DNA from: Deltaproteobacteria bacterium
Lineage (GTDB): Bacteria > Myxococcota > Myxococcia > Myxococcales > Anaeromyxobacteraceae
Length of the DNA stretch: 64,000 nt
Reading direction: 5' to 3'
NCBI GenBank assembly: GCA_016214955.1
Contig: JACRMN010000012.1
Location: 735,901-799,900 of the forward strand
Part shown: positions 1-64,000 of the stretch, piece by piece
Numbering within the stretch: the first letter of the stretch is position 1
How the letters are laid out: each line of letters begins with the position of its first letter
The notes under the pieces: model-generated
What the model was told of the DNA's origin: nothing
The model's input: only the letters and a program-made list of their open reading frames with translations
Databases searched by the model: none
Translations under genes and position numbers: made by a program

Positions 1-170
1 GGCTCCAGGCCGACGCCGGGGTGGAGGTGGTGGCCTCGGGCGGCGTGGCCACGCTCGACGACATCCGCGCCTGCCGGCAAGCCGGCCTCCACGGCGTCAT
101 CGTGGGCAAGGCCCTCTACGAGGGGCGCATCGAGATCGGCGCGGCGCTGGCGGCGGCGCGGGGGGAGTAG
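1..170 (+). CDS. hisA: HisA, 3' end only (histidine biosynthesis isomerase)
   Basis: This is the last 55 codons of a (beta/alpha)8-barrel protein, read from base 3 to the TAG at 168-170. The segment VVASGGVATLDDI, followed by GVIVGKALYEGRI, is the C-terminal phosphate-binding half of ProFAR isomerase (HisA). HisA isomerises the aminoaldose ProFAR to the ketose PRFAR in the cytoplasm. HisF shares this fold, but a complete hisF lies at 11042, and the ALYEGRI ending is typical of HisA. The 5' part lies outside the window. The next his gene is almost 11 kb away, which is unusual for a gene normally directly upstream of hisF. Confidence 0.9.
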   Translation, partial: LQADAGVEVVASGGVATLDDIRACRQAGLHGVIVGKALYEGRIEIGAALAAARGE

Positions 171-200
171 GTGCGGGAGGCTCGGGCGAGCTCCTCGCCC

Positions 201-1565
201 TCACGGCTCCGGCTTGGGCGGCGCCTCCGGCTCGACGAAGTCGGGGTAGAGCTTCCTCGCGCACTCGAGGCACAGGCCGTGGCTGAACCGGGCCTCGCTG
301 TGCCGGCTCACGTAAGCCTCCACCTGCTCCCAGAACCCGGCGTCGTCCCGGACGCGCTTGCAGGCCGCGCAGATGGGGATGATGCCGCTCAGCGTCTTCA
401 CCTCGTCGAGCGCCTTGCGGAGCGACTCGATGAGCTTCGCGCGCTCCCGCTCAGCCGCTTCCAGCTCCGCGACGTGGCGGGTGGCGGCCTCGTGCTCGCG
501 CCGGAGGGCGACCTCGGCGACGCGGCGCTGCCAGGTGCGGGCCACGAGCCCGGCGGCGAGCGCCAGGAGCCCGACGAGCACCAGGAAGATCCACAGGAGG
601 CCGGTGAGCGGCGCGTAGACCTCGGCCCGATCGACCTTGGAGATCAGCACCCACGGCGTTCCCTCCACCTGGCCGGCGTGGCCGAGCGAGGGGACGCCCC
701 GGTAGTCCACGCCTTCCAGGATGCCAGCTGCGCCGCGCAGCGCCTGGGCGGCGAGCAGCCGGGGCGCGGCGAGCTCGACCGTCATGCGGAGGGCGGTGTC
801 CGAGCGGTGGCGGAGGTCGTTGAGGTACCGGATCTGGTCGCCGTCCCGCATGACCAGGAGCGCCTCCGCGCTCGGGCTGTCGGTGGGCCAGGACTGGATG
901 AGCGGGAAGAGGGCCTTGCGGGCGTCGACGCGATGCACCAGCGCTCCCACCGTGCGACTGCCGCGGCCGTCCACGGCCGTGAGCGGCGCGACCACGTCGA
1001 GGACGATGGCCGGGTCGGTCGGGCCGGCGGGGCGCTGGAGCGGCGCGACGACGGCGCCGCCGCCGTCGAGGGCCCGGCGGACGCCGCCCAGGTCGAGCGA
1101 GCGCAGGGGCCCGGCTGCGCCGGAGGCCGCGACCAGCACCCTGCCGTCGCGGTCGACGATGGCCACGTCCACGAGGTCGCCGATGAGCCGCAGGTTCTCG
1201 AGCCGGCCCCCGATCCAGGCCAGCTCGGCCGGGTCGGTCCTGCCGCGCTCCCTCCACCCATCCACGAGGAGGGCGATCCGGGGGCCCGACGCGGAGGCCA
1301 GGAGGCTCTCCCTGCGGCCGGCGAGCCAGCCGGCGATCTCCCGGGCCTTGAGCCTTCCCACCGCCTCGAGCTGGCGCTGCAGGTGGCGGCGCCCGCTCGC
1401 GACCTCCATCCGGTAACCGGCGTAGCCGAACGACGCACCTCCTCCCAGGAGCGTCGCGAACAGGAGCACGGCGAACCGCGACGTCCGAGGTCCGGAGAGC
1501 GCGGCACCCGGGCCGTCGGCCCCGGGGGCACCCTCCTTGCCGGATTTCCACGGGGTGACCTGCAC
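201..1565 (-). CDS. Membrane-bound Cache-type sensor protein with C-terminal Cys motif
   Basis: The protein is about 454 aa. It has an N-terminal membrane anchor (FAVLLFATLLGGGASFGYAGY), a roughly 270-residue extracytoplasmic region of double-Cache type, a second membrane segment (LLWIFLVLVGLLALAAGLVA) and a coiled coil. It ends in ICAACKRVRDDAGFW and then HGLCLECARKLYP. That CxxC...CxxC tail is often found at the C-terminus of PAS/Cache and response-regulator proteins. No kinase, GGDEF or methyl-accepting domain follows, so the output is unknown. The open frame runs to 1742 and would overlap the divergent OPT gene. GTG at 1565 leaves a sensible N-terminus, but its ribosome site is weak, so the start is uncertain. 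It is convergent with hisA. Confidence 0.7.
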   Translation of the reverse strand: MQVTPWKSGKEGAPGADGPGAALSGPRTSRFAVLLFATLLGGGASFGYAGYRMEVASGRRHLQRQLEAVGRLKAREIAGWLAGRRESLLASASGPRIALLVDGWRERGRTDPAELAWIGGRLENLRLIGDLVDVAIVDRDGRVLVAASGAAGPLRSLDLGGVRRALDGGGAVVAPLQRPAGPTDPAIVLDVVAPLTAVDGRGSRTVGALVHRVDARKALFPLIQSWPTDSPSAEALLVMRDGDQIRYLNDLRHRSDTALRMTVELAAPRLLAAQALRGAAGILEGVDYRGVPSLGHAGQVEGTPWVLISKVDRAEVYAPLTGLLWIFLVLVGLLALAAGLVARTWQRRVAEVALRREHEAATRHVAELEAAERERAKLIESLRKALDEVKTLSGIIPICAACKRVRDDAGFWEQVEAYVSRHSEARFSHGLCLECARKLYPDFVEPEAPPKPEP

Positions 1566-1677
1566 GATCGGATCATCGCTCGGTGGCCGCTGCCTGGGAA
1601 CGGCCCGGTGGTCGCGGGACGGCGGAGCCGTTCCCCCCGGGACCGGTCCGTGCTTTCCTCTCCCCCCCGGAGACCGG

Positions 1678-3552
1678 ATGAACGACACCCATAGTGAACG
1701 TCGCAGCGCCGAGGAGCTGGAGCGGGAGTGGTTCCGGACCACCTACGCCGGCGACGCCGAGCCGCAGCTCACCCTGCGCGCGGTGCTGATGGGAAGCCTG
1801 CTGGGCGGCATCATGGCCCTCTCCAACCTGTACGTGGGCTTCAAGACGGGCTGGGCGCTGGGGGTGGCGGTCACCGCCTGCATCCTCTCCTACGCCGCCT
1901 TCCGGGTGGTGCCCATGAACGGGCTGCAGGCGCCGCGCTGGCTGCCGCTCTTCGACAGGCACCGCGACGGCCGGGTCTCCATCCTGGAGAACAACTGCAT
2001 GCAGTCGACCGCCTCGGCGGCCGGCTACGGCACCGGCGCCACGCTGGTCACCGCCTACCCGGCCATGCTGGTGCTCACCGGCCACCGGCCGCCCTTCTGG
2101 GAGATGGTGGTCGAGGTCTTCTTCCTGGGGATGATGGGCGTCTTCATGGCCATCCCCATGAAGCGCTCGCTCATCAACGTGGACCGGCTGCCGTTCCCCA
2201 CCGGCACCGCCGCCGCCGAGACGCTGCGCTCGCTCCACGCCCACGGGGCCGAGGCCGCCCGCAAGGCGCGCGCCCTCTTCACCGCGCTGGGCGTGGGAGG
2301 GGCGGTCGCCTGGTTCCGCGACGGGAAGCCGGCCCTCCTCCCTGCCTACTTCCCGCTGAAACCGCTCTTCGAGCGGCTGGGCATGCCGGGCATGGCCCGC
2401 ATCGTCGATCCGGCCGGCTACACGCTGGCCCTGGAGTTCTCGACGATCATGATGGCGGCAGGCGCCATCATGGGGGTGCGGGCCGCGGCCTCGATGTTCG
2501 CCGGGGCGGTGATCAACTTCGGCCTGCTCGCCCCCTGGCTCCACGGCCAGGGGATCATCCGGGAGCTGGGGTTCCGCGGCATCGTCGCCTGGTCGGTGTG
2601 GGGCGGAGCCGCCTGCCTCACCGCCGCCGGCCTGCTCTCCTTCTTCTGGGACTGGCGCACGGTGGCCCGCGCCTTCTCCGGCTTCCGGCGCGGCGGGGCC
2701 GCCCCGGGCGACGAGGCCATGGCCCGCATCGAGGTGCCGGGGAGCTGGTTCGTGGCCGGCGTGGGCCTCTCCGGGGCGGCGCTCGTCTTCCTGGGCCACC
2801 GCAACTACGGCATCCCGGTGCTCTTCGGCCTGCTGGCGGTGGCGCTCTCCTTCGGCCTCTCCATCGTCGCGGCGCGGGCCACCGGCGAGACCGACACCAC
2901 GCCCATGGGCGCGCTCGGCAAGGTGACCCAGCTCACCTACGGCGTGCTCATCCCGCAGAACGTGGTGGCCAACCTCATGACCGCCAACATCACCGCCTCG
3001 GCGGTCAGCTCCTCCTCCGACCTGCTCACCGACCTGAAGAGCGGCTACCTGCTGGGCGCCAACCCGCGCAAGCAGTTCCTGGCCCAGTTCTTCGGGGTCT
3101 TCGGCGGCGCCCTGGCCGCCACCGCCGGCTACTACCTGCTCATCCGCTCGCCGGCCGACCTGGGCGGCGACCAGTGGCCCGCCCCCTCGATGCAGATCTG
3201 GAAGGCGGTGGCGGAGCTCCTGGCCGGCGGCGCCCACATGCTGCCGCGCTACGCGCCCGAGGCCATCGGCGTGGGGCTGCTGGTGGGCACCGGGCTCACC
3301 GCGGCCGAGAAGCTCCTCCCGCGGGCGCGCCCCTACCTGCCCTCGCCCACCGGCTTCGGCATGGGCTTCGTCTTCCAGGGCTACAGCTCGATGGCCTTCT
3401 TCGCCGGCGCCCTGCTGCTGGCGCTCTACCGCCGGCTGGCGCCGGCCGACGCCGAGGAGCGCGGCATCGCCATCGCCTCCGGGCTCATCGCCGGCGAGTC
3501 GCTGGTGGGCATCGCGGTGGCGCTGCTCGCCGCCGCCGGGATCCTCGGCTAG
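1678..3552 (+). CDS. OPT-family oligopeptide transporter
   Basis: The product is 624 aa with about 14 hydrophobic segments. It starts ELEREWFRTTYAGDAEPQLTLRAVLMGSLLGG, and NLYVGFKTGW follows in the first membrane helices. Conserved OPT features include the FPTGTAAAETLRSLH stretch, the NNCMQSTASAAGYG loop and the C-terminal SPTGFGMGFVFQGYSSM. OPT proteins are cation-driven importers of small peptides, and some take metal chelates. ATG 1678 is chosen because GGAG lies 6-9 bases upstream; longer starts add low-quality sequence. The gene is convergent with the POT transporter, and the two stop codons share the palindrome CTAG at 3549-3552. Two unrelated peptide permeases side by side suggest peptide use as a nutrient. 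Substrate unknown. Confidence 0.88.
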   Translation: MNDTHSERRSAEELEREWFRTTYAGDAEPQLTLRAVLMGSLLGGIMALSNLYVGFKTGWALGVAVTACILSYAAFRVVPMNGLQAPRWLPLFDRHRDGRVSILENNCMQSTASAAGYGTGATLVTAYPAMLVLTGHRPPFWEMVVEVFFLGMMGVFMAIPMKRSLINVDRLPFPTGTAAAETLRSLHAHGAEAARKARALFTALGVGGAVAWFRDGKPALLPAYFPLKPLFERLGMPGMARIVDPAGYTLALEFSTIMMAAGAIMGVRAAASMFAGAVINFGLLAPWLHGQGIIRELGFRGIVAWSVWGGAACLTAAGLLSFFWDWRTVARAFSGFRRGGAAPGDEAMARIEVPGSWFVAGVGLSGAALVFLGHRNYGIPVLFGLLAVALSFGLSIVAARATGETDTTPMGALGKVTQLTYGVLIPQNVVANLMTANITASAVSSSSDLLTDLKSGYLLGANPRKQFLAQFFGVFGGALAATAGYYLLIRSPADLGGDQWPAPSMQIWKAVAELLAGGAHMLPRYAPEAIGVGLLVGTGLTAAEKLLPRARPYLPSPTGFGMGFVFQGYSSMAFFAGALLLALYRRLAPADAEERGIAIASGLIAGESLVGIAVALLAAAGILG

Positions 3553-4931
3553 GCCGCCTCGGCCGCCGGGGCGTGGGCCCGGAGGCGCTTGCGGAGCAGC
3601 AGCCGGAAGAGCAGGAAGGCCACGCCGGCGCCGGCGGCGAAGCCGGCGTGGAGCCACCAGAAGCGGGCCGCCGGCATGCGTTCCAGGTAGCCGCCCACCC
3701 AGCCCACCATCGAGTTGCCGAGGAAGAAGGCCAGGTAGTAGACGCCGAGCACGGTGGCGTGGAGCGCCGGCGGCGCCACCTTGGCGAACAGCGCCAGGCT
3801 CACCGGCAGCATGTGGGCGAAGGCGATGGAGTTCACCACGTGGAACATGACCGGCCAGAAGAGGCCGATCTTGCCGCCGCCGGCGGCGCTGCCCGCCGCG
3901 GCCACCAGGCACAGCGTCCCCAGGACCGAGAAGCCGGAGCCGACGACGATCTTGGTGATCTCGTCCGGCTCCTTCCAGCGCCTGCCGTACCAGCGGTAGA
4001 AGACGACCACCAGCGCCAGGAAGGTCACGCTGACGATGGCGTCGAGGGCGATGAGCCAGGTGGTGGGGAACGTCCGGCCGATCACGGTGAGGTCGAAGGC
4101 CTGGTCGCCCCACACCAGGTAGGCGTTGAAGATCTGGTTGTTGGGCACGATGGCCACCGCCAGCACCGGCACCATCGCCAGGAGCGCCGCCACCGCCCAC
4201 CAGTCGTCGCGGGTCATGGGTGGGCGCGCCGCCCTGCCCGCCGCTGCCGCCGCCGGCCCGACCTCCGGCGCCAGGTGGCGCTGGCCGGCGAGGTAGATGG
4301 CCAGCGCCAGCAGCATGCCCACGCCGGCGGCGCCGAAGCCCCAGTGCCAGCCCACCCGCTCGCCCAACGTGCCCACCACGAAGGGCGAGGCGATCACCCC
4401 GGCGTTGATGCCCAGGTAGAAGATCTGGAAGGCGTCGGCGCGGCGCAGGTCGTCGGGGGCGTAGAGCGCCCCCACCTGGCTGGCGATGTTGCCCTTGAAC
4501 ATCCCGCAGCCCAGCACCAGGGCGAGGAGCGCGAAGAGGAAGGTGGACTCGAAGGCCATGAGGAAGTGGCCGAGCGCCATGGTGACGGCGCCGAGCAGCA
4601 CCGTGCGCCGCTTGCCCAGCAGCCTGTCGGCGAGGAGGCCGCCGAGGATGGGCGTGAGGTACACGCCGGCGGCGTAGGTGCCGAAGATGGCCGAGGCCAG
4701 CGGCTGCCCGTCGGCGCTGCCGAAGAGCCGGCGGAAGGGCTCGAAGAGCAGCACCTTCTCGCGGGCGCCGGGGAGGAGGAGCGCCTTGGTCATGTAGAGC
4801 ACCAGCAAGGACTGCATCCCGTAGAAGCTGAAGCGCTCCCAGGCCTCGGTGAAGGCCAGGTAGCCCAGCCCGCGCGGGTGGCCGACGAAGCTCCGGTCGT
4901 CCGCCTTCGCCGCCTGCTCTCCGTCCGCCAC
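3549..4931 (-). CDS. POT/PTR-family proton-dependent peptide transporter
   Basis: The product is 460 aa with about 12-14 membrane helices and belongs to the peptide transporter (PTR2/POT) branch of the major facilitator superfamily. The family signature is visible near the N-terminus as AFTEAWERFSFYGMQSLLVLYM (the ExxERFxYYG-type proton-coupling motif). The second PTR2 signature, GNIASQVGALY then FQIFYLGINAGVIASPFVVG, follows. It is expected to import di- and tripeptides with protons. GTG 4931 is preferred over the upstream ATG at 4991 because AGGAAGGAG sits just upstream of it. Its last bases overlap the stop of the convergent OPT gene. Confidence 0.88.
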   Translation of the reverse strand: MADGEQAAKADDRSFVGHPRGLGYLAFTEAWERFSFYGMQSLLVLYMTKALLLPGAREKVLLFEPFRRLFGSADGQPLASAIFGTYAAGVYLTPILGGLLADRLLGKRRTVLLGAVTMALGHFLMAFESTFLFALLALVLGCGMFKGNIASQVGALYAPDDLRRADAFQIFYLGINAGVIASPFVVGTLGERVGWHWGFGAAGVGMLLALAIYLAGQRHLAPEVGPAAAAAGRAARPPMTRDDWWAVAALLAMVPVLAVAIVPNNQIFNAYLVWGDQAFDLTVIGRTFPTTWLIALDAIVSVTFLALVVVFYRWYGRRWKEPDEITKIVVGSGFSVLGTLCLVAAAGSAAGGGKIGLFWPVMFHVVNSIAFAHMLPVSLALFAKVAPPALHATVLGVYYLAFFLGNSMVGWVGGYLERMPAARFWWLHAGFAAGAGVAFLLFRLLLRKRLRAHAPAAEAA

Positions 4932-5052
4932 GGTCCGCTCCTTCCTCAGCCGAGTGGCCGCATCCTCGGGGGAGGAGGGCCGGGGCCGCAAGGGCGTGCG
5001 GCGAGGGAATCGGGGTGTGGCCCCAGCCCCGGGGTCGGGGTCTCGGTCGGGC

Positions 5053-6753
5053 TCAACCCAGGCCGCCGACCATCGGAAGCCGCAGCCCGTTGCGCCGCGC
5101 GCAGGCGACCGCGGCCTCGTAGCCGGCGTCGGCGTGGCGCATCACGCCCGAGCCGCAGTCGTTGACCAGCACCCGCGAGAGGCGGCGCGCCGCGGCCTCG
5201 GAGCCGTCGGCGACGATGACCATGCCGGCGTGCTGCGAGTAGCCCATGCCCACGCCGCCGCCGTGGTGCAGCGACACCCAGGTGGCGCCGCCGGCGGTGT
5301 TGAGCAGGGCGTTGAGGAGGGGCCAGTCGCTCACGGCGTCGGTGCCGTCGCGCATGGCCTCGGTCTCGCGGTTGGGGCTGGCCACCGAGCCGGTGTCGAG
5401 GTGGTCGCGGCCGATGACGATGGGCGCCTCCACCTCGCCCTTGCGGACCATCTCGTTGAAGGCCAGGCCGGCCTTCTCCCGCTCGCCCAGCCCCAGCCAG
5501 CAGATGCGGGCCGGCAGCCCCTGGAAGGCGATGCGCTCTCGCGCCATGTCGAGCCAGCGGTGCACGTGAGCATTCTCGGGGAAGAGCTCCTTCAGCCGGG
5601 CGTCGGTCCGGTGGATGTCCTCGGGGTTGCCCGAGAGCGCCACCCAGCGGAACGGCCCCTTGCCCTCGCAGAAGAGCGGGCGGATGTAGGCCGGGACGAA
5701 GCCGGGGAAGGAGAAGGCCTCCTTCACGCCCTGGTCGAGGGCCACCTGGCGGATGTTGTTGCCGTAGTCCACCACCGGGACGCCGAGCGCCTGGAACCCC
5801 AGCATGGCGCGCACGTGGACGGCGCAGGAGCGGGCCGCCTCGCGGGCGAGCGTCGCGTGCTGCGCCGGATCGGCTCGGGCCGCCTGCCACCGCTCCACCG
5901 TCCAGCCGATGGGCAGGTAGCCGTTCACCAGGTCGTGGGCCGAGGTCTGGTCGGTGACCAGGTCGGGCCGCAGGCCGTCGGCGACGGCTCCCTGGAGGAT
6001 GACCGGCAGCACCTCGGCGGCGTTGCCCAGCAGCCCCACCGAGACGGCGCGCTTCTCGGCGGTGTAGCGGGCGATGCGTGCCAGTGCGTCCTCGAGGTCG
6101 CGGGCCTGCTCGTCGAGGTAGCGGGAGCGCAGGCGGAAGTCGATGCGGCTCTGCTGGCACTCCACGGTGAGCGAGGCCGCGCCGGCGAAGGTGGCGGCCA
6201 GCGGCTGGGCCCCGCCCATGCCGCCCAGGCCCGCGGTGAGGATCCAGCGGCCGGCCAGGCTGCCGCCGTAGTGCTGGCGCCCGGCCTCGGCGAAGGTCTC
6301 GTAGGTGCCCTGCACGATCCCCTGCGACCCGATGTAGATCCAGGAGCCGGCCGTCATCTGGCCGTACATGAAGAGCCCCTTGCGATCGAGCTCGTGGAAG
6401 TGCTCCCAGGTGGCCCAGCGCGGCACCAGGTTGGAGTTGGCGAGCAGCACCCGCGGCGCGTCGGCGTGGGTCCGGAAGACGCCCACCGGCTTCCCCGACT
6501 GCACCAGCAACGACTCGTCGTCGCCCAGGGTGCGGAGCACCTCGAGGATGCGGTCGAAGCACTCCCAGTTGCGTGCGGCCCGGCCGATGCCGCCGTAGAC
6601 CACGAGCTGCTTCGGGTCCTCGGCCACCTCGGGGTCGAGGTTGTTCTGGAGCATCCGGTATGCGGCCTCGGTGAGCCAGCTCCGGCAGGAGAGCTGCTTC
6701 CCGCGCGGGGCGCGGACGACGCGGCTGGGGTCGAGGCGGGAGTCGGCTGGCAT
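5053..6753 (-). CDS. hutU: Urocanate hydratase (urocanase)
   Basis: This 566-aa protein has the full family length. It converts urocanate to 4-imidazolone-5-propionate, the second step of histidine degradation, using tightly bound NAD+ as an electrophile. Visible family blocks are [18 protein letters not shown], the dinucleotide-binding [43 protein letters not shown] and [18 protein letters not shown] 6753 has a strong AAGGAGGGG site and matches the usual start; the frame stays open upstream to 6933 without coding character. No hutH, hutI or hutG is in the window, so the gene is an orphan here. Placing histidine breakdown between two histidine biosynthesis genes is odd. Confidence 0.95.
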
Positions 6754-6910
6754 CGGGCGCCCCTCCTTGGGAGTGACATGGTGAGCGAGGGCGGGGAGAG
6801 GAGGCAAGCGGCGGGCTGTGGTGCCGGGGAACCCGCCGCCGCCCGCTGGCGGCTCGCGCCTGCCGCGGCGCGGCGTGGTAGCGTCTCTCGACCCGCGCGG
6901 AGGGGACCGC

Positions 6911-7540
6911 ATGGCGATGATCCAGTTCACCAAGAACTACTCGGACCGCTCCAACGACACCGGCTTCCAGTTCGAGTTCTACTGCGACAAGTGCGGCAAC
7001 GGCTTCATCTCCCGCTTCCAGGCCAACACCCTCGGCGTCGCCTCCAAGCTGCTCCGCGCCGCCGGCAGCCTCTTCGGCGGCAAGCTCGGCGACGCCGCCT
7101 ACGCCGGCGACCACCTCAAGGACGCGCTCCGGGGCAAGGCCTGGGACGACGCCTTCGCCACTGCGGTGGACGAGGGGCGCGCCCACTTCCACCAGTGCAC
7201 CCGCTGCGGCCACTGGGTGTGCCCCGAGGTCTGCTGGAACGAGAAGCGGACGCTCTGCGAGGCCTGCGCCCCCGACCTGCAGCAGGAGGCGGCCGCCATC
7301 CAGGCCGAGGTGGCGGTGCAACAGCTCCGGGAGAAGGCCGGCAAGGCGGACCTGACCGCCGACGTGGACATGGCCGCCGAGCAGGTTGCCGCCTGCCCGC
7401 ACTGCAACGCCCGGGTCGAGGGCGGCAAGTTCTGCCCCGAGTGCGGGAAGCCCCTCGTCACCAGGGCCGCCTGCGGGAAGTGCGGCACCGCCTTCACCGG
7501 CAAGTTCTGCCCGGAGTGCGGCACGCCCCGGGGCAAGTAG
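6911..7540 (+). CDS. Triple zinc-ribbon protein, function unknown
   Basis: The product is 209 aa. It carries a first Cys pair CDKCG near residue 27, a second cluster [14 protein letters not shown]...CEAC near 97-120, and two C-terminal zinc ribbons ([20 protein letters not shown] and [17 protein letters not shown]). A short Gly/Ala-rich helix pair (about 45-75) lies between the first two. Such arrays usually bind structural zinc and act in protein-protein contacts, as in bacterial SHOCT/zinc-ribbon proteins; no enzyme motif is visible. The next gene begins at the base after the stop codon, so the two are almost certainly cotranslated. Divergent from hutU. Confidence 0.75.
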
Positions 7541-8773
7541 GTGACCGGCGCCCCGGTCCGCTACCGGCTCTGCCCGGCGCACGGCGCCGAGGAGCGCGGC
7601 GAGGGGGTTCTGGCGCTGGGCAGCGCCGAGCTCACCGTCACCGCGCCTGCGAGCGCCCCCCTCCGCTTCCCCTACCGCGACCTCACCGCGGTCGAGGAGG
7701 GGGACCACCTCCTGCGGCTCCGCTTCGCCGGCGGCGACCTCCTCGAGCTCTCCCACCTGGGCAAGCGCTTCGAGGAGGTGGCGCGGGCGCTCACCGCGCT
7801 GCGGCGCACCCACCTCGACGGCGCGCTGCTGCTCGAGGAGGGCGGCCAGGGCGAGGAGGATCGCGGTGTGGTCCGCCGCCGCGCGCCCGGCGGAGCCCTC
7901 GGGCCGGAGCGCACCGCGGCGCTGCGCCCGCAGCGCACCTCGCTGGCGGTGCTCTGCGAGGGCGAGCAGCCGTTCCTGGTGCCCTACGGCACCGTCCGCG
8001 ATGTGACCTTCGACGCCCAGGCCCACGCGGTGGTGCTCTCGCTCTGGGACGGCGGAGCCGTCGAGCTCGCGAAGCTGGGCAAGCGCACCGACGCCGTGAG
8101 GCGCGCGCTCCTCGACCGGCTCGGCGCCCTGGCCGGCCGCTCGGCGGCGGCGCTGGCCTCGCTCGTGCCCTCGGCCACGCCGCTGCAGGTGCGCGCGCTG
8201 GCGGCCGCGGTCCGCGACGGCGTGCCGGCCTCGCGCCAGGCCGTCGAGGCGGCGGTGCCCGGCGCCTGGGAAGCCATCTGGGGGCGGAGCTTCGCCGGCG
8301 GCCGGCAGCCGTACGCCGAGGCGCTGGCGGCGCGGGCCAGCGGCCGCTGGCTCTGCGTGAAGGAGCTGGCCGGTGAGCCCGGCGCGGCCGAGGCCGCCGG
8401 CGGCGAGGAGCCCGGCGCCACCCTGCCCCCCGAGTGCCGGGGGCGTCGCCTGCTCTACCTCCTCGACCTCGGCGCCGCCATCGCCGCCGAGGCGCCGGGC
8501 TCGGAGGACGTGGCCACCTACCTCTTCCGCGCCGGTGCCGATCCGCGGGGGCGGGTAGAGGCAGTGTGCCGCGCCTTCGCCGCCGTCCAGTTCCGCCGGG
8601 AGCCCATCCACCTGGCCGAGACCGCGCTCCAGGCCGGCGAGCACGCCCGCTACCGCGAGGTGGTGGCGCTCGTCCCGGAGCTGCGCGAGGCGCGGGCGGC
8701 CTTCCTGGGCCGCGCGCTCCACACCTCGCTCGAGGCCTGGGCGGCCGGCCTGGACGAGGCGCTGGCGAGGTGA
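7541..8773 (+). CDS. Hypothetical protein with two PH-like N-terminal repeats
   Basis: This 410-aa protein starts at a GTG immediately after the TAG of the zinc-ribbon gene, which implies translational coupling. The N-terminal half contains two similar beta-rich blocks: LRFPYRDLTAVEEGDHLLRLRFAGGDLLELSHLGKRFEEVARAL (about 43-87) and FLVPYGTVRDVTFDAQAHAVVLSLWDGGAVELAKLGKRTDAVRRAL (about 147-190). Each resembles a pleckstrin-homology-like fold ending in a helix. The rest is Ala/Glu-rich helical sequence with no motif I recognise. No signal peptide or membrane segment is evident. Together with the zinc-ribbon partner it may form a cytoplasmic complex; the function is unknown. Confidence 0.72.
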   Translation: MTGAPVRYRLCPAHGAEERGEGVLALGSAELTVTAPASAPLRFPYRDLTAVEEGDHLLRLRFAGGDLLELSHLGKRFEEVARALTALRRTHLDGALLLEEGGQGEEDRGVVRRRAPGGALGPERTAALRPQRTSLAVLCEGEQPFLVPYGTVRDVTFDAQAHAVVLSLWDGGAVELAKLGKRTDAVRRALLDRLGALAGRSAAALASLVPSATPLQVRALAAAVRDGVPASRQAVEAAVPGAWEAIWGRSFAGGRQPYAEALAARASGRWLCVKELAGEPGAAEAAGGEEPGATLPPECRGRRLLYLLDLGAAIAAEAPGSEDVATYLFRAGADPRGRVEAVCRAFAAVQFRREPIHLAETALQAGEHARYREVVALVPELREARAAFLGRALHTSLEAWAAGLDEALAR

Positions 8774-9001
8774 GCGGCACCCGGACCGGCCGATCGCTGG
8801 CCCTGGCCCGGTCACGAACGACCCTCCTGAGGCGCGCGACGCGCCCGCGAGTCCAGCGCCAGGGCGATGGATCGGCCGAGCTGGGGTGCCATGCGTTCCC
8901 CGACGCTCGCGGGGCGGACCACGCGCGTCGAATACCCGTTGCACCCGCCGGGCTGCCTCACTATCACGCCCATGGTACGCGAGGATCTTCCAGGAGTTGC
9001 C
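8774..9001. other. Intergenic stretch upstream of the KaiC-partner gene
   Basis: This 228-base gap separates the PH-like gene from the small gene preceding the KaiC-family ATPase. Open frames cross it in several phases but show no family similarity or ribosome site. An alternative ATG for the downstream gene lies at 8972. The best ribosome site (CAGGAG) is at 8990-8995, directly before GTG 9002. No terminator hairpin with a T tract is evident. Confidence 0.4.
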
Positions 9002-9394
9002 GTGTCGGACGACGTCAGGTGGAAGAGGGGAGGCGTGAGCGGCCGCGACGCGTCCGCGACCCTCTCCGGCGTCGCCCTCTTCCAGGCGCTCTGGAACGCC
9101 CTCGCCGAGCTGCTCGGCACCGCGGCCACCGCGGTCCTGGTGGAGCGGGCCGCGCGCCGGGCGCTCTCCCGCAGCCAGGAGCTCGCCGACCTGGCCATCG
9201 AGCGGGTGGACGGCAACTACGAGTACATGCTGCCGCGGTCCTTCGAGTTGACGAAGGGTCCGCCGGCCGCGCTGCGCGATCTCGCCGCCGAGCTCCGGGT
9301 GCTGCTCGCGGAGATGACAGGTGACGTCGGTGCACGACACCTGGGGCAGCACCCCGCGCTCCGGACCTGGGCGGCCGGAATGCCGGCTCCCTGA
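9002..9394 (+). CDS. Small helical protein preceding KaiC-like ATPase
   Basis: The product is about 130 aa, starting at GTG 9002 (CAGGAG six bases upstream); ATG 8972 would add ten residues. The sequence is mainly helical: FQALWNALAELLGTAATAVLVERAARRALSR, then IERVDGNYEYMLPRSF, and an Ala/Leu-rich C-terminus (AALRDLAAELRVLLAEM). I do not recognise the family. KaiC-like ATPases are frequently encoded beside small regulators or sensors. The position about 120 bases upstream of one, on the same strand, makes a functional partnership the best guess. Confidence 0.55.
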   Translation: MSDDVRWKRGGVSGRDASATLSGVALFQALWNALAELLGTAATAVLVERAARRALSRSQELADLAIERVDGNYEYMLPRSFELTKGPPAALRDLAAELRVLLAEMTGDVGARHLGQHPALRTWAAGMPAP

Positions 9395-9512
9395 CGAGCA
9401 GCACCGGCGTGGCCCGGAGACCGCCGGGGCCTCGTCGAGGACCCGGCCACACCGCTCCAGCGCCTCGCAAGACCGAGCGCCGTGGCGCGCTCGCTTCGCA
9501 GGAGGGAGTCCG

Positions 9513-10967
9513 ATGGCCCAGAAGGCCCTGCAGCGCCTGTCGACCGGGAGCGCCGCGCTCGACCGCATCCTCGGCGGCGGACTGCCGGCCCGGTCGCTGG
9601 TCGTGCTGGCGGGGGCTCCGGGAGCCGGGAAGACGCTGTTCGCGCTGCAGGCCCTCTTCCACTCCGCCAGGACCGGCGGGAGGGGCCTCTACTTCACCAC
9701 CCTCTCCGAGCCGTCGCTGAAGCTCCTCCAGTACATGCAGCAGTTCTCCTTCTTCGACGCGGAGGCCATCGGCAAGCAGGTCAACTTCGTCGACCTCGGC
9801 TCGGTGGTCCGGAGCCGCAACGCCCAGGACGTGCTCCGGGCAATCACCGAGCGCGTCGAGCGGGAGGAGCCAGCCCTCGTCGTGGTGGACAGCTTCAAGG
9901 CGATCCGGGACATCTTCGGCGACGCTCCCTCGTTCCGGACGTTCGTGTACGACCTGGCGGTCCACATGGCGGGATGGGGAGCGGCCGCCTTCCTCGTCGG
10001 CGAGTACACGGACGAAGAGGTCGCCCAGTGCACCGAGTTCGCCATCGCCGACGGCATCGTCCGGCTGGGCAGTCATCGGGAAGGGCTGACGGCCACACGC
10101 GTGATCGACGTCCTCAAGCTCCGCGGCTCCGACGTCGTCGCCGGCCGTCACTTCTTCGAGATCGGCCCCGAGGGGCTGGTCTTCTACCCCCGGGTGCGCA
10201 GCCCCGATGTCGCGGACCAGGGGACGGCGCTGTCCTGCGCCGAGCGGGCCCCCACGGGGACCGCGGGGCTCGACGAGATGCTCGGCGGCGGGCTGCCCCG
10301 GTCGAGCGCCACCGTCGTCCAGGGGGCCACGGGAACCGGCAAGACCCTGCTCGGGCTGCAGTTCTTGCTGGACGGCGCGCGGCGAGGGGAGCCCGGCATC
10401 CTCTTCACGCAGGAGGAGACCCCGGATCAGCTGCGCGGGATCGCCCAGGGGTTCGGGTGGAACCTCCTCGAGCTGGAGAAGCGCGGCCTGCTCTCCCTCG
10501 CCTACGTCTCGCCCGTGGAGCTCTCCACCGACGCCTTCCTCGATCGCGCGCGCCAGCGGATCGAGCGGCTGGGGGCGAAGCGCATCGTGCTCGACAGCCT
10601 GACCAGCCTGGAGCTGGGCGTGTCGTCGCCGCGGCGCTTCAAGGAGCTGGTCTACGCGGCCACCAAGCACTTCCGCGCCCTCGGCGTCACCTGCTGCCTC
10701 AACATGGAGGTGGCCGAGCTGCTCGGCACCGCCCAGCTCTCGGGGCGCGGCCTGTCGTTCGCGGCCGACAACGTCGTCCAGCTCAAGTACGTGGAGCAGG
10801 GCGGCCGCCTCGATCGCGGCATCTCGGTGCTCAAGGCGCGCGGGGTGCGCCACGCCACCGAGGTGCACAAGCTCGCCATCGGGGATGGCGGCGTCGAGGT
10901 GGGCGAGCCGTACCAGGGGCTGCGGGGCGTCCTGACCGGGCTGCCCACTCCGCTGGCGGGCGCCTAG
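9513..10967 (+). CDS. Two-domain KaiC/RadA-like ATPase
   Basis: The product is 484 aa and contains two RecA-fold KaiC domains in tandem. Domain 1 (about 5-235) has Walker A GAPGAGKT and Walker B ALVVVDSF; domain 2 (about 245-480) has Walker A GATGTGKT and Walker B RIVLDSL. The glutamate pair that follows strand 2 in KaiC is intact in domain 2 (LFTQEETP) but reads YFTTLSEP in domain 1, so the domains may differ in activity. KaiC-family proteins outside cyanobacteria usually act as ATP-driven signalling switches. No kaiA or kaiB is nearby. ATG 9513 is preceded by GGAGGGAG. Confidence 0.88.
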
Positions 10968-11041
10968 GCCGGCGCCGCTGCCGCCGGCGCGGCCGTCCGC
11001 GCTGGTTCCGGCGCGCGCCACTGCGCTAGGATGCGCCCCCC

Positions 11042-11803
11042 ATGCCCGCCAAGCGCATCATCCCCTGCCTCGACGTGAAGAACGGGCGCGTGGTGAAGGG
11101 GGTCAAGTTCCAGAACCTGCGCGACGCAGGCGATCCGGTCGAGGCCGCGGCCCGCTACGACGCCCAGGGGGCCGACGAGGTGACCTACCTCGACATCGCC
11201 GCCACCCAGGAGAACCGCGGCACGCTGCTGGACCTGGTGACCCGCACCGCCGCCCGCGTCTTCGCCCCGCTCACCGTCGGCGGCGGGGTGCGCAGCGAGA
11301 AGGACTTCGTGGAGCTGCTCCGCGCCGGCGCCGACAAGGTGAGCGTCAACTCGTCGGCGGTGAAGGAGCCGGGCCTCGTCGATCGGCTCTCGCGCCTGGC
11401 CGGCTGCCAGGCGCTGGTGGTGGCGGTGGACGTGAAGCGGCGCCCCGGCACGAGCCCCACCGAGTGGGAGGTCCACGTGGCCGGCGGCTCCCGTCCCACC
11501 GGCGTCGAGGGCGTGGCCTGGTGCCGCGAGGTGGCCGACCGCGGGGCCGGCGAGCTGCTCCTCACCTCCATGGACCGCGACGGCACCCGGGCCGGCTACG
11601 ACCTCGAGCTCCTGGAGAAGGTCTGCGGCTCGGTCCGCGTGCCGGTCATCGCCTCGGGCGGCGTGGGCACGCTCGAGCACCTGGCCGAGGGGCTGCGCTT
11701 CGCCGACGCGGCGCTGGCGGCCAGCATCTTCCACGACGGCCAGTTCACCGTGCCCGAGGCCAAGGCCTTCCTCCGCGAGCGGGGCTTCGAGGTGCGGCCG
11801 TGA
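11042..11803 (+). CDS. hisF: Imidazole glycerol phosphate synthase, cyclase subunit HisF
   Basis: The product is 253 aa, the usual length. HisF forms the cyclase half of the HisFH synthase and closes the imidazole ring of IGP while releasing AICAR. The catalytic acids are visible in the barrel-strand motifs [18 protein letters not shown] (Asp11) and [14 protein letters not shown] (Asp near residue 178). Phosphate-binding loops are VGGGVRS and [11 protein letters not shown]. Its stop overlaps the start of hisI by four bases (GTGA). The gene starts at ATG 11042 about 75 bases after the KaiC-like gene. No hisH is in the window. Confidence 0.96.
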
Positions 11804-12117
11804 TCCTCTCCGCCGAGACGCTGCCGGCCGTGAAGTTCGACGAGCGCGGCCTGGTGCCGGTGGTGGCCCAGGGCGAGGATGGCACCGTGCTCATGCTGGC
11901 CTGGGCCAACCGCGAGGCGCTGCTGGCCTCGCTCCAGGGCGGCCGCGCCACCTACTGGTCGCGCAGCCGCAAGCAGCTCTGGCGCAAGGGCGACACCAGC
12001 GGCAACACCCAGGTGCTGCTCGAGGCCCGCTACGACTGCGACGGCGACGCGGTGCTCTACCGCGTGCGCCAGGCGGGCCCGGCCTGCCACGAGGGCAAGC
12101 GAAGCTGCTTCGACTAG
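11800..12117 (+). CDS. hisI: Phosphoribosyl-AMP cyclohydrolase HisI
   Basis: This 105-aa cyclohydrolase opens the adenine ring of PRAMP, the third step of histidine biosynthesis. The metal and catalytic segments are present: [29 protein letters not shown], the ligand motif [12 protein letters not shown], and [11 protein letters not shown] with the C-terminal Cys. It is the stand-alone cyclohydrolase; the pyrophosphohydrolase half (HisE) is a separate gene at 16264. Start is GTG 11800, overlapping the hisF stop by four bases. Confidence 0.95.
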
Positions 12118-12133
12118 GGCACCGGGCGGCGCG

Positions 12134-12964
12134 CTAGTCGGGCCAGTCGAGGTCCGCGGCCAGGGAGAGCAGGACGAAGGGCTGCCCGCGCCGGTTCCGG
12201 TCGGCAAGCAGGATGCCGCCGAAGGCGCCGAGCCGCGGCCGGTCGAGCCCCCAGCGCCGGGGCCACGGGGAGAGGAGCAGCACCGCGCCCAGCCGGTGGC
12301 GGCTCACGCCGGTGCGCGCCGCCGCGGCGTACTCGTGGGCCGGGCCGAGGAGCAGCCGCTCCACGTCGCCCTCGCGCCACAGCGCCACCGGGGCGATGGT
12401 CCGCAGCCGGAGCACCAGGTCGCGCTCGCGCACCAGCAGGTCGTGGTCCGACTCGTAGTAGGTTCCGGCCCGCCCGGCGAGCCGGTAGGCCGAGAGCTCC
12501 AGCGCGCTGCGGAGGAGCAGCCGCCCGAGGCGGGCCCGCAGGGCCGGCTCGACGAAGAGCCGGTGGGCCAGGCCCGATCGCTCGGCGCTGCGCAGTGCCC
12601 GCAGCTCGCCGGCGCCGTAGCGCGCCCGGTCCGAGTCCAGGCGCAGGAGCGAGCCGTTGGCGCCGTAGAAGGCGATGAGGTCGTAGCCGGCGGCGAGCTG
12701 CACCGGCGCCCAGGGCACCCACTCCAGCCGCGGCCCGAGCTGGGCCCAGGCCGGGTTCACGTCCGCCAGCGCCCCCAGGGCCAGGTACCGGCCCCGCCGC
12801 AGCGGGCTCTCCTCGTCCGGCACCGGGAGGCGGCGCATGACGCTCGCTTCCACCGCCAGGCCGCGGGGGTTGAGCCGCCCCAGGAGCTCGGCGCCGAGCA
12901 CCGTGGAGTCCGCGGCCGCGAGGGCAGGGGCGAGGAGGCAGAGGGCGACGAGCGGCCGGCGCAC
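12134..12964 (-). CDS. Predicted exported outer-membrane protein
   Basis: The product is about 276 aa from GTG 12964, which begins a signal peptide (VRRPLVALCLLAPALAAADS) with probable cleavage after ALAAA. The mature part alternates short amphipathic beta stretches with many Arg, Tyr and Leu residues and ends in LSLAADLDWPD. This is consistent with a beta-barrel, although the usual terminal aromatic residue is missing. The open frame extends to 13114 but the extension lacks protein character. It is convergent with hisI, with only 16 bases between the stops. The family is not recognised. Confidence 0.6.
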   Translation of the reverse strand: MRRPLVALCLLAPALAAADSTVLGAELLGRLNPRGLAVEASVMRRLPVPDEESPLRRGRYLALGALADVNPAWAQLGPRLEWVPWAPVQLAAGYDLIAFYGANGSLLRLDSDRARYGAGELRALRSAERSGLAHRLFVEPALRARLGRLLLRSALELSAYRLAGRAGTYYESDHDLLVRERDLVLRLRTIAPVALWREGDVERLLLGPAHEYAAAARTGVSRHRLGAVLLLSPWPRRWGLDRPRLGAFGGILLADRNRRGQPFVLLSLAADLDWPD

Positions 12965-13181
12965 GCCGCCATGTTGGCAGGCGCGCGGGTGGCGGCGCCA
13001 GCACGCCCTGGCGCCGCGCGTGGCTCGACGCCGCACGCAGCGCTCTGTGACTCGATCAGGGCAGTCCCCGGCGCGGGTTGCCGCCGTGACGCGCAGTGTG
13101 GCAGCATGGCGCACTCATCGTGCGGCCCCGGGGTCGAGAGCGGTTCGCGGTCAGCGCGCCAGGTGCGCGGAGGGTGTCTCC

Positions 13182-13694
13182 TTGAGCACGACCTTCCAGG
13201 GTGGAGAGCGGCCCGGGCCGCAGGGCAGGCGCTTCGCGACGCCGGAGGCGGCGGCCGCGCAAGAGAGGCCGCCGCGTCGAACGCTCCTGCTCGCAGCGGC
13301 CCTGGCCCTCGTCGGCCTGGGCTCGGCAGGGGCATCGGTGTACCTGTTCATCCTCCCGGCGGCCCTTCCTCCTCCGCGCCTGCCCGCTGCCCCACCGCTG
13401 CCGGCGGTCCCCGCGCCGGCGGCTCCCGTCCTGGCGCCCCAGGCCCCGGCGCCGCGACCGACCGCAGCGCCCCCGCCAGCGGCTCTGTCGCCCCGCCCCG
13501 ACGAGCTCTTCGCCGGCCGGACCGCGGCCTGGTGGCGGCAGCGGCTCGCATCCCTGGAGGAAGGCTCGGCTCCCGGCGCGCTGGAGCTGCGGGCGGTCAC
13601 CCGCCAGCGCGCCGTGGCCAGCGGCCTCCTGGTGACGGGGGAGGGGAGCTCGCTGCAGGTGGCACCCCGCGGCGACGCGGGAGCGAGCCGATGA
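13182..13694 (+). CDS. Single-pass membrane protein with Pro/Ala linker
   Basis: The product is 170 aa from TTG 13182; GGAGGG lies seven bases upstream and there is no better ATG or GTG. A cytoplasmic Arg-rich N-terminus is followed by one membrane helix (TLLLAAALALVGLGSAGASVYLFIL, about 35-60). A long Pro/Ala linker and a small C-terminal domain (FAGRTAAWWRQRLASLEEGS...ALELRAVTRQRAVASGLLVTGEG) complete it. It overlaps the following M16 gene by four bases (ATGA). It therefore starts a three-gene unit with the two peptidase-like proteins and may be their membrane anchor or a substrate. The family is not recognised. Confidence 0.6.
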   Translation: MSTTFQGGERPGPQGRRFATPEAAAAQERPPRRTLLLAAALALVGLGSAGASVYLFILPAALPPPRLPAAPPLPAVPAPAAPVLAPQAPAPRPTAAPPPAALSPRPDELFAGRTAAWWRQRLASLEEGSAPGALELRAVTRQRAVASGLLVTGEGSSLQVAPRGDAGASR

Positions 13695-14926
13695 CCCTGC
13701 GCCCCGCGATCGCCGCCGCGCTCTCCCTGGTGACGGGGTTGGCCCGCGCCGAGCCCTTCGACGTCGAGCACTTCCCGGGCGGCCCGGATCGCCCCGCCAT
13801 CGTCCTGGCCAGGCGGCCGGGGCAGCAGGCCACGCTCCGGATCTCCTTCGCCGCGGGTGCGGTCGAGGACGGCAGCCGGCGCGGGCTCACGCGGCTCACC
13901 CAGCAGGCGCTCCTGGCCGCCAACCGCCGCGTCGACTACCAGGCCCTCCATCTGGAGATCCACGGGGCCGCCGCCTCGCTCTCGGTCGAGACCGAGCTCC
14001 GCGAGTCGGCCTTCACCCTCACGGCCGACTGGCGGGACTTCCCAGGGCTGGCGCGATCCCTCGCCGAGGCCGTCCTGGCCCCCAGGGTCGACGTTAAGGC
14101 GATGAGCCGGGCCCGGGCGCGTGCGGTCCTCGACGGCAAGCTTCCGGGGCGCGGAAGCGGCCTCCCTCACCTGCTCGCCTCCTTGATGGTGGAAGACGGG
14201 CGCTACCTCAACGAGCCGTACGGCGATGGTGACACCCCGGGGACCATCTCCTCCCGCGACGTGCAGGCCCACCGGGAGCGCTACCTGGCGCCCGGCAATG
14301 CCACCGTGGTGGTGACCGGGCGCTTCGACCGGGACGAGATGCTGCGATTCCTCCGGACCTTCCGGGGCGGGCGCCGCTCCGAGAGCGGGCGCCCCGTGGT
14401 GCAGTTGCCCGTCCGCGCGCGCCGGAGATCCTCCGCCGAGACCTACCTCCTCGCCTACCCGCTGGCCCTCCAGTCGGCCCGCGGTGCCGCCACGGCCCGG
14501 ATGGCGTGCGCCGTCCTCCACGCGGAGCTCTGGAAGCGCTTCCGGGAGGTGGGGATCGGGTACACCTTCGAGGTCTTCGCGCTCCGCGACCGCTGGGCCG
14601 ACCTCCTGGTGCTGGTCGTCCCCGCCCACGATCCCTCCTCGGTCGACCTCGGATCGCACCTGCTGGAGGCCATCGAGGCGGTCAAGGCCGGCCGGTTCGC
14701 CGACGACGCCTTCGAGCGGGCGCGGAGCACGGCGCTCGCCGAGATGCTCGAGCTCGACCGGAACCCCGAGGCGCTGGCCCGGGAGCTCGATGCGGGCAGC
14801 GCCTGGCACGCCCGGGCCACGGCCGAGGCCATCCGCAACGTCGCACGCGCCGACTTCGTGGCCGACGTCTCCGCCGCGCTCGCCGGCGACCGCGCCCTCG
14901 TCGCCTACTTCGGACCGAGGCCATGA
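13691..14926 (+). CDS. M16-family peptidase-like protein, probably inactive
   Basis: The product is 411 aa with a signal peptide (PAIAAALSLVTGLARA). The two alpha/beta repeats match the insulinase/M16 fold: early ISFAAGAVEDGSRRGLTRLTQQALL and later PGNATVVVTGRFDRDEMLRFLRTF, then a region starting YLLAYPL. The zinc motif HxxEH is absent, because the equivalent stretch reads LTRLTQQAL. This subunit is therefore expected to be non-catalytic, as in the beta subunit of M16B pairs. It overlaps both neighbours by four bases. The next gene keeps the motif, so the two probably form a heterodimer in the cell envelope. Confidence 0.8.
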   Translation: MTLRPAIAAALSLVTGLARAEPFDVEHFPGGPDRPAIVLARRPGQQATLRISFAAGAVEDGSRRGLTRLTQQALLAANRRVDYQALHLEIHGAAASLSVETELRESAFTLTADWRDFPGLARSLAEAVLAPRVDVKAMSRARARAVLDGKLPGRGSGLPHLLASLMVEDGRYLNEPYGDGDTPGTISSRDVQAHRERYLAPGNATVVVTGRFDRDEMLRFLRTFRGGRRSESGRPVVQLPVRARRRSSAETYLLAYPLALQSARGAATARMACAVLHAELWKRFREVGIGYTFEVFALRDRWADLLVLVVPAHDPSSVDLGSHLLEAIEAVKAGRFADDAFERARSTALAEMLELDRNPEALARELDAGSAWHARATAEAIRNVARADFVADVSAALAGDRALVAYFGPRP

Positions 14927-16161
14927 GCCCGCTCGTCGCGCTCCTCTCCCTGTGCGCCGGGGCCCCGGCGGCCGCGGCGCCGCAGGTCGAGCTCCTCGCC
15001 GGCCAGATGGAGCTCATCGTCCTGCCCGTCGCCGGGGCCACGAGCGCGTCGCTGCGCTACGTGGTCCGCTCGGGCGCCGCGCACGATCCTCCCGCCAAGG
15101 GCGGGCTGGCCCACCTGGTCGAGCACATGCTCATCCGCGACGCCAAGGGGGCGGTCGGGCTGATCGAGGTGGCAAGGGCCGCCGGAGCCCGGGTCGACGC
15201 CTACACCTCCCGCGACGCGACGGTGTTCGAGCTCGACGCGCCCGCGAAGGAGTTCGAGGCGCTCGCCAGGGCGCTGATCCGCGCCGTCAACGACCCGGCC
15301 TTCCGCTCGCGCGACATCGATCGGGAGCTGGGCGTGATACAGAACGAGGCCGAGCTGCCGGCCCGCGGAGGCCAGGCGCTCCGCTACATCGACAAGGCCC
15401 TCTTCCGGGGGCAGGGCGGAGGGACGGTCATCGGGAGCTCGGCGGCGCGGGCGACCATCGAGCGATCGGACCTGGTGGCGTTCTACCAGCGTCACTACGT
15501 GACCTCGAACACCACGGCGGTGCTGACCGGGGCCGTCACCCCTGCCTCGGCGCGTGCGCTCCTCGACGAGTCGCTCCTCCTCCCTCCTGCCCTGCCGGGG
15601 GAGCGGCCCGAGCCAATCCTGGCCATCCCCGAGCTGCCCTTCACCGAGTCGGTGCGCGCGCCCTTCCTGGGCGCGGTGATGGGGTACCGCGTGGAGACCG
15701 CCGACCACGAGGCCTGCCTGGCGCTCGCCGCCCTGGTCGAGCTGCGCCTGTACGTCGCGCTGCAGCTGCGCGAGCCACTGGTCTCGTCGGTGTCGGTCGA
15801 GTGCGCGGACATCCGCGGCTCCCGCTTCGTGCTGGCTGTCGCCTACTCGCCGGGCGTGGACGCCTCGGACCTCTCCGAGACCATGACCCAGGCCTTCCGG
15901 GACGCCGGGCGCATGGCCCCGACGTCGCAGGAGCGCAAGGTGCTGGAGCAGCGGCTCCGGAGGATCGCCGAGCGGGTGCAGAGCGATCCGGCGGCGCTGG
16001 CAGACGACGTGGCCTGGAACGCGTCGCAGCCTCGCGAGGGCACGCGGACGGTGCTGCCGCGGGCCAGGGTCGGGCCCTTCCCGGCGGTGCAGGAGCTGGC
16101 CCGGCGCGCCTTCACCCCCGAGCGGCGAGTCCTTCTCCAGCTCTCCCCGTTCTCCGGCTGA
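14923..16161 (+). CDS. M16B zinc metallopeptidase, catalytic subunit
   Basis: The product is 412 aa with a short signal peptide (PLVALLSLCAGAPAAAA). The inverted zinc motif HLVEH lies near residue 66. The downstream acidic ligand region GVIQNEAE is present, and the second M16 repeat follows from about residue 200. M16B enzymes cleave peptides inside a two-lobed chamber formed by a catalytic and a non-catalytic subunit; the latter is the preceding gene, overlapping by four bases. The predicted location is the periplasm. The substrate is unknown. Confidence 0.85.
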   Translation: MSPLVALLSLCAGAPAAAAPQVELLAGQMELIVLPVAGATSASLRYVVRSGAAHDPPAKGGLAHLVEHMLIRDAKGAVGLIEVARAAGARVDAYTSRDATVFELDAPAKEFEALARALIRAVNDPAFRSRDIDRELGVIQNEAELPARGGQALRYIDKALFRGQGGGTVIGSSAARATIERSDLVAFYQRHYVTSNTTAVLTGAVTPASARALLDESLLLPPALPGERPEPILAIPELPFTESVRAPFLGAVMGYRVETADHEACLALAALVELRLYVALQLREPLVSSVSVECADIRGSRFVLAVAYSPGVDASDLSETMTQAFRDAGRMAPTSQERKVLEQRLRRIAERVQSDPAALADDVAWNASQPREGTRTVLPRARVGPFPAVQELARRAFTPERRVLLQLSPFSG

Positions 16162-16263
16162 CGCGGCGGGCGTCGGCGCGAGGTGGGCGGGAGCGGCCCA
16201 GGTCGGCTACACTCCCGCCCCCGCGCAGCCGCTGCCCGGCGCCGCACCTCCAGGAGTCCGGCC

Positions 16264-16596
16264 ATGGCCGACGAACGCTTCCTCGCCCAGCTCTGGGCCA
16301 CCATCGAGGCCCGCAAGGCCGACGAGACGGCCACCGAGAGCTACACCCGCAAGCTCCTCGCCAACCCCTCCAAGGCCCGCAAGAAGGTGGCCGAGGAGGC
16401 CTACGAGGTGAACGAGGCCCACCAGGCGCTGCTCGCCGGCAGGGACACCAAGGACCACCTCGCCAACGAGGCCGCCGATCTCGTGTACCACCTGTTCGTG
16501 GTGCTGGCCTCGGCCGACGTCACCCCCAGCGAGGTGTACACGGTGCTGGAGCGGCGCCACGGGACCACCGGTGGGCGCGAAGGCAAAACCTCTTGA
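16264..16596 (+). CDS. hisE: Phosphoribosyl-ATP pyrophosphohydrolase HisE
   Basis: The product is 110 aa and belongs to the all-alpha MazG-like superfamily. It hydrolyses PRATP to PRAMP, the second step of histidine biosynthesis. The metal-binding helices are visible as KVAEEAYEVNEAH (ExxE) and NEAADLVYHLFVVL (ExxD). ATG 16264 follows a moderate AGGAG. It is separate from hisI by 4.1 kb. It lies just upstream of rpsU, and the likely rpsU promoter overlaps its stop codon. Confidence 0.93.
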   Translation: MADERFLAQLWATIEARKADETATESYTRKLLANPSKARKKVAEEAYEVNEAHQALLAGRDTKDHLANEAADLVYHLFVVLASADVTPSEVYTVLERRHGTTGGREGKTS

Positions 16597-16621
16597 CGAA
16601 GCGAAGGATTTTCATTAAAGC
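16593..16621 (+). promoter_or_regulatory. Probable rpsU-operon promoter
   Basis: TTGACG (16593-16598) and TAAAGC (16616-16621) are separated by 17 bases. The -35 box overlaps the hisE stop codon. The -35 matches the sigma-70 consensus well, the -10 weakly. The surrounding AT-rich stretch is distinct in this very GC-rich region. It would drive rpsU-yqeY-dnaG-rpoD. Confidence 0.45.
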
Positions 16622-16643
16622 CTCCCCCTCATCCAACGGGCAG

Positions 16644-16667
16644 GCCGGGCGGGAGACCCCGTCCGGC
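16644..16667 (+). terminator. Hairpin in the rpsU leader (terminator or attenuator)
   Basis: GCCGGGCGGG and CCCGTCCGGC pair over ten positions (one G-T) around a short loop, followed by a T-rich tail (TTGTCTGCGTTT). It lies 45 bases before rpsU. It could end hisE transcripts or attenuate the macromolecular synthesis operon. Confidence 0.45.
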
Positions 16668-16711
16668 TTGTCTGCGTTTATGGACCAACCGCTCGACAAC
16701 CAGAGGTGCGA

Positions 16712-16906
16712 ATGACCGGTGTGCGCGTGAAGGATGGCGAGTCCTTCGAGAACGCCATGAAGCGCTTCAAGAAGCAGTGCGAGAAGGCGGGCATCCTCTC
16801 GGAGATCCGCAAGCGCGAGCACTACGAGAAGCCCAGCGTGAAGCGGAAGAAGAAGGCGCTCGCGGCCAAGAAGCGCGCCATGAAGAAGGCCCGCAAGACC
16901 TTCTAG
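16712..16906 (+). CDS. rpsU: 30S ribosomal protein S21
   Basis: The product is 64 aa and highly basic. [40 protein letters not shown] is the conserved body of S21. S21 sits on the small-subunit platform near the anti-Shine-Dalgarno and helps translation initiation. ATG 16712 follows AGAGG; a GTG two codons upstream is less likely. It is the first gene of the classical rpsU-dnaG-rpoD macromolecular synthesis operon, here with yqeY inserted. The gene is too short to show codon anomalies. Confidence 0.95.
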
Positions 16907-16919
16907 CCTCGGGGAGCCC

Positions 16920-17375
16920 ATGACCCTTCGCGAGCGGCTCGATGCGGACCTGAAGGACGCCATGCGGGCCAAGGATCAGCTCCGGCTCGACGTGGTGCGC
17001 GCCGTCAAGAGCGCCATCAAGTACCGCGAGGTGGAGGGCGACAAGGCGGTGGTGCTCGACGAGGCCACCATCCTCCAGGTGGTGGGCACCGAGATCAAGA
17101 AGCGGCGGGACGCGGCCGAGCAGTTCCGCGCCGCCGCCCGCGAGGAGCTGGCCAGGAAGGAGGAGGCGGAGCTGGTCATCCTCCAGGCCTACCTGCCGGC
17201 CCAGCTCTCTCCCGAGGAGCTGGCCCGCAAGGTGGACGAGGCCATCGCCAGGACCGGGGCCAAGGGGCCGAAGGACATGGGGGCGGTGATGAAGGCCCTC
17301 ATGCCCGAGGTGCAGGGCAAGGCCGACGGCAAGGCCGTGAGCGAGCTGGTGAAGCAGAAGCTCGCCCCCAGGTAG
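16920..17375 (+). CDS. yqeY: GatB/YqeY domain protein
   Basis: The product is 151 aa, the normal size for stand-alone YqeY. The sequence RERLDADLKDAMRAKDQLRLDVVRAVKSAIKYREVE is the helical first half, and LPAQLSPEELARKVDEAI...DMGAVMKALMPEVQGKADGKAVSELVKQKL is the tail shared with the GatB tRNA-binding domain. The role is not settled; a tRNA-related function is inferred from the GatB homology. It starts 13 bases after the rpsU stop. Confidence 0.93.
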   Translation: MTLRERLDADLKDAMRAKDQLRLDVVRAVKSAIKYREVEGDKAVVLDEATILQVVGTEIKKRRDAAEQFRAAAREELARKEEAELVILQAYLPAQLSPEELARKVDEAIARTGAKGPKDMGAVMKALMPEVQGKADGKAVSELVKQKLAPR

Positions 17376-17397
17376 GGGCGGGAGGAGTGACTCTTCG

Positions 17398-19245
17398 GTG
17401 ATCCCCGACGCGGTCATCGAGGAGATCCGGAGCCGGATCGACATCGTGGCGGTACTGGGCCGCCACATGGAGCTGAAGAAGGCGGGCCGCACCTGGAAGG
17501 GCTGCTGCGTCTTCCATGGAGAGCGGACGCCGAGCTTTCACGTCTACCCCGAGGACAAGCACTGGAAGTGCTACGGCTGCGGGGAGTACGGCGACGTGTT
17601 CAAGTTCCTGCAGAAGCTGCAGGGCAAGGAGTTTCCCGAGGTGGTGCGGGCGCTGGCGGCCGACGTCGGGGTGGAGATCCCGGAGCGCGAGGAGGACTCC
17701 GCCGAGCAGCGGCAGCGTCGCAAGGAGCGGACCGAGGTCCTGGCCGCCTGCGACGCCGCGGCGCGCTACTACGCCGCCCGCCTGTGGAGCCGCTACGGCG
17801 AGCCGGCGCGCGCCTACCTCGACGGCCGCGGCATCGCCGAGGAGACCTCGCGCCGCTTCCGGCTGGGCGTGGCCGCCGACGCCTGGAACGACCTGCCGCC
17901 GCGCATGAAGGAGAAGGGCGTCGGCGAGGCGGCCCTGCTCAAGGCCGGCCTGCTGGTGCCGCGCGAGGGCAAGCGCCCCTACGACCGCTTCCGCGGCCGG
18001 CTGCTCTTCCCCATCGCCGGGCTCGACGGCGAGGTCATCGGCTTCGGCGCCCGGGTGCTGCCCGGCGGCGACGAGAAGGGGGCCAAGTACGTCAACAGCC
18101 CCGAGTCGCCGGTCTACAAGAAGAGCAAGGTGCTCTACGGGCTCGACCTGGCCCGCGAGGCCATCCGGCGGACCCGCAGCGCGGTGCTGGTGGAGGGCTA
18201 CTTCGACGTCATCGGCCTCCACCAGGTGGGCGTGAAGAACGCGGTGGCGGTCTGCGGCACCGCCCTCACCCCCGAGCACCTGGAGCTGCTCTCGCGCTGC
18301 GACTGCCGCGAGGTGACGCTCATCTTCGACGGCGACGTGGCGGGCCTGGCGGCCCCGGCCCGCGCCGCCCAGGCGCTCCTGCCCTCCGGCATCGCCGGCA
18401 AGGTGGCGGTGCTGCCCAGCGAGAAGGGCAAGACCGACCCCGACGAGTTCGCCCGGCAGAACGGCCTCTCGGCGGTGGAGGCGCTGGTGGCCGCGGCGCC
18501 CCCGCTCACCGAGTTCCTCATCGACCGCGCGGTGGAGAAGCACTGCGGCGGCGACGGCCCCGGCGCCCCGGTGGAGCGCAAGGTGGCCGCCTTCCGCGAG
18601 CTGCGCCCCTTCCTGGCGCTGGCCCAGGCCGGCATCGCCCGGGCTGCCTTCGAGGAGCGGGTGGCCCGGCGCCTGGGCGTGGATCTGGCGGCGCTGCAGG
18701 CCGAGCTCTCGGCCCCCGAGGCCCGGCAGCGCGGCCGGCCCTCGCCCGCACCTGCGCAGCCGCAGGCGCAGAGGCCGGCGGTTCGCCTCAGGCTCCAGGG
18801 CATGGGGGGGCCCGCCATCGATGCGCTGGGCCTGCTGGCCGTCTGGCCGACCGAGCTCGGGCCGATCGCGGAGGAGGAGGGCCTGGTGAACGTGCTGCCG
18901 CCCGGGCCGGTCGCCGACGCCGCACGGATGTTCCTGCGCGGAGAGCTGGATCCGGCGGGGCTCGTGGCGCGACTCGAGACCGCTCTGGACAGCGCGTCCC
19001 TCGGACGCCTGAAGCAGCTCGCCCTCGGCCCGGCGGCGCCCCGCAAGGAGCTGGCGGTGCGGGAGATGCGCCGCGCCATCCTCATGGCGAAGAAGGAAGA
19101 CCTCGAAGCGCAGATGGACAGGGTCCTCAAGGCGACCACCCGCGCCGGGAGCCCCGCCCCCGAGGAACTGGCAACGGAGCAGGGCGTCCTGGCCGCACGC
19201 ATGAGTGACCTGCAGAAGCGACTCAGGGCGCTGGAGCGCACCTGA
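17398..19245 (+). CDS. dnaG: DNA primase DnaG
   Basis: The product is 615 aa. It makes RNA primers at the replication fork. The N-terminal CHC2 zinc-binding domain is visible ([18 protein letters not shown], then [15 protein letters not shown]). The catalytic TOPRIM core includes [15 protein letters not shown] and [12 protein letters not shown], holding the metal-binding acids. The C-terminal third (about 430-615) is the variable helicase-binding domain. GTG 17398 is preceded by GGGAGGAG. It lies between yqeY and rpoD in the standard order. Confidence 0.96.
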
Positions 19246-19309
19246 TCCACGAGACTCGACCGTGCGGCGGGGCCCCCGTCGCAGGAAGCGAAGAGCGAGG
19301 AGCACGAGA

Positions 19310-21514
<2,205 letters not shown>

Positions 21515-21547
21515 CCCGTGGAGGGGCGGCCGGAGGCGATGGCAGAC

Positions 21548-21620
21548 GGGCCCATAGCTCAACGGCCAGAGCAGTCGGCTCATAACCGATCCGATCCAGG
21601 TTCGAATCCTGGTGGGCCCA
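21548..21620 (+). tRNA. tRNA with CAU anticodon, probably tRNA-Ile2
   Basis: A 73-base cloverleaf folds cleanly: acceptor GGGCCCA/TGGGCCC, D stem GCTC/GAGC, anticodon stem GTCGG/CCGAT around the loop CTCATAA (anticodon CAT), and T arm CCAGG-TTCGAAT-CCTGG. CCA is not encoded. CAU is used by initiator Met, elongator Met and lysidine-modified Ile2. The C4-G69 and C5-G68 pairs used by TilS are present. The first pair is a normal Watson-Crick pair, so it is not an initiator. I therefore favour Ile2 over elongator Met. Confidence 0.9.
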
Positions 21621-21667
21621 CAGCAGAGCATCGAACGGCGCGCGAGCGCCCCTGAGGAGGTCGTCCT

Positions 21668-22408
21668 TTGTCGCTGCGTGACAAGCTGAAGGCGCTGGAG
21701 GAGCTGCAGCAGATCGATCTCGAGGCCGGTGGGCTGGCGGCGGAGGCCGCTGCCCTGCCCGAGAAGCGGGCCCGGCTCGAGGCCGGGGTGGTCGCCGCCC
21801 GGAAGGCCTACGAGGGGCACAAGGCCCGCCTGGACGGCAACGAGCGCGAGAAGCGCGGCGCCGAGCAGATGCTGGCGCTGGAGCGGGACAAGGTGAAGAA
21901 GTGGGAGGGTCGGCTCGGCGAGATCAAGACGCCGCGGGAGTACGCCGCCCTCTCCCGCGAGATCGACATCGCCAAGAAGACCAACGACACCCAGAACGAG
22001 ACCCTGAAGGCGCTGGCCCTCCAGGCGCTGGAGATCCGCCAGGCGCTCGACGCAGCGGCCGACGCCCTCTCCGAGCAGGAGATGGCGGTCGAGACCGAGC
22101 TCAAGGCGCTCACCGCCAAGGAGCAGGAGTGCCAGAAGCGCCAGGCGGAGCTGGCGGCGCGACGGGCCGACGCCGCCAGGCGCGTGGACCCGGGGCTGCT
22201 CGCCCGCTACGAGGGGATCAAGAAGCGCCGCGCCGGGGTGGCGGTGGCGGCGGTGGTGGGCCAGACCTGCCGCGGATGCAACCGCAACATCCCGCCCCAG
22301 CTCTTCATCGTCCTGCAGCGGGCCGAGAGCATCGAGACCTGCCCCAACTGCAACCGCATCATCTACTCCTCCGACGCGGTCAATCCCCCCGCGCCGAGCC
22401 CGGCCTGA
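21668..22408 (+). CDS. Coiled-coil protein with C-terminal zinc ribbon
   Basis: The product is 246 aa from TTG 21668, with AGGAGG seven bases upstream and no closer ATG or GTG. Residues 1-185 form two long antiparallel helices (LKALEELQQIDLEAGGLAAEAAALPEKRARL... KKWEGRLGEIKTPREYAALSREIDIAKKTND). A C4 zinc ribbon (CRGCNRNIPPQL...ESIETCPNCNRIIY) ends the fold. This is the zf-RING_7/CT398-type family, a widespread helical hairpin plus zinc ribbon found in bacteria. The role is unproven. It lies directly before an RNase H-like gene, an arrangement that suggests a shared nucleic-acid role. Confidence 0.85.
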   Translation: MSLRDKLKALEELQQIDLEAGGLAAEAAALPEKRARLEAGVVAARKAYEGHKARLDGNEREKRGAEQMLALERDKVKKWEGRLGEIKTPREYAALSREIDIAKKTNDTQNETLKALALQALEIRQALDAAADALSEQEMAVETELKALTAKEQECQKRQAELAARRADAARRVDPGLLARYEGIKKRRAGVAVAAVVGQTCRGCNRNIPPQLFIVLQRAESIETCPNCNRIIYSSDAVNPPAPSPA

Positions 22409-22410
22409 CC

Positions 22411-23172
22411 GTGAGCCGCACCGTCCTCGCCGACCTGCTGCGCTTCATCGCCGCCAACGAGCGGCTGCCCAGCACGCTGGAGCGCTACAAGGGGTACGAC
22501 CGCGACACCCTGGGGAAGCTCATCAACGCCGCCGCCGACCGGGTGGAGGAGCTGGAGAAGGCGGCCGCCGAGGCCGCCGCCCCCAAGGGCAAGTCGAGCC
22601 TCAAGGTGCGCAAGGCCAGCCACGTGGAGCAGGCGGCGCGCCAGTCGGCCGAGGAGCTGGAGTCGGCCATGAACGACTCCAAGGCCGAGCGCGAGCGCAA
22701 GAAGGCCGAGCGCAGCGCCACCGCCGCCCGCGAGGCCGAGAAGGCCCGCGAGGAGGCGGCCCGGCCCCCGCCCCGCTACCAGCTGTTCACCGACGGTGCC
22801 TCCCGCGGAAACCCCGGCCCGTCCGGCGCCGGCGCCGTGATCCTGAGCCCCGAGGGGCAGATCGTCGCCAAGCTGGGCAAGTTCCTCGACGAGAACACCA
22901 ACAACTTCGCCGAGTACATGGGGCTCATCCTGGGCCTGAAACGGGCCCGGGCCATGGGCATCAAGGAGCTGGACGTCTTCAGCGACTCGGAGCTCCTGGT
23001 GAAGCAGCTCTCCGGCGAGTACCAGGTGAAGGCCGAGAACCTCCGGCCGCTCCACGACGAGGCCCAACAGCTCCTCTCCACCTTCCCGGAGATCGCCGTC
23101 CGCCACGTGCCGCGCGAGCAGAACACCCTCGCCGACGAGATGTCGAACCGCGCCATCGACCAGCGGCTGTAG
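22411..23172 (+). CDS. RNase HI-like protein with helical N-terminal extension
   Basis: The product is 253 aa from GTG 22411, two bases after the previous stop. Residues 1-120 are helical and charged. Residues 127-250 form an RNase H fold with the catalytic acids in order: FTDGASRGNPGPSGAGAVI (Asp), NNFAEYMGLILGL (Glu), DVFSDSELLVKQLSGEYQVK (Asp), and NTLADEMSNRAID (final Asp). This is the reverse-transcriptase-like/archaeal-type RNase HI subgroup. It would cleave RNA in RNA-DNA hybrids. The extension may bind the zinc-ribbon neighbour or nucleic acid. Confidence 0.88.
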   Translation: MSRTVLADLLRFIAANERLPSTLERYKGYDRDTLGKLINAAADRVEELEKAAAEAAAPKGKSSLKVRKASHVEQAARQSAEELESAMNDSKAERERKKAERSATAAREAEKAREEAARPPPRYQLFTDGASRGNPGPSGAGAVILSPEGQIVAKLGKFLDENTNNFAEYMGLILGLKRARAMGIKELDVFSDSELLVKQLSGEYQVKAENLRPLHDEAQQLLSTFPEIAVRHVPREQNTLADEMSNRAIDQRL

Positions 23173-23178
23173 CCGGGC

Positions 23179-23952
23179 ATGCCCTCTGCGGCCGCCTTCG
23201 CCATCGGGCTCGCGGCGGGCGCCTTCGGCGGGCTGATGGGGGTGGGCGGCGGGCTGATCACCATCCCGCTGCTGGTGCGGTTCTTCGGCCTGAGGCAGCA
23301 GGCGGCCCACGGCACCAGCCTGGTGGCGCTGGTCTTCACCGGCGCCGGCGGCGCGCTGGCCTACGCGGTCCGCGGCACGGTGGACCCGCTGGCCGCGGCC
23401 CTGATGGCCTCCACCGCGGTGTGGACCGCGCCGGTGGGCGCGCGACACGCCCACGCCCTGCCGGAGCGATCGCTGCGCCGCTGGTTCGCCCTCTTCGTGC
23501 TGGTGGTGGTGGCGGCGCTGCTGCTCCGGCCGCTGCTGGCGGGCGAGCCCCACCCGGTGTCGCTGGCGGTGAAGGTGCCGGTGCTCCTCGCCACCGGCCT
23601 CTTCACCGGGTACCTGGTGGGCATGATGGGCGTGGGGGGCGGGGTGGTGATGGTGCCGGCCATGGTGCTGCTCGTGGGCTTCACCCAGGTGCAGGCGCAG
23701 GGGAGCTCGCTGCTCGCCATGGTGCCGGCCGGCGCTGCCGGCGCCGCCACCCACTGGCGGCTCGGCAACGTGGCGCGGCCGGTGCTGCCCGGCCTGGTGC
23801 TGGGCATCCTCTGCGGTGCGCTGGCCGGCGGATCGCTGGCCCAGGTGCTCCCGCAGGTCTGGCTCCGCCACGCCTTCGCTGCCATGCTGCTCTGGACCGG
23901 GATCCGCGGCTGGCGCAAGGGCCCGCCGGACGCGCCGGAGGAGGGGACATGA
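23179..23952 (+). CDS. TauE/SafE family exporter, copy 1
   Basis: The product is 257 aa with about eight membrane helices and two pseudo-repeats, each beginning with a glycine-rich motif: FGGLMGVGGGLITIPLLVR, then MMGVGGGVVMVPAMVLL. The segment GLRQQAAHGTSLVALVFTGAG is typical for the family (formerly DUF81), which exports sulfite, sulfoacetate or other organosulfur anions. Its stop overlaps the start of a close paralogue by four bases. It starts at ATG 23179, seven bases after the RNase H-like gene. Confidence 0.87.
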   Translation: MPSAAAFAIGLAAGAFGGLMGVGGGLITIPLLVRFFGLRQQAAHGTSLVALVFTGAGGALAYAVRGTVDPLAAALMASTAVWTAPVGARHAHALPERSLRRWFALFVLVVVAALLLRPLLAGEPHPVSLAVKVPVLLATGLFTGYLVGMMGVGGGVVMVPAMVLLVGFTQVQAQGSSLLAMVPAGAAGAATHWRLGNVARPVLPGLVLGILCGALAGGSLAQVLPQVWLRHAFAAMLLWTGIRGWRKGPPDAPEEGT

Positions 23953-24713
23953 TCGGCAAGGGGCTCGTCATCGGGCTGGTGGGGGGCGCCTTCGGCGGCC
24001 TGGTGGGGCTGGGCGGGGGCGTGGTCATGGTGCCGATGCTGGTCGGGCTGGCGAAGCTCCGGCAGCAGCAGGCCCATGGCACCAGCCTGGTGGCCCTGGT
24101 CTTCACCGGCCTGGTCGGCGCCGCCACCTACTTCACGCGCGGCAAGGTGGACGTGGTGGGCGCGCTCCTGCTGGCGGCGCCCGCGGTCTTCACCGCGCGG
24201 CTCGGGGCCCGCTACGCCCACGCGCTGCCGGAGTGGAAGCTGAAGCGGGCCTTCGGCGGCTTCCTGGTCTTGGTGTCGATCCTGCTCCTCTCCAAGACCT
24301 GGATAGCGGGCGGGTCGGTGCCGGCCACCGGCTGGGCGCTGGCGGCGGTGCTGGTACCGGTGGGCCTGCTGGTGGGCTTCCTCTCCGGGATGATGGGCGT
24401 GGGCGGCGGCAACATGATGGTGCCGGCCATGGTGCTGCTGGCGGGATTCCCTCAGGTGCTGGCCCAGGGCACCTCGCTCCTCGCCATGGTGCCGGCCGGC
24501 GCGGTGGGCGCGCACGCGCACTGGCAGCTCGGCAACGTGGTCCGGCCGCTCCTGCCCGGCATCGTCCTCGGGATCCTGCTGGGCACGCTGGCCGGCAGCG
24601 CCATGGCGCTCCAGCTCCCCGAGCTGGCGCTGCGCCTGGCCTTCGCCGCCATCCTGGTCTACACCGGCGTGAAGTTCCTGCGGACGAGGCGGCCCGAGGC
24701 CCAGGGCGGCTGA
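23949..24713 (+). CDS. TauE/SafE family exporter, copy 2
   Basis: The product is 254 aa and clearly related to the preceding protein; the two share HGTSLVALVFTG and SLLAMVPAGA, among other blocks. The two pseudo-repeats GGLVGLGGGVVMVPMLVGL and MMGVGGGNMMVPAMVLL are both present. The four-base ATGA overlap with copy 1 implies cotranslation. The two proteins may form a heteromer or carry different anions. No sulfur-metabolism gene lies in the window to point to a substrate. Confidence 0.87.
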   Translation: MIGKGLVIGLVGGAFGGLVGLGGGVVMVPMLVGLAKLRQQQAHGTSLVALVFTGLVGAATYFTRGKVDVVGALLLAAPAVFTARLGARYAHALPEWKLKRAFGGFLVLVSILLLSKTWIAGGSVPATGWALAAVLVPVGLLVGFLSGMMGVGGGNMMVPAMVLLAGFPQVLAQGTSLLAMVPAGAVGAHAHWQLGNVVRPLLPGIVLGILLGTLAGSAMALQLPELALRLAFAAILVYTGVKFLRTRRPEAQGG

Positions 24714-25159
24714 GCGCCGTCACCGGATTCCCAGTCGCTCCAGGACCACTGCGGCCGCCGGGCCGCGGGCGACGGCTTCGGAGAGGAGCAGGATCTCGCC
24801 GCCGGTATCGCGATGGACGAGGCGCGCGGCGCAGGGGGTGCGCTGGCAGCCGTCGGGGACGAGAAGGCCGCGCCGCGTCTCCGACCGGCCGCGCCCGACC
24901 GGGCCGCGCCTGACCGAGAGTAGATCGGAGGGAGAGGGCGCGGCTGCCGTGGCGAGGGCGCTTGCGAATGCCTGGGAGGTACAAACGGAGTGCGTCGGGA
25001 AGCGAGTTTCGGTCTCCCGACGCGCGGGCCTATTGCACGGTGGCCCTGGAATGTCGTCAGTCGAGTCGCACCAACGGGCCCGGAGACGGCGTAGGACAAG
25101 CAGGCGCCGTGGTCCAACCTGGCCAGGCTCTTGGTGCGAGAGGCGGGGCGCGGGTCCCG
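24714..25159. other. Intergenic region with inverted repeats, next to transposase
   Basis: No convincing gene lies here. A minus-strand frame ending at 24720 (reading ...GLLVPDGCQRTPCAARLVH..., ending LERLGIR) looks protein-like but has no start codon, so it may be a decayed gene. Two inverted repeats are present: GCGTCGGGA/TCCCGACGC (24992-25023) and TCGCACCAA/TTGGTGCGA (25066-25139). They lie downstream of the REP-associated transposase and may be its recognition sites. Confidence 0.4.
24992..25023. repeat. Inverted repeat, candidate REP-like hairpin
   Basis: GCGTCGGGA at 24992-25000 pairs perfectly with TCCCGACGC at 25015-25023 around a 14-base loop. It lies about 135 bases beyond the stop of the Y1 transposase. 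Such palindromes next to these genes are usual recognition sites, but only one copy is seen here. Confidence 0.4.
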
Positions 25160-26038
25160 TCAGCCGAACGTTGCGCAGGGTGCTCCGTGCAGGACGCGCA
25201 TCAGGTACGTCCCAGCAGGGAACACGACCGCACGGTCGTCGCGTATCCAGGCATCCAACGCCTCCCGGTACTGGGCGAGGAATTCAGAGAGCTGGCCGAG
25301 CAACTCGATCCGCTTCCACTTGTCCCGCGCAGCGACCCGCGGGTGGAGGGCACCGCGCGGCTCCCCCGATGCCGGGCGAGCAGTGGGACGTTGGGCGAGC
25401 ACGCGGGCCACGCCGAGGAAGGCCTTCCCCTGTCGCTCGATGACTTCCCGCTCCTCCAGAGCGCCGCGGAGGGCCACGGCGAAGTCCTCCGCCGATGCGA
25501 AGCCGGGAGGTGCGGTGATTTCGAGAGAGACGGACTCCGGCAGGAGCCCCCTGGGGCTGAAAAAGTGTTTGGGCCGACAGGCGACGATGGTGGCTCCGAC
25601 GCGGTCAGGGCCCGACCAAAGGCCGGGCCACTCGCGGCCAGCGCGAACGAGCCCGGCGGCGACGGGATTGGCGAGTGCGTAGGCCGCCTTGGCAAGCACG
25701 TCCTCGGGGGTAGCGAGAGCAACGGCGCTGTAGCTGTTGGGGCCCCAGAAGGACTCGCTGCGGCCGAGACCGGTGTTCAGAGCCCGCGCAACGAGGGCAT
25801 CGAGGAGCTGGCCGAAGGCGGGGAGCCGGGCGTGGGGGTCGGTGAGGACCAGATGGTAGTGGTTGCTGAGGACGCAGAAGGCGTGGATGCGGATGTCGAA
25901 GCGCTGCGCGGCGAGGGCCAGGAGGTAGAGGAAGACCTCGTTGACCAGGCGCCCGGGGCGGAGGAGGAACTGCCTCTGGGTGCAGCGGCGGGAGACGAGG
26001 TAGCAGGTGCCTGGGAGGACTTGGCGCGGAGCGGTCAC
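25160..26038 (-). CDS. REP-associated tyrosine (Y1) transposase
   Basis: The product is about 292 aa from GTG 26038; an ATG at 26137 would add a poor N-terminus. PGTCYLVSRRCTQRQFLL is the typical start of the family. HAFCVLSNHYHLVL carries the HUH metal-binding pair, and the catalytic Tyr is expected in the following helix region. RAYT proteins are single-domain relatives of IS200/IS605 TnpA; they nick single-stranded palindromes (REPs) and are often stably kept in chromosomes. The C-terminal 120 residues are a typical myxobacterial extension. No IS ends are obvious, so it is probably a domesticated or solitary copy. Confidence 0.8.
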   Translation of the reverse strand: MTAPRQVLPGTCYLVSRRCTQRQFLLRPGRLVNEVFLYLLALAAQRFDIRIHAFCVLSNHYHLVLTDPHARLPAFGQLLDALVARALNTGLGRSESFWGPNSYSAVALATPEDVLAKAAYALANPVAAGLVRAGREWPGLWSGPDRVGATIVACRPKHFFSPRGLLPESVSLEITAPPGFASAEDFAVALRGALEEREVIERQGKAFLGVARVLAQRPTARPASGEPRGALHPRVAARDKWKRIELLGQLSEFLAQYREALDAWIRDDRAVVFPAGTYLMRVLHGAPCATFG

Positions 26039-26148
26039 GAGTGGCGGCAAGGCAGGAGGCGTGCCGCGGGAGCAGGCCGGAAGACGAGGGGTTGGCAGGG
26101 GGCCGGGGCCGTGGCGGAGCCGGGGCGGATGCCGCACGGTACTCTCGG

Positions 26149-26184
26149 TTGGGTCAGCCGCTGGGTCAGCCGGTTGGGTCAGCC
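26149..26184. repeat. Short tandem repeat, three copies of TGGGTCAGCC
   Basis: TTGGGTCAGCCG, CTGGGTCAGCCG and, after one extra G, TTGGGTCAGCC follow each other between the mdcH stop and the transposase start. The function is unknown; it may be replication slippage or a mark left by transposase activity. Confidence 0.6.
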
Positions 26185-26209
26185 CCGCGCCGAGCGCGGC
26201 CCGCCTCGA

Positions 26210-27145
26210 TCACCGCCCCCTCTCCTCGATCTCCCGCCGCACCCACTCTGCCGCCCCGGCCAGCGAGCGGAAGTCGGCCACCGAGCGGGCGGCGGCGCCG
26301 GGCAAGAGCTCTCCGGCCATGCGCGCCAGGGCGGCGCCGGGCCCGAGCTCCAGGAACACGGTGCAGCCCAGCTCGGCCGCCGCCGCCAGGCAGTCGGCCC
26401 AGGCGATGCGCCGAGAGAGCTGCCGCGAGAGCGCCGAGACCGCCTCGGGCCGCCCGCGCACCGGCGCCGCGCCAACGCCCGACAGGACGGGCACCTCCGG
26501 CGCCGCCAGGTCCGAGCCGGTGAGGGCCGCCGCGAAGGGGATGACCGCCGCGGCCAGGAGCGAGGTGTGGGCGGCGACGCCGACGGGGAGCCGCAGCGCG
26601 GTGCGAGCGCCGGCGGCCAGCGCCGCCTCGGCGAGGCCGGGGAGCACCGCGGCCGGACCGCCCAGCACCAGATGGTCGGGACCGTTGTCGATGGCCACCT
26701 CCGCCCCGGCCGCCGCCGCCAGCGCCTCGATGCGGGCCCGCGGCAGGCCGCGCACGCCCAGCAGCCCGGAGGGCACCGCCGCCGCTCCGTCCATGTGGGC
26801 CGCCCGCTCGGCGGCGAGCCGCACCGCCTCCTCGGCGGCGAGCGCGCCGGCGCAGCCGTAGGCGGTGAGCTCGCCCAGGCTGTAGCCGGCAACCAGGAGC
26901 GGCGCCGGCAGCGCCTCGCGGAGCGCCGCCCAGGCCGCCAGGGTCACCGCGCACACCAGCGGCTGCGCCACCCGGTTCTCGAAGACGCGGTCGCCGCCCT
27001 GCTCGGCGGTGGCCCGCAGCCCGCCGGGCACGAGCCGCTCGGCGTCGGCGAGGAGCGCCTCGGCGGCGGCGTGGCCGCGGAGCGGCTCCAGCATGCCGGC
27101 GTGCTGGCCGCCCTGGCCGGGGCAGAGGAGCGCCAGGCCGCTCAC
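26210..27145 (-). CDS. mdcH: Malonate decarboxylase epsilon subunit (malonyl transferase) MdcH
   Basis: The product is 311 aa and resembles FabD malonyl-CoA:ACP transacylase. LALLCPGQGGQHAGM is the N-terminal motif, GYSLGELTAYG holds the nucleophilic Ser, and the later AAHTSLL contains the catalytic His. In the malonate decarboxylase system it loads malonate onto the ACP subunit so that catalysis can start. The GTG start overlaps the mdcB stop by four bases. It is the last gene of the mdc unit. Confidence 0.9.
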   Translation of the reverse strand: MSGLALLCPGQGGQHAGMLEPLRGHAAAEALLADAERLVPGGLRATAEQGGDRVFENRVAQPLVCAVTLAAWAALREALPAPLLVAGYSLGELTAYGCAGALAAEEAVRLAAERAAHMDGAAAVPSGLLGVRGLPRARIEALAAAAGAEVAIDNGPDHLVLGGPAAVLPGLAEAALAAGARTALRLPVGVAAHTSLLAAAVIPFAAALTGSDLAAPEVPVLSGVGAAPVRGRPEAVSALSRQLSRRIAWADCLAAAAELGCTVFLELGPGAALARMAGELLPGAAARSVADFRSLAGAAEWVRREIEERGR

Positions 27146-28017
27146 CGGCTCCTCCCCGGGTTGCCCTGCTCGCCGAGCCGCTCCACGAACAGCGCTCCGG
27201 CCAGCATGTCGGCGCTGCCGCCGGGGGAGAGGCCGCGGTCCACGAAGGCGCGGTGAACCGCCCGGGCGCGCAGCTGCCACCCGGGCGAGAGGACGCCGCC
27301 CGCGTCGAGGAAGCGGCGCGCCGCCGCCTGAGCGAAGGCGAGCCCGCCGGCTCCGCCCCGGTGGAGCAGGTTGGTGTCGGGGAGCGCGGCCACGAGCGCG
27401 TACAGCGCCTGCAGGGCGGCCCGCCGGCGCCCGGCCCCGCGCGCCAGGCAGGAGCGCAGCGCCGGCAGCGCCACGCCGAAGAGGTGCGGGAAGCCGGCCA
27501 GCGCCTCGTCGCGGGCTCCGGGGAGGCCGTGGTGGCGAGCGGCCCGCGAGCCGTGGCTCCGCGGGTCCGGCGGGAGGTCCCGCAGCGCGGCGCCGAAGTG
27601 GCGACGCACCGCCGCGCCCAGGTCATCGCCCGGCGTCCGGCCCGCTGCGCCCTCGCGCCCGGCGGCGGCCGAGAGCAGTCCCAGGGCGAAGAGGGCGCCG
27701 CGGTGTGTGTTGACGCCGCCGGTGGCCCGCAGCATCCGGGCCTCGGCAGCCACGGCCAGGTCGCGCAGCGCCGCGAAGGGCGCGCCCTCGGCGCCGGCCC
27801 GGGCCAGGGACGCGAAGGCGCCGCGGAGCGCCAGCAGGCTCCGGAAGAAGGTGCCGGCGTCCATGTCGCCGTGGGCGCCCGCGTCGCCGGGGCTCACCAG
27901 CCCCGGCTTGCCCGGGAGCACCAGCTCCTCGTGGAGCGCAGCCAGCGCGGCCCGGCCGACGTCGCCGGGGAGGGGCGCCAGGGCGGCGCGCGCCAGGGCC
28001 GGGGCGGGCGGCGTCAC
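27142..28017 (-). CDS. mdcB: Triphosphoribosyl-dephospho-CoA synthase MdcB
   Basis: The product is 291 aa and related to CitG. It makes the 2'-(5''-triphosphoribosyl)-3'-dephospho-CoA precursor of the ACP prosthetic group from ATP and dephospho-CoA. Family blocks visible are ELVLPGKPGLVSPGDAGAHGDMDAGTFFRS, GGVNTHRGALFALGLL, ALPDTNLLHRGG and DRGLSPGGSADMLAGALF. GTG 28017 overlaps the mdcG stop by four bases, and its own stop overlaps mdcH. The enzyme is cytoplasmic and needed only for cofactor assembly. Confidence 0.92.
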   Translation of the reverse strand: MTPPAPALARAALAPLPGDVGRAALAALHEELVLPGKPGLVSPGDAGAHGDMDAGTFFRSLLALRGAFASLARAGAEGAPFAALRDLAVAAEARMLRATGGVNTHRGALFALGLLSAAAGREGAAGRTPGDDLGAAVRRHFGAALRDLPPDPRSHGSRAARHHGLPGARDEALAGFPHLFGVALPALRSCLARGAGRRRAALQALYALVAALPDTNLLHRGGAGGLAFAQAAARRFLDAGGVLSPGWQLRARAVHRAFVDRGLSPGGSADMLAGALFVERLGEQGNPGRSR

Positions 28018-28721
28018 GCGGCCTCCGCGCCGAGGCGCGCCAGGAAGGCGGCCCGCGGCAGGAGCGCGGCCCGGCCGTCCTGCCGGGCGAGGAGCGCCGG
28101 CCGCCCGGCGTGGAGCTCGCGCCAGGAGACGGCGGCGTCGCCGGCCAGCACCTCGCCGTCGAGCCGAGGCGGACCGTCGCCGCGGGCCCCGAGCAGCGCC
28201 AGGGCTCGATCGAGCGCCGCGGCGTCGGCGGGTCGGACGAGCAGGTCCACGTCGGAGGCCGGGTGCAGGTAGCGCTCGCCGGCGAGGTGCTGCCAGGCGA
28301 GGGAGCCGTGAACCGCGAGCTCCAGGCCGGCGGCGCTGGCCTCGGCGAGGAGCGAGGCGAGCGTAGGGCGCCACGCGGGCGGCGCGCTGGGAAGTGCCTC
28401 GGCGAGCGGGAGCGGAGGGGCGAGGCGGGCGACGGCGTCGGGCGCGACCAGCAGCGCGGCGCGGCGGCCGGCGCCCCCCGGCGGAAGGGCGATGCCCAGC
28501 GGCACGCCTTCCTCGCCAGGCAGCCGCCGCCGGACCACCGCCGGCCGGCCGGCGTCGAGCCAGTCCGCGAGCTCCGAGGCCAGCAGCGGCGGGAGCGGGG
28601 CGCGCAGCCCGCTGCGCCAGCCGGGCGCGAGCCAGGCGAGGCCGTAGCGCAGGGGCGCGGCGCTCACCGCGCCACCCCAGGGCCGGCGCCTCGCCGGTGA
28701 GCTGCGGCGGCGTGACGGCAT
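28014..28721 (-). CDS. mdcG: Phosphoribosyl-dephospho-CoA transferase (holo-ACP synthase) MdcG
   Basis: The product is 235 aa. It attaches the dephospho-CoA-type prosthetic group to Ser of the acyl carrier subunit MdcC. The nucleotidyltransferase motif is visible as GSLAWQHLAG...LHPASDVDLLVRP (GS...DxD). The start at ATG 28721 follows a near-perfect GGAGGAGGAGG in the mdcE end, one base after its stop. A downstream GTG (28667) is possible and would remove 18 Arg-rich residues. It overlaps mdcB by four bases. Confidence 0.88.
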   Translation of the reverse strand: MPSRRRSSPARRRPWGGAVSAAPLRYGLAWLAPGWRSGLRAPLPPLLASELADWLDAGRPAVVRRRLPGEEGVPLGIALPPGGAGRRAALLVAPDAVARLAPPLPLAEALPSAPPAWRPTLASLLAEASAAGLELAVHGSLAWQHLAGERYLHPASDVDLLVRPADAAALDRALALLGARGDGPPRLDGEVLAGDAAVSWRELHAGRPALLARQDGRAALLPRAAFLARLGAEAA

Positions 28722-28722
28722 C

Positions 28723-29427
28723 TCACGTCCCCTCCTCCTCCACCCGCGCAGCCACCCGCTGCGCCAGGGTCCTTCCGCCGCGGGCCGCGCCCAGGGCCAT
28801 GCGCCTGTCGGGCCCGCCGGGGCGCGCCAGGGCCGCTGCCAGCGCGGCGTCGAGCGGCGCCTGCCACACCGAGGCGATGGCGCCGGTGGCGACGAAGCTC
28901 TCGAGCCCCGGCGTCAGCACCGCCGAGGCCCGCGAGAGCTCCTCGAGCCGCGGGAGCGGGATCTTGGTCACCCGGGCCATGGCCCGCAGGTTCATCACCG
29001 CCGGGCGGGCGCCGGGCACGGCGTGCACCTCGTCGGCCATGAAGCCGAGGGGGAGCACGCCGCCGCTCACCGCCTCGCCGTGGACCAGGCCGAGCGTGCG
29101 GTGGCCGCGCTGACGCGCCAGCTCCACGCATTCGGCCAGATGGGCCAGCGCCCCGTTGAGCCCCAGCATCTCCTCGCGGCGGGCCATGCGCTGGCCGCGG
29201 GTGTCCACCGGGAAGAGGAGCGGGCGTCCCGGGTGGTCGCGCACCACCCGCAGGACGCCGGCCGCGAGCCGCAGCGCCTCGGCCACACCCACCTCGGCGC
29301 CGCCCACGGCGCCCAGCACCGCCACCTCGAGGCCCGGGAGCCGGCCGGTGCCCGAGGCGATGGCACCCTCGACCCGCACGTCGTGGCCGGAGGGGAAGAG
29401 CCCCTGCAGCAGCTCGTCGAGGTTCAT
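28723..29427 (-). CDS. mdcE: Malonate decarboxylase gamma subunit MdcE
   Basis: The product is 234 aa with a crotonase/carboxyltransferase-type fold. Together with MdcD it decarboxylates malonyl-S-ACP to acetyl-S-ACP. Visible blocks are ASGTGRLPGLEVAVLGAVGGAEVGVAEALRLA, GLVHGEAVSGGVLPLGFMADEVHAVPGARPAVMNL, and ARVTKIPLPRLEELS. ATG 29427 overlaps the mdcD stop by four bases. The long upstream open frame is out of register with the real start. Confidence 0.92.
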   Translation of the reverse strand: MNLDELLQGLFPSGHDVRVEGAIASGTGRLPGLEVAVLGAVGGAEVGVAEALRLAAGVLRVVRDHPGRPLLFPVDTRGQRMARREEMLGLNGALAHLAECVELARQRGHRTLGLVHGEAVSGGVLPLGFMADEVHAVPGARPAVMNLRAMARVTKIPLPRLEELSRASAVLTPGLESFVATGAIASVWQAPLDAALAAALARPGGPDRRMALGAARGGRTLAQRVAARVEEEGT

Positions 29428-30329
29428 GGCACCGGCCTCCGGGCCCTGGCCACCGCCGCCAGGAAGGGCTCGGGCTCGAGGAGCGGCAGCTCCGCGGGCG
29501 CTACCACGCCGGCCGCGGCCCACAGGTCGACGGGATCGGCGCAGCTGCCGAAGTCCGCGAGCCGCCCCTCCAGCGCCTCCTGCGCCTGGCAGAGCCGCTC
29601 CAGCGTCAGGACCCGGCGCCGGGTGAGCAGCGACGCGGCCGCCGCGCGGAAGGCCGCGAGGTCGTCCTCCACCAGCAGGTCGGCCTCGCCGAGGACGATG
29701 CGGTGCTTGCCGCCGTAGAGCCGCCACACCAGCGCCCGATCCCGCGTGTCCAGCTCCTCGACCCCGCAGGTGGTCTCGATGACCTCCGGCCCGGAGAGGC
29801 CGAGCCGCCCCTCCTCGCTCATCGCCAGCCCGTCGCAGCAGCGGCCGACGATGCCCATGCCGCCGAAGCAGCCCCAGCCCCCGCCGATGAGCCCCACCAC
29901 CGGCACCCCGGCGGCCCGGGCAGCGAGGAGGGCCCGCAGGATCTCCGAGACCGCCAGCAGCCCGGCGTTGGCCTCCTGCAGGCGGACGCCGCCCGAGTCG
30001 AGGAGGAGGACCACGCCCGCCGGCTGCTCGCGCGCGGCGAGGCGCAGGAGGCCGGTGAGCTTGGCCCCGTGGACCTCGCCCACGGCGCCGCCGAGGAAGG
30101 CCCCCTCCTGCGAGGCCGCCAGCACCGGCCGCCCCTGCAGCGTCCCGCGCCCCACCGCCACGCCGTCGTCGAATGCGGCGGGGAGGTCGAGCGCCGCCAG
30201 GTGCGGGCTCTGCACCCGCTCGGCGGGGCCGACGAGCTCGCGGAAGCTGCCGGGGTCGAGCACCGCCAGGAGCCGGCGGCGGGCGCCGGCCTCGCGGTAG
30301 CTGCGGCGCGGAGCGGGGGGCGCGCTCAC
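29424..30329 (-). CDS. mdcD: Malonate decarboxylase beta subunit MdcD
   Basis: The product is 301 aa and a carboxyltransferase relative (AccD/PccB family) that works without biotin. Conserved stretches are SYREAGARRRLLAVLDPGSFRELV, ASQEGAFLGGAVGEVHGAKLTGLL, VLLLDSGGVRLQEANAGLLAVSEI and the oxyanion-hole region GGGWGCFGGMGIVG. It forms the decarboxylase core with MdcE. GTG 30329 overlaps the mdcC stop by four bases (GTGA). Confidence 0.93.
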   Translation of the reverse strand: MSAPPAPRRSYREAGARRRLLAVLDPGSFRELVGPAERVQSPHLAALDLPAAFDDGVAVGRGTLQGRPVLAASQEGAFLGGAVGEVHGAKLTGLLRLAAREQPAGVVLLLDSGGVRLQEANAGLLAVSEILRALLAARAAGVPVVGLIGGGWGCFGGMGIVGRCCDGLAMSEEGRLGLSGPEVIETTCGVEELDTRDRALVWRLYGGKHRIVLGEADLLVEDDLAAFRAAAASLLTRRRVLTLERLCQAQEALEGRLADFGSCADPVDLWAAAGVVAPAELPLLEPEPFLAAVARARRPVP

Positions 30330-30640
30330 CGGGTCGCCCCCAGGTACTCCTCGACCGCCTGGCCGAGCCGCAGCGTCACCACCGCCGGCGTGGCGCCGGC
30401 GTCGTTCACCGAGAAGCGCAGCCCGGCCACCGGGTGGCGGGCGGCGAAGTCGCGCACCACTGCCTCCCAGATCTCGCCGAAGCCCCGGGCCGAGGTGGCG
30501 ATCTCCACGCGGCAGCGGCCCGCGTCACCCGGCTCCACCAGCACCTCCAGGTTGCCCGAGGCCACCACGCCCACCAGCGCCGGCGGGGCCCGCGGCGCCG
30601 CCGGGCCCTCCACCTCCACCTCGTAGCTCAGCCGCTCCAT
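30326..30640 (-). CDS. mdcC: Malonate decarboxylase acyl carrier subunit MdcC
   Basis: The product is 104 aa. It is the delta subunit that carries the phosphoribosyl-dephospho-CoA arm. VGVVASGNLEVLVEP contains the conserved Ser that receives the cofactor from MdcG. A helical/beta C-terminal part (FGEIWEAVVRDFAARHPVAGLRFSVNDAGATPAVVTLRLGQAVEEY) is typical of MdcC and CitD-like carriers. ATG 30640 is 60 bases after the mdcA stop. Confidence 0.92.
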   Translation of the reverse strand: MERLSYEVEVEGPAAPRAPPALVGVVASGNLEVLVEPGDAGRCRVEIATSARGFGEIWEAVVRDFAARHPVAGLRFSVNDAGATPAVVTLRLGQAVEEYLGATR

Positions 30641-30700
30641 GTCAGCTCCAGGGAATGTCGGCTCCAGGGACCCGTCCGTTCCAGGGATGGAGGCTCCTCT

Positions 30701-32347
30701 TCACCAGCTCCGGAAGCGGGCCGGCGGCCGGTAGAGGCCGCCTGACCAGCGCACCAGCTCCTTCACCGATCGCGCCGCCAGGAGGTCGCGGCTCGCCTCC
30801 CGCACCTCGATGCCCAGGTCCTCGGGCCGCCGGACGATGCCCCGGTCGCGCAGGTTCTCCACGGCGCGCCGGTCGCGGCCTCGCCCCACCGGCGTGTACC
30901 CGGCCACGCCGCGGATGGCCTGGGCCCGCTCCTCGGCACCGCGGCAGAGCAGGAGGTTGGCGATGCCCTCCTCGGTGACCACGTGGCTGACGTCGTCGCC
31001 GTAGATCATCACCGGGGGCAGGGCCCAGCCCATGGCCTCGGCGAGGGCGTGGGCGTCGAGCCGCTCCACGAAGGCCGGCTCCATGTGCTCGCGGAAGGTC
31101 TCGAGCAGCTGGACCACGAGCTTGCGCCCCCGGGGCGCGCCCGGCCCGTCGCCGCGGGCCTCGCGCCCGGCCCGCAGCCAGGCCGGCGAGGCGTGGCGCC
31201 GGCCGCGGGCGTCGGCGCCCATGTTGGGCGCCCCGCCGAAGCCGGTGATGCGGCTGCGGGTGGCGGTGGAGCTGTCGCCCGCCAGGTCCATCTGCAGGGT
31301 GGAGCCGATGAAGAGGTCGCAGGCGTAGTGGCCGGCGGTCTGGGAGAAGGCGCGGTTGGAGCGCAGCGAGCCGTCGCGGCCGGTGAAGAAGACGTCGGGC
31401 CGCGCCGCCACGTAGCCCTCCATGCCCAGCTCCGAGCCGAAGGCGTGCACCGAGCGCACGAAGCCGGCCTCGATGGCGGGGATGAGCGTGGGGTGGGGGT
31501 TGAGGGCCCAGTGGCCGCACACCTTGCCCCTGAGCCCGAGCCGCTCGCCGTAGGTGGGGAGGATGAGCTCGATGGCCGCCGAGTCGAAGCCGATGCCGTG
31601 GTTGAGCCGGTCGACGCCGTACTCGGCGTAGATGCCCTTCACCACCATCATGGCCATCAGCACCTGCACGTCGGAGATCTGGGCCGGGTCGCGGGTGAAG
31701 AGCGGCTCCACCGCCGCCGGCGTCGGCGCCCGGACCACGAAGTCCACCCAGCCGGAGGGGATGTCCACCCGCGGCAGCCGCTGCAGCTGCTCGTCCACCT
31801 GGGCGATCACCAGCCCGTCGCGGAAGGCGGTGGCCTCGGCGATGGCCGGCGACTCCTCGGTGTTGGGGCCGGTGTAGAGGTTGCCCTCCTCGTCGGCGGC
31901 GGCCGCCGCCAGGAGCGCCACCCGCGGCGTCAGGTCCACGAAGTAGCGGCCGTAGAGCTCGAGGTAGGTGTGGATGGCGCCGATCTCGATGCGCCCCTCG
32001 GAGACCAGCCGCGCCAGCCGCACCGCCTGCGGCCCGGAGAAGGAGAAGTCCACCTTGCGGGCGATGCCGCGCTCGAAGAGCTCGAGGTGCTCGGGCAGTG
32101 CCAGCACCGACATCACCAGGTGGAGGTCGCGCACCCGGGCCGCGTCCACCCTGCAGAGCGCCCGGGCCAGGAAGTCGGCCTGCTTCTGGTTGTTGCCCTC
32201 CAGGCAGAGCCGGTCGCCCGGCTCGACGAGGGCCTCGAGGAGCCGCGGCACCTCCGCGGCCTCCACCCACTTGCCTCGCGCCAGCGGCGCCGCCCGCTGC
32301 AGGCGCGCCTCGCGGTTCCGGCGGGCGGTGTCCCAGGTGCGGCTCAC
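30701..32347 (-). CDS. mdcA: Malonate decarboxylase alpha subunit MdcA (acetyl-S-ACP:malonate ACP transferase)
   Basis: The product is 548 aa, the normal size. It exchanges malonate for acetate on the carrier protein, so acetate is released and malonyl-S-ACP regenerated. Family blocks are GDRLCLEGNNQKQADFLARAL, FSFSGPQAVRLARLV, ADEEGNLYTGPNTEESPAIAEATAF and FGGAPNMGADARGRRHASPAW. It is a CoA-transferase-fold protein. The GTG start overlaps the stop of the GntR/FCD regulator by four bases (GTGA), so regulator and enzyme are cotranslated. Confidence 0.95.
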   Translation of the reverse strand: MSRTWDTARRNREARLQRAAPLARGKWVEAAEVPRLLEALVEPGDRLCLEGNNQKQADFLARALCRVDAARVRDLHLVMSVLALPEHLELFERGIARKVDFSFSGPQAVRLARLVSEGRIEIGAIHTYLELYGRYFVDLTPRVALLAAAAADEEGNLYTGPNTEESPAIAEATAFRDGLVIAQVDEQLQRLPRVDIPSGWVDFVVRAPTPAAVEPLFTRDPAQISDVQVLMAMMVVKGIYAEYGVDRLNHGIGFDSAAIELILPTYGERLGLRGKVCGHWALNPHPTLIPAIEAGFVRSVHAFGSELGMEGYVAARPDVFFTGRDGSLRSNRAFSQTAGHYACDLFIGSTLQMDLAGDSSTATRSRITGFGGAPNMGADARGRRHASPAWLRAGREARGDGPGAPRGRKLVVQLLETFREHMEPAFVERLDAHALAEAMGWALPPVMIYGDDVSHVVTEEGIANLLLCRGAEERAQAIRGVAGYTPVGRGRDRRAVENLRDRGIVRRPEDLGIEVREASRDLLAARSVKELVRWSGGLYRPPARFRSW

Positions 32348-33042
32348 GAGCCCCGCCTCCGGCGCCGCTTCCGGGGCGCCCGCGCGGCCTCCTGCACCGC
32401 CAGCGCCGCCCGCTGCGAGAGCAGGTGGGCCCGCATCACCTTCTCGGCTGCCCCGGCGTCGCCGCGCCGCAGGGCCCGCATCACCCTGCGGTGCTCGGCC
32501 AGCGAGGCCTGGAGCCGCCCGGGCACGCGGAGCTGGCGGCCGCGCAGCAGCCGCAGGAAGCGGCGCAGCTCGGAGACGATGCGCGAGAGCCAGGGGTTGC
32601 GCGCCAGCTCCTGGATGGTCTCGTGGAAGACGTAGTTGCTCTCGTAGTAGCCGTCGACGTCGCCGGCGGCGGCCAGCTCCTCGAGCCGGGCGTGGATGGC
32701 CTCGAGCCGGGCCACGTCGGCGGGCGAGGCCTTGCGCACCGCCTCGTACGCGCAGCGCCCCTCGAGCAGCGCCATCACCGGGAAGAGGTCGTCGAGGTCG
32801 CCGGAGGTGAGCTCACCGGCCACGAAGGAGCCGCGCCGCGGATCGAGCCGCACCAGCCCCTCGGCGTGCAGCACCTTGAGCGCCTCGCGCAGCGGCGTGC
32901 GGCTGGTGCCGAAGCGGGTGGCCAGCGCCTGCTCGTCCACCCAGGCGCCGGCGGGCAGGTCGCCCCGGTAGATGAGCCGGCGCAGCCGCTCGGCCACCTC
33001 CTGGTAGAGCGCCTGGCGCGCGATGGGCTGCTCGGGCGACAC
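32344..33042 (-). CDS. GntR/FCD-family transcriptional regulator of the malonate cluster
   Basis: The product is 232 aa. An N-terminal winged helix ([52 protein letters not shown]) is followed by an all-helical FCD ligand domain (about 85-215) with the metal-binding pattern FHETI...[15 protein letters not shown]. It resembles MdcY-type repressors of malonate genes, but the assignment rests on context. It sits inside the transcription unit, between livF and mdcA, with a GTG start three bases after the livF stop. The palindrome at 37630-37644, in front of livK, is a candidate site. Confidence 0.88.
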
Positions 33043-33045
33043 GGC

Positions 33046-33755
33046 TCACAGCCCCAGGTAGGCGGCGCGGATCTCGGGGTTGCCGGAGAGCTCGACGGCG
33101 CTCCCCGTGAGGCGTACCCGGCCGGTCTCGATGACCGTGCCCCGTTGCGCCACCTCCAGCGCCTTCTGCAGGTTCTGCTCCACCAGCAGGATGGTCATCC
33201 CGGAGGCGTGGAGCTCGGCCACGGTGCGCATCACCTGGTCCACCAGCAGCGGCGAGAGGCCCAGGCTGGGCTCGTCGAGCATGAGCAGGGTGGGCTCGCT
33301 CATCAGCGCCCGGCCGATGGCGCACATCTGCTGCTCGCCGCCCGAGAGGCTTCCGGCGAGCTGCCGCTGCCGCTCTGCCAGGCGCGGGAAGAGGGCGAAG
33401 ACCCGCTCCAGGTTGCGGGGGGCGGAGGGCCGGGCCCGCTTGCCGTAGGCCCCCAGCTCCAGGTTCTCGCGCACCGTGAGCATGGGCCACAGCTCCCGCC
33501 CCTCGGGAACCAGCGCGATGCCCAGATCGCAGCGGGCCGCGGCCGGCACGTCGCGCAGGCTCTGGCCGCGGAAGCGGATGTCGCCGGCCCTGGGTGGGCG
33601 CAGGCCGCTCACCGCCCGCAGGGTGGTGGTCTTGCCGGCGCCGTTGGAGCCGAGCAGCGTGACGATCTCCCCCTCGCGCACCTCGAGCGAGAGGCCGTAG
33701 AGCACCTGGATGTCCCCGTAGAAGACGTCGATGGCGTCGACCTGCAGCATGGGCG

Positions 33756-33759
<4 letters not shown>
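33046..33759 (-). CDS. livF: Branched-chain amino acid-type ABC transporter ATPase LivF
   Basis: The product is 237 aa. Walker [10 protein letters not shown], signature LSGGEQQM, Walker [12 protein letters not shown] and the H-loop region (TILLVEQN) are all present. It is one of two ATPases that energise the LivHM permease. ATG 33759 overlaps the livG stop by four bases. The transporter is cotranscribed with mdc genes, so a dicarboxylate or related acid is more likely than an amino acid as substrate. Confidence 0.92.
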
Positions 33760-34489
<730 letters not shown>

Positions 34490-34493
<4 letters not shown>

Positions 34494-35473
34494 GGCGACG
34501 GGGCGGCGGCGGGCCTGTCGGCCCAGCGGCGCAGCGGGCGGGAGAGGCGGAGCAGGAGGCCGGTGAGCCCCAGCGGCTCGAAGAGGATGATGAAGATCAG
34601 CAGGAGGCCGTAGAGGCCGAGGTAGAGCTGCGGGTAGCTGGCCAGCAGGAACTGGCGCAGGAGCACGAAGACGATCGCCCCCAGCACCGGGCCGAAGACC
34701 GTGCCCACGCCGCCGATGACCGTCATGAGCACGAAGCCGATGGAGCGGTCGAAGCCGAACATGTCGTTGGGCTCGATGAAGCTGAAGTAGGAGGCCCAGA
34801 GGCCGCCGGAGACGCCCACCACCGCCCCCGAGAGGCAGAAGACCAGGTCCTGGTAGAAGGTGGCCGAGACGCCGACGTCGGCGGCGGCGTCCACGTCGGC
34901 CTTGATGGCGAGGAGCTGGAGCCCGAGCGTGGAGCGGCGGATGAGGAAGGAGGCGGCGGCGACCAGCGCCATCAGCCCCAGCCCCCACCAGTAGAGCCGG
35001 TACTTCATGTCGGAGTCGATGGGGAGCGAGAGGCCCGAGGAGCCGCCGGTGAAGTCCTCCCAGTAGGTGAAGACCAGGCGCGCCGCCTCGCCCACGCCGA
35101 TGGTGGCGATGGAGAAGTAGGGGCCGCGCAGCCGCAGGGTGGGGTGGGCGCCCAGCGCGAAGAGGCCGGCCACCAGGCCGCCTGCGATCCAGGCGAGCGG
35201 GGCGGGCAGCTCGGGCGCGGCCAGCAGCACCCGCGCTGCCACGAAGCCGCCCAGCCCGAACATGGCGGCGTGGCCGAAGCTCACCTGGCCCACGAAGCCG
35301 CCCATCCAGTTCCAGGCCAGTGCCCCGCTCACCATCAGGAAGGCCAGGGTGACGAGGTTGTGGCTGTAGGGAGAGAGGCCGAGGACCCAGGGGGCCACCG
35401 CCAGCGCCACCACCCCGGCGGCGAAGGCCAGCGCCGCCCGGGGCGGGACGATCTCCGGCCAGCGCAGGCTCAT
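34490..35473 (-). CDS. livM: Branched-chain amino acid-type ABC permease LivM
   Basis: The product is 327 aa with about nine to ten membrane helices. Visible family features are NLVTLAFLMVSGALAWNWMGGFVGQVSFGHAAMFGLGGF near the N-terminus, LRLRGPYFSIATIGVGEAARLVF, and the coupling region QLLAIKADVDAAADVGVSATFYQ. The last 20 residues are basic. It overlaps both livG and livH by four bases. Confidence 0.92.
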
Positions 35474-36345
35474 CCCAGCACCCGGTGCCCGAAGAGGCCG
35501 CCGGGCCGGAAGACCAGCACCAGCACCAGCATGACGAAGCCAACCGCCGAGGTGAGGTAGGAGGGCAACACCAGGATGGCGAAGACCTCCACCACCGCCA
35601 GCACCAGCGCCGCCACCCCGGTGCCGAGGACGCTGCCGAGCCCGCCCAGCACCACCACCACGAAGGACTTGAGCAGCTCACCGGAGCCGAAGCCGGGGTT
35701 GAAGGAGAAGATGGTGGCCGAGAGCAGGCCGGCCAGCCCGGCCAGCGCCGTGCCGATGCCGAAGGTGAGGGTGTAGATGCGCTCCACGTCCACGCCCACG
35801 AGCGTGCAGCTGTCGGCGTTCTGGGCCACGGCGCGGATGGCGCGGCCCACGTGGCTGTGGCGCAGGAGGAGCTGGAGCAGCGCCGGCGTGACGAGGGCGA
35901 TGACCAGCACCGCCAGCCGGTTCACCGAGACGTGGGTGCCGAGGACGAGGAGGGAGCGGGTGGAGTAGGAGGTGCGGATGGCCTGGTCGTTGCCGGTGAA
36001 GAGCAGGTAGGCGACGTTGCGCAGCACCAGCCAGACGCCGAAGAGCAGCAGCAGCGACGCCGGCCCGCCGGCCGCGCCCCGCGGCAGGTGGCGGACCAGC
36101 ACCCGGTACATCGCCATCCCCAGCCCGAAGGAGAGCAGCACCACCAGCGGGATGGAGAGGTACGGGTCGATGCCCAGGCTGCCGTGGAGCACCCAGCCCA
36201 GGTAGGCGCCGGCCATGATCACGCCGCCGTGCGCCAGGTTGACCACCCGGAGCACGCCGTAGATGAGCCCCAGGCCGTAGGCCATGGTGGCGTAGAGCCC
36301 CGCCAGCAGGATGGCGGAGACCGCCAGGTCGACGAAGCGCTCCAC
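35470..36345 (-). CDS. livH: Branched-chain amino acid-type ABC permease LivH
   Basis: The product is 291 aa with about eight membrane helices. Typical LivH stretches include YATMAYGLGLIYGVLRVVNLAHGGVIMAGAYLGW near the N-terminus, GRAIRAVAQNADSCTLVGVDVERIYTLTF (ATPase coupling loop) and SGELLKSFVVVVLGGLGSVLGTG. GTG 36345 is three bases after the livK stop. It forms the membrane channel with LivM. Confidence 0.92.
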   Translation of the reverse strand: MERFVDLAVSAILLAGLYATMAYGLGLIYGVLRVVNLAHGGVIMAGAYLGWVLHGSLGIDPYLSIPLVVLLSFGLGMAMYRVLVRHLPRGAAGGPASLLLLFGVWLVLRNVAYLLFTGNDQAIRTSYSTRSLLVLGTHVSVNRLAVLVIALVTPALLQLLLRHSHVGRAIRAVAQNADSCTLVGVDVERIYTLTFGIGTALAGLAGLLSATIFSFNPGFGSGELLKSFVVVVLGGLGSVLGTGVAALVLAVVEVFAILVLPSYLTSAVGFVMLVLVLVFRPGGLFGHRVLG

Positions 36346-36348
36346 GGG

Positions 36349-37602
36349 CTACTTGGCGCAGCGCGGGTTGGCGGCCACCGCGGTGCCGGTGGCGGCGTCG
36401 GGCGGGAAGACGATGGGCGAGGTGCGGTCGGGGAGGTTCTGCTGCACCACGAAGGCGTTCTGCGCCTGGTTGCCGAGGTTGGCCGGGAACCGCAGCGTCC
36501 CGCCGGGCAGGAGCGAGCGCATCTCGAGCCCGGAGAGGCGCTGGCGCACCGCCTCGCGATCGAGCGAGCCGGCCTGGGAGATGGCGGCGAAGAGCGCCCT
36601 GGCCGACTCGTAGGCCAGGGCCTGGAACCACTCCGGCTGGCGGCCCGGGTACTTGCCCTGGAAGAGCTTCACGAAGTCCTGGGCCGGGCCGGGCTTCTGG
36701 CCCAGCTGCGGGCTCCACCACACGCCCGAGAGCACGTAGTTCACGTTCTCCTGGCCCAGCGCCTCGATGGCGGCCTTCTCCGAGCCGCGGGCGCCGTAGC
36801 TCACCACCTTGTGGCACAGGCCGGCCGCCACGTACTGGCGGTGCATGGTGATGTAGTCGGGCAGGTGGGCGTCGGCGAGGAACAGGTCCACCCCGGCGGC
36901 CTTCACCTTGCCCAGCAGGGCGCCGAAGTCCTTGCCGTCGAGGGCGAAGGACTCGTCGACGGCGATGGTGTAGGCGCCGCCGCTCTGGGCCACGAAGTCG
37001 GAGATGCCCTTCTTGAAGTCCTTGCCGTGGGCGGTGTTCTCCCAGACCAGCGCGATCTTGGCCGGCCTGGGCAGCCTGCCGGCCTTCTGCTGCACGTCGA
37101 TCCACTGCATCAGCGTGGTGCCCAGGAGCTCCACCGGGGCGATGGTGCCGAAGAGGTACTTGAACCCGCGCTTGTAGATCTTGGTCGCGCCGCCGCCGCC
37201 GTTGACGTACGGCACCTTGTTCTGCTCGCCCACGGTGCTCTGGGCCTCGATCAGGTGGCTGGCGTAGGTGCCGAGCAGGAAGTCCACCTTGTCGCTGTTC
37301 ACCAGCCTGTCGGCCAGGCTCACCGCGGTGGCCTGGGTGGAGGTGTCGTCGAGCAGCGTGAGGGCCACCGGCAGCTTCCTGGCGCCCACCTGCAGGCCGC
37401 CGGCCTTGTTCACCTCCTCGACCGCCAGCTCGTAGCCCTCCTTGAAGAAGCCGCCGACGCGGGCCTCGGCCCCGGTGAGCGGCAGGGTGGCGCCCAGGTG
37501 GACGCGGGTGGGCTCGGCGGCGCGGGCCGCGGGAGCGGAGAGGAGCGCCAGCCCGGCGAGGGCGGCGAGGGCGCGGCGGAGCGGGGCGGGGCGGCGGGCC
37601 AT
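36349..37602 (-). CDS. livK: ABC transporter substrate-binding protein (LivK-like)
   Basis: The product is 417 aa with a signal peptide (ALAALAGLALLSAPAARA, cleavage before AEPTRVHLG). The periplasmic-binding fold type I is visible: VHLGATLPLTGAEARVGGFFKEGYELAVEEVNKAGGL, then LLGTYASHLIEAQSTVGEQNKVPYVNGGGG and KIALVWENTAHGKDF. ATG 37602 follows AGGAGG. As first gene of the minus-strand unit that ends with mdcH, it probably captures malonate or a precursor. The gene symbol reflects family, not substrate. Confidence 0.9.
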   Translation of the reverse strand: MARRPAPLRRALAALAGLALLSAPAARAAEPTRVHLGATLPLTGAEARVGGFFKEGYELAVEEVNKAGGLQVGARKLPVALTLLDDTSTQATAVSLADRLVNSDKVDFLLGTYASHLIEAQSTVGEQNKVPYVNGGGGATKIYKRGFKYLFGTIAPVELLGTTLMQWIDVQQKAGRLPRPAKIALVWENTAHGKDFKKGISDFVAQSGGAYTIAVDESFALDGKDFGALLGKVKAAGVDLFLADAHLPDYITMHRQYVAAGLCHKVVSYGARGSEKAAIEALGQENVNYVLSGVWWSPQLGQKPGPAQDFVKLFQGKYPGRQPEWFQALAYESARALFAAISQAGSLDREAVRQRLSGLEMRSLLPGGTLRFPANLGNQAQNAFVVQQNLPDRTSPIVFPPDAATGTAVAANPRCAK

Positions 37603-37629
37603 GGCGGCCTCCTGGGAGCGTGGGGCTCC

Positions 37630-37644
37630 GTAATTATGAGTTAC
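37630..37644. promoter_or_regulatory. Palindromic operator candidate between livK and the acyl-CoA ligase gene
   Basis: GTAATTATGAGTTAC is an inverted repeat (GTAA...TTAC) in the 150-base divergent region. It is AT-rich, in strong contrast to its surroundings. On the minus strand it contains CATAAT, a plausible -10 box for livK, so a bound repressor would block transcription. The GntR/FCD protein at 32344-33042 is the obvious candidate binder. Confidence 0.5.
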
Positions 37645-37752
37645 GACGGGAACGCTAGCGCCGCGCGATCGCGGGCCGCAAGGGCGCGCCCCAAGGCGGG
37701 GCCCCCGGAGGACGCAGCGCCCCCGGTGCGCCGGAGCGGCTATCCTCGCGCC

Positions 37753-39198
37753 ATGCACCCGCTCCTCGGGGACCTCGCCGCCCACGGCGGCAAGCTGGCG
37801 CTGCGCCACGGCGCCGGCGCCGTCGAATACCGGCAGCTCGACCGCATGGCCCGCGCCCACGCCGGGCGGCTCCTCGCCGAGGGGGTGCGGCCCGGCGACC
37901 GGGTGGCGGTGTGGGCCGAGCCGGAGCCGGCCACGGCCGTGGCGCTGGTGGGCAACGCGCTCCTCGGCGCCGCCACCGTGCCGCTCAACCCCGCCCTCGG
38001 CGACCGGGACCTGGCCCACGTGCTCCGCGACGCCGGGCCCAGGCTGGTGCTCTCCGCCGAGCCGGCGCGACACCTGCAGAAGACGCCCGGCGTCCTGCCG
38101 GTGCGCCACGACGGCCCGCCCGCGGCGCTGGAGCCGGTGGCCGCCGGCGCCGTGGGGCTGGTGCTGTACACCTCCGGTACCACCGGCCCGCCCAAGGGGG
38201 CGGCCATCACCTTCGGCGCCTGCGCCTTCGACCTGGACGCCCTGGCCGACGCCTGGGGCTGGACCGCCGCCGACCAGCTCGTCCACGCGCTCCCGCTCTT
38301 CCACGTGCACGGCCTGGTGCTGGGGCTCTTCGGCACGCTGCGCCGCGGGGCCTCGCTGCAGCTGCTGCCGCGCTTCACGCCCGAGGCGGTCTGCGCCGCC
38401 ATGGGCGACGGGGGCACGCTGCTCTTCGCGGTGCCGACCATGTACCACCGGCTCGCCGAGCACGCCGAGGCCCACGCCGCCGACGCGGCCCGGCTGGCCC
38501 GGGCGCGGCTGCTGGTCTCGGGCTCGGCCGGCCTGCCGGTGCGCGAGAACGAGCGGCTCTGGAAGCTCTTCGGCCAGCGGGTGGTGGAGCGGTACGGGCT
38601 CACCGAGACGCTCATCATCACCGCCGCGCGCCACGACGGCCCGCGCACGCCGGGCACGGTGGGGCCGCCGCTCCCCGGGCTGGAGCTGCGCCTCCTCGAC
38701 GAGGCCGGTCACCCGGTGGCGCCCGGGAGCGAGGCGCTCGGCGAGGTGGTGGTCCGCGGCCCCAGCGTCTTCCCCGGCTACCTCAACCGGCCCGACGCCA
38801 CCGCCGCCGCCATCGACGCCCAGGGCTGGTTCCACACCGGCGACATCGCCACGCTCACCGCCGCCGGCGAGGTGCGCATCGTCGGGCGCAAGGCCACCGA
38901 CCTCATCAAGACCGCCGGCTACAAGGTGGGGGCCGGCGAGGTGGAGGCGGCGCTGCTGGAGCACCCGGCGGTGCGCGAGGCGGCGGTGGTGGGGCTGCCC
39001 GACGAGGACCTGGGCGAGCGCATCGCCGCTTTCGTCGTGCCCTACGAGGGCAAGTCGCCCTCGCCGCAGGAGCTGGCCGACCACGTGGCCGCGCTGCTCG
39101 CGCCCCACAAGCGGCCGCGCCTGGTGCGGCTGGTGCCGGCGCTGCCGCGCAACGCCATGGGCAAGGTGCTGAAGGCCGAGCTGGCCCGGCAGGCCTAG
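37753..39198 (+). CDS. matB: Malonyl-CoA synthetase-like acyl-CoA ligase
   Basis: The product is 481 aa and a class I adenylate-forming enzyme. The P-loop YTSGTTGPPKGA, motif ERYGLTET and GWFHTGDIATLTAAGEVRIVGRKATDLIKTAGYKV, and the C-terminal catalytic Lys in NAMGKVLK are intact. MatB couples malonate, ATP and CoA to malonyl-CoA. The assignment rests on overall similarity and on the divergent malonate cluster; a methylmalonate or other short-acid ligase cannot be excluded. If right, the locus could activate malonate both as a CoA ester and on an ACP. Confidence 0.75.
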   Translation: MHPLLGDLAAHGGKLALRHGAGAVEYRQLDRMARAHAGRLLAEGVRPGDRVAVWAEPEPATAVALVGNALLGAATVPLNPALGDRDLAHVLRDAGPRLVLSAEPARHLQKTPGVLPVRHDGPPAALEPVAAGAVGLVLYTSGTTGPPKGAAITFGACAFDLDALADAWGWTAADQLVHALPLFHVHGLVLGLFGTLRRGASLQLLPRFTPEAVCAAMGDGGTLLFAVPTMYHRLAEHAEAHAADAARLARARLLVSGSAGLPVRENERLWKLFGQRVVERYGLTETLIITAARHDGPRTPGTVGPPLPGLELRLLDEAGHPVAPGSEALGEVVVRGPSVFPGYLNRPDATAAAIDAQGWFHTGDIATLTAAGEVRIVGRKATDLIKTAGYKVGAGEVEAALLEHPAVREAAVVGLPDEDLGERIAAFVVPYEGKSPSPQELADHVAALLAPHKRPRLVRLVPALPRNAMGKVLKAELARQA

Positions 39199-39206
39199 GC
39201 GCGACC

Positions 39207-39938
39207 TCAGCGCCCCGGGCCGGCGCCGATGCGCTCCAGGTAGTCGCGCTTGCTGGGCTGGAGGTGCTCGACGCACAGCTGGGCCAGCGCCCAGCGGTCG
39301 CCGCCCTCGAGCAGCTCGATCATGGTGCGGTGCTGCGAGCGCGACAGCTCCAGCTTGGCGCGATCGGCGTGGGCGCCCGCCTCCCCGCCCACCACCTGCT
39401 GGCTGATGTGCAGGGCGGCGCGGACCGGGAAGCTCTTGCGCATGTACAGGGCGATGGTCTCGACCAGGTAGCGGTTGCCGCAGCCGCCGAACAGGGTGAG
39501 GTGGAAGCGGTCGTTGAGCTCGTGCACGCCGGGCAGGCGGCCGCCCTCGACGTGGGCGCTGTACTCCTCGTGGAGCTGCCGGAGCCGCGCCACCAGCCCT
39601 TCCGGCGCCGGCACCGGGATGGCGAGCGCGGCCTGCCGCTGGAGCATCTCCCGGAGCGCGTAGAGCTCCAGCACCTCGTCCGGAGCCAGCGACCGCACCG
39701 CCGCGCCCCTGTTGCGCTCGTGGACCACGATGCCCATGCGCTCGAGCTGGAAGAGGGCCTGGCGCACCAGGTGGCGGGTGGCGGGGAAGCGGGCCAGCAG
39801 CGCGTCCTCGGTGATGCGCGCGCCGGGGGCGATGCGCCCGAAGATGACGTCCTCCTGCACCGCCTTCACGATCTCCGCCTCGCGCGCCGGGAGCGGCGCC
39901 GGCTCGGGCGGCACGGACCGGAGGTGTCTCGTCGACAT
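39207..39938 (-). CDS. GntR/FCD-family transcriptional regulator
   Basis: The product is 243 aa from ATG 39938. The winged helix is at about 20-90 (EAEIVKAVQEDVIFGRIAPGARITEDALLARFPATRHLVRQALFQLERMGIV). The FCD domain follows with FHLTLF and HRTMIELLEGG. It is divergent from the hydroxyacid operon and ends eight bases beyond the convergent ligase gene. The palindrome ATTATCGGTAAT at 39949-39960, eleven bases before its start, suggests autoregulation. The ligand is probably the acid handled by the operon. Confidence 0.88.
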   Translation of the reverse strand: MSTRHLRSVPPEPAPLPAREAEIVKAVQEDVIFGRIAPGARITEDALLARFPATRHLVRQALFQLERMGIVVHERNRGAAVRSLAPDEVLELYALREMLQRQAALAIPVPAPEGLVARLRQLHEEYSAHVEGGRLPGVHELNDRFHLTLFGGCGNRYLVETIALYMRKSFPVRAALHISQQVVGGEAGAHADRAKLELSRSQHRTMIELLEGGDRWALAQLCVEHLQPSKRDYLERIGAGPGR

Positions 39939-39948
39939 GCTGCGCAAG

Positions 39949-39960
39949 ATTATCGGTAAT
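39949..39960. promoter_or_regulatory. Operator candidate ATTATCGGTAAT
   Basis: ATTA-TCGG-TAAT is an inverted repeat in the 200-base divergent region between the GntR gene and the hydroxyacid operon. It lies directly upstream of the regulator start, where it would mediate autoregulation. Confidence 0.45.
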
Positions 39961-40071
39961 GCGCCGCGGATCGCCAGGCCCCGGAGCGGGCGCAGCCGCG
40001 GAATATGGCTGCCAAACGGCGGTGGCGGCTCCTGCCTGGTCCGGAGTCCAGGGGTGCGGCGTCCGGGATTA

Positions 40072-40101
40072 TTGACACTCCGAGCCACGCCCCGTTACTG
40101 T
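40072..40101 (+). promoter_or_regulatory. Sigma-70 promoter candidate for the hydroxyacid operon
   Basis: TTGACA (40072-40077, a perfect -35) is followed after 18 bases by TACTGT (40096-40101). Transcription would start near 40108, about 34 bases before the first gene. It is one of the clearest promoters in the window. Confidence 0.6.
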
Positions 40102-40141
40102 CCCCGCTCCTCCACGGCGGCTCGGCGCGAGCGAGGGCGAG

Positions 40142-41116
40142 TTGGACAGGGTCCCGATCCTCAGCATGGGCGAGATGATGCCGGCGGTGGATCGCCGCCT
40201 GGAGGAGCGCTTCCTCGTGCACCGCTCCTCGGCGCGGCCCATCCCCGAGATCCTCGCCGAGCACGGCCAGGCCATCCGGGCCATCGCCACGCGCGGCCGG
40301 GAGCGCACCGACGCCGCGGTCATCGCCGCCCTGCCCCGGCTGGAGATCATCGCCAACTTCGGCGTGGGGTACGACTCCATCGACGTCGCCGCCGCCCGGG
40401 CGCGGGGCATCCTGGTCACCAACACGCCCCGCGTGCTCGACGACGAGGTGGCCGACTTCACCGTGGGTCTCCTCCTGGCCACCATCCGCCAGCTTCCCCA
40501 GGCCGACCGCTACCTGCGCGCTGGGCGCTGGCCCGGGGAGGGCCCGTTCCCGCTCACCGCCACCCTGCGCGACCGCACCGTGGGCCTGCTGGGGATGGGG
40601 CGCATCGGCGAGCGCATCGCCCGGCGCATCGCCGCCTTCGACGTGCCGGTGCTCTACCACGCGCGCCGTCCCCGGCCCGACGTGCCCTACCGCCACTGCC
40701 CCGACCTCCTGGCCCTGGCGCGCGAGGTCGATACCCTGGTGGCCATCGTCCCCGGCGGCGCGGCCACGCGCCACCTGGTGAACGCCGAGGTGCTCTCGGC
40801 GCTCGGCCCCCGCGGCATCCTGGTCAACGTGGCGCGCGGCTCGGTGGTTGACGAGGCGGCGCTGGTGGCCGCGCTGCAGGCCGGGACCATCCTGGCCGCG
40901 GGCCTCGACGTCTTCGCCGACGAGCCCCGCGTGCCGCAGGCGCTCCTCGACCTCGAGAACGCCGTGCTCATCCCGCACGCCGGCTCGGGCACCCACCACA
41001 CCCGGACCATCATGGGCAACCTGGTGGTCGAGAACCTGGTCTCCTGGTTCGAGGGGCGGGGGCCGGTCACGCCCGTGCCCGAGACGCCGTGGACCGGGCG
41101 AGGCGAGGGGAGCTGA
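40142..41116 (+). CDS. D-2-hydroxyacid dehydrogenase family protein
   Basis: The product is about 324 aa. The Rossmann motif is GLLGMGRIGERIARR, the catalytic Arg lies in VNVARGSVVDE, the Glu in ADEPRVP and the His in IPHAGSGTHHTR. The family reduces 2-oxoacids such as glyoxylate or hydroxypyruvate to D-2-hydroxyacids with NAD(P)H, or the reverse. The start TTG 40142 is assumed; ATG 40166 is possible. It opens an operon with a dehydratase and a tripartite transporter. Confidence 0.85.
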   Translation: MDRVPILSMGEMMPAVDRRLEERFLVHRSSARPIPEILAEHGQAIRAIATRGRERTDAAVIAALPRLEIIANFGVGYDSIDVAAARARGILVTNTPRVLDDEVADFTVGLLLATIRQLPQADRYLRAGRWPGEGPFPLTATLRDRTVGLLGMGRIGERIARRIAAFDVPVLYHARRPRPDVPYRHCPDLLALAREVDTLVAIVPGGAATRHLVNAEVLSALGPRGILVNVARGSVVDEAALVAALQAGTILAAGLDVFADEPRVPQALLDLENAVLIPHAGSGTHHTRTIMGNLVVENLVSWFEGRGPVTPVPETPWTGRGEGS

Positions 41117-41180
41117 CGGGGGCCGCTGCACGGACCCGGCACGGGTCCGGTCTCGACGACACGACACCGGAGGGGACACC

Positions 41181-42869
41181 GTGGCGCGCGGACTGAAGAA
41201 GGACCTGACCAGCTACGGCGACCCCGGCTTCTCGCTCTTCCTGCGCCGGGCCTTCATCAAGGCCATGGGCTTCTCCGACGACGCCCTGGAGCGCCCCATC
41301 GTCGGCATCACCGACACCTACAGCGACTACAACCCCTGCCACGGCAACGTCCCCGACCTCATCGAGGCCCTGAAGCGCGGGGTGCTCCTGGCCGGCGCCC
41401 TGCCCATGGTGTTCCCCACCATCTCCATCCACGAGAGCTTCGCGCACCCCACCTCGATGTTCCTGCGCAACCTCCTGGCCATGGAGACCGAGGAGATGAT
41501 CCGCGCCCAGCCCATGGACGCGGTGGTGCTCATCGGCGGCTGCGACAAGACCCTGCCGGCCCAGATCATGGCCGCGGCCAGCGTCGACCTCCCGGCCATC
41601 CTGCTCCCGGTCGGCCCCATGGTCACCGGCCACCACCGCGGCGAGGTGCTGGGCGCCTGCACCGACTGCCGCCGCCTCTGGGGCAAGCACCGCGCCGGCC
41701 AGATGGACGAGGCGGAGCTGGAGCAGGTGAACGCCCGGCTGGTGCCCTCGGTGGGCACCTGCGCGGTGATGGGCACGGCCAGCACCATGGCCTGCCTCAC
41801 CGAGGCCATGGGCCTCTCGCTCCCCCTCACCGCCGCGGTTCCGGCCACCCACGCCGAGCGGCGGCGCCTGGCCGAGGCCACCGGGAGGCGCGCCGCTGCC
41901 CTGGCGGTCGCCGGCGGCCCGCGCCCCAGCCAGATCCTCGGCCCCGGGGCGCTCCACAACGCCGCCGCGGTGCTGCACGCCATCGGCGGCTCCACCAACG
42001 GGCTCATCCACCTGGCCGCCATCGCCGGCCGCCTGGGCCGGCCCCTCGACTACCAGGCTTTCGACGATCTGGGCCGCCGCGTGCCGGTGCTGGTGAACCT
42101 CAAGCCCTCGGGCCAGCACTACATGCAGCACTTCCACGACGCCGGCGGCGTGCCCCGCCTGCTGCGCGAGCTCGCCGACCTCCTGGTCACCGACGCGCCC
42201 ACGGTGGCCGGGGGCACCATCGCCGACGCCATCGCCGCGGCCGAGGAGGTGCCGGGGCAGGACGTCATCCGCCCGCGCGCCAGCCCCATCAGCGCCGAGG
42301 GGGCCCTGGCGGTGCTGCGCGGCAACCTGGCCCCGCTGGGCGCGGTCATCAAGCAGTCGGCGGCCACCGCCCGGCTCATGCAGCACACCGGCCGCGCCGT
42401 GGTCTTCGAGGACGTCGAGGACATGGGCCGGCGCATCGACGATCCGGCCCTCGACGTCGGCCCCGACGACGTGCTCGTGCTCCGCAACACCGGGCCCCGC
42501 GGCGCGCCGGGCATGCCCGAGGCCGGCTACCTGCCCATCCCCCGGAAGCTCCTCCAGCAGGGCGTGAAGGACATGGTGCGCATCTCCGACGCCCGCATGA
42601 GCGGGACGGCCTTCGGCACCATCGTGCTCCACGTCGCGCCCGAGTCGGCGGTGGGCGGGCCGCTGGCGCTGGTGCGGAACGGCGACCCGATCCGCCTGGA
42701 CGTCCCGGGGCGGCGCATCGACCTGGTGGTGCCCGAGGCCGAGCTCGCCGCGCGGGCGGCGGCGGCGCCGGCCCGCCCCCCGCCCCTCCCGGCCCGCGGC
42801 TACGCCCGGCTCTTCCAGGAGCACGTCACCCAGGCCGACAGGGGGTGCGACTTCGACTTCCTCGTCTAG
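41181..42869 (+). CDS. IlvD/Edd-family dehydratase (sugar-acid type)
   Basis: The product is 562 aa. Fe-S ligand positions fit the family: DYNPCHGN, GGCDKTLPAQ and SVGTCAVMGTASTMACLTEAMG. GGSTNGLIHLAAIAGRLGR and the C-terminal RISDARMSGTAFGTIVLHVAPESAVGGPLALV are also typical. IlvD makes valine precursors and Edd acts on 6-phosphogluconate. The operon context (transporter, hydroxyacid dehydrogenase, enolase-superfamily enzyme) favours an aldonate dehydratase such as arabonate or xylonate dehydratase. GTG 41181 follows GGAGGGGA. Confidence 0.88.
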   Translation: MARGLKKDLTSYGDPGFSLFLRRAFIKAMGFSDDALERPIVGITDTYSDYNPCHGNVPDLIEALKRGVLLAGALPMVFPTISIHESFAHPTSMFLRNLLAMETEEMIRAQPMDAVVLIGGCDKTLPAQIMAAASVDLPAILLPVGPMVTGHHRGEVLGACTDCRRLWGKHRAGQMDEAELEQVNARLVPSVGTCAVMGTASTMACLTEAMGLSLPLTAAVPATHAERRRLAEATGRRAAALAVAGGPRPSQILGPGALHNAAAVLHAIGGSTNGLIHLAAIAGRLGRPLDYQAFDDLGRRVPVLVNLKPSGQHYMQHFHDAGGVPRLLRELADLLVTDAPTVAGGTIADAIAAAEEVPGQDVIRPRASPISAEGALAVLRGNLAPLGAVIKQSAATARLMQHTGRAVVFEDVEDMGRRIDDPALDVGPDDVLVLRNTGPRGAPGMPEAGYLPIPRKLLQQGVKDMVRISDARMSGTAFGTIVLHVAPESAVGGPLALVRNGDPIRLDVPGRRIDLVVPEAELAARAAAAPARPPPLPARGYARLFQEHVTQADRGCDFDFLV

Positions 42870-42943
42870 GCGCGCAGCCCGGCGCCCGTCCCAGGCAGCA
42901 AGCGTTTCCGTCGCTCTCACGCAGGCAATGAGGAGGATCGTCC

Positions 42944-43930
42944 ATGCCGAGAAGGACCGGAGTCGCGGTGGCCGTGTTGCTGGGCCTTGGCCTCGCCAGC
43001 GCCGCAGATGCGCAGGGTGCCTCAGACTATCCCCGCAAGCCCATCACCACGCTGATGGGCTTCTCTCCCGGCGGCGGGAGCGACGTGATGCTCTCCATGG
43101 TCCGGCCCCAGCTGGAGAAGCTGCTCAAGACGACGATGGTCCCGGTCTACAAGCCCGGGTCGGGCAGCGACATCGCCGCCACCGAGCTCGCCACCTCCAG
43201 GCCCGACGGCTACACCGTCTTCATCTCCTGCACCCCGATGATTCCGATCAACGCCTACGTCCGGGAGACCGCCTACAAGGTGTCCGACATGGTGTTCGTC
43301 GCCAACGTGGTGACCGACCCCGGCATCCTCGTGGTGCGGGCCGAGAGCCCCTACAAGACCATTGCCGACGTGGTGAAGGCCTCCCGGGAGAAGCCGGGCA
43401 GCATCAGCGTGGGCGTGGCCTCGGCGCCCGGCGACGACTGGTTCGCCATGCACCAGTTCGAGCAGGTGGCCAAGCTCAAGGTGAACATCGTCCCCTTCTC
43501 GGGAGACGGCCCCTCCTGGCAGGCGGCCCTGGCCGGACACGTCGAGGCCAGCTCCAACAACCTGGGCATCGTCTACCCGCAGCTGCGGGCCGGGAAGCTC
43601 CGCGCCCTGGCCATCATGTCCGACAAGCGCTCGCCCGTGCTCCCCGACGTCCCCACCTTCAAGGAGCTGGGCTACGACTTCACCAGCGGCTCCTCGCGCG
43701 GCTTCGCCATGCCCAAGGGCACGCCCAGGGCGGTGGTCGAGACCTTCGCCAGGGCGGTGAAGCAGGTGATGAGCACCGAGGAGTTCAAGGCCAGCGCGCT
43801 CGCCACCGCGTTCCCGCACGACTACCAGGGGCCGGAGGAGTACGCGGCCTACATCCAGAAGCTGGACGGCGCCTACCGGCCGCTCTGGGACACCTACGGC
43901 AAGGCGCCCGACGCCGCCGCCGCCAAGTAG
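42944..43930 (+). CDS. Tripartite tricarboxylate transporter substrate-binding protein (TctC/Bug family)
   Basis: The product is 328 aa with signal peptide GVAVAVLLGLGLASAADAQG. SDYPRKPITTLMGFSPGGGSDVMLSMVRPQLEK is the characteristic Bug N-terminus. LATSRPDGYTVFISCTPM, GDGPSWQAALAGHVEASSNN and RSPVLPDVPTFKELGYDF are further family blocks. It binds a carboxylate in the periplasm for TctA/B. ATG 42944 has GGAGGA upstream. A strong hairpin follows its stop and may keep its transcript more abundant than the permease part. Confidence 0.92.
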   Translation: MPRRTGVAVAVLLGLGLASAADAQGASDYPRKPITTLMGFSPGGGSDVMLSMVRPQLEKLLKTTMVPVYKPGSGSDIAATELATSRPDGYTVFISCTPMIPINAYVRETAYKVSDMVFVANVVTDPGILVVRAESPYKTIADVVKASREKPGSISVGVASAPGDDWFAMHQFEQVAKLKVNIVPFSGDGPSWQAALAGHVEASSNNLGIVYPQLRAGKLRALAIMSDKRSPVLPDVPTFKELGYDFTSGSSRGFAMPKGTPRAVVETFARAVKQVMSTEEFKASALATAFPHDYQGPEEYAAYIQKLDGAYRPLWDTYGKAPDAAAAK

Positions 43931-43952
43931 CTCCTCCCGCGGGCGGGAGGAG
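43931..43952 (+). promoter_or_regulatory. Strong hairpin between tctC-like and tctB-like genes
   Basis: CTCCTCCCG and CGGGAGGAG form a perfect nine-base stem around CGGG, one base after the TctC stop codon. No T tract follows, so it looks like a processing or stability hairpin rather than a terminator. Confidence 0.5.
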
Positions 43953-44025
43953 AGCACTCCCCCCGCTCGCGAGCGCAGGGCACGCGGCCTCCGCCGGCCG
44001 CGTCCCCCGGGCAAGTGAGGTGCAC

Positions 44026-44517
44026 GTGAACCTGGGACCGGCCGTCTTCTCCGGAGTCGTCCTGCTGGTGGGCCTGGTCTACGGGGGCATGGCCCTGCGC
44101 ATGCCGCGCGGCAGCCTCGCCTACCCCGGCCCGGGACTCTTCCCCCTGGCCGTCGGCGCCCTCCTGGTCGCCACCTCGCTGGGCTGCCTGGCCCAGGAGC
44201 TGCGAGCGTGGCGGAGGGGCCGGAGCGCAGCGCCCGCGCCCCCGTCGGCCGCGCCCGAGGCTGCGCCGGAGCGCGACCGCGCCAGGACGGTCGCGCTGAC
44301 GGCGCTGCTGGCGGGGTACGTGCTGCTGCTGAAGACCCTCGGCTTCCCGCTGGCCATCTGCGCCTTCCTGGCCGCCGCCATCCGCATCTTCGGGTACCGC
44401 CGCTGGGCGGTCACCCTGGCGGTGGCGCTCCTGGTCACGGCCTGCTCCTACGTCGCGTTCGTCCACTGGCTCAAGGTTCCCCTGCCGATGGGGCTCCTCG
44501 AGGACATCCTCGGGTAG
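44026..44517 (+). CDS. Tripartite tricarboxylate transporter small membrane subunit (TctB family)
   Basis: The product is 163 aa with four membrane helices. VFSGVVLLVGLVYGGMALRM, the conserved YPGPGLFPLAVGALLVATSL, then ALTALLAGYVLLLKTLGFPLAICAFLAAAIRIFGYR and AVALLVTACSYVAFVHWLKVPLP fit TctB. GTG 44026 has GTGAGG just upstream. The long cytoplasmic Pro/Ala loop in the middle is usual. It ends 12 bases before tctA. Confidence 0.87.
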   Translation: MNLGPAVFSGVVLLVGLVYGGMALRMPRGSLAYPGPGLFPLAVGALLVATSLGCLAQELRAWRRGRSAAPAPPSAAPEAAPERDRARTVALTALLAGYVLLLKTLGFPLAICAFLAAAIRIFGYRRWAVTLAVALLVTACSYVAFVHWLKVPLPMGLLEDILG

Positions 44518-44529
44518 GGGGAGGGCGGC

Positions 44530-46032
44530 ATGGACCTGGCGAGCGGGCTCCTCCACGGCTTCTCGGTGGCACTGACCCCGATGAACCTGCTGTTCGGGTT
44601 CATGGGGGCGGTGATCGGGACCATCGTCGGCATCCTCCCGGGCCTGGGGCCGCTCGGGACCATGGCGCTGCTCCTCTCCCTCACCTACGGTTTCGACCCC
44701 ACCGCCGGGATGATCCTCTTCGCCGGCATCTACTTCGGAGCCATGTACGGCGGCTCCACCACCTCGATCCTGCTCAACATCCCCGGCGAGGCCGCCTCGG
44801 TGGTCACGGTGATCGAGGGGTACCAGATGGCCCGGCGCGGGAGGGCCGGGGCCGCGCTGGCCGTGGCCGCCGTCGGCTCCTTCGTCGCCGGTACCATCAG
44901 CCTGGTGGGGCTGAGCTTCCTGGCCCCCACCCTGGCCGGCGCCGCCCTCCGGTTCGGCCCCGCCGAGTACCTGGCCGTCGCCCTGGTGGGCCTGGTGATC
45001 ATGTCGCGGCTCACCGGCGGCAGCCTGATGCGCTCCCTGATGATGATCTCCATCGGCCTGGCCCTGGGCACGGTGGGCATGGAGACCGTGGCCGGCTACA
45101 TGCGCTACACCTTCAAGCAGCCGCTGCTGGCGCAGGGCATCGACTTCCTGCCGGTGGCCATGGGGCTCTTCGGCATCTCCGAGGTGCTGATCACCGCCGA
45201 GGAGCCGGTGGGCAAGGCGCAGCTCCAGAAGGTCCGCTTCCGGGAGCTCTGGCCCACGGCGGTGGAGTGGCACCGCTCGTTCTGGCCGATGCTGCGCGGC
45301 TCGGTCATCGGCTTCTTCGTCGGGCTCATCCCCGGCCCCTCGCCGGTCATCTCCACCATGGTCTCCTACTCGGTGGAGAAGCGGCTCGACAAGCACGGGG
45401 AGTTCGGCAGGGGGGCCATCGAGGGCGTGGCCGGACCCGAGGCCGCCAACAACGCCTCGGTCGGCGCCGCCTACATCCCGCTGATGGCGCTGGGCATCCC
45501 CTTCACGCCCGCCATGGCGGTGGTGATGGCGGTGCTCCTCATCCACGGCATCAACCCCGGCCCGCTGCTCATGACCGAGAAGCCCGACCTCTTCTGGGGC
45601 GTCATCGCCAGCATGTACATCGGCAACTTCATGCTGGTGGTCTTCAACCTGCCGCTGGTGGGCGTCTTCGCCAACATCATCCGCACGCCGCTCTGGCTGC
45701 TCATGCCCATCGTGCTGCTGCTGTGCCTGGTGGGCGTGTACTCGGTCAACAACTCGATGCTCGACCTCTGGCTGATGGTGGGCTTCGGCCTGCTCGGCTA
45801 CCTGCTGCGCCGGCTCCGGTACGACCTCGCGCCCCTGGTGCTGGCGCTGGTGCTGGGGCCGATGATGGAGCGCAGCTTCCGCGAGGCCATGATGATCGGC
45901 CGCGGCGACCTGACGGTCTTCGTCCGCCGCCCCATCTCCGCGGCCATCCTGGCCGTCGGCCTGGCCGTGCTGGTCCTCCCCACCCTCATCGCCCGCGCCC
46001 GGCGGCTGCTCCGGCGCGCCCCGGCAACCTAG
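44530..46032 (+). CDS. Tripartite tricarboxylate transporter large membrane subunit (TctA family)
   Basis: The product is 500 aa with about 12 helices. Signature regions are [24 protein letters not shown] near residue 27 and [38 protein letters not shown]. The second repeat starts [26 protein letters not shown], then [27 protein letters not shown]. It is the sodium- or proton-coupled channel of the TTT system. The substrate is unknown; a sugar acid is suggested by the neighbours. Confidence 0.93.
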
Positions 46033-46044
46033 ACGGAGGTTCCC

Positions 46045-47181
46045 ATGGACGACGCCCGCCGCTCCGAGATCACCCGCGTGGAGGCCCGCACCATCCGCAT
46101 CCCGCTCGAGCACCCCACCTCCTTCGCCACCCGGCAGGTGCTCTCGCGCGACTACGGGGTGGTCCGCCTCCGGACCGGCGACGGGACCGAGGGGATCGGG
46201 TTCTGCTACGGCGGCAACCGCGGCGGCGAGCTGGTGGCCGCGGCGGTGCGCCTGCTCCTGGCGCCGCTCCTCCTGGGGAAGAGCGCGCTCGACACCGAGG
46301 GGCTGTGGAGCCAGCTCTACCAGGACACCCTCCTGCACGGCCGGGCCGGCTCGGTGATGCGGGCGCTCTCCATCGTCGACATCGCGCTCTGGGACCGGAA
46401 CGCGCGCGCCGCCGGGCTGCCGCTCAGTCGCTACCTGGGGGCCACCGGGCAGGCGACGGTGCCGGCCTACGCCAGCGGCGGGTACTACCTGGCCGGCAAG
46501 GGGCCCGAGCAGCTGGCCGAGGAGCTGGCCGGCTACGTCCGCGCCGGCTTCCGGGCCGTGAAGATCAAGGTCGGCCGCCTCGAGCCCAGGGCCGAGGAGG
46601 TCCGCATCCGGGCGGCGCGGGAGGCCATCGGCGACGACGTCCTCCTGATGCTCGACGCCAACAACGCCTGGAGCGACCTGCCGACGGCGCTCGAGCTCAT
46701 GAAGCGCTACGAGCCCAGCAACCCCTACTGGATCGAGGAGCCCTTCAGCCCCGACGACATCGAGAACCACGCAGCGCTCGCCCGGCGCACCCCGGTGGCC
46801 GTGGCCACCGGCGAGATCGAGGCCGGCCGGTGGCGCCACCAGGAGCTTCTCACCCGGCGCGCCGCTGCCATCCTCCAGACCGACGCCGCGGTCTGCGGCG
46901 GCATCAGCGAGTGGCGCCGCATCGCCGCGGCGGCGGCTGGCTTCGGGGTCACCCTGGCGCCCCACTGGTTCCACGACCTGCACGTGCACCTGGTGGCGGC
47001 GACCCCCAACGCCCGCTGGGTCGAGTACTTCCCCGACGACCAGGTGCTGAACTTCCGGCGGCTCGCCGATCGGCAGCTCGAGCTCCGCGACGGCGCGCTG
47101 GTGGTGCCACAGACGCCCGGGCTCGGGTTCCGCTTCGACGAGGCCGCCCTGGAGCGGTACGCGGTCGACGCCTGGAGCTGA
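46045..47181 (+). CDS. Mandelate racemase/muconate lactonizing-type enolase-superfamily enzyme
   Basis: The product is 378 aa. Active-site landmarks are the KIKVG pair (Lys-x-Lys, residue ~173), metal ligands LMLDANNAW (Asp), YWIEEPF (Glu) and ATGEIEAG (Glu), and the general-base His in LAPHWFHDLH. Such enzymes dehydrate or racemise acid sugars. As the last gene of the operon it probably acts before or beside the IlvD-type dehydratase. The exact acid cannot be read from sequence. ATG 46045 follows GGAGG. Confidence 0.9.
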   Translation: MDDARRSEITRVEARTIRIPLEHPTSFATRQVLSRDYGVVRLRTGDGTEGIGFCYGGNRGGELVAAAVRLLLAPLLLGKSALDTEGLWSQLYQDTLLHGRAGSVMRALSIVDIALWDRNARAAGLPLSRYLGATGQATVPAYASGGYYLAGKGPEQLAEELAGYVRAGFRAVKIKVGRLEPRAEEVRIRAAREAIGDDVLLMLDANNAWSDLPTALELMKRYEPSNPYWIEEPFSPDDIENHAALARRTPVAVATGEIEAGRWRHQELLTRRAAAILQTDAAVCGGISEWRRIAAAAAGFGVTLAPHWFHDLHVHLVAATPNARWVEYFPDDQVLNFRRLADRQLELRDGALVVPQTPGLGFRFDEAALERYAVDAWS

Positions 47182-47182
47182 G

Positions 47183-47196
47183 CGGCCCCGGGGCCG
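47183..47196 (+). terminator. Short GC palindrome after the acid-catabolism operon
   Basis: CGGCCCCGGGGCCG is a perfect palindrome two bases after the stop at 47181. The stem is strong but there is no T tract, so it is a weak terminator candidate. Confidence 0.3.
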
Positions 47197-47349
47197 CCGA
47201 CACGGAGCCGGCCAGGCGGGGGGAAGCGCGCCGGCTTCGCCGCGGCGGAAACCGGCTGTGCGGCGGGGCGCGCGTCAGCGTGGCGATGGACGCACCGGCC
47301 CCGGGTGGGATCAAGTGGTGAGCGCGGGGGCGCACGCGGGAGGGAAGCC

Positions 47350-48174
47350 ATGGCGACGTCGCGGTGGACCCGGGCGCTCGGCGCCGGGGGATGGCTCCTC
47401 GCCATCGTTGCGCTCCTGGGTGCACCACCAGCCGGTGCCGCCGTCCCTGCGAGGTCGAAGGTGCTCACGGCCGCCCCGGCGCCGGCCTGCGCACCCCCCT
47501 GTCGCGAGGGCTTCACCTGCGTCCAGGGGCGCTGCCTCTCGGCCTGCAACCCACCCTGCGACGCCAGGGAGCGCTGCACCGCGGACGGCCGCTGCCTCGC
47601 GGCAGAGCCGGCGGCGGCACCGGCGCCGATCGCGCCGGCGGTGCCCGCGCCACCGGCTCCCCCTCCATCCGAGCAGGCGCCGGCGAGCGCTCCGTCCTGG
47701 GAGCTCGGGGTCGCCGCCGGCGTCCTCTTGCCGGGCGAGATCTCCACCGACAGCGCCACCCTGGAGACCAGCGCCGGCCTCCTGCTCAGGGCCTCGGCCG
47801 ACTTCCATCTGGGCCCGCGCTTCAGCCTCGGGCCCTACGCGCTCTACGCCTCGACCACCGTGGGCGCCTCGGACGGCCACGTCATCGCCCTGGGCGCCGC
47901 GCTCAAGGGCATCTTCGCGCTGGGCCAGAGCGCGTCCCTGCGGCCCGGCGTCGCGCTCGCCTACCAGCTGTCCAGGGTCCAGAGCGGCTCGGACTCCGCC
48001 GCCGGGCTGGGGGTGGCAGCGCTGCTGGAGCTGGCCGTGCCGTTCTCCCGCGGAGCCAACGGGTTCCTCCACCTCAGCTTCCTCTCGCAGCCCGCGGGAG
48101 GCATCAGTGGCGTGACCGACGTCACCTGGGCGCCGATCATCTACCTGGCGCTGGGGGTCGAGCTGGTGCGGTGA
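47350..48174 (+). CDS. Exported beta-barrel protein with Cys-rich N-terminal domain
   Basis: The product is 274 aa with signal peptide (ALGAGGWLLAIVALLGAPPAGAA). Residues ~38-75 form a six- to eight-Cys domain with two similar units: CAPPCREGFTCVQGRC and CNPPCDARERCTADGRC. A Pro/Ala linker (75-115) and a beta-rich domain of about 150 residues follow (WELGVAAGVLLPGEIS... IYLALGVELVR), which looks like an eight-strand barrel. The design is common in myxobacteria. ATG 47350 follows GGAGGGAA; an earlier GTG is out of character. Location: outer membrane, function unknown. Confidence 0.75.
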   Translation: MATSRWTRALGAGGWLLAIVALLGAPPAGAAVPARSKVLTAAPAPACAPPCREGFTCVQGRCLSACNPPCDARERCTADGRCLAAEPAAAPAPIAPAVPAPPAPPPSEQAPASAPSWELGVAAGVLLPGEISTDSATLETSAGLLLRASADFHLGPRFSLGPYALYASTTVGASDGHVIALGAALKGIFALGQSASLRPGVALAYQLSRVQSGSDSAAGLGVAALLELAVPFSRGANGFLHLSFLSQPAGGISGVTDVTWAPIIYLALGVELVR

Positions 48175-48239
48175 GGCGCAGGGCGCGGAGCGGGCGCGCG
48201 CTGCGCGGTGACCCGGGGAGCGCAGGTCAAGGAGGAGCC

Positions 48240-48950
48240 ATGAAGCGCGACGCAGCGTTCTCTGCCCTGGTGCTCCTCCTGGCTACCGGCGGCTCCGCCT
48301 GCGGGGGCGGGGGCAGTGGAGGAGACCAGGCGCCGAGCGACGGGGCCTGCGCCATCCAGTGGGCCTCGGGCGACTTCTGCACCGTCGTCACCGAGTCCCA
48401 CTGTGCCAGCTGGGCGGCCGGCCTCTCCGGTGGCACGGCCACCTGGCGCGGGGGCGGGACCTGCCAGCAGCTCGGCTATGACGTCGCCTGCGCAGACGGC
48501 TACCTGCACCGGACGGCGTGCACCTCGGGCGGCTGCAGCGGCCAGGCGACCTGCACCACCTGCGCCGCCGTGAGCAGCTGCGGCTGGTGTGCCACCACCG
48601 GCCAGTGCCTGAGCGGTACCAGCGCCGGGCCGAGCAGCGGCTCCTGCGCCAACTGGGACTGGGTCTCGAGCGCCTGCGGCGGCTCCAGCGATCCGTGCTC
48701 GACCAGCACCGCCTGCAGCGGGTGCACCGCCCGCTCGACCTGCGGCTGGTGCGCCACCACCAGCCAGTGCCTGACGGGCACCACCAGCGGGCCATACGCC
48801 GGCGCTTGCGCCAACTGGGACTGGGTCTCGAGCGCCTGCGGCGGGGGCGGCGGGGGCGGCGACGCCTGCTCCGCCTGCCTGTCCGCCTGCCGCGGCCTGC
48901 CCGGCTGCTGCACCGGGACCGGGTGCATGTGTGACTCGGAGTGTCCGTAG
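48240..48950 (+). CDS. Lipoprotein with two PSI-like cysteine repeats
   Basis: The product is 236 aa. The signal peptide ends in a lipobox (LLATGGSAC), so it is probably lipid-anchored. Two near-identical repeats follow, each reading CGWCATT(G/S)QCL(S/T)GT... and SCANWDWVSSAC or ACANWDWVSSAC, spaced about 47 residues. They resemble plexin-semaphorin-integrin (PSI) domains with conserved Trp and Cys. A poly-Gly stretch and a small Cys-rich tail (CCTGTGCMCDSECP) end it. Extracellular; probably structural or adhesive. ATG 48240 follows AAGGAGG. Confidence 0.72.
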   Translation: MKRDAAFSALVLLLATGGSACGGGGSGGDQAPSDGACAIQWASGDFCTVVTESHCASWAAGLSGGTATWRGGGTCQQLGYDVACADGYLHRTACTSGGCSGQATCTTCAAVSSCGWCATTGQCLSGTSAGPSSGSCANWDWVSSACGGSSDPCSTSTACSGCTARSTCGWCATTSQCLTGTTSGPYAGACANWDWVSSACGGGGGGGDACSACLSACRGLPGCCTGTGCMCDSECP

Positions 48951-48967
48951 CGAGAAGAGGGCTACGG

Positions 48968-50779
48968 CTAGAGATCGAGCCTGCCCCGGAGGCCGATGAC
49001 GAGCCACTGGTGGAGCTTGCGATCGCTCGAGGGGATGTCCTCGGTGGTGCTCCCCGCCATGCCGAGCTGATCCGCGAGCGGGCCGGTGAGCGAGACGGTG
49101 GCCTCGGTGTACTGGGCCAGGCTGAGCAGGAGGAAGGGGCCGACCCACACGCCCGGCGACGCCGCCCACTCCACGCCGAGCTGGAGGTTCAGGTACTCGA
49201 TGCCGCTGGCCTTCTGGGCGATGTCCATCCGCTCGCCCTGCACCGAGGCGGCGTAGGCGACCCGGGACTGCTCGAGGCCGACTCCGAGGCCCAGCCACGG
49301 AACCACGGTCCGGCCGGGCGAGGCGAGGCGGTAGGTTCCCTCGATCCCGTACCGCAGGACGTAGCCGGCGGAGGTGGAGCAGGTGACACCGGGGACGCCC
49401 ACCGCCGCCAGCTGGGCGCGAAACTCCCGGCACGGCCCCTCGGCGCTGCTGGCATAGGCGTACTGGAGGTAGGCGCCCACGGTGAACCGGCCGGCGAAGC
49501 GGTAGCCGGCCTCGAGCACCACCGGGACCGACCCCGAGGTGAAGTCGCCCATCGGCATGTCCAGCGCGGCGTCGCCGAACGCAACGCCGTAGCCGAGGCC
49601 GAGCCCCAGGGTCACGCCGCTGGCTGCGGCTGCCGGCGGAGCAGCGGGCGGAGCGGCGGGCGGAGCGGCGGCCGGGACGGGAGCCGGGGCAGCGCGTGCC
49701 GCGGGCTCGCCGGGCACGGGGGAAGGGGAGCTCCCGACGGCCAGCAGCGAGGACTGCTGCCCGGAGACCAAGAAGGCGGCGAGCGCTGTCAGGCCGCCCG
49801 CGGGCGCCACCCCGCTGGCGAGGCGGAGCCGCGCCTCGCGCAGGAGCTGACCCCTTCGCACGTCGAGGAGCGTGGCCTGCAGGTAGGCGATGTCCCGCTC
49901 CAGCAGGAGCGAGGTGGTCACCGCCTGGTCGAGGCCGAGCCAGGCGGCCACTGCGATGACCTTGCCGGTGCGGTCGGCCTGCCGCAGCGCCAGGCCGGGC
50001 CCCGATGCCGGCCGCAGCGCGTCGGCCAGCGTGAAGTCGAGCGCCACGAGCTGGTCGGTTGCCGACAGGTCGGCCCAGATGGCCGGCGCGGCCAGCCCGT
50101 TGACGCGGCCCGAGACCCGGTAGCGCCCGGGCGGGAGCGACAGCGTCGCCGGCGCCACGCCGATCTCGCGCCCCTCGACGAAGACCCGGGCGCCGCGCCG
50201 CTCCGCGTGGACGGTCAGCCTGCGCCGCGGCTGGGCCGCGAGCCGGTCCCGAACCTCCTCCACCTGCGCCAGGTAGCTGGGCGGGTACTGCTGGGGGTCC
50301 GGCACCAGGTCGGGCGCGGCACGGAGGAGCCGCTCCAGGAGCGCCGTGGCCTCGGCGCGGTGGCCCACCGTCTGCTCGGCCCGCGCCAGGCGCATGCCGG
50401 CCCGGGTCCACTGGGCGAAGGCCTCGGGGCTGTCGGGCAGGTGCTCCAGGTCGTCCATCACGGCGCGCAGCGTGCGGATGGAGACCTCGTGGTCGCCGGC
50501 GTGGAAGGTGGCCACCGCCCCCGCGTAGGCTCGGTCCAGCTCGAGCAGCGAGGCGCTGGAGGCCTGGCCGCCCATGCGGGCGCGGATCTCGGAGGACTCG
50601 AGCACGCCGCCGGTGCGCTCGGCGAGCGCGCCGCGGAGCTGGAAGGTCAGCTCGGCAAGCTCGGTGGAGGGACCGGGAGGTTCGGCGACCGCCAGCACCC
50701 CGAGCGAGCGGTCATCAGCCCGGCCGCGGGAGGTGAGCATCAGGGCTGCGGCGACGAGGGCAGCGGGCCAGCGGGGCAT
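48968..50779 (-). CDS. Exported protein: helical repeat, PEGA-like domain and C-terminal beta-barrel
   Basis: The product is about 603 aa with signal peptide (PAALVAAALMLTSRGRA). Residues ~75-180 are helical, TPR-like (ELDRAYAGAVATFHAGDHEVSIRTLRAVMDDLEHLPDSPEAFAQW). A PEGA-type segment follows at about 190-245 (RLTVHAERRGARVFVEGREIGVAPATLSLPPGRYRVSGRVNG). Then come a conserved Ala-rich region, a Pro/Ala linker (~375-400) and a C-terminal barrel of about 200 residues with signature GLGLGYGVAFGD. ATG 50779 is preceded by AGGGAAGGGGGA. It is convergent with the PSI-like lipoprotein. The role is unknown. Confidence 0.75.
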   Translation of the reverse strand: MPRWPAALVAAALMLTSRGRADDRSLGVLAVAEPPGPSTELAELTFQLRGALAERTGGVLESSEIRARMGGQASSASLLELDRAYAGAVATFHAGDHEVSIRTLRAVMDDLEHLPDSPEAFAQWTRAGMRLARAEQTVGHRAEATALLERLLRAAPDLVPDPQQYPPSYLAQVEEVRDRLAAQPRRRLTVHAERRGARVFVEGREIGVAPATLSLPPGRYRVSGRVNGLAAPAIWADLSATDQLVALDFTLADALRPASGPGLALRQADRTGKVIAVAAWLGLDQAVTTSLLLERDIAYLQATLLDVRRGQLLREARLRLASGVAPAGGLTALAAFLVSGQQSSLLAVGSSPSPVPGEPAARAAPAPVPAAAPPAAPPAAPPAAAASGVTLGLGLGYGVAFGDAALDMPMGDFTSGSVPVVLEAGYRFAGRFTVGAYLQYAYASSAEGPCREFRAQLAAVGVPGVTCSTSAGYVLRYGIEGTYRLASPGRTVVPWLGLGVGLEQSRVAYAASVQGERMDIAQKASGIEYLNLQLGVEWAASPGVWVGPFLLLSLAQYTEATVSLTGPLADQLGMAGSTTEDIPSSDRKLHQWLVIGLRGRLDL

Positions 50780-50871
50780 GCGGGGTCCCCCTTCCCTGCG
50801 AGAGTCCATGGTAGCCGAGGGGGGTCACACGGCGCGTCGGCGTGGCGCTGCGCCGCGCGCGGAAGCGGCGC

Positions 50872-50885
50872 GGGGGGGGGGGGGG
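50872..50885. repeat. Homopolymer of 14 G
   Basis: An uninterrupted G run lies about 93 bases upstream of the start of the 603-aa surface protein gene, on the opposite strand. Such tracts slip during replication and can change promoter spacing. Confidence 0.85.
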
Positions 50886-50987
50886 AGGGAGCCGGACCGC
50901 CTCCGGGACCGGGACGACAGGCGCCGGAGGCCTGGCCGGCATGGGGCGGAGCGCCTCTTGCGCGGCGCCGGCGATGCGCCGCGGCCG

Positions 50988-51638
50988 CTACTTGCGCAGG
51001 AGCTTCAGGGCGTGGTTCCCGCTCTTGGTCCGGAAGTAGTGGACGATCCACACCATGGCGAGCGGCTCCAGGTAGCGGCTCATCTCGATGCCGCCCAGGT
51101 CCACGGTGGGCCAGCCCAGCTCGCCGCAGAGCGCCGAGACGGCGGCCTTGGCCGGCTCGTCGTTGCCGCAGAGGAACATGTCGGGCGGCCCGCCGGGGAA
51201 CTGCGGCTTCACCATGTGGGCGTTGCCCACGGTGTTGAAGGCCTTGACCACGCGGGCCTGCGGGGCCCAGCGCTGCACCTGCTCGCCGGCCGAGTCGGTG
51301 TGGCCCAGCGAGAGGCGCGGCGCGCCGGAGGAGAAGTCGAGCGGGTTGGTGGTGTCGATGAGCGGCTTGCCCGCCAGCGCCCCGGCGCCGGCGAGCCGCA
51401 GCGCATTCTCGGTGCCGGTCCAGAGCGTCGCCAGGACGAGCAGGTCGCCGGAGGCGGCCGCCTCGGCGAAGGTGCCGGTGGAGGCGAGCGGGCCGGCCCG
51501 GGCCTTCCACTCGCGGAGCTTCTCGCTCGCCGGCTCGCGCGAGCCGATCTTCACCTCGTGCCCCAGGGCGCACAGCCCCGCGCCCAGCGTCCGGCCGACG
51601 TCGCCGGTGCCCAGGATGCCGATCTTGGTCTTGGCCAT
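50988..51638 (-). CDS. NADP/F420-dependent-type oxidoreductase (Fno-like)
   Basis: The product is 216 aa. The Rossmann motif IGILGTGDVGRTLGAGLCALGHEVKIGSREP near the N-terminus selects NADP (SR). VVKAFNTVGNAHMVKPQF and PDMFLCGNDEPAKAAV are typical of the NADPH-dependent F420 reductase family. In organisms without F420 such proteins probably reduce other substrates. ATG 51638; the open frame upstream overlaps rnpB and is not real. It stands alone, reading away from rnpB. Confidence 0.82.
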   Translation of the reverse strand: MAKTKIGILGTGDVGRTLGAGLCALGHEVKIGSREPASEKLREWKARAGPLASTGTFAEAAASGDLLVLATLWTGTENALRLAGAGALAGKPLIDTTNPLDFSSGAPRLSLGHTDSAGEQVQRWAPQARVVKAFNTVGNAHMVKPQFPGGPPDMFLCGNDEPAKAAVSALCGELGWPTVDLGGIEMSRYLEPLAMVWIVHYFRTKSGNHALKLLRK

Positions 51639-51711
51639 GGCCACCTGTTGGCGCGCGCCGCGACGGCTGGCAGGGGACAAATGGGGACCGACCGCTGCGG
51701 GGCGCCGCGGT

Positions 51712-51740
51712 TTGCCAGGCCGGGGGCCGGGCGTTATGTT
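51712..51740 (+). promoter_or_regulatory. rnpB promoter
   Basis: TTGCCA (51712-51717) and TATGTT (51735-51740) are separated by 17 bases. The -10 ends six bases before the first base of the RNase P RNA, as expected for a sigma-70 promoter. Confidence 0.65.
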
Positions 51741-51745
51741 GCCCC

Positions 51746-52121
51746 CGCCGGAGCCGTCTGGACGAACGCGTCGGAACTCGTGTCCGCCGAGGAAAGTCCG
51801 GGCACCACAGGGCAGGGTGCCGGTCAACGACCGGCCGGGGCGACCCGCGGGAAAGTGCCACAGAGAACAGACCGCCGAACGGCGCCGAGAGGCGCGCGTG
51901 GCAAGGGTGAAACGGTGCGGTAAGAGCGCACCGCACTCCTGGTGACAGGAGTGGCACGGCAAACCCCACCCGGTGCAAGAGCAAATAGGGAGGCGAGCGG
52001 CCCGCTCCAAGCCTCCGGGTACGGCTCGCTGGAGGCGCGCGGCAACGCGCGTCCGAGAGGAATGTTCGTCGCCGGGGGATTTCCCCCGGAACAGAACCCG
52101 GCTTACAGGGCGGCTCCGGCA
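51746..52121 (+). ncRNA. rnpB: RNase P RNA (M1-type, class A)
   Basis: About 376 bases. It contains the universal blocks GAGGAAAGTCCGGGCACC (near 51788) and ACAGAACCCGGCTTACAG (from 52091). The P1 helix is formed by the 5' GCCGGAGCCG and 3' CGGCTCCGGC (ending 52120). GGCAAACCCCACCCGGTGCAAG, AGCAAATAG and GAGAGGAATG are further conserved pieces. It is the ribozyme that matures tRNA 5' ends. Its last 30 bases double as the left attachment site of the integrated element, and the gene remains intact. Confidence 0.96.
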
Positions 52122-52126
52122 TTTGT
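52097..52126. repeat. attL core: direct repeat in the rnpB 3' end
   Basis: A 30-base sequence beginning CCCGGCTTACAGGGCGG and ending CGGCATTTGT recurs exactly at 61540-61569. This copy completes rnpB. The first mismatch after it is A (52127) versus T (61570). Confidence 0.95.
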
Positions 52127-52139
52127 ACTGATGTGGCAG

Positions 52140-53321
52140 CTACTTGGACCCCTGGGCTGCTGGGGCCCTGCCCAAAGACTGCCCAAGGGGCACCGGAACA
52201 GCGTCGCCGGCGGCCAGGTCGAGGTCGAGGACGGCCATGTCCTTTGGGGTGAAGAGCTCTGGCTTCAGGTGGGCGTACCGCTCGGTCATGACTACCGAGT
52301 AGTGGCCGAGGATCTCCTTCAGCTTCTCGATGCTGCCGCCGGCCATGACCCATTGGCTGGCGAAGCTGTGCCTCGTGGCCTCGTACCAGCCGAGGCCGGG
52401 GCGGGCGAGGCCGAGCGCCTTCAGGACGGGGCGCAGGAAGCTGCCCGGCGTCGCCTTATCGATCTTCTTGCCGTCGCTGCGGAGCGGCGGGATGACGAGC
52501 CCCTCGCCGCCGGACTTCAGCTTCCACCCCGCCAGGATGGGGAGCAGCGGATCGAGGATCGGGACGACCCTGCTGTCCTTGTCCTTGAGCGGCCCTTTCA
52601 CCGACTCGCGGACGTGGATGCGGCGGGCCGCGAGGTCCACGTGGAGCCACTTCAGGGCGAAGATCTCGCCCGTCCGCAGCCCGGCCAGCACGCCGAGCGC
52701 GTAGGCGATGCTGATGGGCAGGGGCAACAGCAGGAAGATGCGTCTGATGTCGGCCAACTTCTCGATGAAGGGCGTGGTGCGGGGGTCGTGCGTCGGCTTC
52801 ATGAGCCGCCTGGTCGAGCGAGGCAGCCCGTGACACGGGTTGGCGGTCGCGACCCCGTCCTCCACCAGGTTGGCGAAGAGCGCCGAGAGCAGCGCCACGA
52901 GGATGCGGATGGTGGCCGGGTTGAGCCCCTCGGACAGTTTGACCTCGACGAAGTGGCGGACGAGCGAGGCGTTCACCTCGTGCGGCTTCTTGGCGCCGAA
53001 CCAGGGGGCGAGGTGCTTCTTCCACCGGCCCCTGTCGGTGTCGGCGGCCCGATGGGTGAGGTCGCGTGCGTCCAGGAACGGGCCGGCGAGCACGTGGAGC
53101 TGCGGCATACCCCTCGGGTCGGGGGGCAGCCCTGCGCGGCCGGTGGCAACGTCGCCGGCGATCCTGGCGAGCACCCGCTGGGCCAGCTCCCGGGTGGCGA
53201 AGCCGCCCTGGTAGCGGCGCTGACCCGCCTCCCGCCACCGGATAGCCCAGGTGCCACCGGGGAGCTCCGGCGCCACGAGCTGCCCGCCGCCGTGAGGGCG
53301 GCGCCTTCTGCGTCTTGCCAT
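52140..53321 (-). CDS. int: Tyrosine recombinase (phage-type integrase)
   Basis: The product is 393 aa. An N-terminal arm-binding region (APELPGGTWAIRWREAGQRRYQGGFATRELAQRVL) is followed by a core-binding SAM-like domain (about 80-180). The catalytic domain is visible: AGLRTGEIFALKW (Arg I), YEATRHSFASQW (box II Arg and His), and LGHYSVVMTERYAHL (His and nucleophilic Tyr). The first box II position is Glu rather than His, a variation seen in this subgroup. Its stop lies 14 bases from the att core. ATG 53321 follows GGAGGAG. It integrates and excises the element. Confidence 0.94.
   Translation of the reverse strand: MARRRRRRPHGGGQLVAPELPGGTWAIRWREAGQRRYQGGFATRELAQRVLARIAGDVATGRAGLPPDPRGMPQLHVLAGPFLDARDLTHRAADTDRGRWKKHLAPWFGAKKPHEVNASLVRHFVEVKLSEGLNPATIRILVALLSALFANLVEDGVATANPCHGLPRSTRRLMKPTHDPRTTPFIEKLADIRRIFLLLPLPISIAYALGVLAGLRTGEIFALKWLHVDLAARRIHVRESVKGPLKDKDSRVVPILDPLLPILAGWKLKSGGEGLVIPPLRSDGKKIDKATPGSFLRPVLKALGLARPGLGWYEATRHSFASQWVMAGGSIEKLKEILGHYSVVMTERYAHLKPELFTPKDMAVLDLDLAAGDAVPVPLGQSLGRAPAAQGSK
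52168..52186. repeat. Arm-site candidate, left end
   Basis: CTGCCCAAAGACTGCCCAA contains CTGCCCAA twice and matches 18 of 19 bases of a copy near the right end (61403-61421), in the same orientation. It lies 42 bases inside the left att core, within the 3' end of the integrase gene. Tandem copies in this place are typical of integrase arm sites. Confidence 0.6.
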
Positions 53322-53396
53322 GATGCACTCCTCCTGCCGCCGTGGCGGCGTTGTGGTGGTTGGACATCTCGTTGGTGGAGACGAGCTCGGCGGCGG

Positions 53397-53735
53397 TCAC
53401 CGAGGCCGACGAGCAGCCTCGGCCAGGCGCACCACGTCGGCGGCGTCGGCGTGGCGGAGGACGGCCAGGTCGATCCGGACGGCGCGCCCGACCCGGACGA
53501 CTGGGAGGTCCCCCGCGCGGATGCGGCGGCGCAGGGTGGAGACGCTCACCCCGAGCCGCCTGGCGGCCTCAGGGAGGGTGACCGCTGTCGGCGGGGACGA
53601 CCGGCGGAGCGCGGTGACCTCCTCGTGCAGCGAGCGGACCTCGGCCTCCAGCGAGGCCAGCCGCGACGGCACCTCCAGGAGCGCGGCGAGCGCCCCAGCG
53701 ATGCCGTCGATGAGCTGGCCCGGCCGCTCAGCCAT
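53397..53735 (-). CDS. Excisionase/HTH-like DNA-binding protein
   Basis: The product is 112 aa. Residues ~1-50 form a coiled-coil helix pair (IDGIAGALAALLEVPSRLASLEAEVRSLHEEVTALRR). The rest is a MerR-type helix-turn-helix (VTLPEAARRLGVSVSTLRRRIRAGDLPVVRVGRAVRIDLAVL) as in excisionases and plasmid helix-turn-helix proteins. ATG 53735 overlaps the end of the polymerase gene by eight bases, and the integrase begins 75 bases further on. Likely directionality factor or repressor for excision. Confidence 0.75.
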   Translation of the reverse strand: MAERPGQLIDGIAGALAALLEVPSRLASLEAEVRSLHEEVTALRRSSPPTAVTLPEAARRLGVSVSTLRRRIRAGDLPVVRVGRAVRIDLAVLRHADAADVVRLAEAARRPR

Positions 53736-56004
53736 CCTCGCCCTCGGCGACGGGCATCGTGGCGAGGATCTGCTCCACGGTGGAGATCGAGACGCCGGTC
53801 TCGTGGGCGACCTCTTCGACGGTGCGACCATCGGCGAGCAGCCGCGTGACGATGCGGAACAGGCTCGCCTGCCGCTGGGCGTCGCGGCGCTCGGCCTTGC
53901 GGCGGGCCTTGAGCGCCTGCCGCTCGCCGCTCTCCATCGCCCCGATGGTGTCGTAGGGCACGGTGCCGGTGGACCCGGTGAAGAGGTTCACGTCGCGGTC
54001 GAGCAACCGCCGCTTCGAGTCCCAGTTGAAGGTGGTGCGGTGCGGCTCGGCGACTTCCTCGTTGATGGCGCGGCCGAGACGCACGGCCTCGTGAGCGCCG
54101 AGGCGACGGGTCCGGACCCGCTCCGGGGCCGCGTCGGCCTCGCTGGCAAGGGAGGTGAGGATCGTCCCGGCGAACTCCTCCGTCGTCTCCGACGAGCCGT
54201 GGCGCGCCGTCTTGATGACCGCCCAGGTGCCGTCGGCCGCGATGACCTGCTGCCCCGTCTTGACGTTCTGCGGCCGCCGCAGCAAGGCGTAGCAGCGATT
54301 CCGCACGATGAAGACGCCGTCGGCGGCGTGCTCCAGGCGCATGTCGGAACCGGCGGCGCGGAGCTCGGCGAGGCCGGGGCACATGATGTCCGCGTCCGGC
54401 GCGACCAGCACCGCGTCGGTGCTCACCAGCACCGCCCGGCCGGCGGCGCAGATGTCGCCCATGATCGCCCTGCCGCGCCCGATGATGAGGGCGGCCCACT
54501 CGGGCGCGAAGAGCGAGCCAGCGTCGGTCGTGCGCTGGAGCGCCTGGTGCAGCGCACTCGAACCCGCCACGGCAGCGCCAAGGCCGGCCGAGAAGCCCTG
54601 GAGCTGGGCGGCGCGCTCGAAGTCGAGCAGCGAGGAGCCGCCGAACCGCTCAGCCAGCTTGCCGATGAGCGCGTTCGCGAGGAGCTTGGCCGTCTCGTAG
54701 GGGATGGACCCCTTCGCGGCGGCCGCCTTGTCGGCGAGCAGCTCGCGCATGTAGCGGGCGAGGTCGTGCTGGCGCTCGCTCGCACCCGGCTCGAAGACGT
54801 GGCTGTCGAGGATGCGGATCGTGGCCCCGAACCGCAGGGCCACGCGGAGCTCAGCGACGGTGCAGGTCGAGACGCCGCGCCGGGTGAAGAGCATGCGGTT
54901 CACGCCGTCCCGAACGGTCGGCAGGTTGGGGTAGTCGAAGCCCGGCGGGAACTCGAACTCGATGTGGACGAAGCCCTCGACCCGGTCCACCTCGGCGACG
55001 TCGCGGAGTGGGCGCCACCGCGTGCGGTGGTGCGGGAGCGGCTGGATGATGGCCGCGTGCGGGTAGAGCGAGACGGCGTCGAGCTCCACCAGCGGCTCGA
55101 CGAGAAGGCCGCGCCGGAAGGCGATCATCATGCCGCCCCAGAGCGCCCGCGCCGCCGCGACGCGGACGTCGGGATTGCCGGCGAAGACCCTCTCGTTGCG
55201 CCGCTCGTCGCGGAAGCCCGTCGACGAGCGCCGCTTCTTGACCGTCTTGCGCTGCCTCCAGGGCGCGGGCCCCGTCTTGGCGAAGCGCGTGATGAAGATC
55301 CGGCCGGCAAGCGACGCGAGCGTGCGGTTGCGGAGCGGGTCGACGTCCCAGCGTGAGAGGAGCCGGACCCGGAACTGGTGGAAGGCGAGGGCCACGACCG
55401 CTACCGTGCGTCCCTCGCGGGCGAGCCGGGTGGCCGCCGGCGCGTCCACCATGGTGGAGAGGTGCTGGATGACCTCCTCGACGGACGGGAAGTTGATGAA
55501 GCTGCCGACCTCCTCGGTGTCGTAGTCCAGGAAGAAGGCCGAGAAGTCGATGAGCGACAGCGCGAGGCGGACTTCGCCGACGCCGACCGGGGCGAAGTCG
55601 GCATGGTGGATGTCGGCGCCCACCTGGCGGATGCGGGCCGCGCGGGTGGGCCGGTCGATACGGGCCAGGACGGCCTTACCGTTCATCGCGACGAGGAAGA
55701 CGCGACCCACGCGCCTCTTGGTCGGCACCGCTATCCCGACCTTGAAGAGCAACTGGCTGATGGTGGCGGCGAGGGTGTCGGTGGAGATCGTGGCGCCGGG
55801 CACGGTCACCGTCTCGACCATCGCGGTGCCGTTCACGACGACAGCCATGCGGATGTCGGTGCCGGCGGCGGCGCCATCCACGCGGGCGACGAGCTCGACG
55901 CCGACGACGGGCGCGTTGATCGGCGGCATCGCGGGCGGTCGACGGGGCACCAGGGTCCGGACGAGGAGCAGGGCCATCAGCGCCATCACGGCGGCCTCAT
56001 GCAT
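53728..56004 (-). CDS. Family B DNA polymerase (protein-primed/primer-independent type) with C-terminal HTH
   Basis: The product is about 758 aa. Motif A is LDAVSLYP (Asp ~309), motif B KLLANALIGKLAERF (~440), motif C VSTDAVLVA (Asp ~530), and the post-C block DGVFIVRNRCYALL resembles KxY. ALWGG at ~287-291 fits the YxGG motif that links exonuclease and polymerase lobes in protein-primed PolB. Exonuclease motifs are not convincingly found in the N-terminal 280 residues. A helix-turn-helix lies at ~726-745 (TVEEVAHETGVSISTVEQIL). The start is uncertain (open to 56109; ATG 55926 possible). Expected to copy the element; the motifs fit piPolB or a divergent rolling-PolB. Confidence 0.82.
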   Translation of the reverse strand: MHEAAVMALMALLLVRTLVPRRPPAMPPINAPVVGVELVARVDGAAAGTDIRMAVVVNGTAMVETVTVPGATISTDTLAATISQLLFKVGIAVPTKRRVGRVFLVAMNGKAVLARIDRPTRAARIRQVGADIHHADFAPVGVGEVRLALSLIDFSAFFLDYDTEEVGSFINFPSVEEVIQHLSTMVDAPAATRLAREGRTVAVVALAFHQFRVRLLSRWDVDPLRNRTLASLAGRIFITRFAKTGPAPWRQRKTVKKRRSSTGFRDERRNERVFAGNPDVRVAAARALWGGMMIAFRRGLLVEPLVELDAVSLYPHAAIIQPLPHHRTRWRPLRDVAEVDRVEGFVHIEFEFPPGFDYPNLPTVRDGVNRMLFTRRGVSTCTVAELRVALRFGATIRILDSHVFEPGASERQHDLARYMRELLADKAAAAKGSIPYETAKLLANALIGKLAERFGGSSLLDFERAAQLQGFSAGLGAAVAGSSALHQALQRTTDAGSLFAPEWAALIIGRGRAIMGDICAAGRAVLVSTDAVLVAPDADIMCPGLAELRAAGSDMRLEHAADGVFIVRNRCYALLRRPQNVKTGQQVIAADGTWAVIKTARHGSSETTEEFAGTILTSLASEADAAPERVRTRRLGAHEAVRLGRAINEEVAEPHRTTFNWDSKRRLLDRDVNLFTGSTGTVPYDTIGAMESGERQALKARRKAERRDAQRQASLFRIVTRLLADGRTVEEVAHETGVSISTVEQILATMPVAEGEDG

Positions 56005-56110
56005 GGCGGGCCCCCGAGCCGTTGGTGGCGAAGGCGTCCGAAGCGCCGAGAGACGCATCCCCATACAACACCAGGGGATTCCCCAATCCACCCCCAACGG
56101 AACGCGCATT

Positions 56111-56131
56111 AGGGGGCGACAACCGCCCCCT
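56111..56131. promoter_or_regulatory. Hairpin AGGGGGCG-ACAAC-CGCCCCCT
   Basis: Perfect eight-base stem with a five-base loop, 107 bases upstream of the polymerase start. It could be a terminator for the upstream minus-strand gene or a control element for replication; no T tract follows. Confidence 0.45.
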
Positions 56132-56147
56132 CATCGAGTTCCCGAAG

Positions 56148-56279
56148 GTGAAGGTGCTGGTGGTGGTGTTCTTGTTGTTGGTGCTGGCGGTGTTGGTCTT
56201 CGCGAGCTGCATGCGCGGCCTCCTCATGGTGAGGAGGCCGTTCTCGCCGATGGGCTTGATGTGCCAAGCCCGGCGGTGA
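56148..56279 (+). CDS. Possible small single-pass membrane protein
   Basis: About 43 aa from GTG 56148: VKVLVVVFLLLVLAVLVFASC, a clear membrane helix with a lipobox-like VFASC, then a basic tail. The frame is open upstream to 56022, so the start is unsure, and no good ribosome site is seen. It runs opposite to its neighbours. Reported because the hydrophobic pattern is unlikely by chance. Confidence 0.35.
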   Translation: MKVLVVVFLLLVLAVLVFASCMRGLLMVRRPFSPMGLMCQARR

Positions 56280-56344
56280 TCCGTGATGGTGTGCGGGGGC
56301 TGGGCAGCCCGGAACGGCGATTCGCGATCCGGGCTGGGCTTCGC

Positions 56345-57121
56345 CTATGAGGCGTCTTCCGGGTCGTCCAGGGGCTCGTCCAGCAGCTTCTCAACGAAGG
56401 GGACGAGACCCCTTTGGACGTCGCGCTTGAGCTGGTCCCAGGCGCGCTGCCGGGCATGAGTTCCGTCGGCGGTCGTCACCTGGTCCCGCTCGAACTCCTC
56501 GTGATCGAGATGGAGGGCGAGGGCCGCAAGCTCCCCGGAGGTCGGGGCGGGGAGCTTCTTCCGCTTCGCCCAGATCAGCACGCAGGCGCAGAACATCTGG
56601 CGCGGGGATCGCATGGTGGCGAGCCGCTTCTTCGCCCGCGCGTCCACACCGAGCACACGACGCAGTCGTGTCACGAGTTCGAGAAGCGGGCCAAGGTCCG
56701 CCGTGAACTGGAGCATCTCGGCGCCGACGGCGGAGAGCGGCGCGAGCACGTCCGTGGCGCGCGTCCGTGAGCGCCCGTGGGCGAGGCGCACGCCGTGGGG
56801 GTTGACCCGATCATGCAGCCTCTCGGCGTAGGTGATCTCGGTCTCCTGCTCGCGGTCCGAGCTGAAGGCGATCCAGGAATCCTTCGGGACCTTCGCCTCG
56901 GGTGCCTTCAGCAGACCGTGCTTCCCGGTGATGTAGTTGCGGTACGGGTAGAAGTAGCCCACGACCTCGGCGAGGTTGACCCCGAGCTCGCCGGCGCGGA
57001 CGAGCGCGTCGATCTGGGCGTCGCTGCGGTCCTTCTTGAGGAACGACCTGGCGGAGGTCTTGTCCGACAGCCACTTCGAGTCCAGCGACGGCCCCTTGGG
57101 CTGCCTCGGTGCACGAGCCAC
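56345..57121 (-). CDS. Element protein of unknown function, 258 aa
   Basis: GTG 57121 follows GGAGG. It is mostly helical with a Tyr-rich segment (VVGYFYPYRNYITGKHG) near residue 54. Arg/Lys-rich helices (about 160-185, LRRVLGVDARAKKRLATMRSPRQMFCACVLIWAKRKK) and an acidic C-terminus (LDEPLDDPEDAS) follow. I do not recognise the family. It precedes the polymerase in the same direction and may be an accessory replication or DNA-binding protein. Confidence 0.6.
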   Translation of the reverse strand: MARAPRQPKGPSLDSKWLSDKTSARSFLKKDRSDAQIDALVRAGELGVNLAEVVGYFYPYRNYITGKHGLLKAPEAKVPKDSWIAFSSDREQETEITYAERLHDRVNPHGVRLAHGRSRTRATDVLAPLSAVGAEMLQFTADLGPLLELVTRLRRVLGVDARAKKRLATMRSPRQMFCACVLIWAKRKKLPAPTSGELAALALHLDHEEFERDQVTTADGTHARQRAWDQLKRDVQRGLVPFVEKLLDEPLDDPEDAS

Positions 57122-57281
57122 GGTTCCGCCTCCTCGTGCGCCAGCGGGCGCGGCGGTCCTCGTAGGTAAGAACTTGGGGCAGGCCGCCGAGGAGACGGCC
57201 GTTCGGGCCGCGAACCCTAGCCCCGCGCCGATGCTGGCACGGGCGGGGCCCGGTGCTCAACGGCGTCCAGCATGAACTGCA

Positions 57282-57313
57282 CGGGGCACCCGCCGTTCGG
57301 GCCGGGTGCCCCG
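57282..57313 (-). terminator. Strong hairpin after the 34-aa gene
   Basis: CGGGGCACCCG and CGGGTGCCCCG form an eleven-base perfect stem with a ten-base loop, six bases beyond the stop of the small gene. Lacks a T tract; probably a transcription end or mRNA-stability element. Confidence 0.55.
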
Positions 57314-57319
57314 CTCCGT

Positions 57320-57424
57320 CTACCGCCCCGTCCGTCTCCGCTTTGTCTGCGACGCGACTACCGTGAGCACGGCGAGCGCGATCTCGACGAGGATCGGTAG
57401 GCGAACGGCACGCCACCACTTCAT
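57320..57424 (-). CDS. Small membrane protein, 34 aa
   Basis: The sequence starts MKWWRAVRLPILVEIAL and ends with the basic tail TKRRRTGR. One short membrane helix (LPILVEIALAVLTVVA) follows a positively charged N-terminus. ATG 57424 is preceded by GGAGGACGTCC, a strong ribosome site. It lies 76 bases after the sigma-like gene in the same direction and is followed by a hairpin. Too short for family assignment; holin- or toxin-like small proteins are possible but nothing shows this. Confidence 0.55.
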   Translation of the reverse strand: MKWWRAVRLPILVEIALAVLTVVASQTKRRRTGR

Positions 57425-57500
57425 GGACGTCCTCCGGCTCCCGCTGGCGCCAGCGGAAGAGGGTGGTGAAGCCGGAGGGCGGCGACTTAGACGGTGAAGG

Positions 57501-58157
57501 TCAGGTCGCGACGGCAACCGCCATCGGCATCGAGGAGCACCGCCGACAACGGCGCCGGCCCGGGATGGTCATGCCGGCCCGGCGGGCCAGCTCCTGTCCG
57601 AGCCGCTTGAGTCGGGAGAACACGGCGGAGATGGACATGCCGGTCGCCGCCGCCACCTCCGCGAGCGTGGCCCCCGAGAACCGGGTCGTGACGAGCTCGC
57701 GGTCCCGCGCCGAGAGGGCCGCGACCCAGTCGCGCAGATCGACGGCCGAGGCGAGCGTGTCGGCGGGATCCGCCGACGTGGCGGCGAGCCACGCCGACTG
57801 GAGGTCGGTGTCGCCCTCGCCGTTGAAGTCGCCGTCGTCGTCGAGCAGGCCGTCGAGCCTGTGGACGACGACCTTGCCGTCGACAAAGTTCGCGAAGTGC
57901 AGCGCGTCCCGTCGCGGTTGACCGCCGCGCGGGAGCTGACGCCGGTGGTCGATGGCCCGGAGCTTCACCGCGTGGACGAGCAGGGCGTTGTCCAGCTTGA
58001 TGCCCAGCTCGGCCTTCCGGGCCGCCATGGCCCAGACCTGGCCGATGGCCTCGGCCATGCGGTCGTCCTGGTCGGTGGGGGTGAGGTGGCGGCGCACGGA
58101 CTCGAACGCGCCGCGCTCTACGAGCGTGGAGAACTGCTGCTGCAACGCCTGCATCAT
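57501..58157 (-). CDS. Sigma-70-like regulator
   Basis: The product is 218 aa. Region 2-like helices occur near 30-75 (DRMAEAIGQVWAMAARKAELGIKLDNALLVHAVKLRAIDHRRQ), resembling the sigma core-binding region. A region 4-like HTH lies at about 145-190 (LSARDRELVTTRFSGATLAEVAAATGMSISAVFSRLKRLGQELARR). The intervening 60 residues are unusual and acidic (LDDDGDFNGEGDTD). ATG 58157 follows GGAGG. A mobile-element sigma factor could switch on the element's genes or act as an anti-host regulator; regions are shorter than in classical ECF factors. Confidence 0.68.
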   Translation of the reverse strand: MMQALQQQFSTLVERGAFESVRRHLTPTDQDDRMAEAIGQVWAMAARKAELGIKLDNALLVHAVKLRAIDHRRQLPRGGQPRRDALHFANFVDGKVVVHRLDGLLDDDGDFNGEGDTDLQSAWLAATSADPADTLASAVDLRDWVAALSARDRELVTTRFSGATLAEVAAATGMSISAVFSRLKRLGQELARRAGMTIPGRRRCRRCSSMPMAVAVAT

Positions 58158-58643
58158 GGTGGGCCTCCGGCCGCACCAGGGCAGACGGAGGCCTCGCCGG
58201 TCGGCGCGGGCATCCGCGCCATGGCCGGCGAGGTGAGGGTGGAGCGCGGCCCCTCATGGCCAACGGGGAGGTCCCGAGGCTGAAGGTCCGGCAGGGCCTG
58301 GTGCCCGAGAGCACCTGGTCCTATGTCCTTATCCCTAGAAGTTGCGGGGACTTGGCCGCCATCGGGGCCGAATCCCCTGGGGGCCCCGGATCACCACCGG
58401 GCCAAGAAACTTCGATGTAGGGGGTGGCGGTGGGGGTCGACTCGGCGAGCCGGAGGTGGAGTCCCGGCGCTGGTGGACCAGAAGAAGGACTCGAACGGTT
58501 GGCGGACCCCCTCGCGCGAGGCCCCGGCACAGGGAACCCTGTCCCCCCTGCGCCGGGCCGGATTCGCGTCGAAGGTAGCCCTCGGGCCAGGCGAGGCGCG
58601 GGCGGCCTCGCCGAGCGAACCCGACGACGTGGGTGCCGGCCCC
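58158..58643. other. Intergenic stretch between the sigma-like gene and the 289-aa gene
   Basis: No gene can be supported in these 486 bases. It includes a moderately AT-rich part (58315-58350) and a stretch on the minus strand ending GTTCGAGTCCTTCTTCTGGTCCACCA that mimics a tRNA 3' end. It is the longest open gap inside the element and the best place for a replication origin. Confidence 0.4.
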
Positions 58644-59513
58644 CTACGACACGATGCGAAGGCGCACGGCGTAGTCGCGGGCACGGCCCGGCTCGGCGGC
58701 CCCGGCGACCGCCGACAACGCCTTCAACTTCTCGAACGCCGCGAGCAGCCGGGCGAGGCTCTCCTCCAGCTGCTTGCGGTAGCGGCCCAGCCTCGTGAGC
58801 TCGCCGCCGTCCGGGAGCGCGAGGCGGGCGAGGACGTCCCTCCGCATCTGCGCGAGTGCGTCCTCCTGCCTCCCCGCAAGCTCCCCGACCTGCTCCCGCA
58901 GCGCCTCGGCGGCGCGGCGAAGCGCGTGGTAGGGCTCCTGCGGCACGGGGTCGAGCCCGACGTCGGCGAGGAGCTCCAGGGCCCGCTGCATGTCGACGAG
59001 CGGCGCGAGCGGGACCCCGTCGAGGCCGTCCAGGTGCTCCGCCAGCGCCCGCGCCCCGGCGAGCAGGCCAGCGAAGGCGTCCGTGCGCGGGCCGGCGACG
59101 GGACAATCCCGGAGGGCAGCGACGAGGGCGCCGAGCGCGGCGACCGCGTCCCGCGTCCTCGACGCGAGCCGGTGGAGGTCGCTCTGCTCCACGAGCTCCT
59201 CCACGCGCGCCCCGAGGAGCCCGTCCTCGATTCGCTGGAGCCGCTGGAGCCTCCAGACAACGTCGCCGGCGAGCGCGGCGACCTCGGCCTGGGCGTCGTT
59301 CTCCGGCCCGAGCGCCACGAACCAGGACTCGACGTGGGCCTCGTACCGGGCCTGGTCCTCGCCGCCGAGGAGCAGGTGCTTCGCCGCGAGGCCGTGCCGG
59401 ATGCTGTTCAGGGCGGCGCGCGCCCGGCCCTCGGGGCTCGTGGGACCCCTTGATGTCGCGCCGTTGCGCCGCGATGCAGCCTGCTGTGCGGGTGAGCGGG
59501 AGCCCTCAATCAT
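58644..59513 (-). CDS. Helical protein with RRNG...SPEGRARAALNSIRHGL motif
   Basis: The product is about 289 aa. The N-terminus RRNGATSRGPTSPEGRARAALNSIRHGLAAKHLLL resembles a widespread short motif (N-G-x-x-S-x-G-P-x-T/S-x-E-G-K/R) at the start of many bacterial proteins of unknown function. The remainder is a long Ala/Leu/Arg-rich helical domain. ATG 59513 gives the motif a reasonable position; the frame extends to 59609. It may bind DNA or RNA through the basic N-terminus. It is the rightmost minus-strand gene of the element. Confidence 0.62.
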   Translation of the reverse strand: MIEGSRSPAQQAASRRNGATSRGPTSPEGRARAALNSIRHGLAAKHLLLGGEDQARYEAHVESWFVALGPENDAQAEVAALAGDVVWRLQRLQRIEDGLLGARVEELVEQSDLHRLASRTRDAVAALGALVAALRDCPVAGPRTDAFAGLLAGARALAEHLDGLDGVPLAPLVDMQRALELLADVGLDPVPQEPYHALRRAAEALREQVGELAGRQEDALAQMRRDVLARLALPDGGELTRLGRYRKQLEESLARLLAAFEKLKALSAVAGAAEPGRARDYAVRLRIVS

Positions 59514-59732
59514 GGGTTCAGTGTCCCCAGGCGGGTGCCCGGTGGGAAGGACAGGTTGTCCGCCCCGTAGGGTGGGCCCCGGAGGCCCAATCCCCCCCCC
59601 CATCGCCACGGCTCACACTAGCAGCTAGCGAAGGAGAACGACGGGGGCTTCACGGGCGGGTCGGTGGCGCGACTCCGCCCGCGTGTCGCACGGTCCGCCT
59701 CGTGGCGACGACCGACGCTCGAAGGGGGAAAC
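59514..59732. other. Divergent region with a C10 run
   Basis: A 219-base region between divergent genes. It holds a run of ten C (59592-59601), probably the start signals of both genes, and GAAGGGGGAAAC directly before the Kelch gene. No further gene seen. Confidence 0.5.
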
Positions 59733-61208
59733 ATGACAACGGCCAGGACCCGGATCGCGCTCGCGGCGGCCATGATTCTTGCGGCTGGGCTTGGGTGCAG
59801 CAGCAAGTCCAGTGAAACCTACTCGATCGGCGGAACGATCACGGGGCTCACCACGGCGGGCCTCGTGCTCGGATCCACCGGGCAACCCGACCTGACGATT
59901 CCGGCAGGGCAGACAAGCTTCGCGTTCGCGAACAAGGTCGCCAGCGGGACGCGCTACGACGTGATCGTGGTGGCTCAAGCGTCGCAGGGGTCCTGCTCCG
60001 TGACGAGGGGAGCGGGTGTCGTGGCCGGAGCGGACGTCACCAGCGTCGTCGTCACGTGCGACGGGAGTCTCTCAAGTGACTTCAGCGGCCCCCTCAACGT
60101 CGCTCGCGCGTTCTACTTCACCGCGATTGTACTTCCTGGCCGTTCCCCCTCCTGGCCGAACGACGACAAGGTGCTCGTGGCGGGCGGGCATACTGGCAGC
60201 GACGCGGTGACCGCCAGCGCGGAGGTCTTCAACCCCCGTACCGGCAAGTGGACCATGGCCGCCTCGATGACGGTGCCACGCGCCTCGGCGTGCTCCGCGC
60301 TGCTCCCCTCTGGAAAGGTCCTCGTCGCCGGTGGGGCTGGTGCCGTCGGGAACACGGCGGAGGTCTATGACCCCGCCACCGACACCTGGACGCCCACCGA
60401 TCACCCGATGGCCGCCGGGCATGATCTCCCAGGGTGCGTGGTGCTTGCGTCTGGCAAGGTGCTCATCGCCGGTGGCCTGAATCAGGTGAACACGGGGAGC
60501 AACGCCGTGTCCGAGCTCTACGACCCCGAGACGGGCACGTTCACGACGACCGGTCCAATGGTGACGGCTCGATACTGGCACACCGCTACCGAGCTTCCGA
60601 GCGGCAAGGTCCTGGTTACCGGGGGATGCACCGGCGGGTACCCGTGCACGGCAACGACCGCCACGGCGGAGCTCTATGACCCCGTGAGCGGGACGTGGTC
60701 GGCGACCGGTGACCTGCCGGCCGGGGTCTTCGGGCACACCGCCACGAGCGTTCCCGACGGCGTACTCGTGGTCGGAGGCTGCAAGAGCGACGATGCGTGC
60801 GGTCCCACGGGAGCGCACACGGGGAACGCCGAGAAGGCCGCGAGCCTCTACCACCCCACGACCGGGGCATTCGAGGCTGCAGGCGAGATGACCACGGGGC
60901 GCGTGGGCCACGCCGTCGCATTTGTCGACCAGGGCTTCCGGTTCTTCGGCGGAACGTACGGTGCCGAAGGCAGCCGGACCACGGACGTCTACGGGTGGGA
61001 CGGGGCTACCTGGGCGTGGACGGCGGCAGGACCCCTGACGATCGCCGACCACGGGAGCTACCTCCAAGCTGTAAGGGGATACATGTACGAGGGTGAGTGG
61101 GGGCAGAACGGCCCTTACTGGCTCGTGATCGGGGGGCTCGTGTCATCGGCGGGAACGTATTCGCCCACAGCGGCCGTCGAGGGGGCCTTTGAATGCTGCT
61201 CGAACTGA
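59733..61208 (+). CDS. Kelch-repeat lipoprotein
   Basis: The product is 491 aa. A signal peptide ends in lipobox LAAGLGC. Residues ~30-115 form a beta-rich IG-like unit (YSIGGTITGLTTAGLVLG...). Residues ~130-470 are Kelch/galactose-oxidase-like repeats: KVLVAGGHTGS, GKVLVAGGAG, KVLIAGGLNQ, GKVLVTGGCTGG and VLVVGGCKSD, each followed by a motif like AELYDP(V/E)(S/T)GTW. Five to six blades of a beta-propeller are visible. It sits at the right end on the plus strand, unlike the rest, so it looks like cargo. The GC content is a little lower. Confidence 0.85.
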   Translation: MTTARTRIALAAAMILAAGLGCSSKSSETYSIGGTITGLTTAGLVLGSTGQPDLTIPAGQTSFAFANKVASGTRYDVIVVAQASQGSCSVTRGAGVVAGADVTSVVVTCDGSLSSDFSGPLNVARAFYFTAIVLPGRSPSWPNDDKVLVAGGHTGSDAVTASAEVFNPRTGKWTMAASMTVPRASACSALLPSGKVLVAGGAGAVGNTAEVYDPATDTWTPTDHPMAAGHDLPGCVVLASGKVLIAGGLNQVNTGSNAVSELYDPETGTFTTTGPMVTARYWHTATELPSGKVLVTGGCTGGYPCTATTATAELYDPVSGTWSATGDLPAGVFGHTATSVPDGVLVVGGCKSDDACGPTGAHTGNAEKAASLYHPTTGAFEAAGEMTTGRVGHAVAFVDQGFRFFGGTYGAEGSRTTDVYGWDGATWAWTAAGPLTIADHGSYLQAVRGYMYEGEWGQNGPYWLVIGGLVSSAGTYSPTAAVEGAFECCSN

Positions 61209-61365
61209 TGACGGCCTCTCCTTTCGCCATCGCCCCCGCCGCCTGTGCGTGGTTGTCACTCTGGGTGGCCGCGAACGACGGTGCGAGACTTCGATGACCC
61301 GACCGCTCGGCCCACGGGCCCAGGGGAGCGCGCGGGAGCACCGGCGACCCGCGCCGTGTCGGGGG

Positions 61366-61392
61366 CCCCGCTCTCAACGGAGGAGAGCGGGG
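61366..61392 (+). terminator. Terminator-like hairpin after the Kelch gene
   Basis: CCCCGCTCTC pairs with GAGAGCGGGG (ten bases) around AACGGAG. CTTCCC follows rather than a T run, so efficiency is uncertain. It lies 158 bases after the Kelch stop codon. Confidence 0.55.
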
Positions 61393-61402
61393 CTTCCCGC
61401 GC

Positions 61403-61421
61403 CTGCCCAAACACTGCCCAA
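61403..61421. repeat. Arm-site candidate, right end
   Basis: CTGCCCAAACACTGCCCAA differs from the left-end copy (52168-52186) by one base and has the same orientation. It is 118 bases from attR. Likely recognised by the integrase N-terminal domain. Confidence 0.6.
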
Positions 61422-61493
61422 CGGTTGGCCGGAGCCGCCCACCGGGGCGTCCCAGGGGTGGCCACGCCCCGCCGCCAGGTGCCCGAGATAGCT

Positions 61494-61522
61494 ACGCCTG
61501 ACCACCGGGAGCGGTCAGGCGT
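61494..61522. repeat. Inverted repeat next to attR
   Basis: ACGCCTGACC and GGTCAGGCGT form a ten-base perfect stem with nine bases between, 17 bases before the attR core. Could be a recombination directionality or host-factor site. Confidence 0.5.
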
Positions 61523-61539
61523 GTTCACCCACGGGCGAC

Positions 61540-61569
61540 CCCGGCTTACAGGGCGGCTCCGGCATTTGT
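61540..61569. repeat. attR core: second copy of the rnpB 3' end
   Basis: Exact 30-base copy of 52097-52126, begins CCCGGCTTACAGGGCGG. It is a truncated rnpB tail only; the upstream bases do not match rnpB beyond two or three positions. Confidence 0.95.
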
Positions 61570-61637
61570 TCACCGCTCACGCCGCTCACGCGCCATCCGC
61601 CGACGCGTCCCTTGGCGATGGCGCGCCGCCGCTCCGC

Positions 61638-62000
61638 CTACCACCCCACCAGCTCCTCGAAGCCCCCCATGGCGAAGCGCTTCGGGTCGAAGGGCATGGC
61701 GCCCGTCATCGCCGGGTCCTGCATGGCCGGGTCCTTCATCACCGCGGCGTTGACCCGGTCGCGGTGGGCCCGCGACCGGTAGACGATGAAGGCGAAGACC
61801 ATCGTCTCGCCGGGCCGGAGCCGCGCCATCTTCGCGAAGCCCATGCCGAACGGCACCTTCAGGTCCTCGGCGACGCACTCCATGTATGCGAGCGCCCCGT
61901 GCTTCCTCCAGATCTGGGCGCCGAGCTTCGCCATGCGCAGGTAGGCCTTCACCTTGCGCCTCGGCATGGGGATCACGAAACCGTCTACGTAGCGGGCCAT
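61638..62000 (-). CDS. DUF1428 (YbaA-like) protein
   Basis: The product is 120 aa. RYVDGFVIPMPRRKVKAYLRMAKLGAQIWRKHGALAYMECVAEDL is the classical start of the family. Later blocks are GETMVFAFIVYRSRAHRDRVNAAVMKDPAM and MPFDPKRFAMGGFEELV. The fold is a ferredoxin-like dimeric barrel; the function is unknown, with a stress or antibiotic monooxygenase-like shape. ATG 62000 follows AGGAA. It lies just outside the integrated element. Confidence 0.9.
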   Translation of the reverse strand: MARYVDGFVIPMPRRKVKAYLRMAKLGAQIWRKHGALAYMECVAEDLKVPFGMGFAKMARLRPGETMVFAFIVYRSRAHRDRVNAAVMKDPAMQDPAMTGAMPFDPKRFAMGGFEELVGW

Positions 62001-62352
62001 GGTCGTTCCTCGCGAGGCGGGCTCGAGGGGTTCGCGCAGCGTGAGCACGGGATCTGCCCGCCGGCGGGTGGCACCGCAACGGCTCGACCCACCGGGGGGC
62101 GGCGCGGGCAGACGCGGATGGCGGAGGCGGTGTGTCGCCCGGGCCCGGGGATCCAGGCTCGGGGCGACGGAGGACCTTCTCGGGCGCGCCCCGGCGCCCT
62201 CCGTCGCCCCGCTTACCGGGGACTGCGTGCCGGCCAGGGACGCCGGCGGCGGGTAGCTGTCCCTAGGAGATTGCGCCGGCCGCGGCGTGACGCACGTCGA
62301 AACGTGTCGCGTGACCATGTGAAGCAGGTCCCTTGCGGTACCATGCCGCGAA
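62001..62352. other. Divergent intergenic region with inverted repeat
   Basis: A 352-base gap between the DUF1428 gene and the MFS gene, with no gene visible. CACGT-CGAA-ACGTG (62293-62306) is a palindrome 47 bases before the MFS start and could bind a regulator. Several GC-rich inverted repeats lie further left. Confidence 0.4.
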
Positions 62353-63612
62353 ATGCCCGGCCCCGCCCCCCGCGAGGAAAGCCCCGCCCCGGGGCGCTGG
62401 CGCGTCCTGGCGCTGGCCTCGGCCCTCTTCGTCATCTCCCAGTTCCACCGCGTGGCGAGCGCGGTGGTGGCCGCCGACCTGCAGCGCGATCTGGGCCTCT
62501 CCTCCGAGGCCCTGGGCGGGGTGAGCGCCGCCTTCTTCTACGCCTTCGCCGTGGCCCAGGTGCCGCTGGCCCTCTTCCTCGATCGGGTGGGCGCCCACCG
62601 CAGCATGACGCTCCTCTCGCTGGTCGGCGCCGCCGGCGCCGCGGTCTTCTCCGCGGCCGAGGGCTGGGCCGGTGCCACCGCCGGCCGGGTGCTCCTCGGC
62701 GTCGGAATGGCCGGCAACCTCATGGGCACCCTCAAGCTCCTGGGTCACTGGTTCACGGCCCGGGAGTTCGGCACCGTCGCCGGCCTGGTGGCCGGCCTGG
62801 GCACGCTGGGCAACATCGCCGCCACCACGCCCCTCGCGCTCCTCGCCGGCGCTCTCGGCTGGCGCCGCGCCTTCCTGCTCTCGGCCGTCGTCACCGGGGT
62901 GCTGGCGCTTGCCTTCTGGCTGCTGGTGAGGGAGCGGCCCGGCGGCGCCGGCCCGCCGCAGGACGAGGAGCGGCTCCCCCTCGGCAGGATGGCGGCCACG
63001 CTCCTCGGCAGCCGCGACTACTGGCTCATCTCCTTCGGCGCCTTCTGCCGCTACGGCAGCTTCGTGGCCATCCAGGGGCTCTGGGCCGGCCCCTGGCTCG
63101 TCGAGGTGGCCGGGGTGACGCCCCTCGCCGCCGCCAACCTGCTCCTGCTCCTCAACCTCGCCACCGCGGCCGGCGCGCCGCTGGGAGGCTGGCTCTCCGA
63201 CCGCGTGCTCGACTCGCGGCGGCGGGTGGTGCTGCTGGCGCTGGCCGGCACCGCGATCGCCGAGGCGCTGATGGCCCTCTCGGGCGAGGGCAGGAGCCTC
63301 CCGGCGCTGGCGCTGCTGCTCGCCGTCTTCGGCGCCACCGCCTCCTTCGGCCAGGTGGTCTACGTCCACGTCCGCGAGGTCATGCCGCCCGGCATGCCGG
63401 GCATGGCGATGACGGGGGTGAACTTCTTCGTGATGCTCGGGGCCGCCGCCTTCCTCCACGGCATGGGCTGGGTGCTCGATCGCGGTGGCGCCGCCACTCG
63501 CAGCCCGGCCGGCTTCCGCGCCGCCTTCCTGGCGGCAGCCGTCGCCGTGGCGCTCTCGTTCCTCGGTTACCTGGCCACCCGCGAGCGGCGGGCCGATCCG
63601 GCCGGCCGCTGA
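62353..63612 (+). CDS. Major facilitator superfamily transporter
   Basis: The product is 419 aa with 12 predicted helices. Typical pieces: FVISQFHRVASAVVAADLQRDLGLSSEALGGVSAAFFYAFAVAQVPLALFLDRVGAHRSM (helices 1-3, with the DRVGAHR loop between helices 2 and 3), then GWLSDRVLDSRRRVV in the central loop. The TauE/NarK-like details are missing; the closest match is the 4-hydroxyphenylacetate/ACS or GlpT-type family. The substrate is unknown. ATG 62353 is a choice, as the ribosome site is weak. Confidence 0.85.
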   Translation: MPGPAPREESPAPGRWRVLALASALFVISQFHRVASAVVAADLQRDLGLSSEALGGVSAAFFYAFAVAQVPLALFLDRVGAHRSMTLLSLVGAAGAAVFSAAEGWAGATAGRVLLGVGMAGNLMGTLKLLGHWFTAREFGTVAGLVAGLGTLGNIAATTPLALLAGALGWRRAFLLSAVVTGVLALAFWLLVRERPGGAGPPQDEERLPLGRMAATLLGSRDYWLISFGAFCRYGSFVAIQGLWAGPWLVEVAGVTPLAAANLLLLLNLATAAGAPLGGWLSDRVLDSRRRVVLLALAGTAIAEALMALSGEGRSLPALALLLAVFGATASFGQVVYVHVREVMPPGMPGMAMTGVNFFVMLGAAAFLHGMGWVLDRGGAATRSPAGFRAAFLAAAVAVALSFLGYLATRERRADPAGR

Positions 63613-63684
63613 CCCGGCGCGCAGGACGCGGCCGGCGGCCGATCCGGCGTGCGGCTCGCCGGCGCCGGGGCTATGGTCGCCGGC

Positions 63685-64000
63685 ATGTCGCTGCGGCCCG
63701 GGACCGACGAGGCGCTGGAGCGCGGGCGCGCGCTCTGGAACGCCGGCCGGTTCTACGAGGCCCACGAGGCCTGGGAGGAGGCCTGGCTCCGCGAGGAGGG
63801 CGAGGTGCGCGCGCTGCTCCAGGGGCTCATCCAGGCGGCCGCGGCCTACGTGAAGGCCCTCGACCACCTCCGCCCCGGCGGCGCCGTGAAGCTGTTCGGC
63901 TCGGCGCTCGCTCGGCTCGCCCCCCTGGGCGAGGCTCCGGCCGGCCTGGCGCTGGCGCCGTTCCGCGTCGCCCTGCAGGCGAGCCTGGCGGAGGCGCAGC
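63685..64000 (+). CDS. DUF309 domain protein, 5' part
   Basis: The start MSLRPGTDEALERGRALWNAG, followed by YEAHEAWEEAWLREEGEVRALLQGLIQAAAAYVKALDHLRPGGAVKLF, fits the small helical DUF309 family (TTHA0068-like); HExxE-type histidines and glutamates (YEAHEAWEEAW) are conserved. ATG 63685 is preferred; ATG 63673 would add four residues. The gene runs off the window at 64000. The function is unknown. Confidence 0.85.
   Translation, partial: MSLRPGTDEALERGRALWNAGRFYEAHEAWEEAWLREEGEVRALLQGLIQAAAAYVKALDHLRPGGAVKLFGSALARLAPLGEAPAGLALAPFRVALQASLAEAQ

Follow-up and report, generated by a model that had tools for sequence, protein, structure and literature searches.

The locus studied here raises the question of how a tyrosine integrase gene came to lie directly behind rnpB, the gene coding for the RNase P RNA, and of whether this RNA gene remains whole. 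The analysis was performed on a stretch of 64,000 nucleotides, hereafter the window (G000:C26:735901-799900). The Rfam model RF00010 gave a match at positions 51750-52121 of the + strand (279.9 bits, E 2.3e-90). With a score of 279.9 bits as compared to a gathering score of 100, and a curated model matched over its full length, the RNA was assigned to class A. No other match was found in the 5.3 Mb genome; being the only copy found, the window rnpB must suffice for growth. The features of the site are as follows.

51747..52121, + strand: rnpB, complete class A RNase P RNA gene, at the putative attL end (RF00010 model positions 1-367; start set by P1 pairing)
51747..51759, + strand: 5′ strand of helix P1 (from the fold)
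52108..52120, + strand: 3′ strand of helix P1, within the core (from the fold; lost without the core)
52097..52126, + strand: putative attL core, 30 nt, rnpB 3′ end (identical repeat)
61540..61569, + strand: putative attR core, 30 nt, displaced rnpB 3′ end (identical repeat)
52140..53321, − strand: gene for a 393-aa tyrosine integrase, facing rnpB convergently, with 13 nt between its stop codon and the core (PF00589, 5.4e-15; phrog_1, 3.4e-44)
61638..62006, − strand: DUF1428 gene, right host flank (PF07237, 2.2e-31; start estimated)

The two copies of the core, at 52097-52126 and 61540-61569, are identical over 30 nucleotides, lie 9.4 kb apart and differ one base further upstream. An exact 17-mer of the core occurs at two places only in the window, both of them core copies, for a chance expectation of 0.11 matches when two mismatches are allowed. 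As expected for integration into a non-coding RNA gene, the end of rnpB is directly repeated at both ends of the segment, the gene is restored at one of them, and a tyrosine integrase gene adjoins one of the two sites. The reading that we favor, with a probability of about 0.9, is that this 9.4-kb segment is an integrative element, in a bacterium of the Anaeromyxobacter family, that would have been inserted at the rnpB 3′ end by its own tyrosine integrase, rnpB being kept whole.

A short repeat by itself cannot show integration, and the case for insertion is known from sequence alone. The 30-nucleotide repeat could have been left behind when the region was duplicated or rearranged locally, with the integrase gene placed there by chance. 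This is extremely improbable, since integrase, core and rnpB are arranged in this way in further genomes and families, as described below, and since the gene flanking the far copy, DUF1428, sits directly behind an unoccupied rnpB in G016, a genome of the same family. In G016, the DUF1428 homologue lies 26-373 nt behind rnpB and is 68% identical to that of the window over 120 aa (E 3e-50), so that this relative displays the empty site with the same right flank. The idea that the same gene follows rnpB in all relatives was rejected. The search covered 17 family loci, including occupied ones and one with only 655 nt of flank, and DUF1428 was found behind rnpB at a single one.

An earlier note had proposed that the left copy keeps a complete RNase P RNA with its P1 helix restored, and the full-length RF00010 match and the predicted fold both bear this out. 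In the minimum free energy structure, nucleotides 51747-51759 pair with 52108-52120 in 13 of 13 consecutive pairs, including two G.U, and the pair probability is at least 0.99 for 10 of them. The helix that closes the 5′ and 3′ ends of class A RNase P RNAs is present over its whole length. The 3′ end predicted by the Rfam model (52121) falls inside the core, and the RNA of the integrated gene is identical, letter for letter, to that of the rebuilt empty site. When the core was cut out, none of the 13 P1 pairs remained in the fold, a crude control because the replacement sequence is arbitrary. Integration might still damage or retune RNase P if the new 3′ flank and the convergent integrase gene lowered RNA yield or altered 3′ end formation, the site being then merely tolerated. 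The element does replace everything behind the core, its integrase gene reads toward rnpB from the opposite strand, and the integrase frame continues through the core in G055, G047 and G015:C48. Against this, the window RNase P RNA including P1 is unchanged, and we regard such an effect as unlikely.

To place the window among its relatives, 95 rnpB loci including that of the window were considered, of which 90 could be parsed and five could not. An integrase homologue was found within 1.9 kb behind the rnpB 3′ end in 11 of the 90 parsed loci, window included. Other integrases at rnpB, which the earlier note had suggested looking for, are indeed present, both here and in the E. coli islands described below. 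In all 11 occupied loci, P1 shows 13-16 consecutive pairs as compared to 6-9 for a control stretch just downstream. The corresponding values for the other 79 parsed loci are 10-18 and 5-10, with one control at 15; 16 of these 79 integrase-free loci have less than 1,400 nt of contig behind rnpB. At the family level, an integrase follows rnpB in eight of the 21 genomes with an rnpB match.

Further copies of the core were found in G047, G055, G022, G012, G015, G007, G057 and G139. The second copies bound elements of 6.0 kb in G055 and 11.7 kb in G047. The core pattern matches 80 of 193 genomes, with two matches for the reversed control pattern. At least three copies are present in G007 (three), G012 (four), G015 (five) and G022 (three). 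G012 carries a window-like integrase (87% identical) and one of another type (49%), each beside a core, and integrases beside a core on stretches lacking rnpB were observed at G012:C121, G015:C43 and G015:C48. Judged from these arrangements, rnpB behaves as a hot spot, where elements stand in tandem in several genomes.

Some of these loci call for comment. G008 has two rnpB genes that are only 83% identical, on C26 (L086, occupied) and C309 (L103). Because the C309 copy is 96% like that of the congener G003, the occupied C26 may be a contaminant contig. Likewise, the contig of G031 that carries the core does not fit the rnpB of that genome and may be a contaminant. The rnpB 3′ flank of G003 (L172) is similar to the left arm found in the G008 element, shows no integrase and is probably a decayed element. 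No second fragment was found in G157, which has two rnpB genes.

The integrase frame runs through the att core in L087 (G055), L088 (G047) and L089 (G015:C48), and goes on into antisense rnpB in G055 and G047. The C-terminus of the protein would differ between the integrated and circular forms, with 526 versus 418 codons in G055 and 498 versus 518 in G047. This may be due to chance, long open frames being common in such GC-rich DNA.

Homologues of the window integrase were sought widely. At E 0.001, 97 of 99 genomes gave matches, mostly to distant tyrosine recombinases. A profile built from nine close integrases matched 14 of 195 genomes of the phylum at E 1e-60. The closest named relative is from an uncultured Anaeromyxobacter, and only one weak match was obtained in the phage collection. 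Residues R216, K246, R317, H340 and Y349, which we take to be catalytic, are invariant among nine aligned relatives. In a tree of 27 chosen integrases, 12 rows with an rnpB core or rnpB-like site and two members of unknown site form one clade, with a fork support of 100/100. Six of the 12 rows lie beside rnpB on the genome, three beside a core without rnpB on the stretch, and three are IMG/VR contigs. The 13 integrases with a tRNA neighbor fall outside this clade, which was found only in the phylum and in IMG/VR contigs.

Two members of the clade, those of G084 and G022 (4.54 Mb), lie away from rnpB, and their sites were looked for and not found. It follows that not all integrases of the clade can be said to target rnpB. 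These two cases are what would be expected if rnpB were a mere landmark, the integrase recognizing another sequence near the core. Nevertheless, in the mapped clade members it is the rnpB 3′ end that is repeated at the two element ends, and IMG/VR contigs carry this end as an rnpB-like site, which makes a mere landmark very improbable. In L129 and L197, the rnpB-like site touches an integrase of the clade, and in L124 and L131 it lies about 2.5 kb from the integrase; the rnpB gene was not found in L124, L129 and L131, nor, by motif search, in L197. Another IMG/VR contig, L125, has a core-like match near a weak integrase match and was neither counted among the rnpB sites nor entered in the tree. 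Using a gammaproteobacterial-type rnpB pattern, 13 IMG/VR stretches were retrieved, none with integrase or rnpB context.

Complete class A RNase P RNA genes were also observed within dense tRNA arrays on IMG/VR contigs L122 (800-1149), L133 (536-887) and L134 (65-392), of 162, 190 and 31 kb, respectively. These contigs probably belong to large phages that encode an RNase P RNA of their own. Part of rnpB was also matched in a 274-kb Microcystis phage record.

Integration at the rnpB 3′ end can be pictured as follows. The integrase of the element would act at the 30-nucleotide core and recombine attP with the rnpB 3′ end, giving entry into the chromosome. Both the P1 3′ strand and the 3′ terminus of the RNA lie within the core, and the displaced 3′ end would mark the far side. 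The copy of rnpB next to the integrase gene would stay complete because attP carries the same letters. Strand exchange may occur within the first 13 nucleotides of the core, so that the element would supply the P1 3′ strand. This position is suggested by one case, the tandem array of G022, where core position 14 is A in the rnpB copy and G in both displaced copies. The same position is G in seven of seven congeners of G022 with a parsed rnpB. This is most simply explained if the A came with the element and the crossover took place in core positions 1-13.

The other genes of the element are listed below.

53397..53831, − strand: HTH protein, excisionase-like (PF12728, 8.1e-10; phrog_66 excisionase/regulator, 4.3e-11)
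53728..56109, − strand: family-B DNA polymerase with a C-terminal HTH (PF03175, 7.2e-10; true start possibly further in)
56345..57121, − strand: ORF, 258 aa, function unknown (no Pfam, PHROG or NCBIfam match)
57501..58157, − strand: ORF with a sigma-70 region 4-like HTH, 218 aa (PF08281, 8.9e-6, at the curated cut-off)
58644..59609, − strand: ORF, 321 aa, function unknown (no PHROG or NCBIfam match)
59733..61208, + strand: kelch-repeat protein with a lipoprotein-like start, cargo (PF13964, 2.5e-30; start codon picked by eye)

The HTH protein would help excision, and the polymerase may copy the excised circle. About 15 nt behind the core (window 52127-52170; same place in L085 and L086), the window, G012 and G008 elements share a TACTTGGACCCC stretch, which is found in altered form in G003 and G031. 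It is perhaps an arm-type integrase site.

The family-B assignment of the polymerase rests on PF03175, matched by four of the five members of its alignment (A1). An AlphaFold model computed from five sequences was poor (mean pLDDT 50), and a search of the PDB matched only short HTH-like or repeat stretches. One short weak match, common to 30 related records, was obtained by tblastn against plasmids. There were no matches to the polymerase in IMG/VR, and none to the window element in the phage collection. Relatives of the polymerase were found near tRNA-Pro in G088, G089 and G092, and in G089 nucleotides 28-67 of tRNA-Pro are repeated 11 kb away. Therefore, polymerase and integration site occur in varying combinations. 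In the G089 relative (L193), the regions corresponding to residues 184-472 and to residues 469-791 are separated by about 1.4 kb, with a long open frame, possibly an intein or an insertion.

The earlier note had also claimed that the site is as conserved as tRNA sites and could give the element a wide host range. This was examined by comparing one rnpB stretch with three tRNA stretches, a small sample, allowing one mismatch in 193 genomes of the phylum. The 22-nucleotide rnpB core was found in 37 genomes, as compared to 157 for a tRNA-Pro 3′ stretch; of two tRNA-Lys stretches, the one from the 5′ part was found in 13 genomes and the one from the anticodon in 8. The claim is only partly supported. 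As many as 43 different 16-mers follow CGGCTTA in 90 rnpB genes; because P1 covaries, the rnpB site is far narrower than the classical tRNA 3′ end. Within the family, rnpB looks like a fair site on these counts.

Relatives of the integrase near tRNA genes give a hint of where the rnpB clade may come from. In ten of them (G003, G007, G010 twice, G012:C74, G015:C117, G017, G108 twice and G158), the integrase gene lies directly 5′ of an intact tRNA gene and reads in the same direction. A second end was found in G003 alone, where nucleotides 1-37 of tRNA-Lys are repeated about 22.9 kb away; for the nine others, we infer a 5′ site from position. When the rnpB 3′ end is read in antisense from the integrase gene (CCGCCCTGTAAGCCGG), 13 of 16 positions agree, in the same orientation, with the anticodon stem-loop of tRNA-Lys (CGGCCTTTTAAGCCGG). 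Among 1,500 random stretches of the window, 1.1% reached 13/16 against three tRNA-Lys genes. This likeness was noticed post hoc, nine tRNA genes having been examined, and is suggestive only. A speculative reading, less likely than not, is that the rnpB integrases arose once from integrases acting on tRNA 5′ halves through such a chance likeness, and that the site was then filled with different tandem elements in some branches. If true, the target would have switched between two essential RNA genes, and the clade would lend itself, as a natural series, to the study of target change in integrases.

A second case of integration at rnpB was found in E. coli. The rnpB 3′ end with its flank was scanned in 5,426 genomes; 5,375 of these gave a match, which covered 80% or more of the query in 4,438. 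One match stopped at the rnpB end, and behind this rnpB lies an island that encodes a tyrosine recombinase and flagellin. The island integrase with its junction was found in 19 of the 5,426 genomes, in 18 over at least 80%, and the layout was seen in the two genomes of the 19 that were inspected. These islands presumably correspond to the flk locus type. Their rnpB differs from that of K-12 at two positions, one of which turns P1 pair 4-370 from G.U into G-C, and 10 of 10 P1 pairs are kept. The view that an essential RNA gene is a safe site only if its 3′ end is rebuilt exactly is thus too strict. The island integrase (486 aa) has no BLASTP similarity to that of the window (best E 4.5). In K-12 (L280), the rnpB 3′ end, GCTTATCGGTCAGTTT, is present in every one of the repeats behind rnpB, which could be remnants of former att sites.

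Genes for tRNA and tmRNA are textbook landing sites, as they are conserved and can be regenerated. The rnpB gene shares these advantages and is usually present in a single copy. Like tRNA/tmRNA islands and prophages of the Islander/TIGER type, the window element has a tyrosine integrase beside an att site, a gene restored at one end and a displaced 3′ fragment at the other; its target is the RNase P RNA gene, whereas these islands target tRNA or tmRNA genes. In the parts of the TIGER/Islander announcement consulted, only tRNA/tmRNA, protein-coding and intergenic sites are counted (PMC12424338). The titles, abstract openings and passages returned by a literature search do not name rnpB as an integration site; passages that mention it do so as a promoter or tree marker only. 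We do not claim that it is absent from print.

The window element also resembles pipolins, which are integrated and combine a family-B polymerase, a tyrosine recombinase, an excisionase-like gene and terminal repeats. The polymerase of pipolins (piPolB) is primer-independent; that of the window is likened to it at the level of the family-B assignment (PF03175). In E. coli, according to the excerpts consulted, the integration site of the described pipolins is a tRNA-Leu gene (PMC7385651), and not rnpB as in the window.

The elements at tRNA 5′ ends share with the window element the integrase family (38-51% identity for seven of the ten) and an intact gene on the integrase side. Their integrase gene is codirectional with the tRNA and 5′ to it, whereas in the rnpB clade it converges with the 3′ end of the gene. 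Finally, the E. coli flagellin islands have, as in the window, a tyrosine recombinase directly behind rnpB and a conserved P1 helix. They differ by flagellin cargo and by an unrelated integrase reading away from rnpB, that of the window being convergent with it. Two unrelated integrase lineages, one of Myxococcota type and one of the E. coli flagellin islands, are thus found at rnpB, which suggests adding this gene to the targets considered by island-finding tools.

Follow-up and report, generated by a model that had tools for sequence, protein, structure and literature searches.

An integrated element at the 3' end of rnpB

The window, by which we mean the whole 64,000-nt stretch of DNA analysed here, contains at 52097-61569 an element of ~9.4 kb (about 9.44 kb) that looks intact. 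We regard this interval as an integrated element because its ends are exact att repeats and because it is missing from the relative G037, in which rnpB is followed within ~12 bases by sequence corresponding to window position 61631 and leading into a DUF1428 gene. From the integrase end, the genes run in the order tyrosine recombinase, HTH_17 excisionase-like protein, family-B DNA polymerase (PolB), orphan gene, sigma-70 region-4-like protein, the gene at 58644-59609 and Kelch cargo:

51750-52121, plus strand: rnpB (RNase P RNA, class A), a host gene that is targeted for integration at its 3' end (Rfam RF00010, 279.9 bits)
52097-52126, no strand: integrase-side att copy, CCCGGCTTACAGGGCGGCTCCGGCATTTGT, made up of the rnpB 3' end and 5 further bp; these 30 bp recur exactly, in direct orientation, at 61540-61569 (33 bp at 97%)
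52140-53321, minus strand: tyrosine recombinase (integrase), 393 aa (PF00589, 5e-15; phrog_1 integrase, 3e-44)
53397-53735, minus strand: excisionase-like HTH_17 protein, 112 aa (PF12728, 8e-10; TIGR01764 excise, 1e-9; phrog_66 excisionase, 4e-11)
53728-56004, minus strand: family-B DNA polymerase, 758 aa (Pfam, translation, alignment, hhalign, tree)
56345-57121, minus strand: orphan gene encoding 258 aa, upstream of PolB (L002 has a homologue with 84% identity; dN/dS 0.30)
57501-58157, minus strand: sigma-70 region-4-like protein, 218 aa (PF08281, 9e-6; the L020 element has a homologue with 63% identity)
58644-59609, minus strand: predicted protein, with relatives near PolB in L016, L017 and L020 too
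59664-61208, plus strand: Kelch-repeat protein, 514 aa, cargo (PF13964, 2.5e-30)
61540-61569, no strand: distal att copy and far end of the element (exact repeat; empty site in G037)

Against the relative L002, the integrase gives a dN/dS of 0.22. The orphan protein (56345-57121) is without any Pfam or PHROG match. The sigma-70 region-4-like gene, common to this element and the one at L020, may control element genes; a scan for sigma-70 promoters found none, and such a scan is uninformative at 72% G+C. PADLOC recognized no convincing defence gene, its single weak match (mads_1) being to the sigma-like protein.

A 23-nt direct repeat lies inside both element ends (52167-52189 and 61402-61424), and the right end (61400-61569, ~170 bp) is 77-78% conserved beside rnpB-type att copies in G046 and G033 (L063, L064). 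The conserved right end and the 23-nt repeat are possible arm sites of the integrase.

The polymerase and its domains

Spurious ORFs are numerous in the 72%-G+C DNA of the window, overlapping one another on both strands. We take the ORF at 53728-56004 to be real because it has a full-length homologue of 91% identity (L002, in G043), matches DNA_pol_B_2 in a Pfam scan (E=7e-10), has a G+C content of 0.71/0.50/0.95 at the three codon positions, and gives a dN/dS of 0.33 against L002, its nearest relative (0.26 for the polymerase part alone). The frame stays open upstream of 56004, to 56109, and we accept the start at 56004 because the Met starts of relatives align there (MHEAAVMALMALLLVRTLVP / MNEKDLETHLGLLLSRTLSP). 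The source genome has a single copy of PolB. In a distant Myxococcota genome, a weak DNA_pol_B_2 match (G013:C9:11184-11321) lies inside a 770-aa frame.

The features of the protein, all encoded on the minus strand, are as follows:

55369-55914, minus strand: exonuclease-like domain, residues 31-212, from which the catalytic residues of ExoI, ExoII and ExoIII are gone (aligned with intact relatives and with the piPolB and pPolB references)
55132-55146, minus strand: YxGG-type motif ALWGG, residues 287-291 (translation and alignment)
55060-55083, minus strand: motif A, LDAVSLYP, residues 308-315, with catalytic D309, invariant across the family alignment
54643-54687, minus strand: motif B, KLLANALIGKLAERF, residues 440-454, with K440, N444, G448 and K449 invariant across the family alignment
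54412-54423, minus strand: motif C, STDA, residues 528-531, with D530 as the catalytic residue; like piPolBs, it lacks the first Asp (alignment)
54295-54303, minus strand: RxR (R568-N-R570) at the position of the piPolB KTRG (alignment)
53755-53904, minus strand: C-terminal helix-turn-helix (HTH), residues 701-750 (Pfam HTH matches; AlphaFold2 block means mostly 72-80)

Motifs A, B and C and ALWGG, named in a preliminary description made from the letters of the DNA, are thus all found in the translation and the family alignment, in the right order. D530 is as invariant among family members as D309 and the motif B residues. The wider motif C stretch reads VSTDAVLVA (residues 527-535), and every Myxococcota family member aligned has STDA, the first Asp being absent (STD, not DTD). 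The preliminary description had mentioned neither the strand, nor this missing Asp, nor the element around the gene.

The same description saw no proofreading motifs, including the Asp-x-Glu of ExoI, and set its reading against an ordinary exonuclease fold. The absence of the motifs is borne out by alignment: where ExoI-keeping relatives read GFDTEW, the window polymerase reads GVELVA. The fold is a half-truth, since the N-terminal region does align with the exonuclease domains of relatives (L020, L019), while the catalytic residues are lost in the window's subclade. The AlphaFold2 model of the window polymerase is too poor (pLDDT 34) to show this fold, which we therefore judged from homology alone. 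The relative L020 keeps an intact exonuclease (ExoI FDTE, ExoII N...D, ExoIII YxxxD), and L019 retains ExoI and ExoIII. In the window and L002, ExoI reads GVELV, the ExoII Asp is replaced by Val112, and the ExoIII Tyr and Asp by Glu197 and Val201; from L015, L017 and L018, ExoI and ExoII are gone, together with the Tyr of ExoIII. Because L020 retains all the motifs that the window's subclade has lost, the window polymerase appears to have an exonuclease domain that is present by homology and yet dead.

The five exonuclease-dead polymerases (window, L002, L015, L017, L018) form a single clade in the tree, with support of 99/99. Since the members of this clade come from two families of host (f1 and f6) and have integrases of two types, the simplest account of the alignment would place the loss before the split of the clade; independent losses are also conceivable. 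Between L015 and L017, nonsynonymous and synonymous codon changes stand at 6:1 in the exonuclease part and 2:16 in the polymerase part (p=0.001), whereas the window and L002 show no significant difference (19:18 and 31:44; p=0.42), so that the codon comparison indicates relaxed constraint on the exonuclease part for the L015/L017 pair only.

The C-terminal HTH of the preliminary description has also held up. Pfam HTH matches fall at approximately residues 726-747 (the best, HTH_15, at E=8e-6, marginally below the curated cut-off), and the AlphaFold model is good at residues ~701-752 only, which it shows as HTH helices. The HTH is placed past the conserved C-terminal polymerase motif as a separate segment, and alignment and Pfam find it in the intact family members. 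That it binds an origin would be a guess; a search within the element for iterons or tandem repeats that might form one returned nothing but the Kelch repeats and short chance matches rich in G+C.

Kinship with the polymerases of pipolins

The alignment proposed in the preliminary description, with phi29-type and pipolin PolBs, places the family nearer the latter. Our references for piPolB, the primer-independent polymerase of pipolins, came from plasmids of pipolin-carrier species named in PMC9710591 (S. epidermidis, L. fermentum) and their relatives. Compared by hhalign, the family aligns with these plasmid pipolin PolBs over 607 columns, from the exonuclease to the C-terminus (E 3.8e-20), and with pPolBs (phi29/Cp-1/PRD1-type) over 411 columns (E 2.7e-7); piPolB against pPolB, for scale, gives 8.6e-10. 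When rPolBs (E. coli Pol II, T4 gp43) serve as the outgroup of a tree, the Myxococcota clade groups with the piPolBs (95/94) as the sister of the reference set, not nested within it. Sequence identity to the reference piPolBs is low (~24-29% for the matches on plasmids). We searched 195 Myxococcota genomes with a profile built from five Bacillota and Fusobacteriota piPolBs, and it found this family exclusively, in seven genomes, with E-values of 1e-7 to 1e-13, values that come from a substitute profile and are to be read beside the ExplorePipolin criterion for piPolB of E<1e-50. The window polymerase itself is unmatched by this profile at E<=1e-3.

Much of the anatomy is shared. Pipolins and their polymerases (S. 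epidermidis pSE-12228-03, L. fermentum pLME300, E. coli pipolins) likewise have a motif C without its first Asp, a noted trait of highly active piPolBs (PMC7544198), and the piPolB references share the GGRNExF region and the C-terminal (W/Y/F)DxKR...TxP(Y/F) motif. Like E. coli pipolins, which combine a tyrosine recombinase with directly repeated att sites at the gene of a stable RNA (PMC7385651), the window element has the tyrosine recombinase typical of pipolins, often accompanied there by an excisionase-like protein, and att-like repeats overlapping a tRNA-type gene are found here too (rnpB in the window and L020, tRNA-Pro in L017 and L021). There are also differences. Motif C is STDA in the window family and TTDG or VTDG in the references (Gly to Ala), and the polymerase is shorter, at 758 aa versus ~1000-1150 for piPolBs. 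Unlike the pipolin references, the window element has a C-terminal HTH on its polymerase, lost exonuclease residues (in this subclade), integration at rnpB and an excisionase-like gene overlapping polB.

The KTRG motif is reportedly the defining motif of piPolB as described in 2017. All family members have RxR where the references have KTR(G) or RTR, so that KTRG is only partly kept, and because RxR replaces it, primer-free initiation should not be assumed. Since motif C, the recombinase and the att repeats agree with pipolins, while the phylogeny gives a sister group and KTRG is replaced, we describe the element as a pipolin-like variant by anatomy and do not file its polymerase as a piPolB.

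The shared palm motifs also bring in the protein-primed polymerases of phi29/PRD1 type, and the Pfam family matched, DNA_pol_B_2, is an organellar and viral one that includes such enzymes. The polymerase might then belong, with a terminal protein, to a linear element or provirus. Those polymerases, however, have DTDS at motif C where this family has STDA, and they come with a terminal protein gene, for which we found no candidate in the form of an upstream gene common to all elements, and with linear inverted-repeat ends, where the ends here are the direct att repeats of a site-specific recombinase. A pPolB profile matched no member of the family, or anything else, in the 195 Myxococcota genomes, an empty answer that is weak by itself, and viral contigs and phage records yielded no relatives of the polymerase by the searches used. 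We consider protein priming most unlikely. A casposon was also considered and rejected, as no Cas1 occurs among the element proteins scanned and the integrase is a tyrosine recombinase.

Outside the Myxococcota, a Pseudosulfitobacter plasmid (NZ_CP087043; L025, 3761-9356) carries a piPolB-like gene with TTDG and KTRG that is split by an IS66 element and sits between integrase and mobC/relaxase genes; its C-terminus looks HTH-like by eye and has no Pfam match.

Excision, exchange of modules and a proposed cycle

In the window, the ATG of the excisionase-like gene and the stop of PolB overlap by 8 nt. The start lies at -7 from the end of the PolB stop in the window, L002, L015-L018 and L021, at -10 in L020 and at -3 in L022, so that PolB and an excisionase-type HTH_17 gene overlap at nine loci. 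This conserved overlap argues that the two genes are co-expressed. At L019, the PolB is without the C-terminal HTH and runs on into an HTH_17 domain, giving a PolB-excisionase fusion whose HTH_17 domain is 56% identical (E 7e-38) to the separate excisionase-like protein of L022; the fusion gene also has one in-frame stop. The fusion suggests a physical link between PolB and excision, and overlap and fusion together speak for a connection to excision no less than for one to an origin.

The window polymerase finds matches (E<=1e-3) in 11 of the 195 Myxococcota genomes, all belonging to the same order, some being fragments or weak. Full or nearly full polymerases occur in G000, G043 (L002), G047 (L020, ~36% identical to the window polymerase), G092/L015, G090/L017, G065/L016, G137/L018 and G100/L019, and fragment-only or weak matches in G091, G048 and a second G065 copy; the last, L022, is a C-terminal polymerase fragment near tmRNA. 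Single in-frame stops are present in G065/L016 (TGA), G137/L018 (TAG) and G100/L019 (TAA), and the G122/L021 polymerase is interrupted. With six of ten related loci damaged by an in-frame stop, an interruption or reduction to fragments, the system appears to decay frequently.

Stops or breaks in several relatives, and exonuclease motifs that are gone, would suit a decaying relic, an inactive polymerase in a dead element. Yet both the window copy and L002, its relative of 91% identity, are intact, and the polymerase part has the dN/dS of 0.26; D309, D530 and the motif B residues are invariant; and the element retains identical att copies and an integrase with the low dN/dS given above. A relic therefore seems to us very unlikely.

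Element ends vary among the relatives: tRNA-Pro repeats bound the elements at L017 (51-bp) and L021 (50-bp), copies of the rnpB 3' end bound that at L020, and at L015 and L018 a tRNA-Pro adjoins the integrase, with no second copy found in the stretch examined. Integrases and polymerases also differ in their closest kin. The integrases of the window and of L020 share 87% identity, whereas the window polymerase is closer (43%) to Myxococcaceae-type polymerases, whose integrases are only ~25% identical. Against L002, dS is 0.12 in PolB (53731-56004) and 0.46 in the integrase (52143-53321), a contrast that suggests recombination within the element. From the discordant identities and this difference in dS, we infer that polymerases have been switched between integrase backbones. 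Other genomes have related integrases beside rnpB without this PolB, and rnpB looks like a recurrent integration hotspot with elements partly in arrays. Extra copies of the rnpB 3' end were seen in genomes of the same family (L020 3582-3611, 4518-4547 and 18883-18912; G046, G033 and G045), with related integrases in some.

We propose, with a probability of roughly 0.7, that this is an exonuclease-deficient, HTH-tailed, pipolin-like element which is excised as a circle by Int/Xis and whose own polymerase primes and/or copies that circle. The tyrosine recombinase and the excisionase-like protein would move the element into and out of the rnpB 3' end. Upon induction, the run of polB, excisionase-like and integrase genes would be expressed and the element would be cut out in circular form by Int and Xis. 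The polymerase, kept on element DNA by its C-terminal HTH, would then prime and/or copy the circle ahead of reintegration or transfer, and it may be able to start without a primer. Loss of the 3'-5' exonuclease active site in the window's subclade, with the polymerase domain remaining constrained, would make this synthesis non-proofreading.

Absence of proofreading would also suit lesion bypass, and the polymerase could instead serve damage tolerance by translesion synthesis rather than element replication, with the HTH as a regulator. For piPolB, whose benefit to pipolins is unclear, a part in the host's tolerance of damage has been suggested (PMC9710591); archaeal B2 polymerases of translesion synthesis likewise lack the exonuclease and the first motif C Asp (PMC7544198); and constraint on the polymerase domain persists. 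Archaeal and bacterial B2/G2 PolBs as a whole share degenerate exonuclease motifs and a single motif C Asp (PMC7544198), and we set them apart by the mobile-element context and the piPolB kinship found here. The polymerase, however, accompanies an excisionase-like gene and an integrase, several times within intact att ends, and a gene so patchily distributed and so often decayed is more easily understood as part of a selfish element than as a host function. We regard damage tolerance as improbable.

Excision and copying of a circle may be coupled still more tightly. The polymerase, piPolB-like, HTH-tailed and devoid of proofreading, could represent a new mobile-element lineage wired physically and translationally to excision. 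Its synthesis would start at the att junction of the excised element, or at an origin close by, making excision and replication one regulated step, a doubtful extension in our estimation. That polB and the excisionase-like gene overlap in the elements compared, and are fused in one, does predict a role of the polymerase at or after excision, and the HTH offers a handle on the DNA site at which the polymerase is aimed. Exonuclease-intact and exonuclease-dead relatives form a natural set with which to ask what proofreading is for. Our search found no relevant paper on rnpB islands or on Myxococcota pipolins, which is not proof of absence; with the present element, pipolin-like elements reach this phylum and gain rnpB as a target, in a form which the 5-piPolB profile misses in the window copy.

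Beside PolB, L017 and L019 carry a trio of DUF2169, ketoacyl-synthase-like and PAAR-like genes, of a kind met with in type VI secretion. At L017, this trio lies between the tRNA-Pro att copies.
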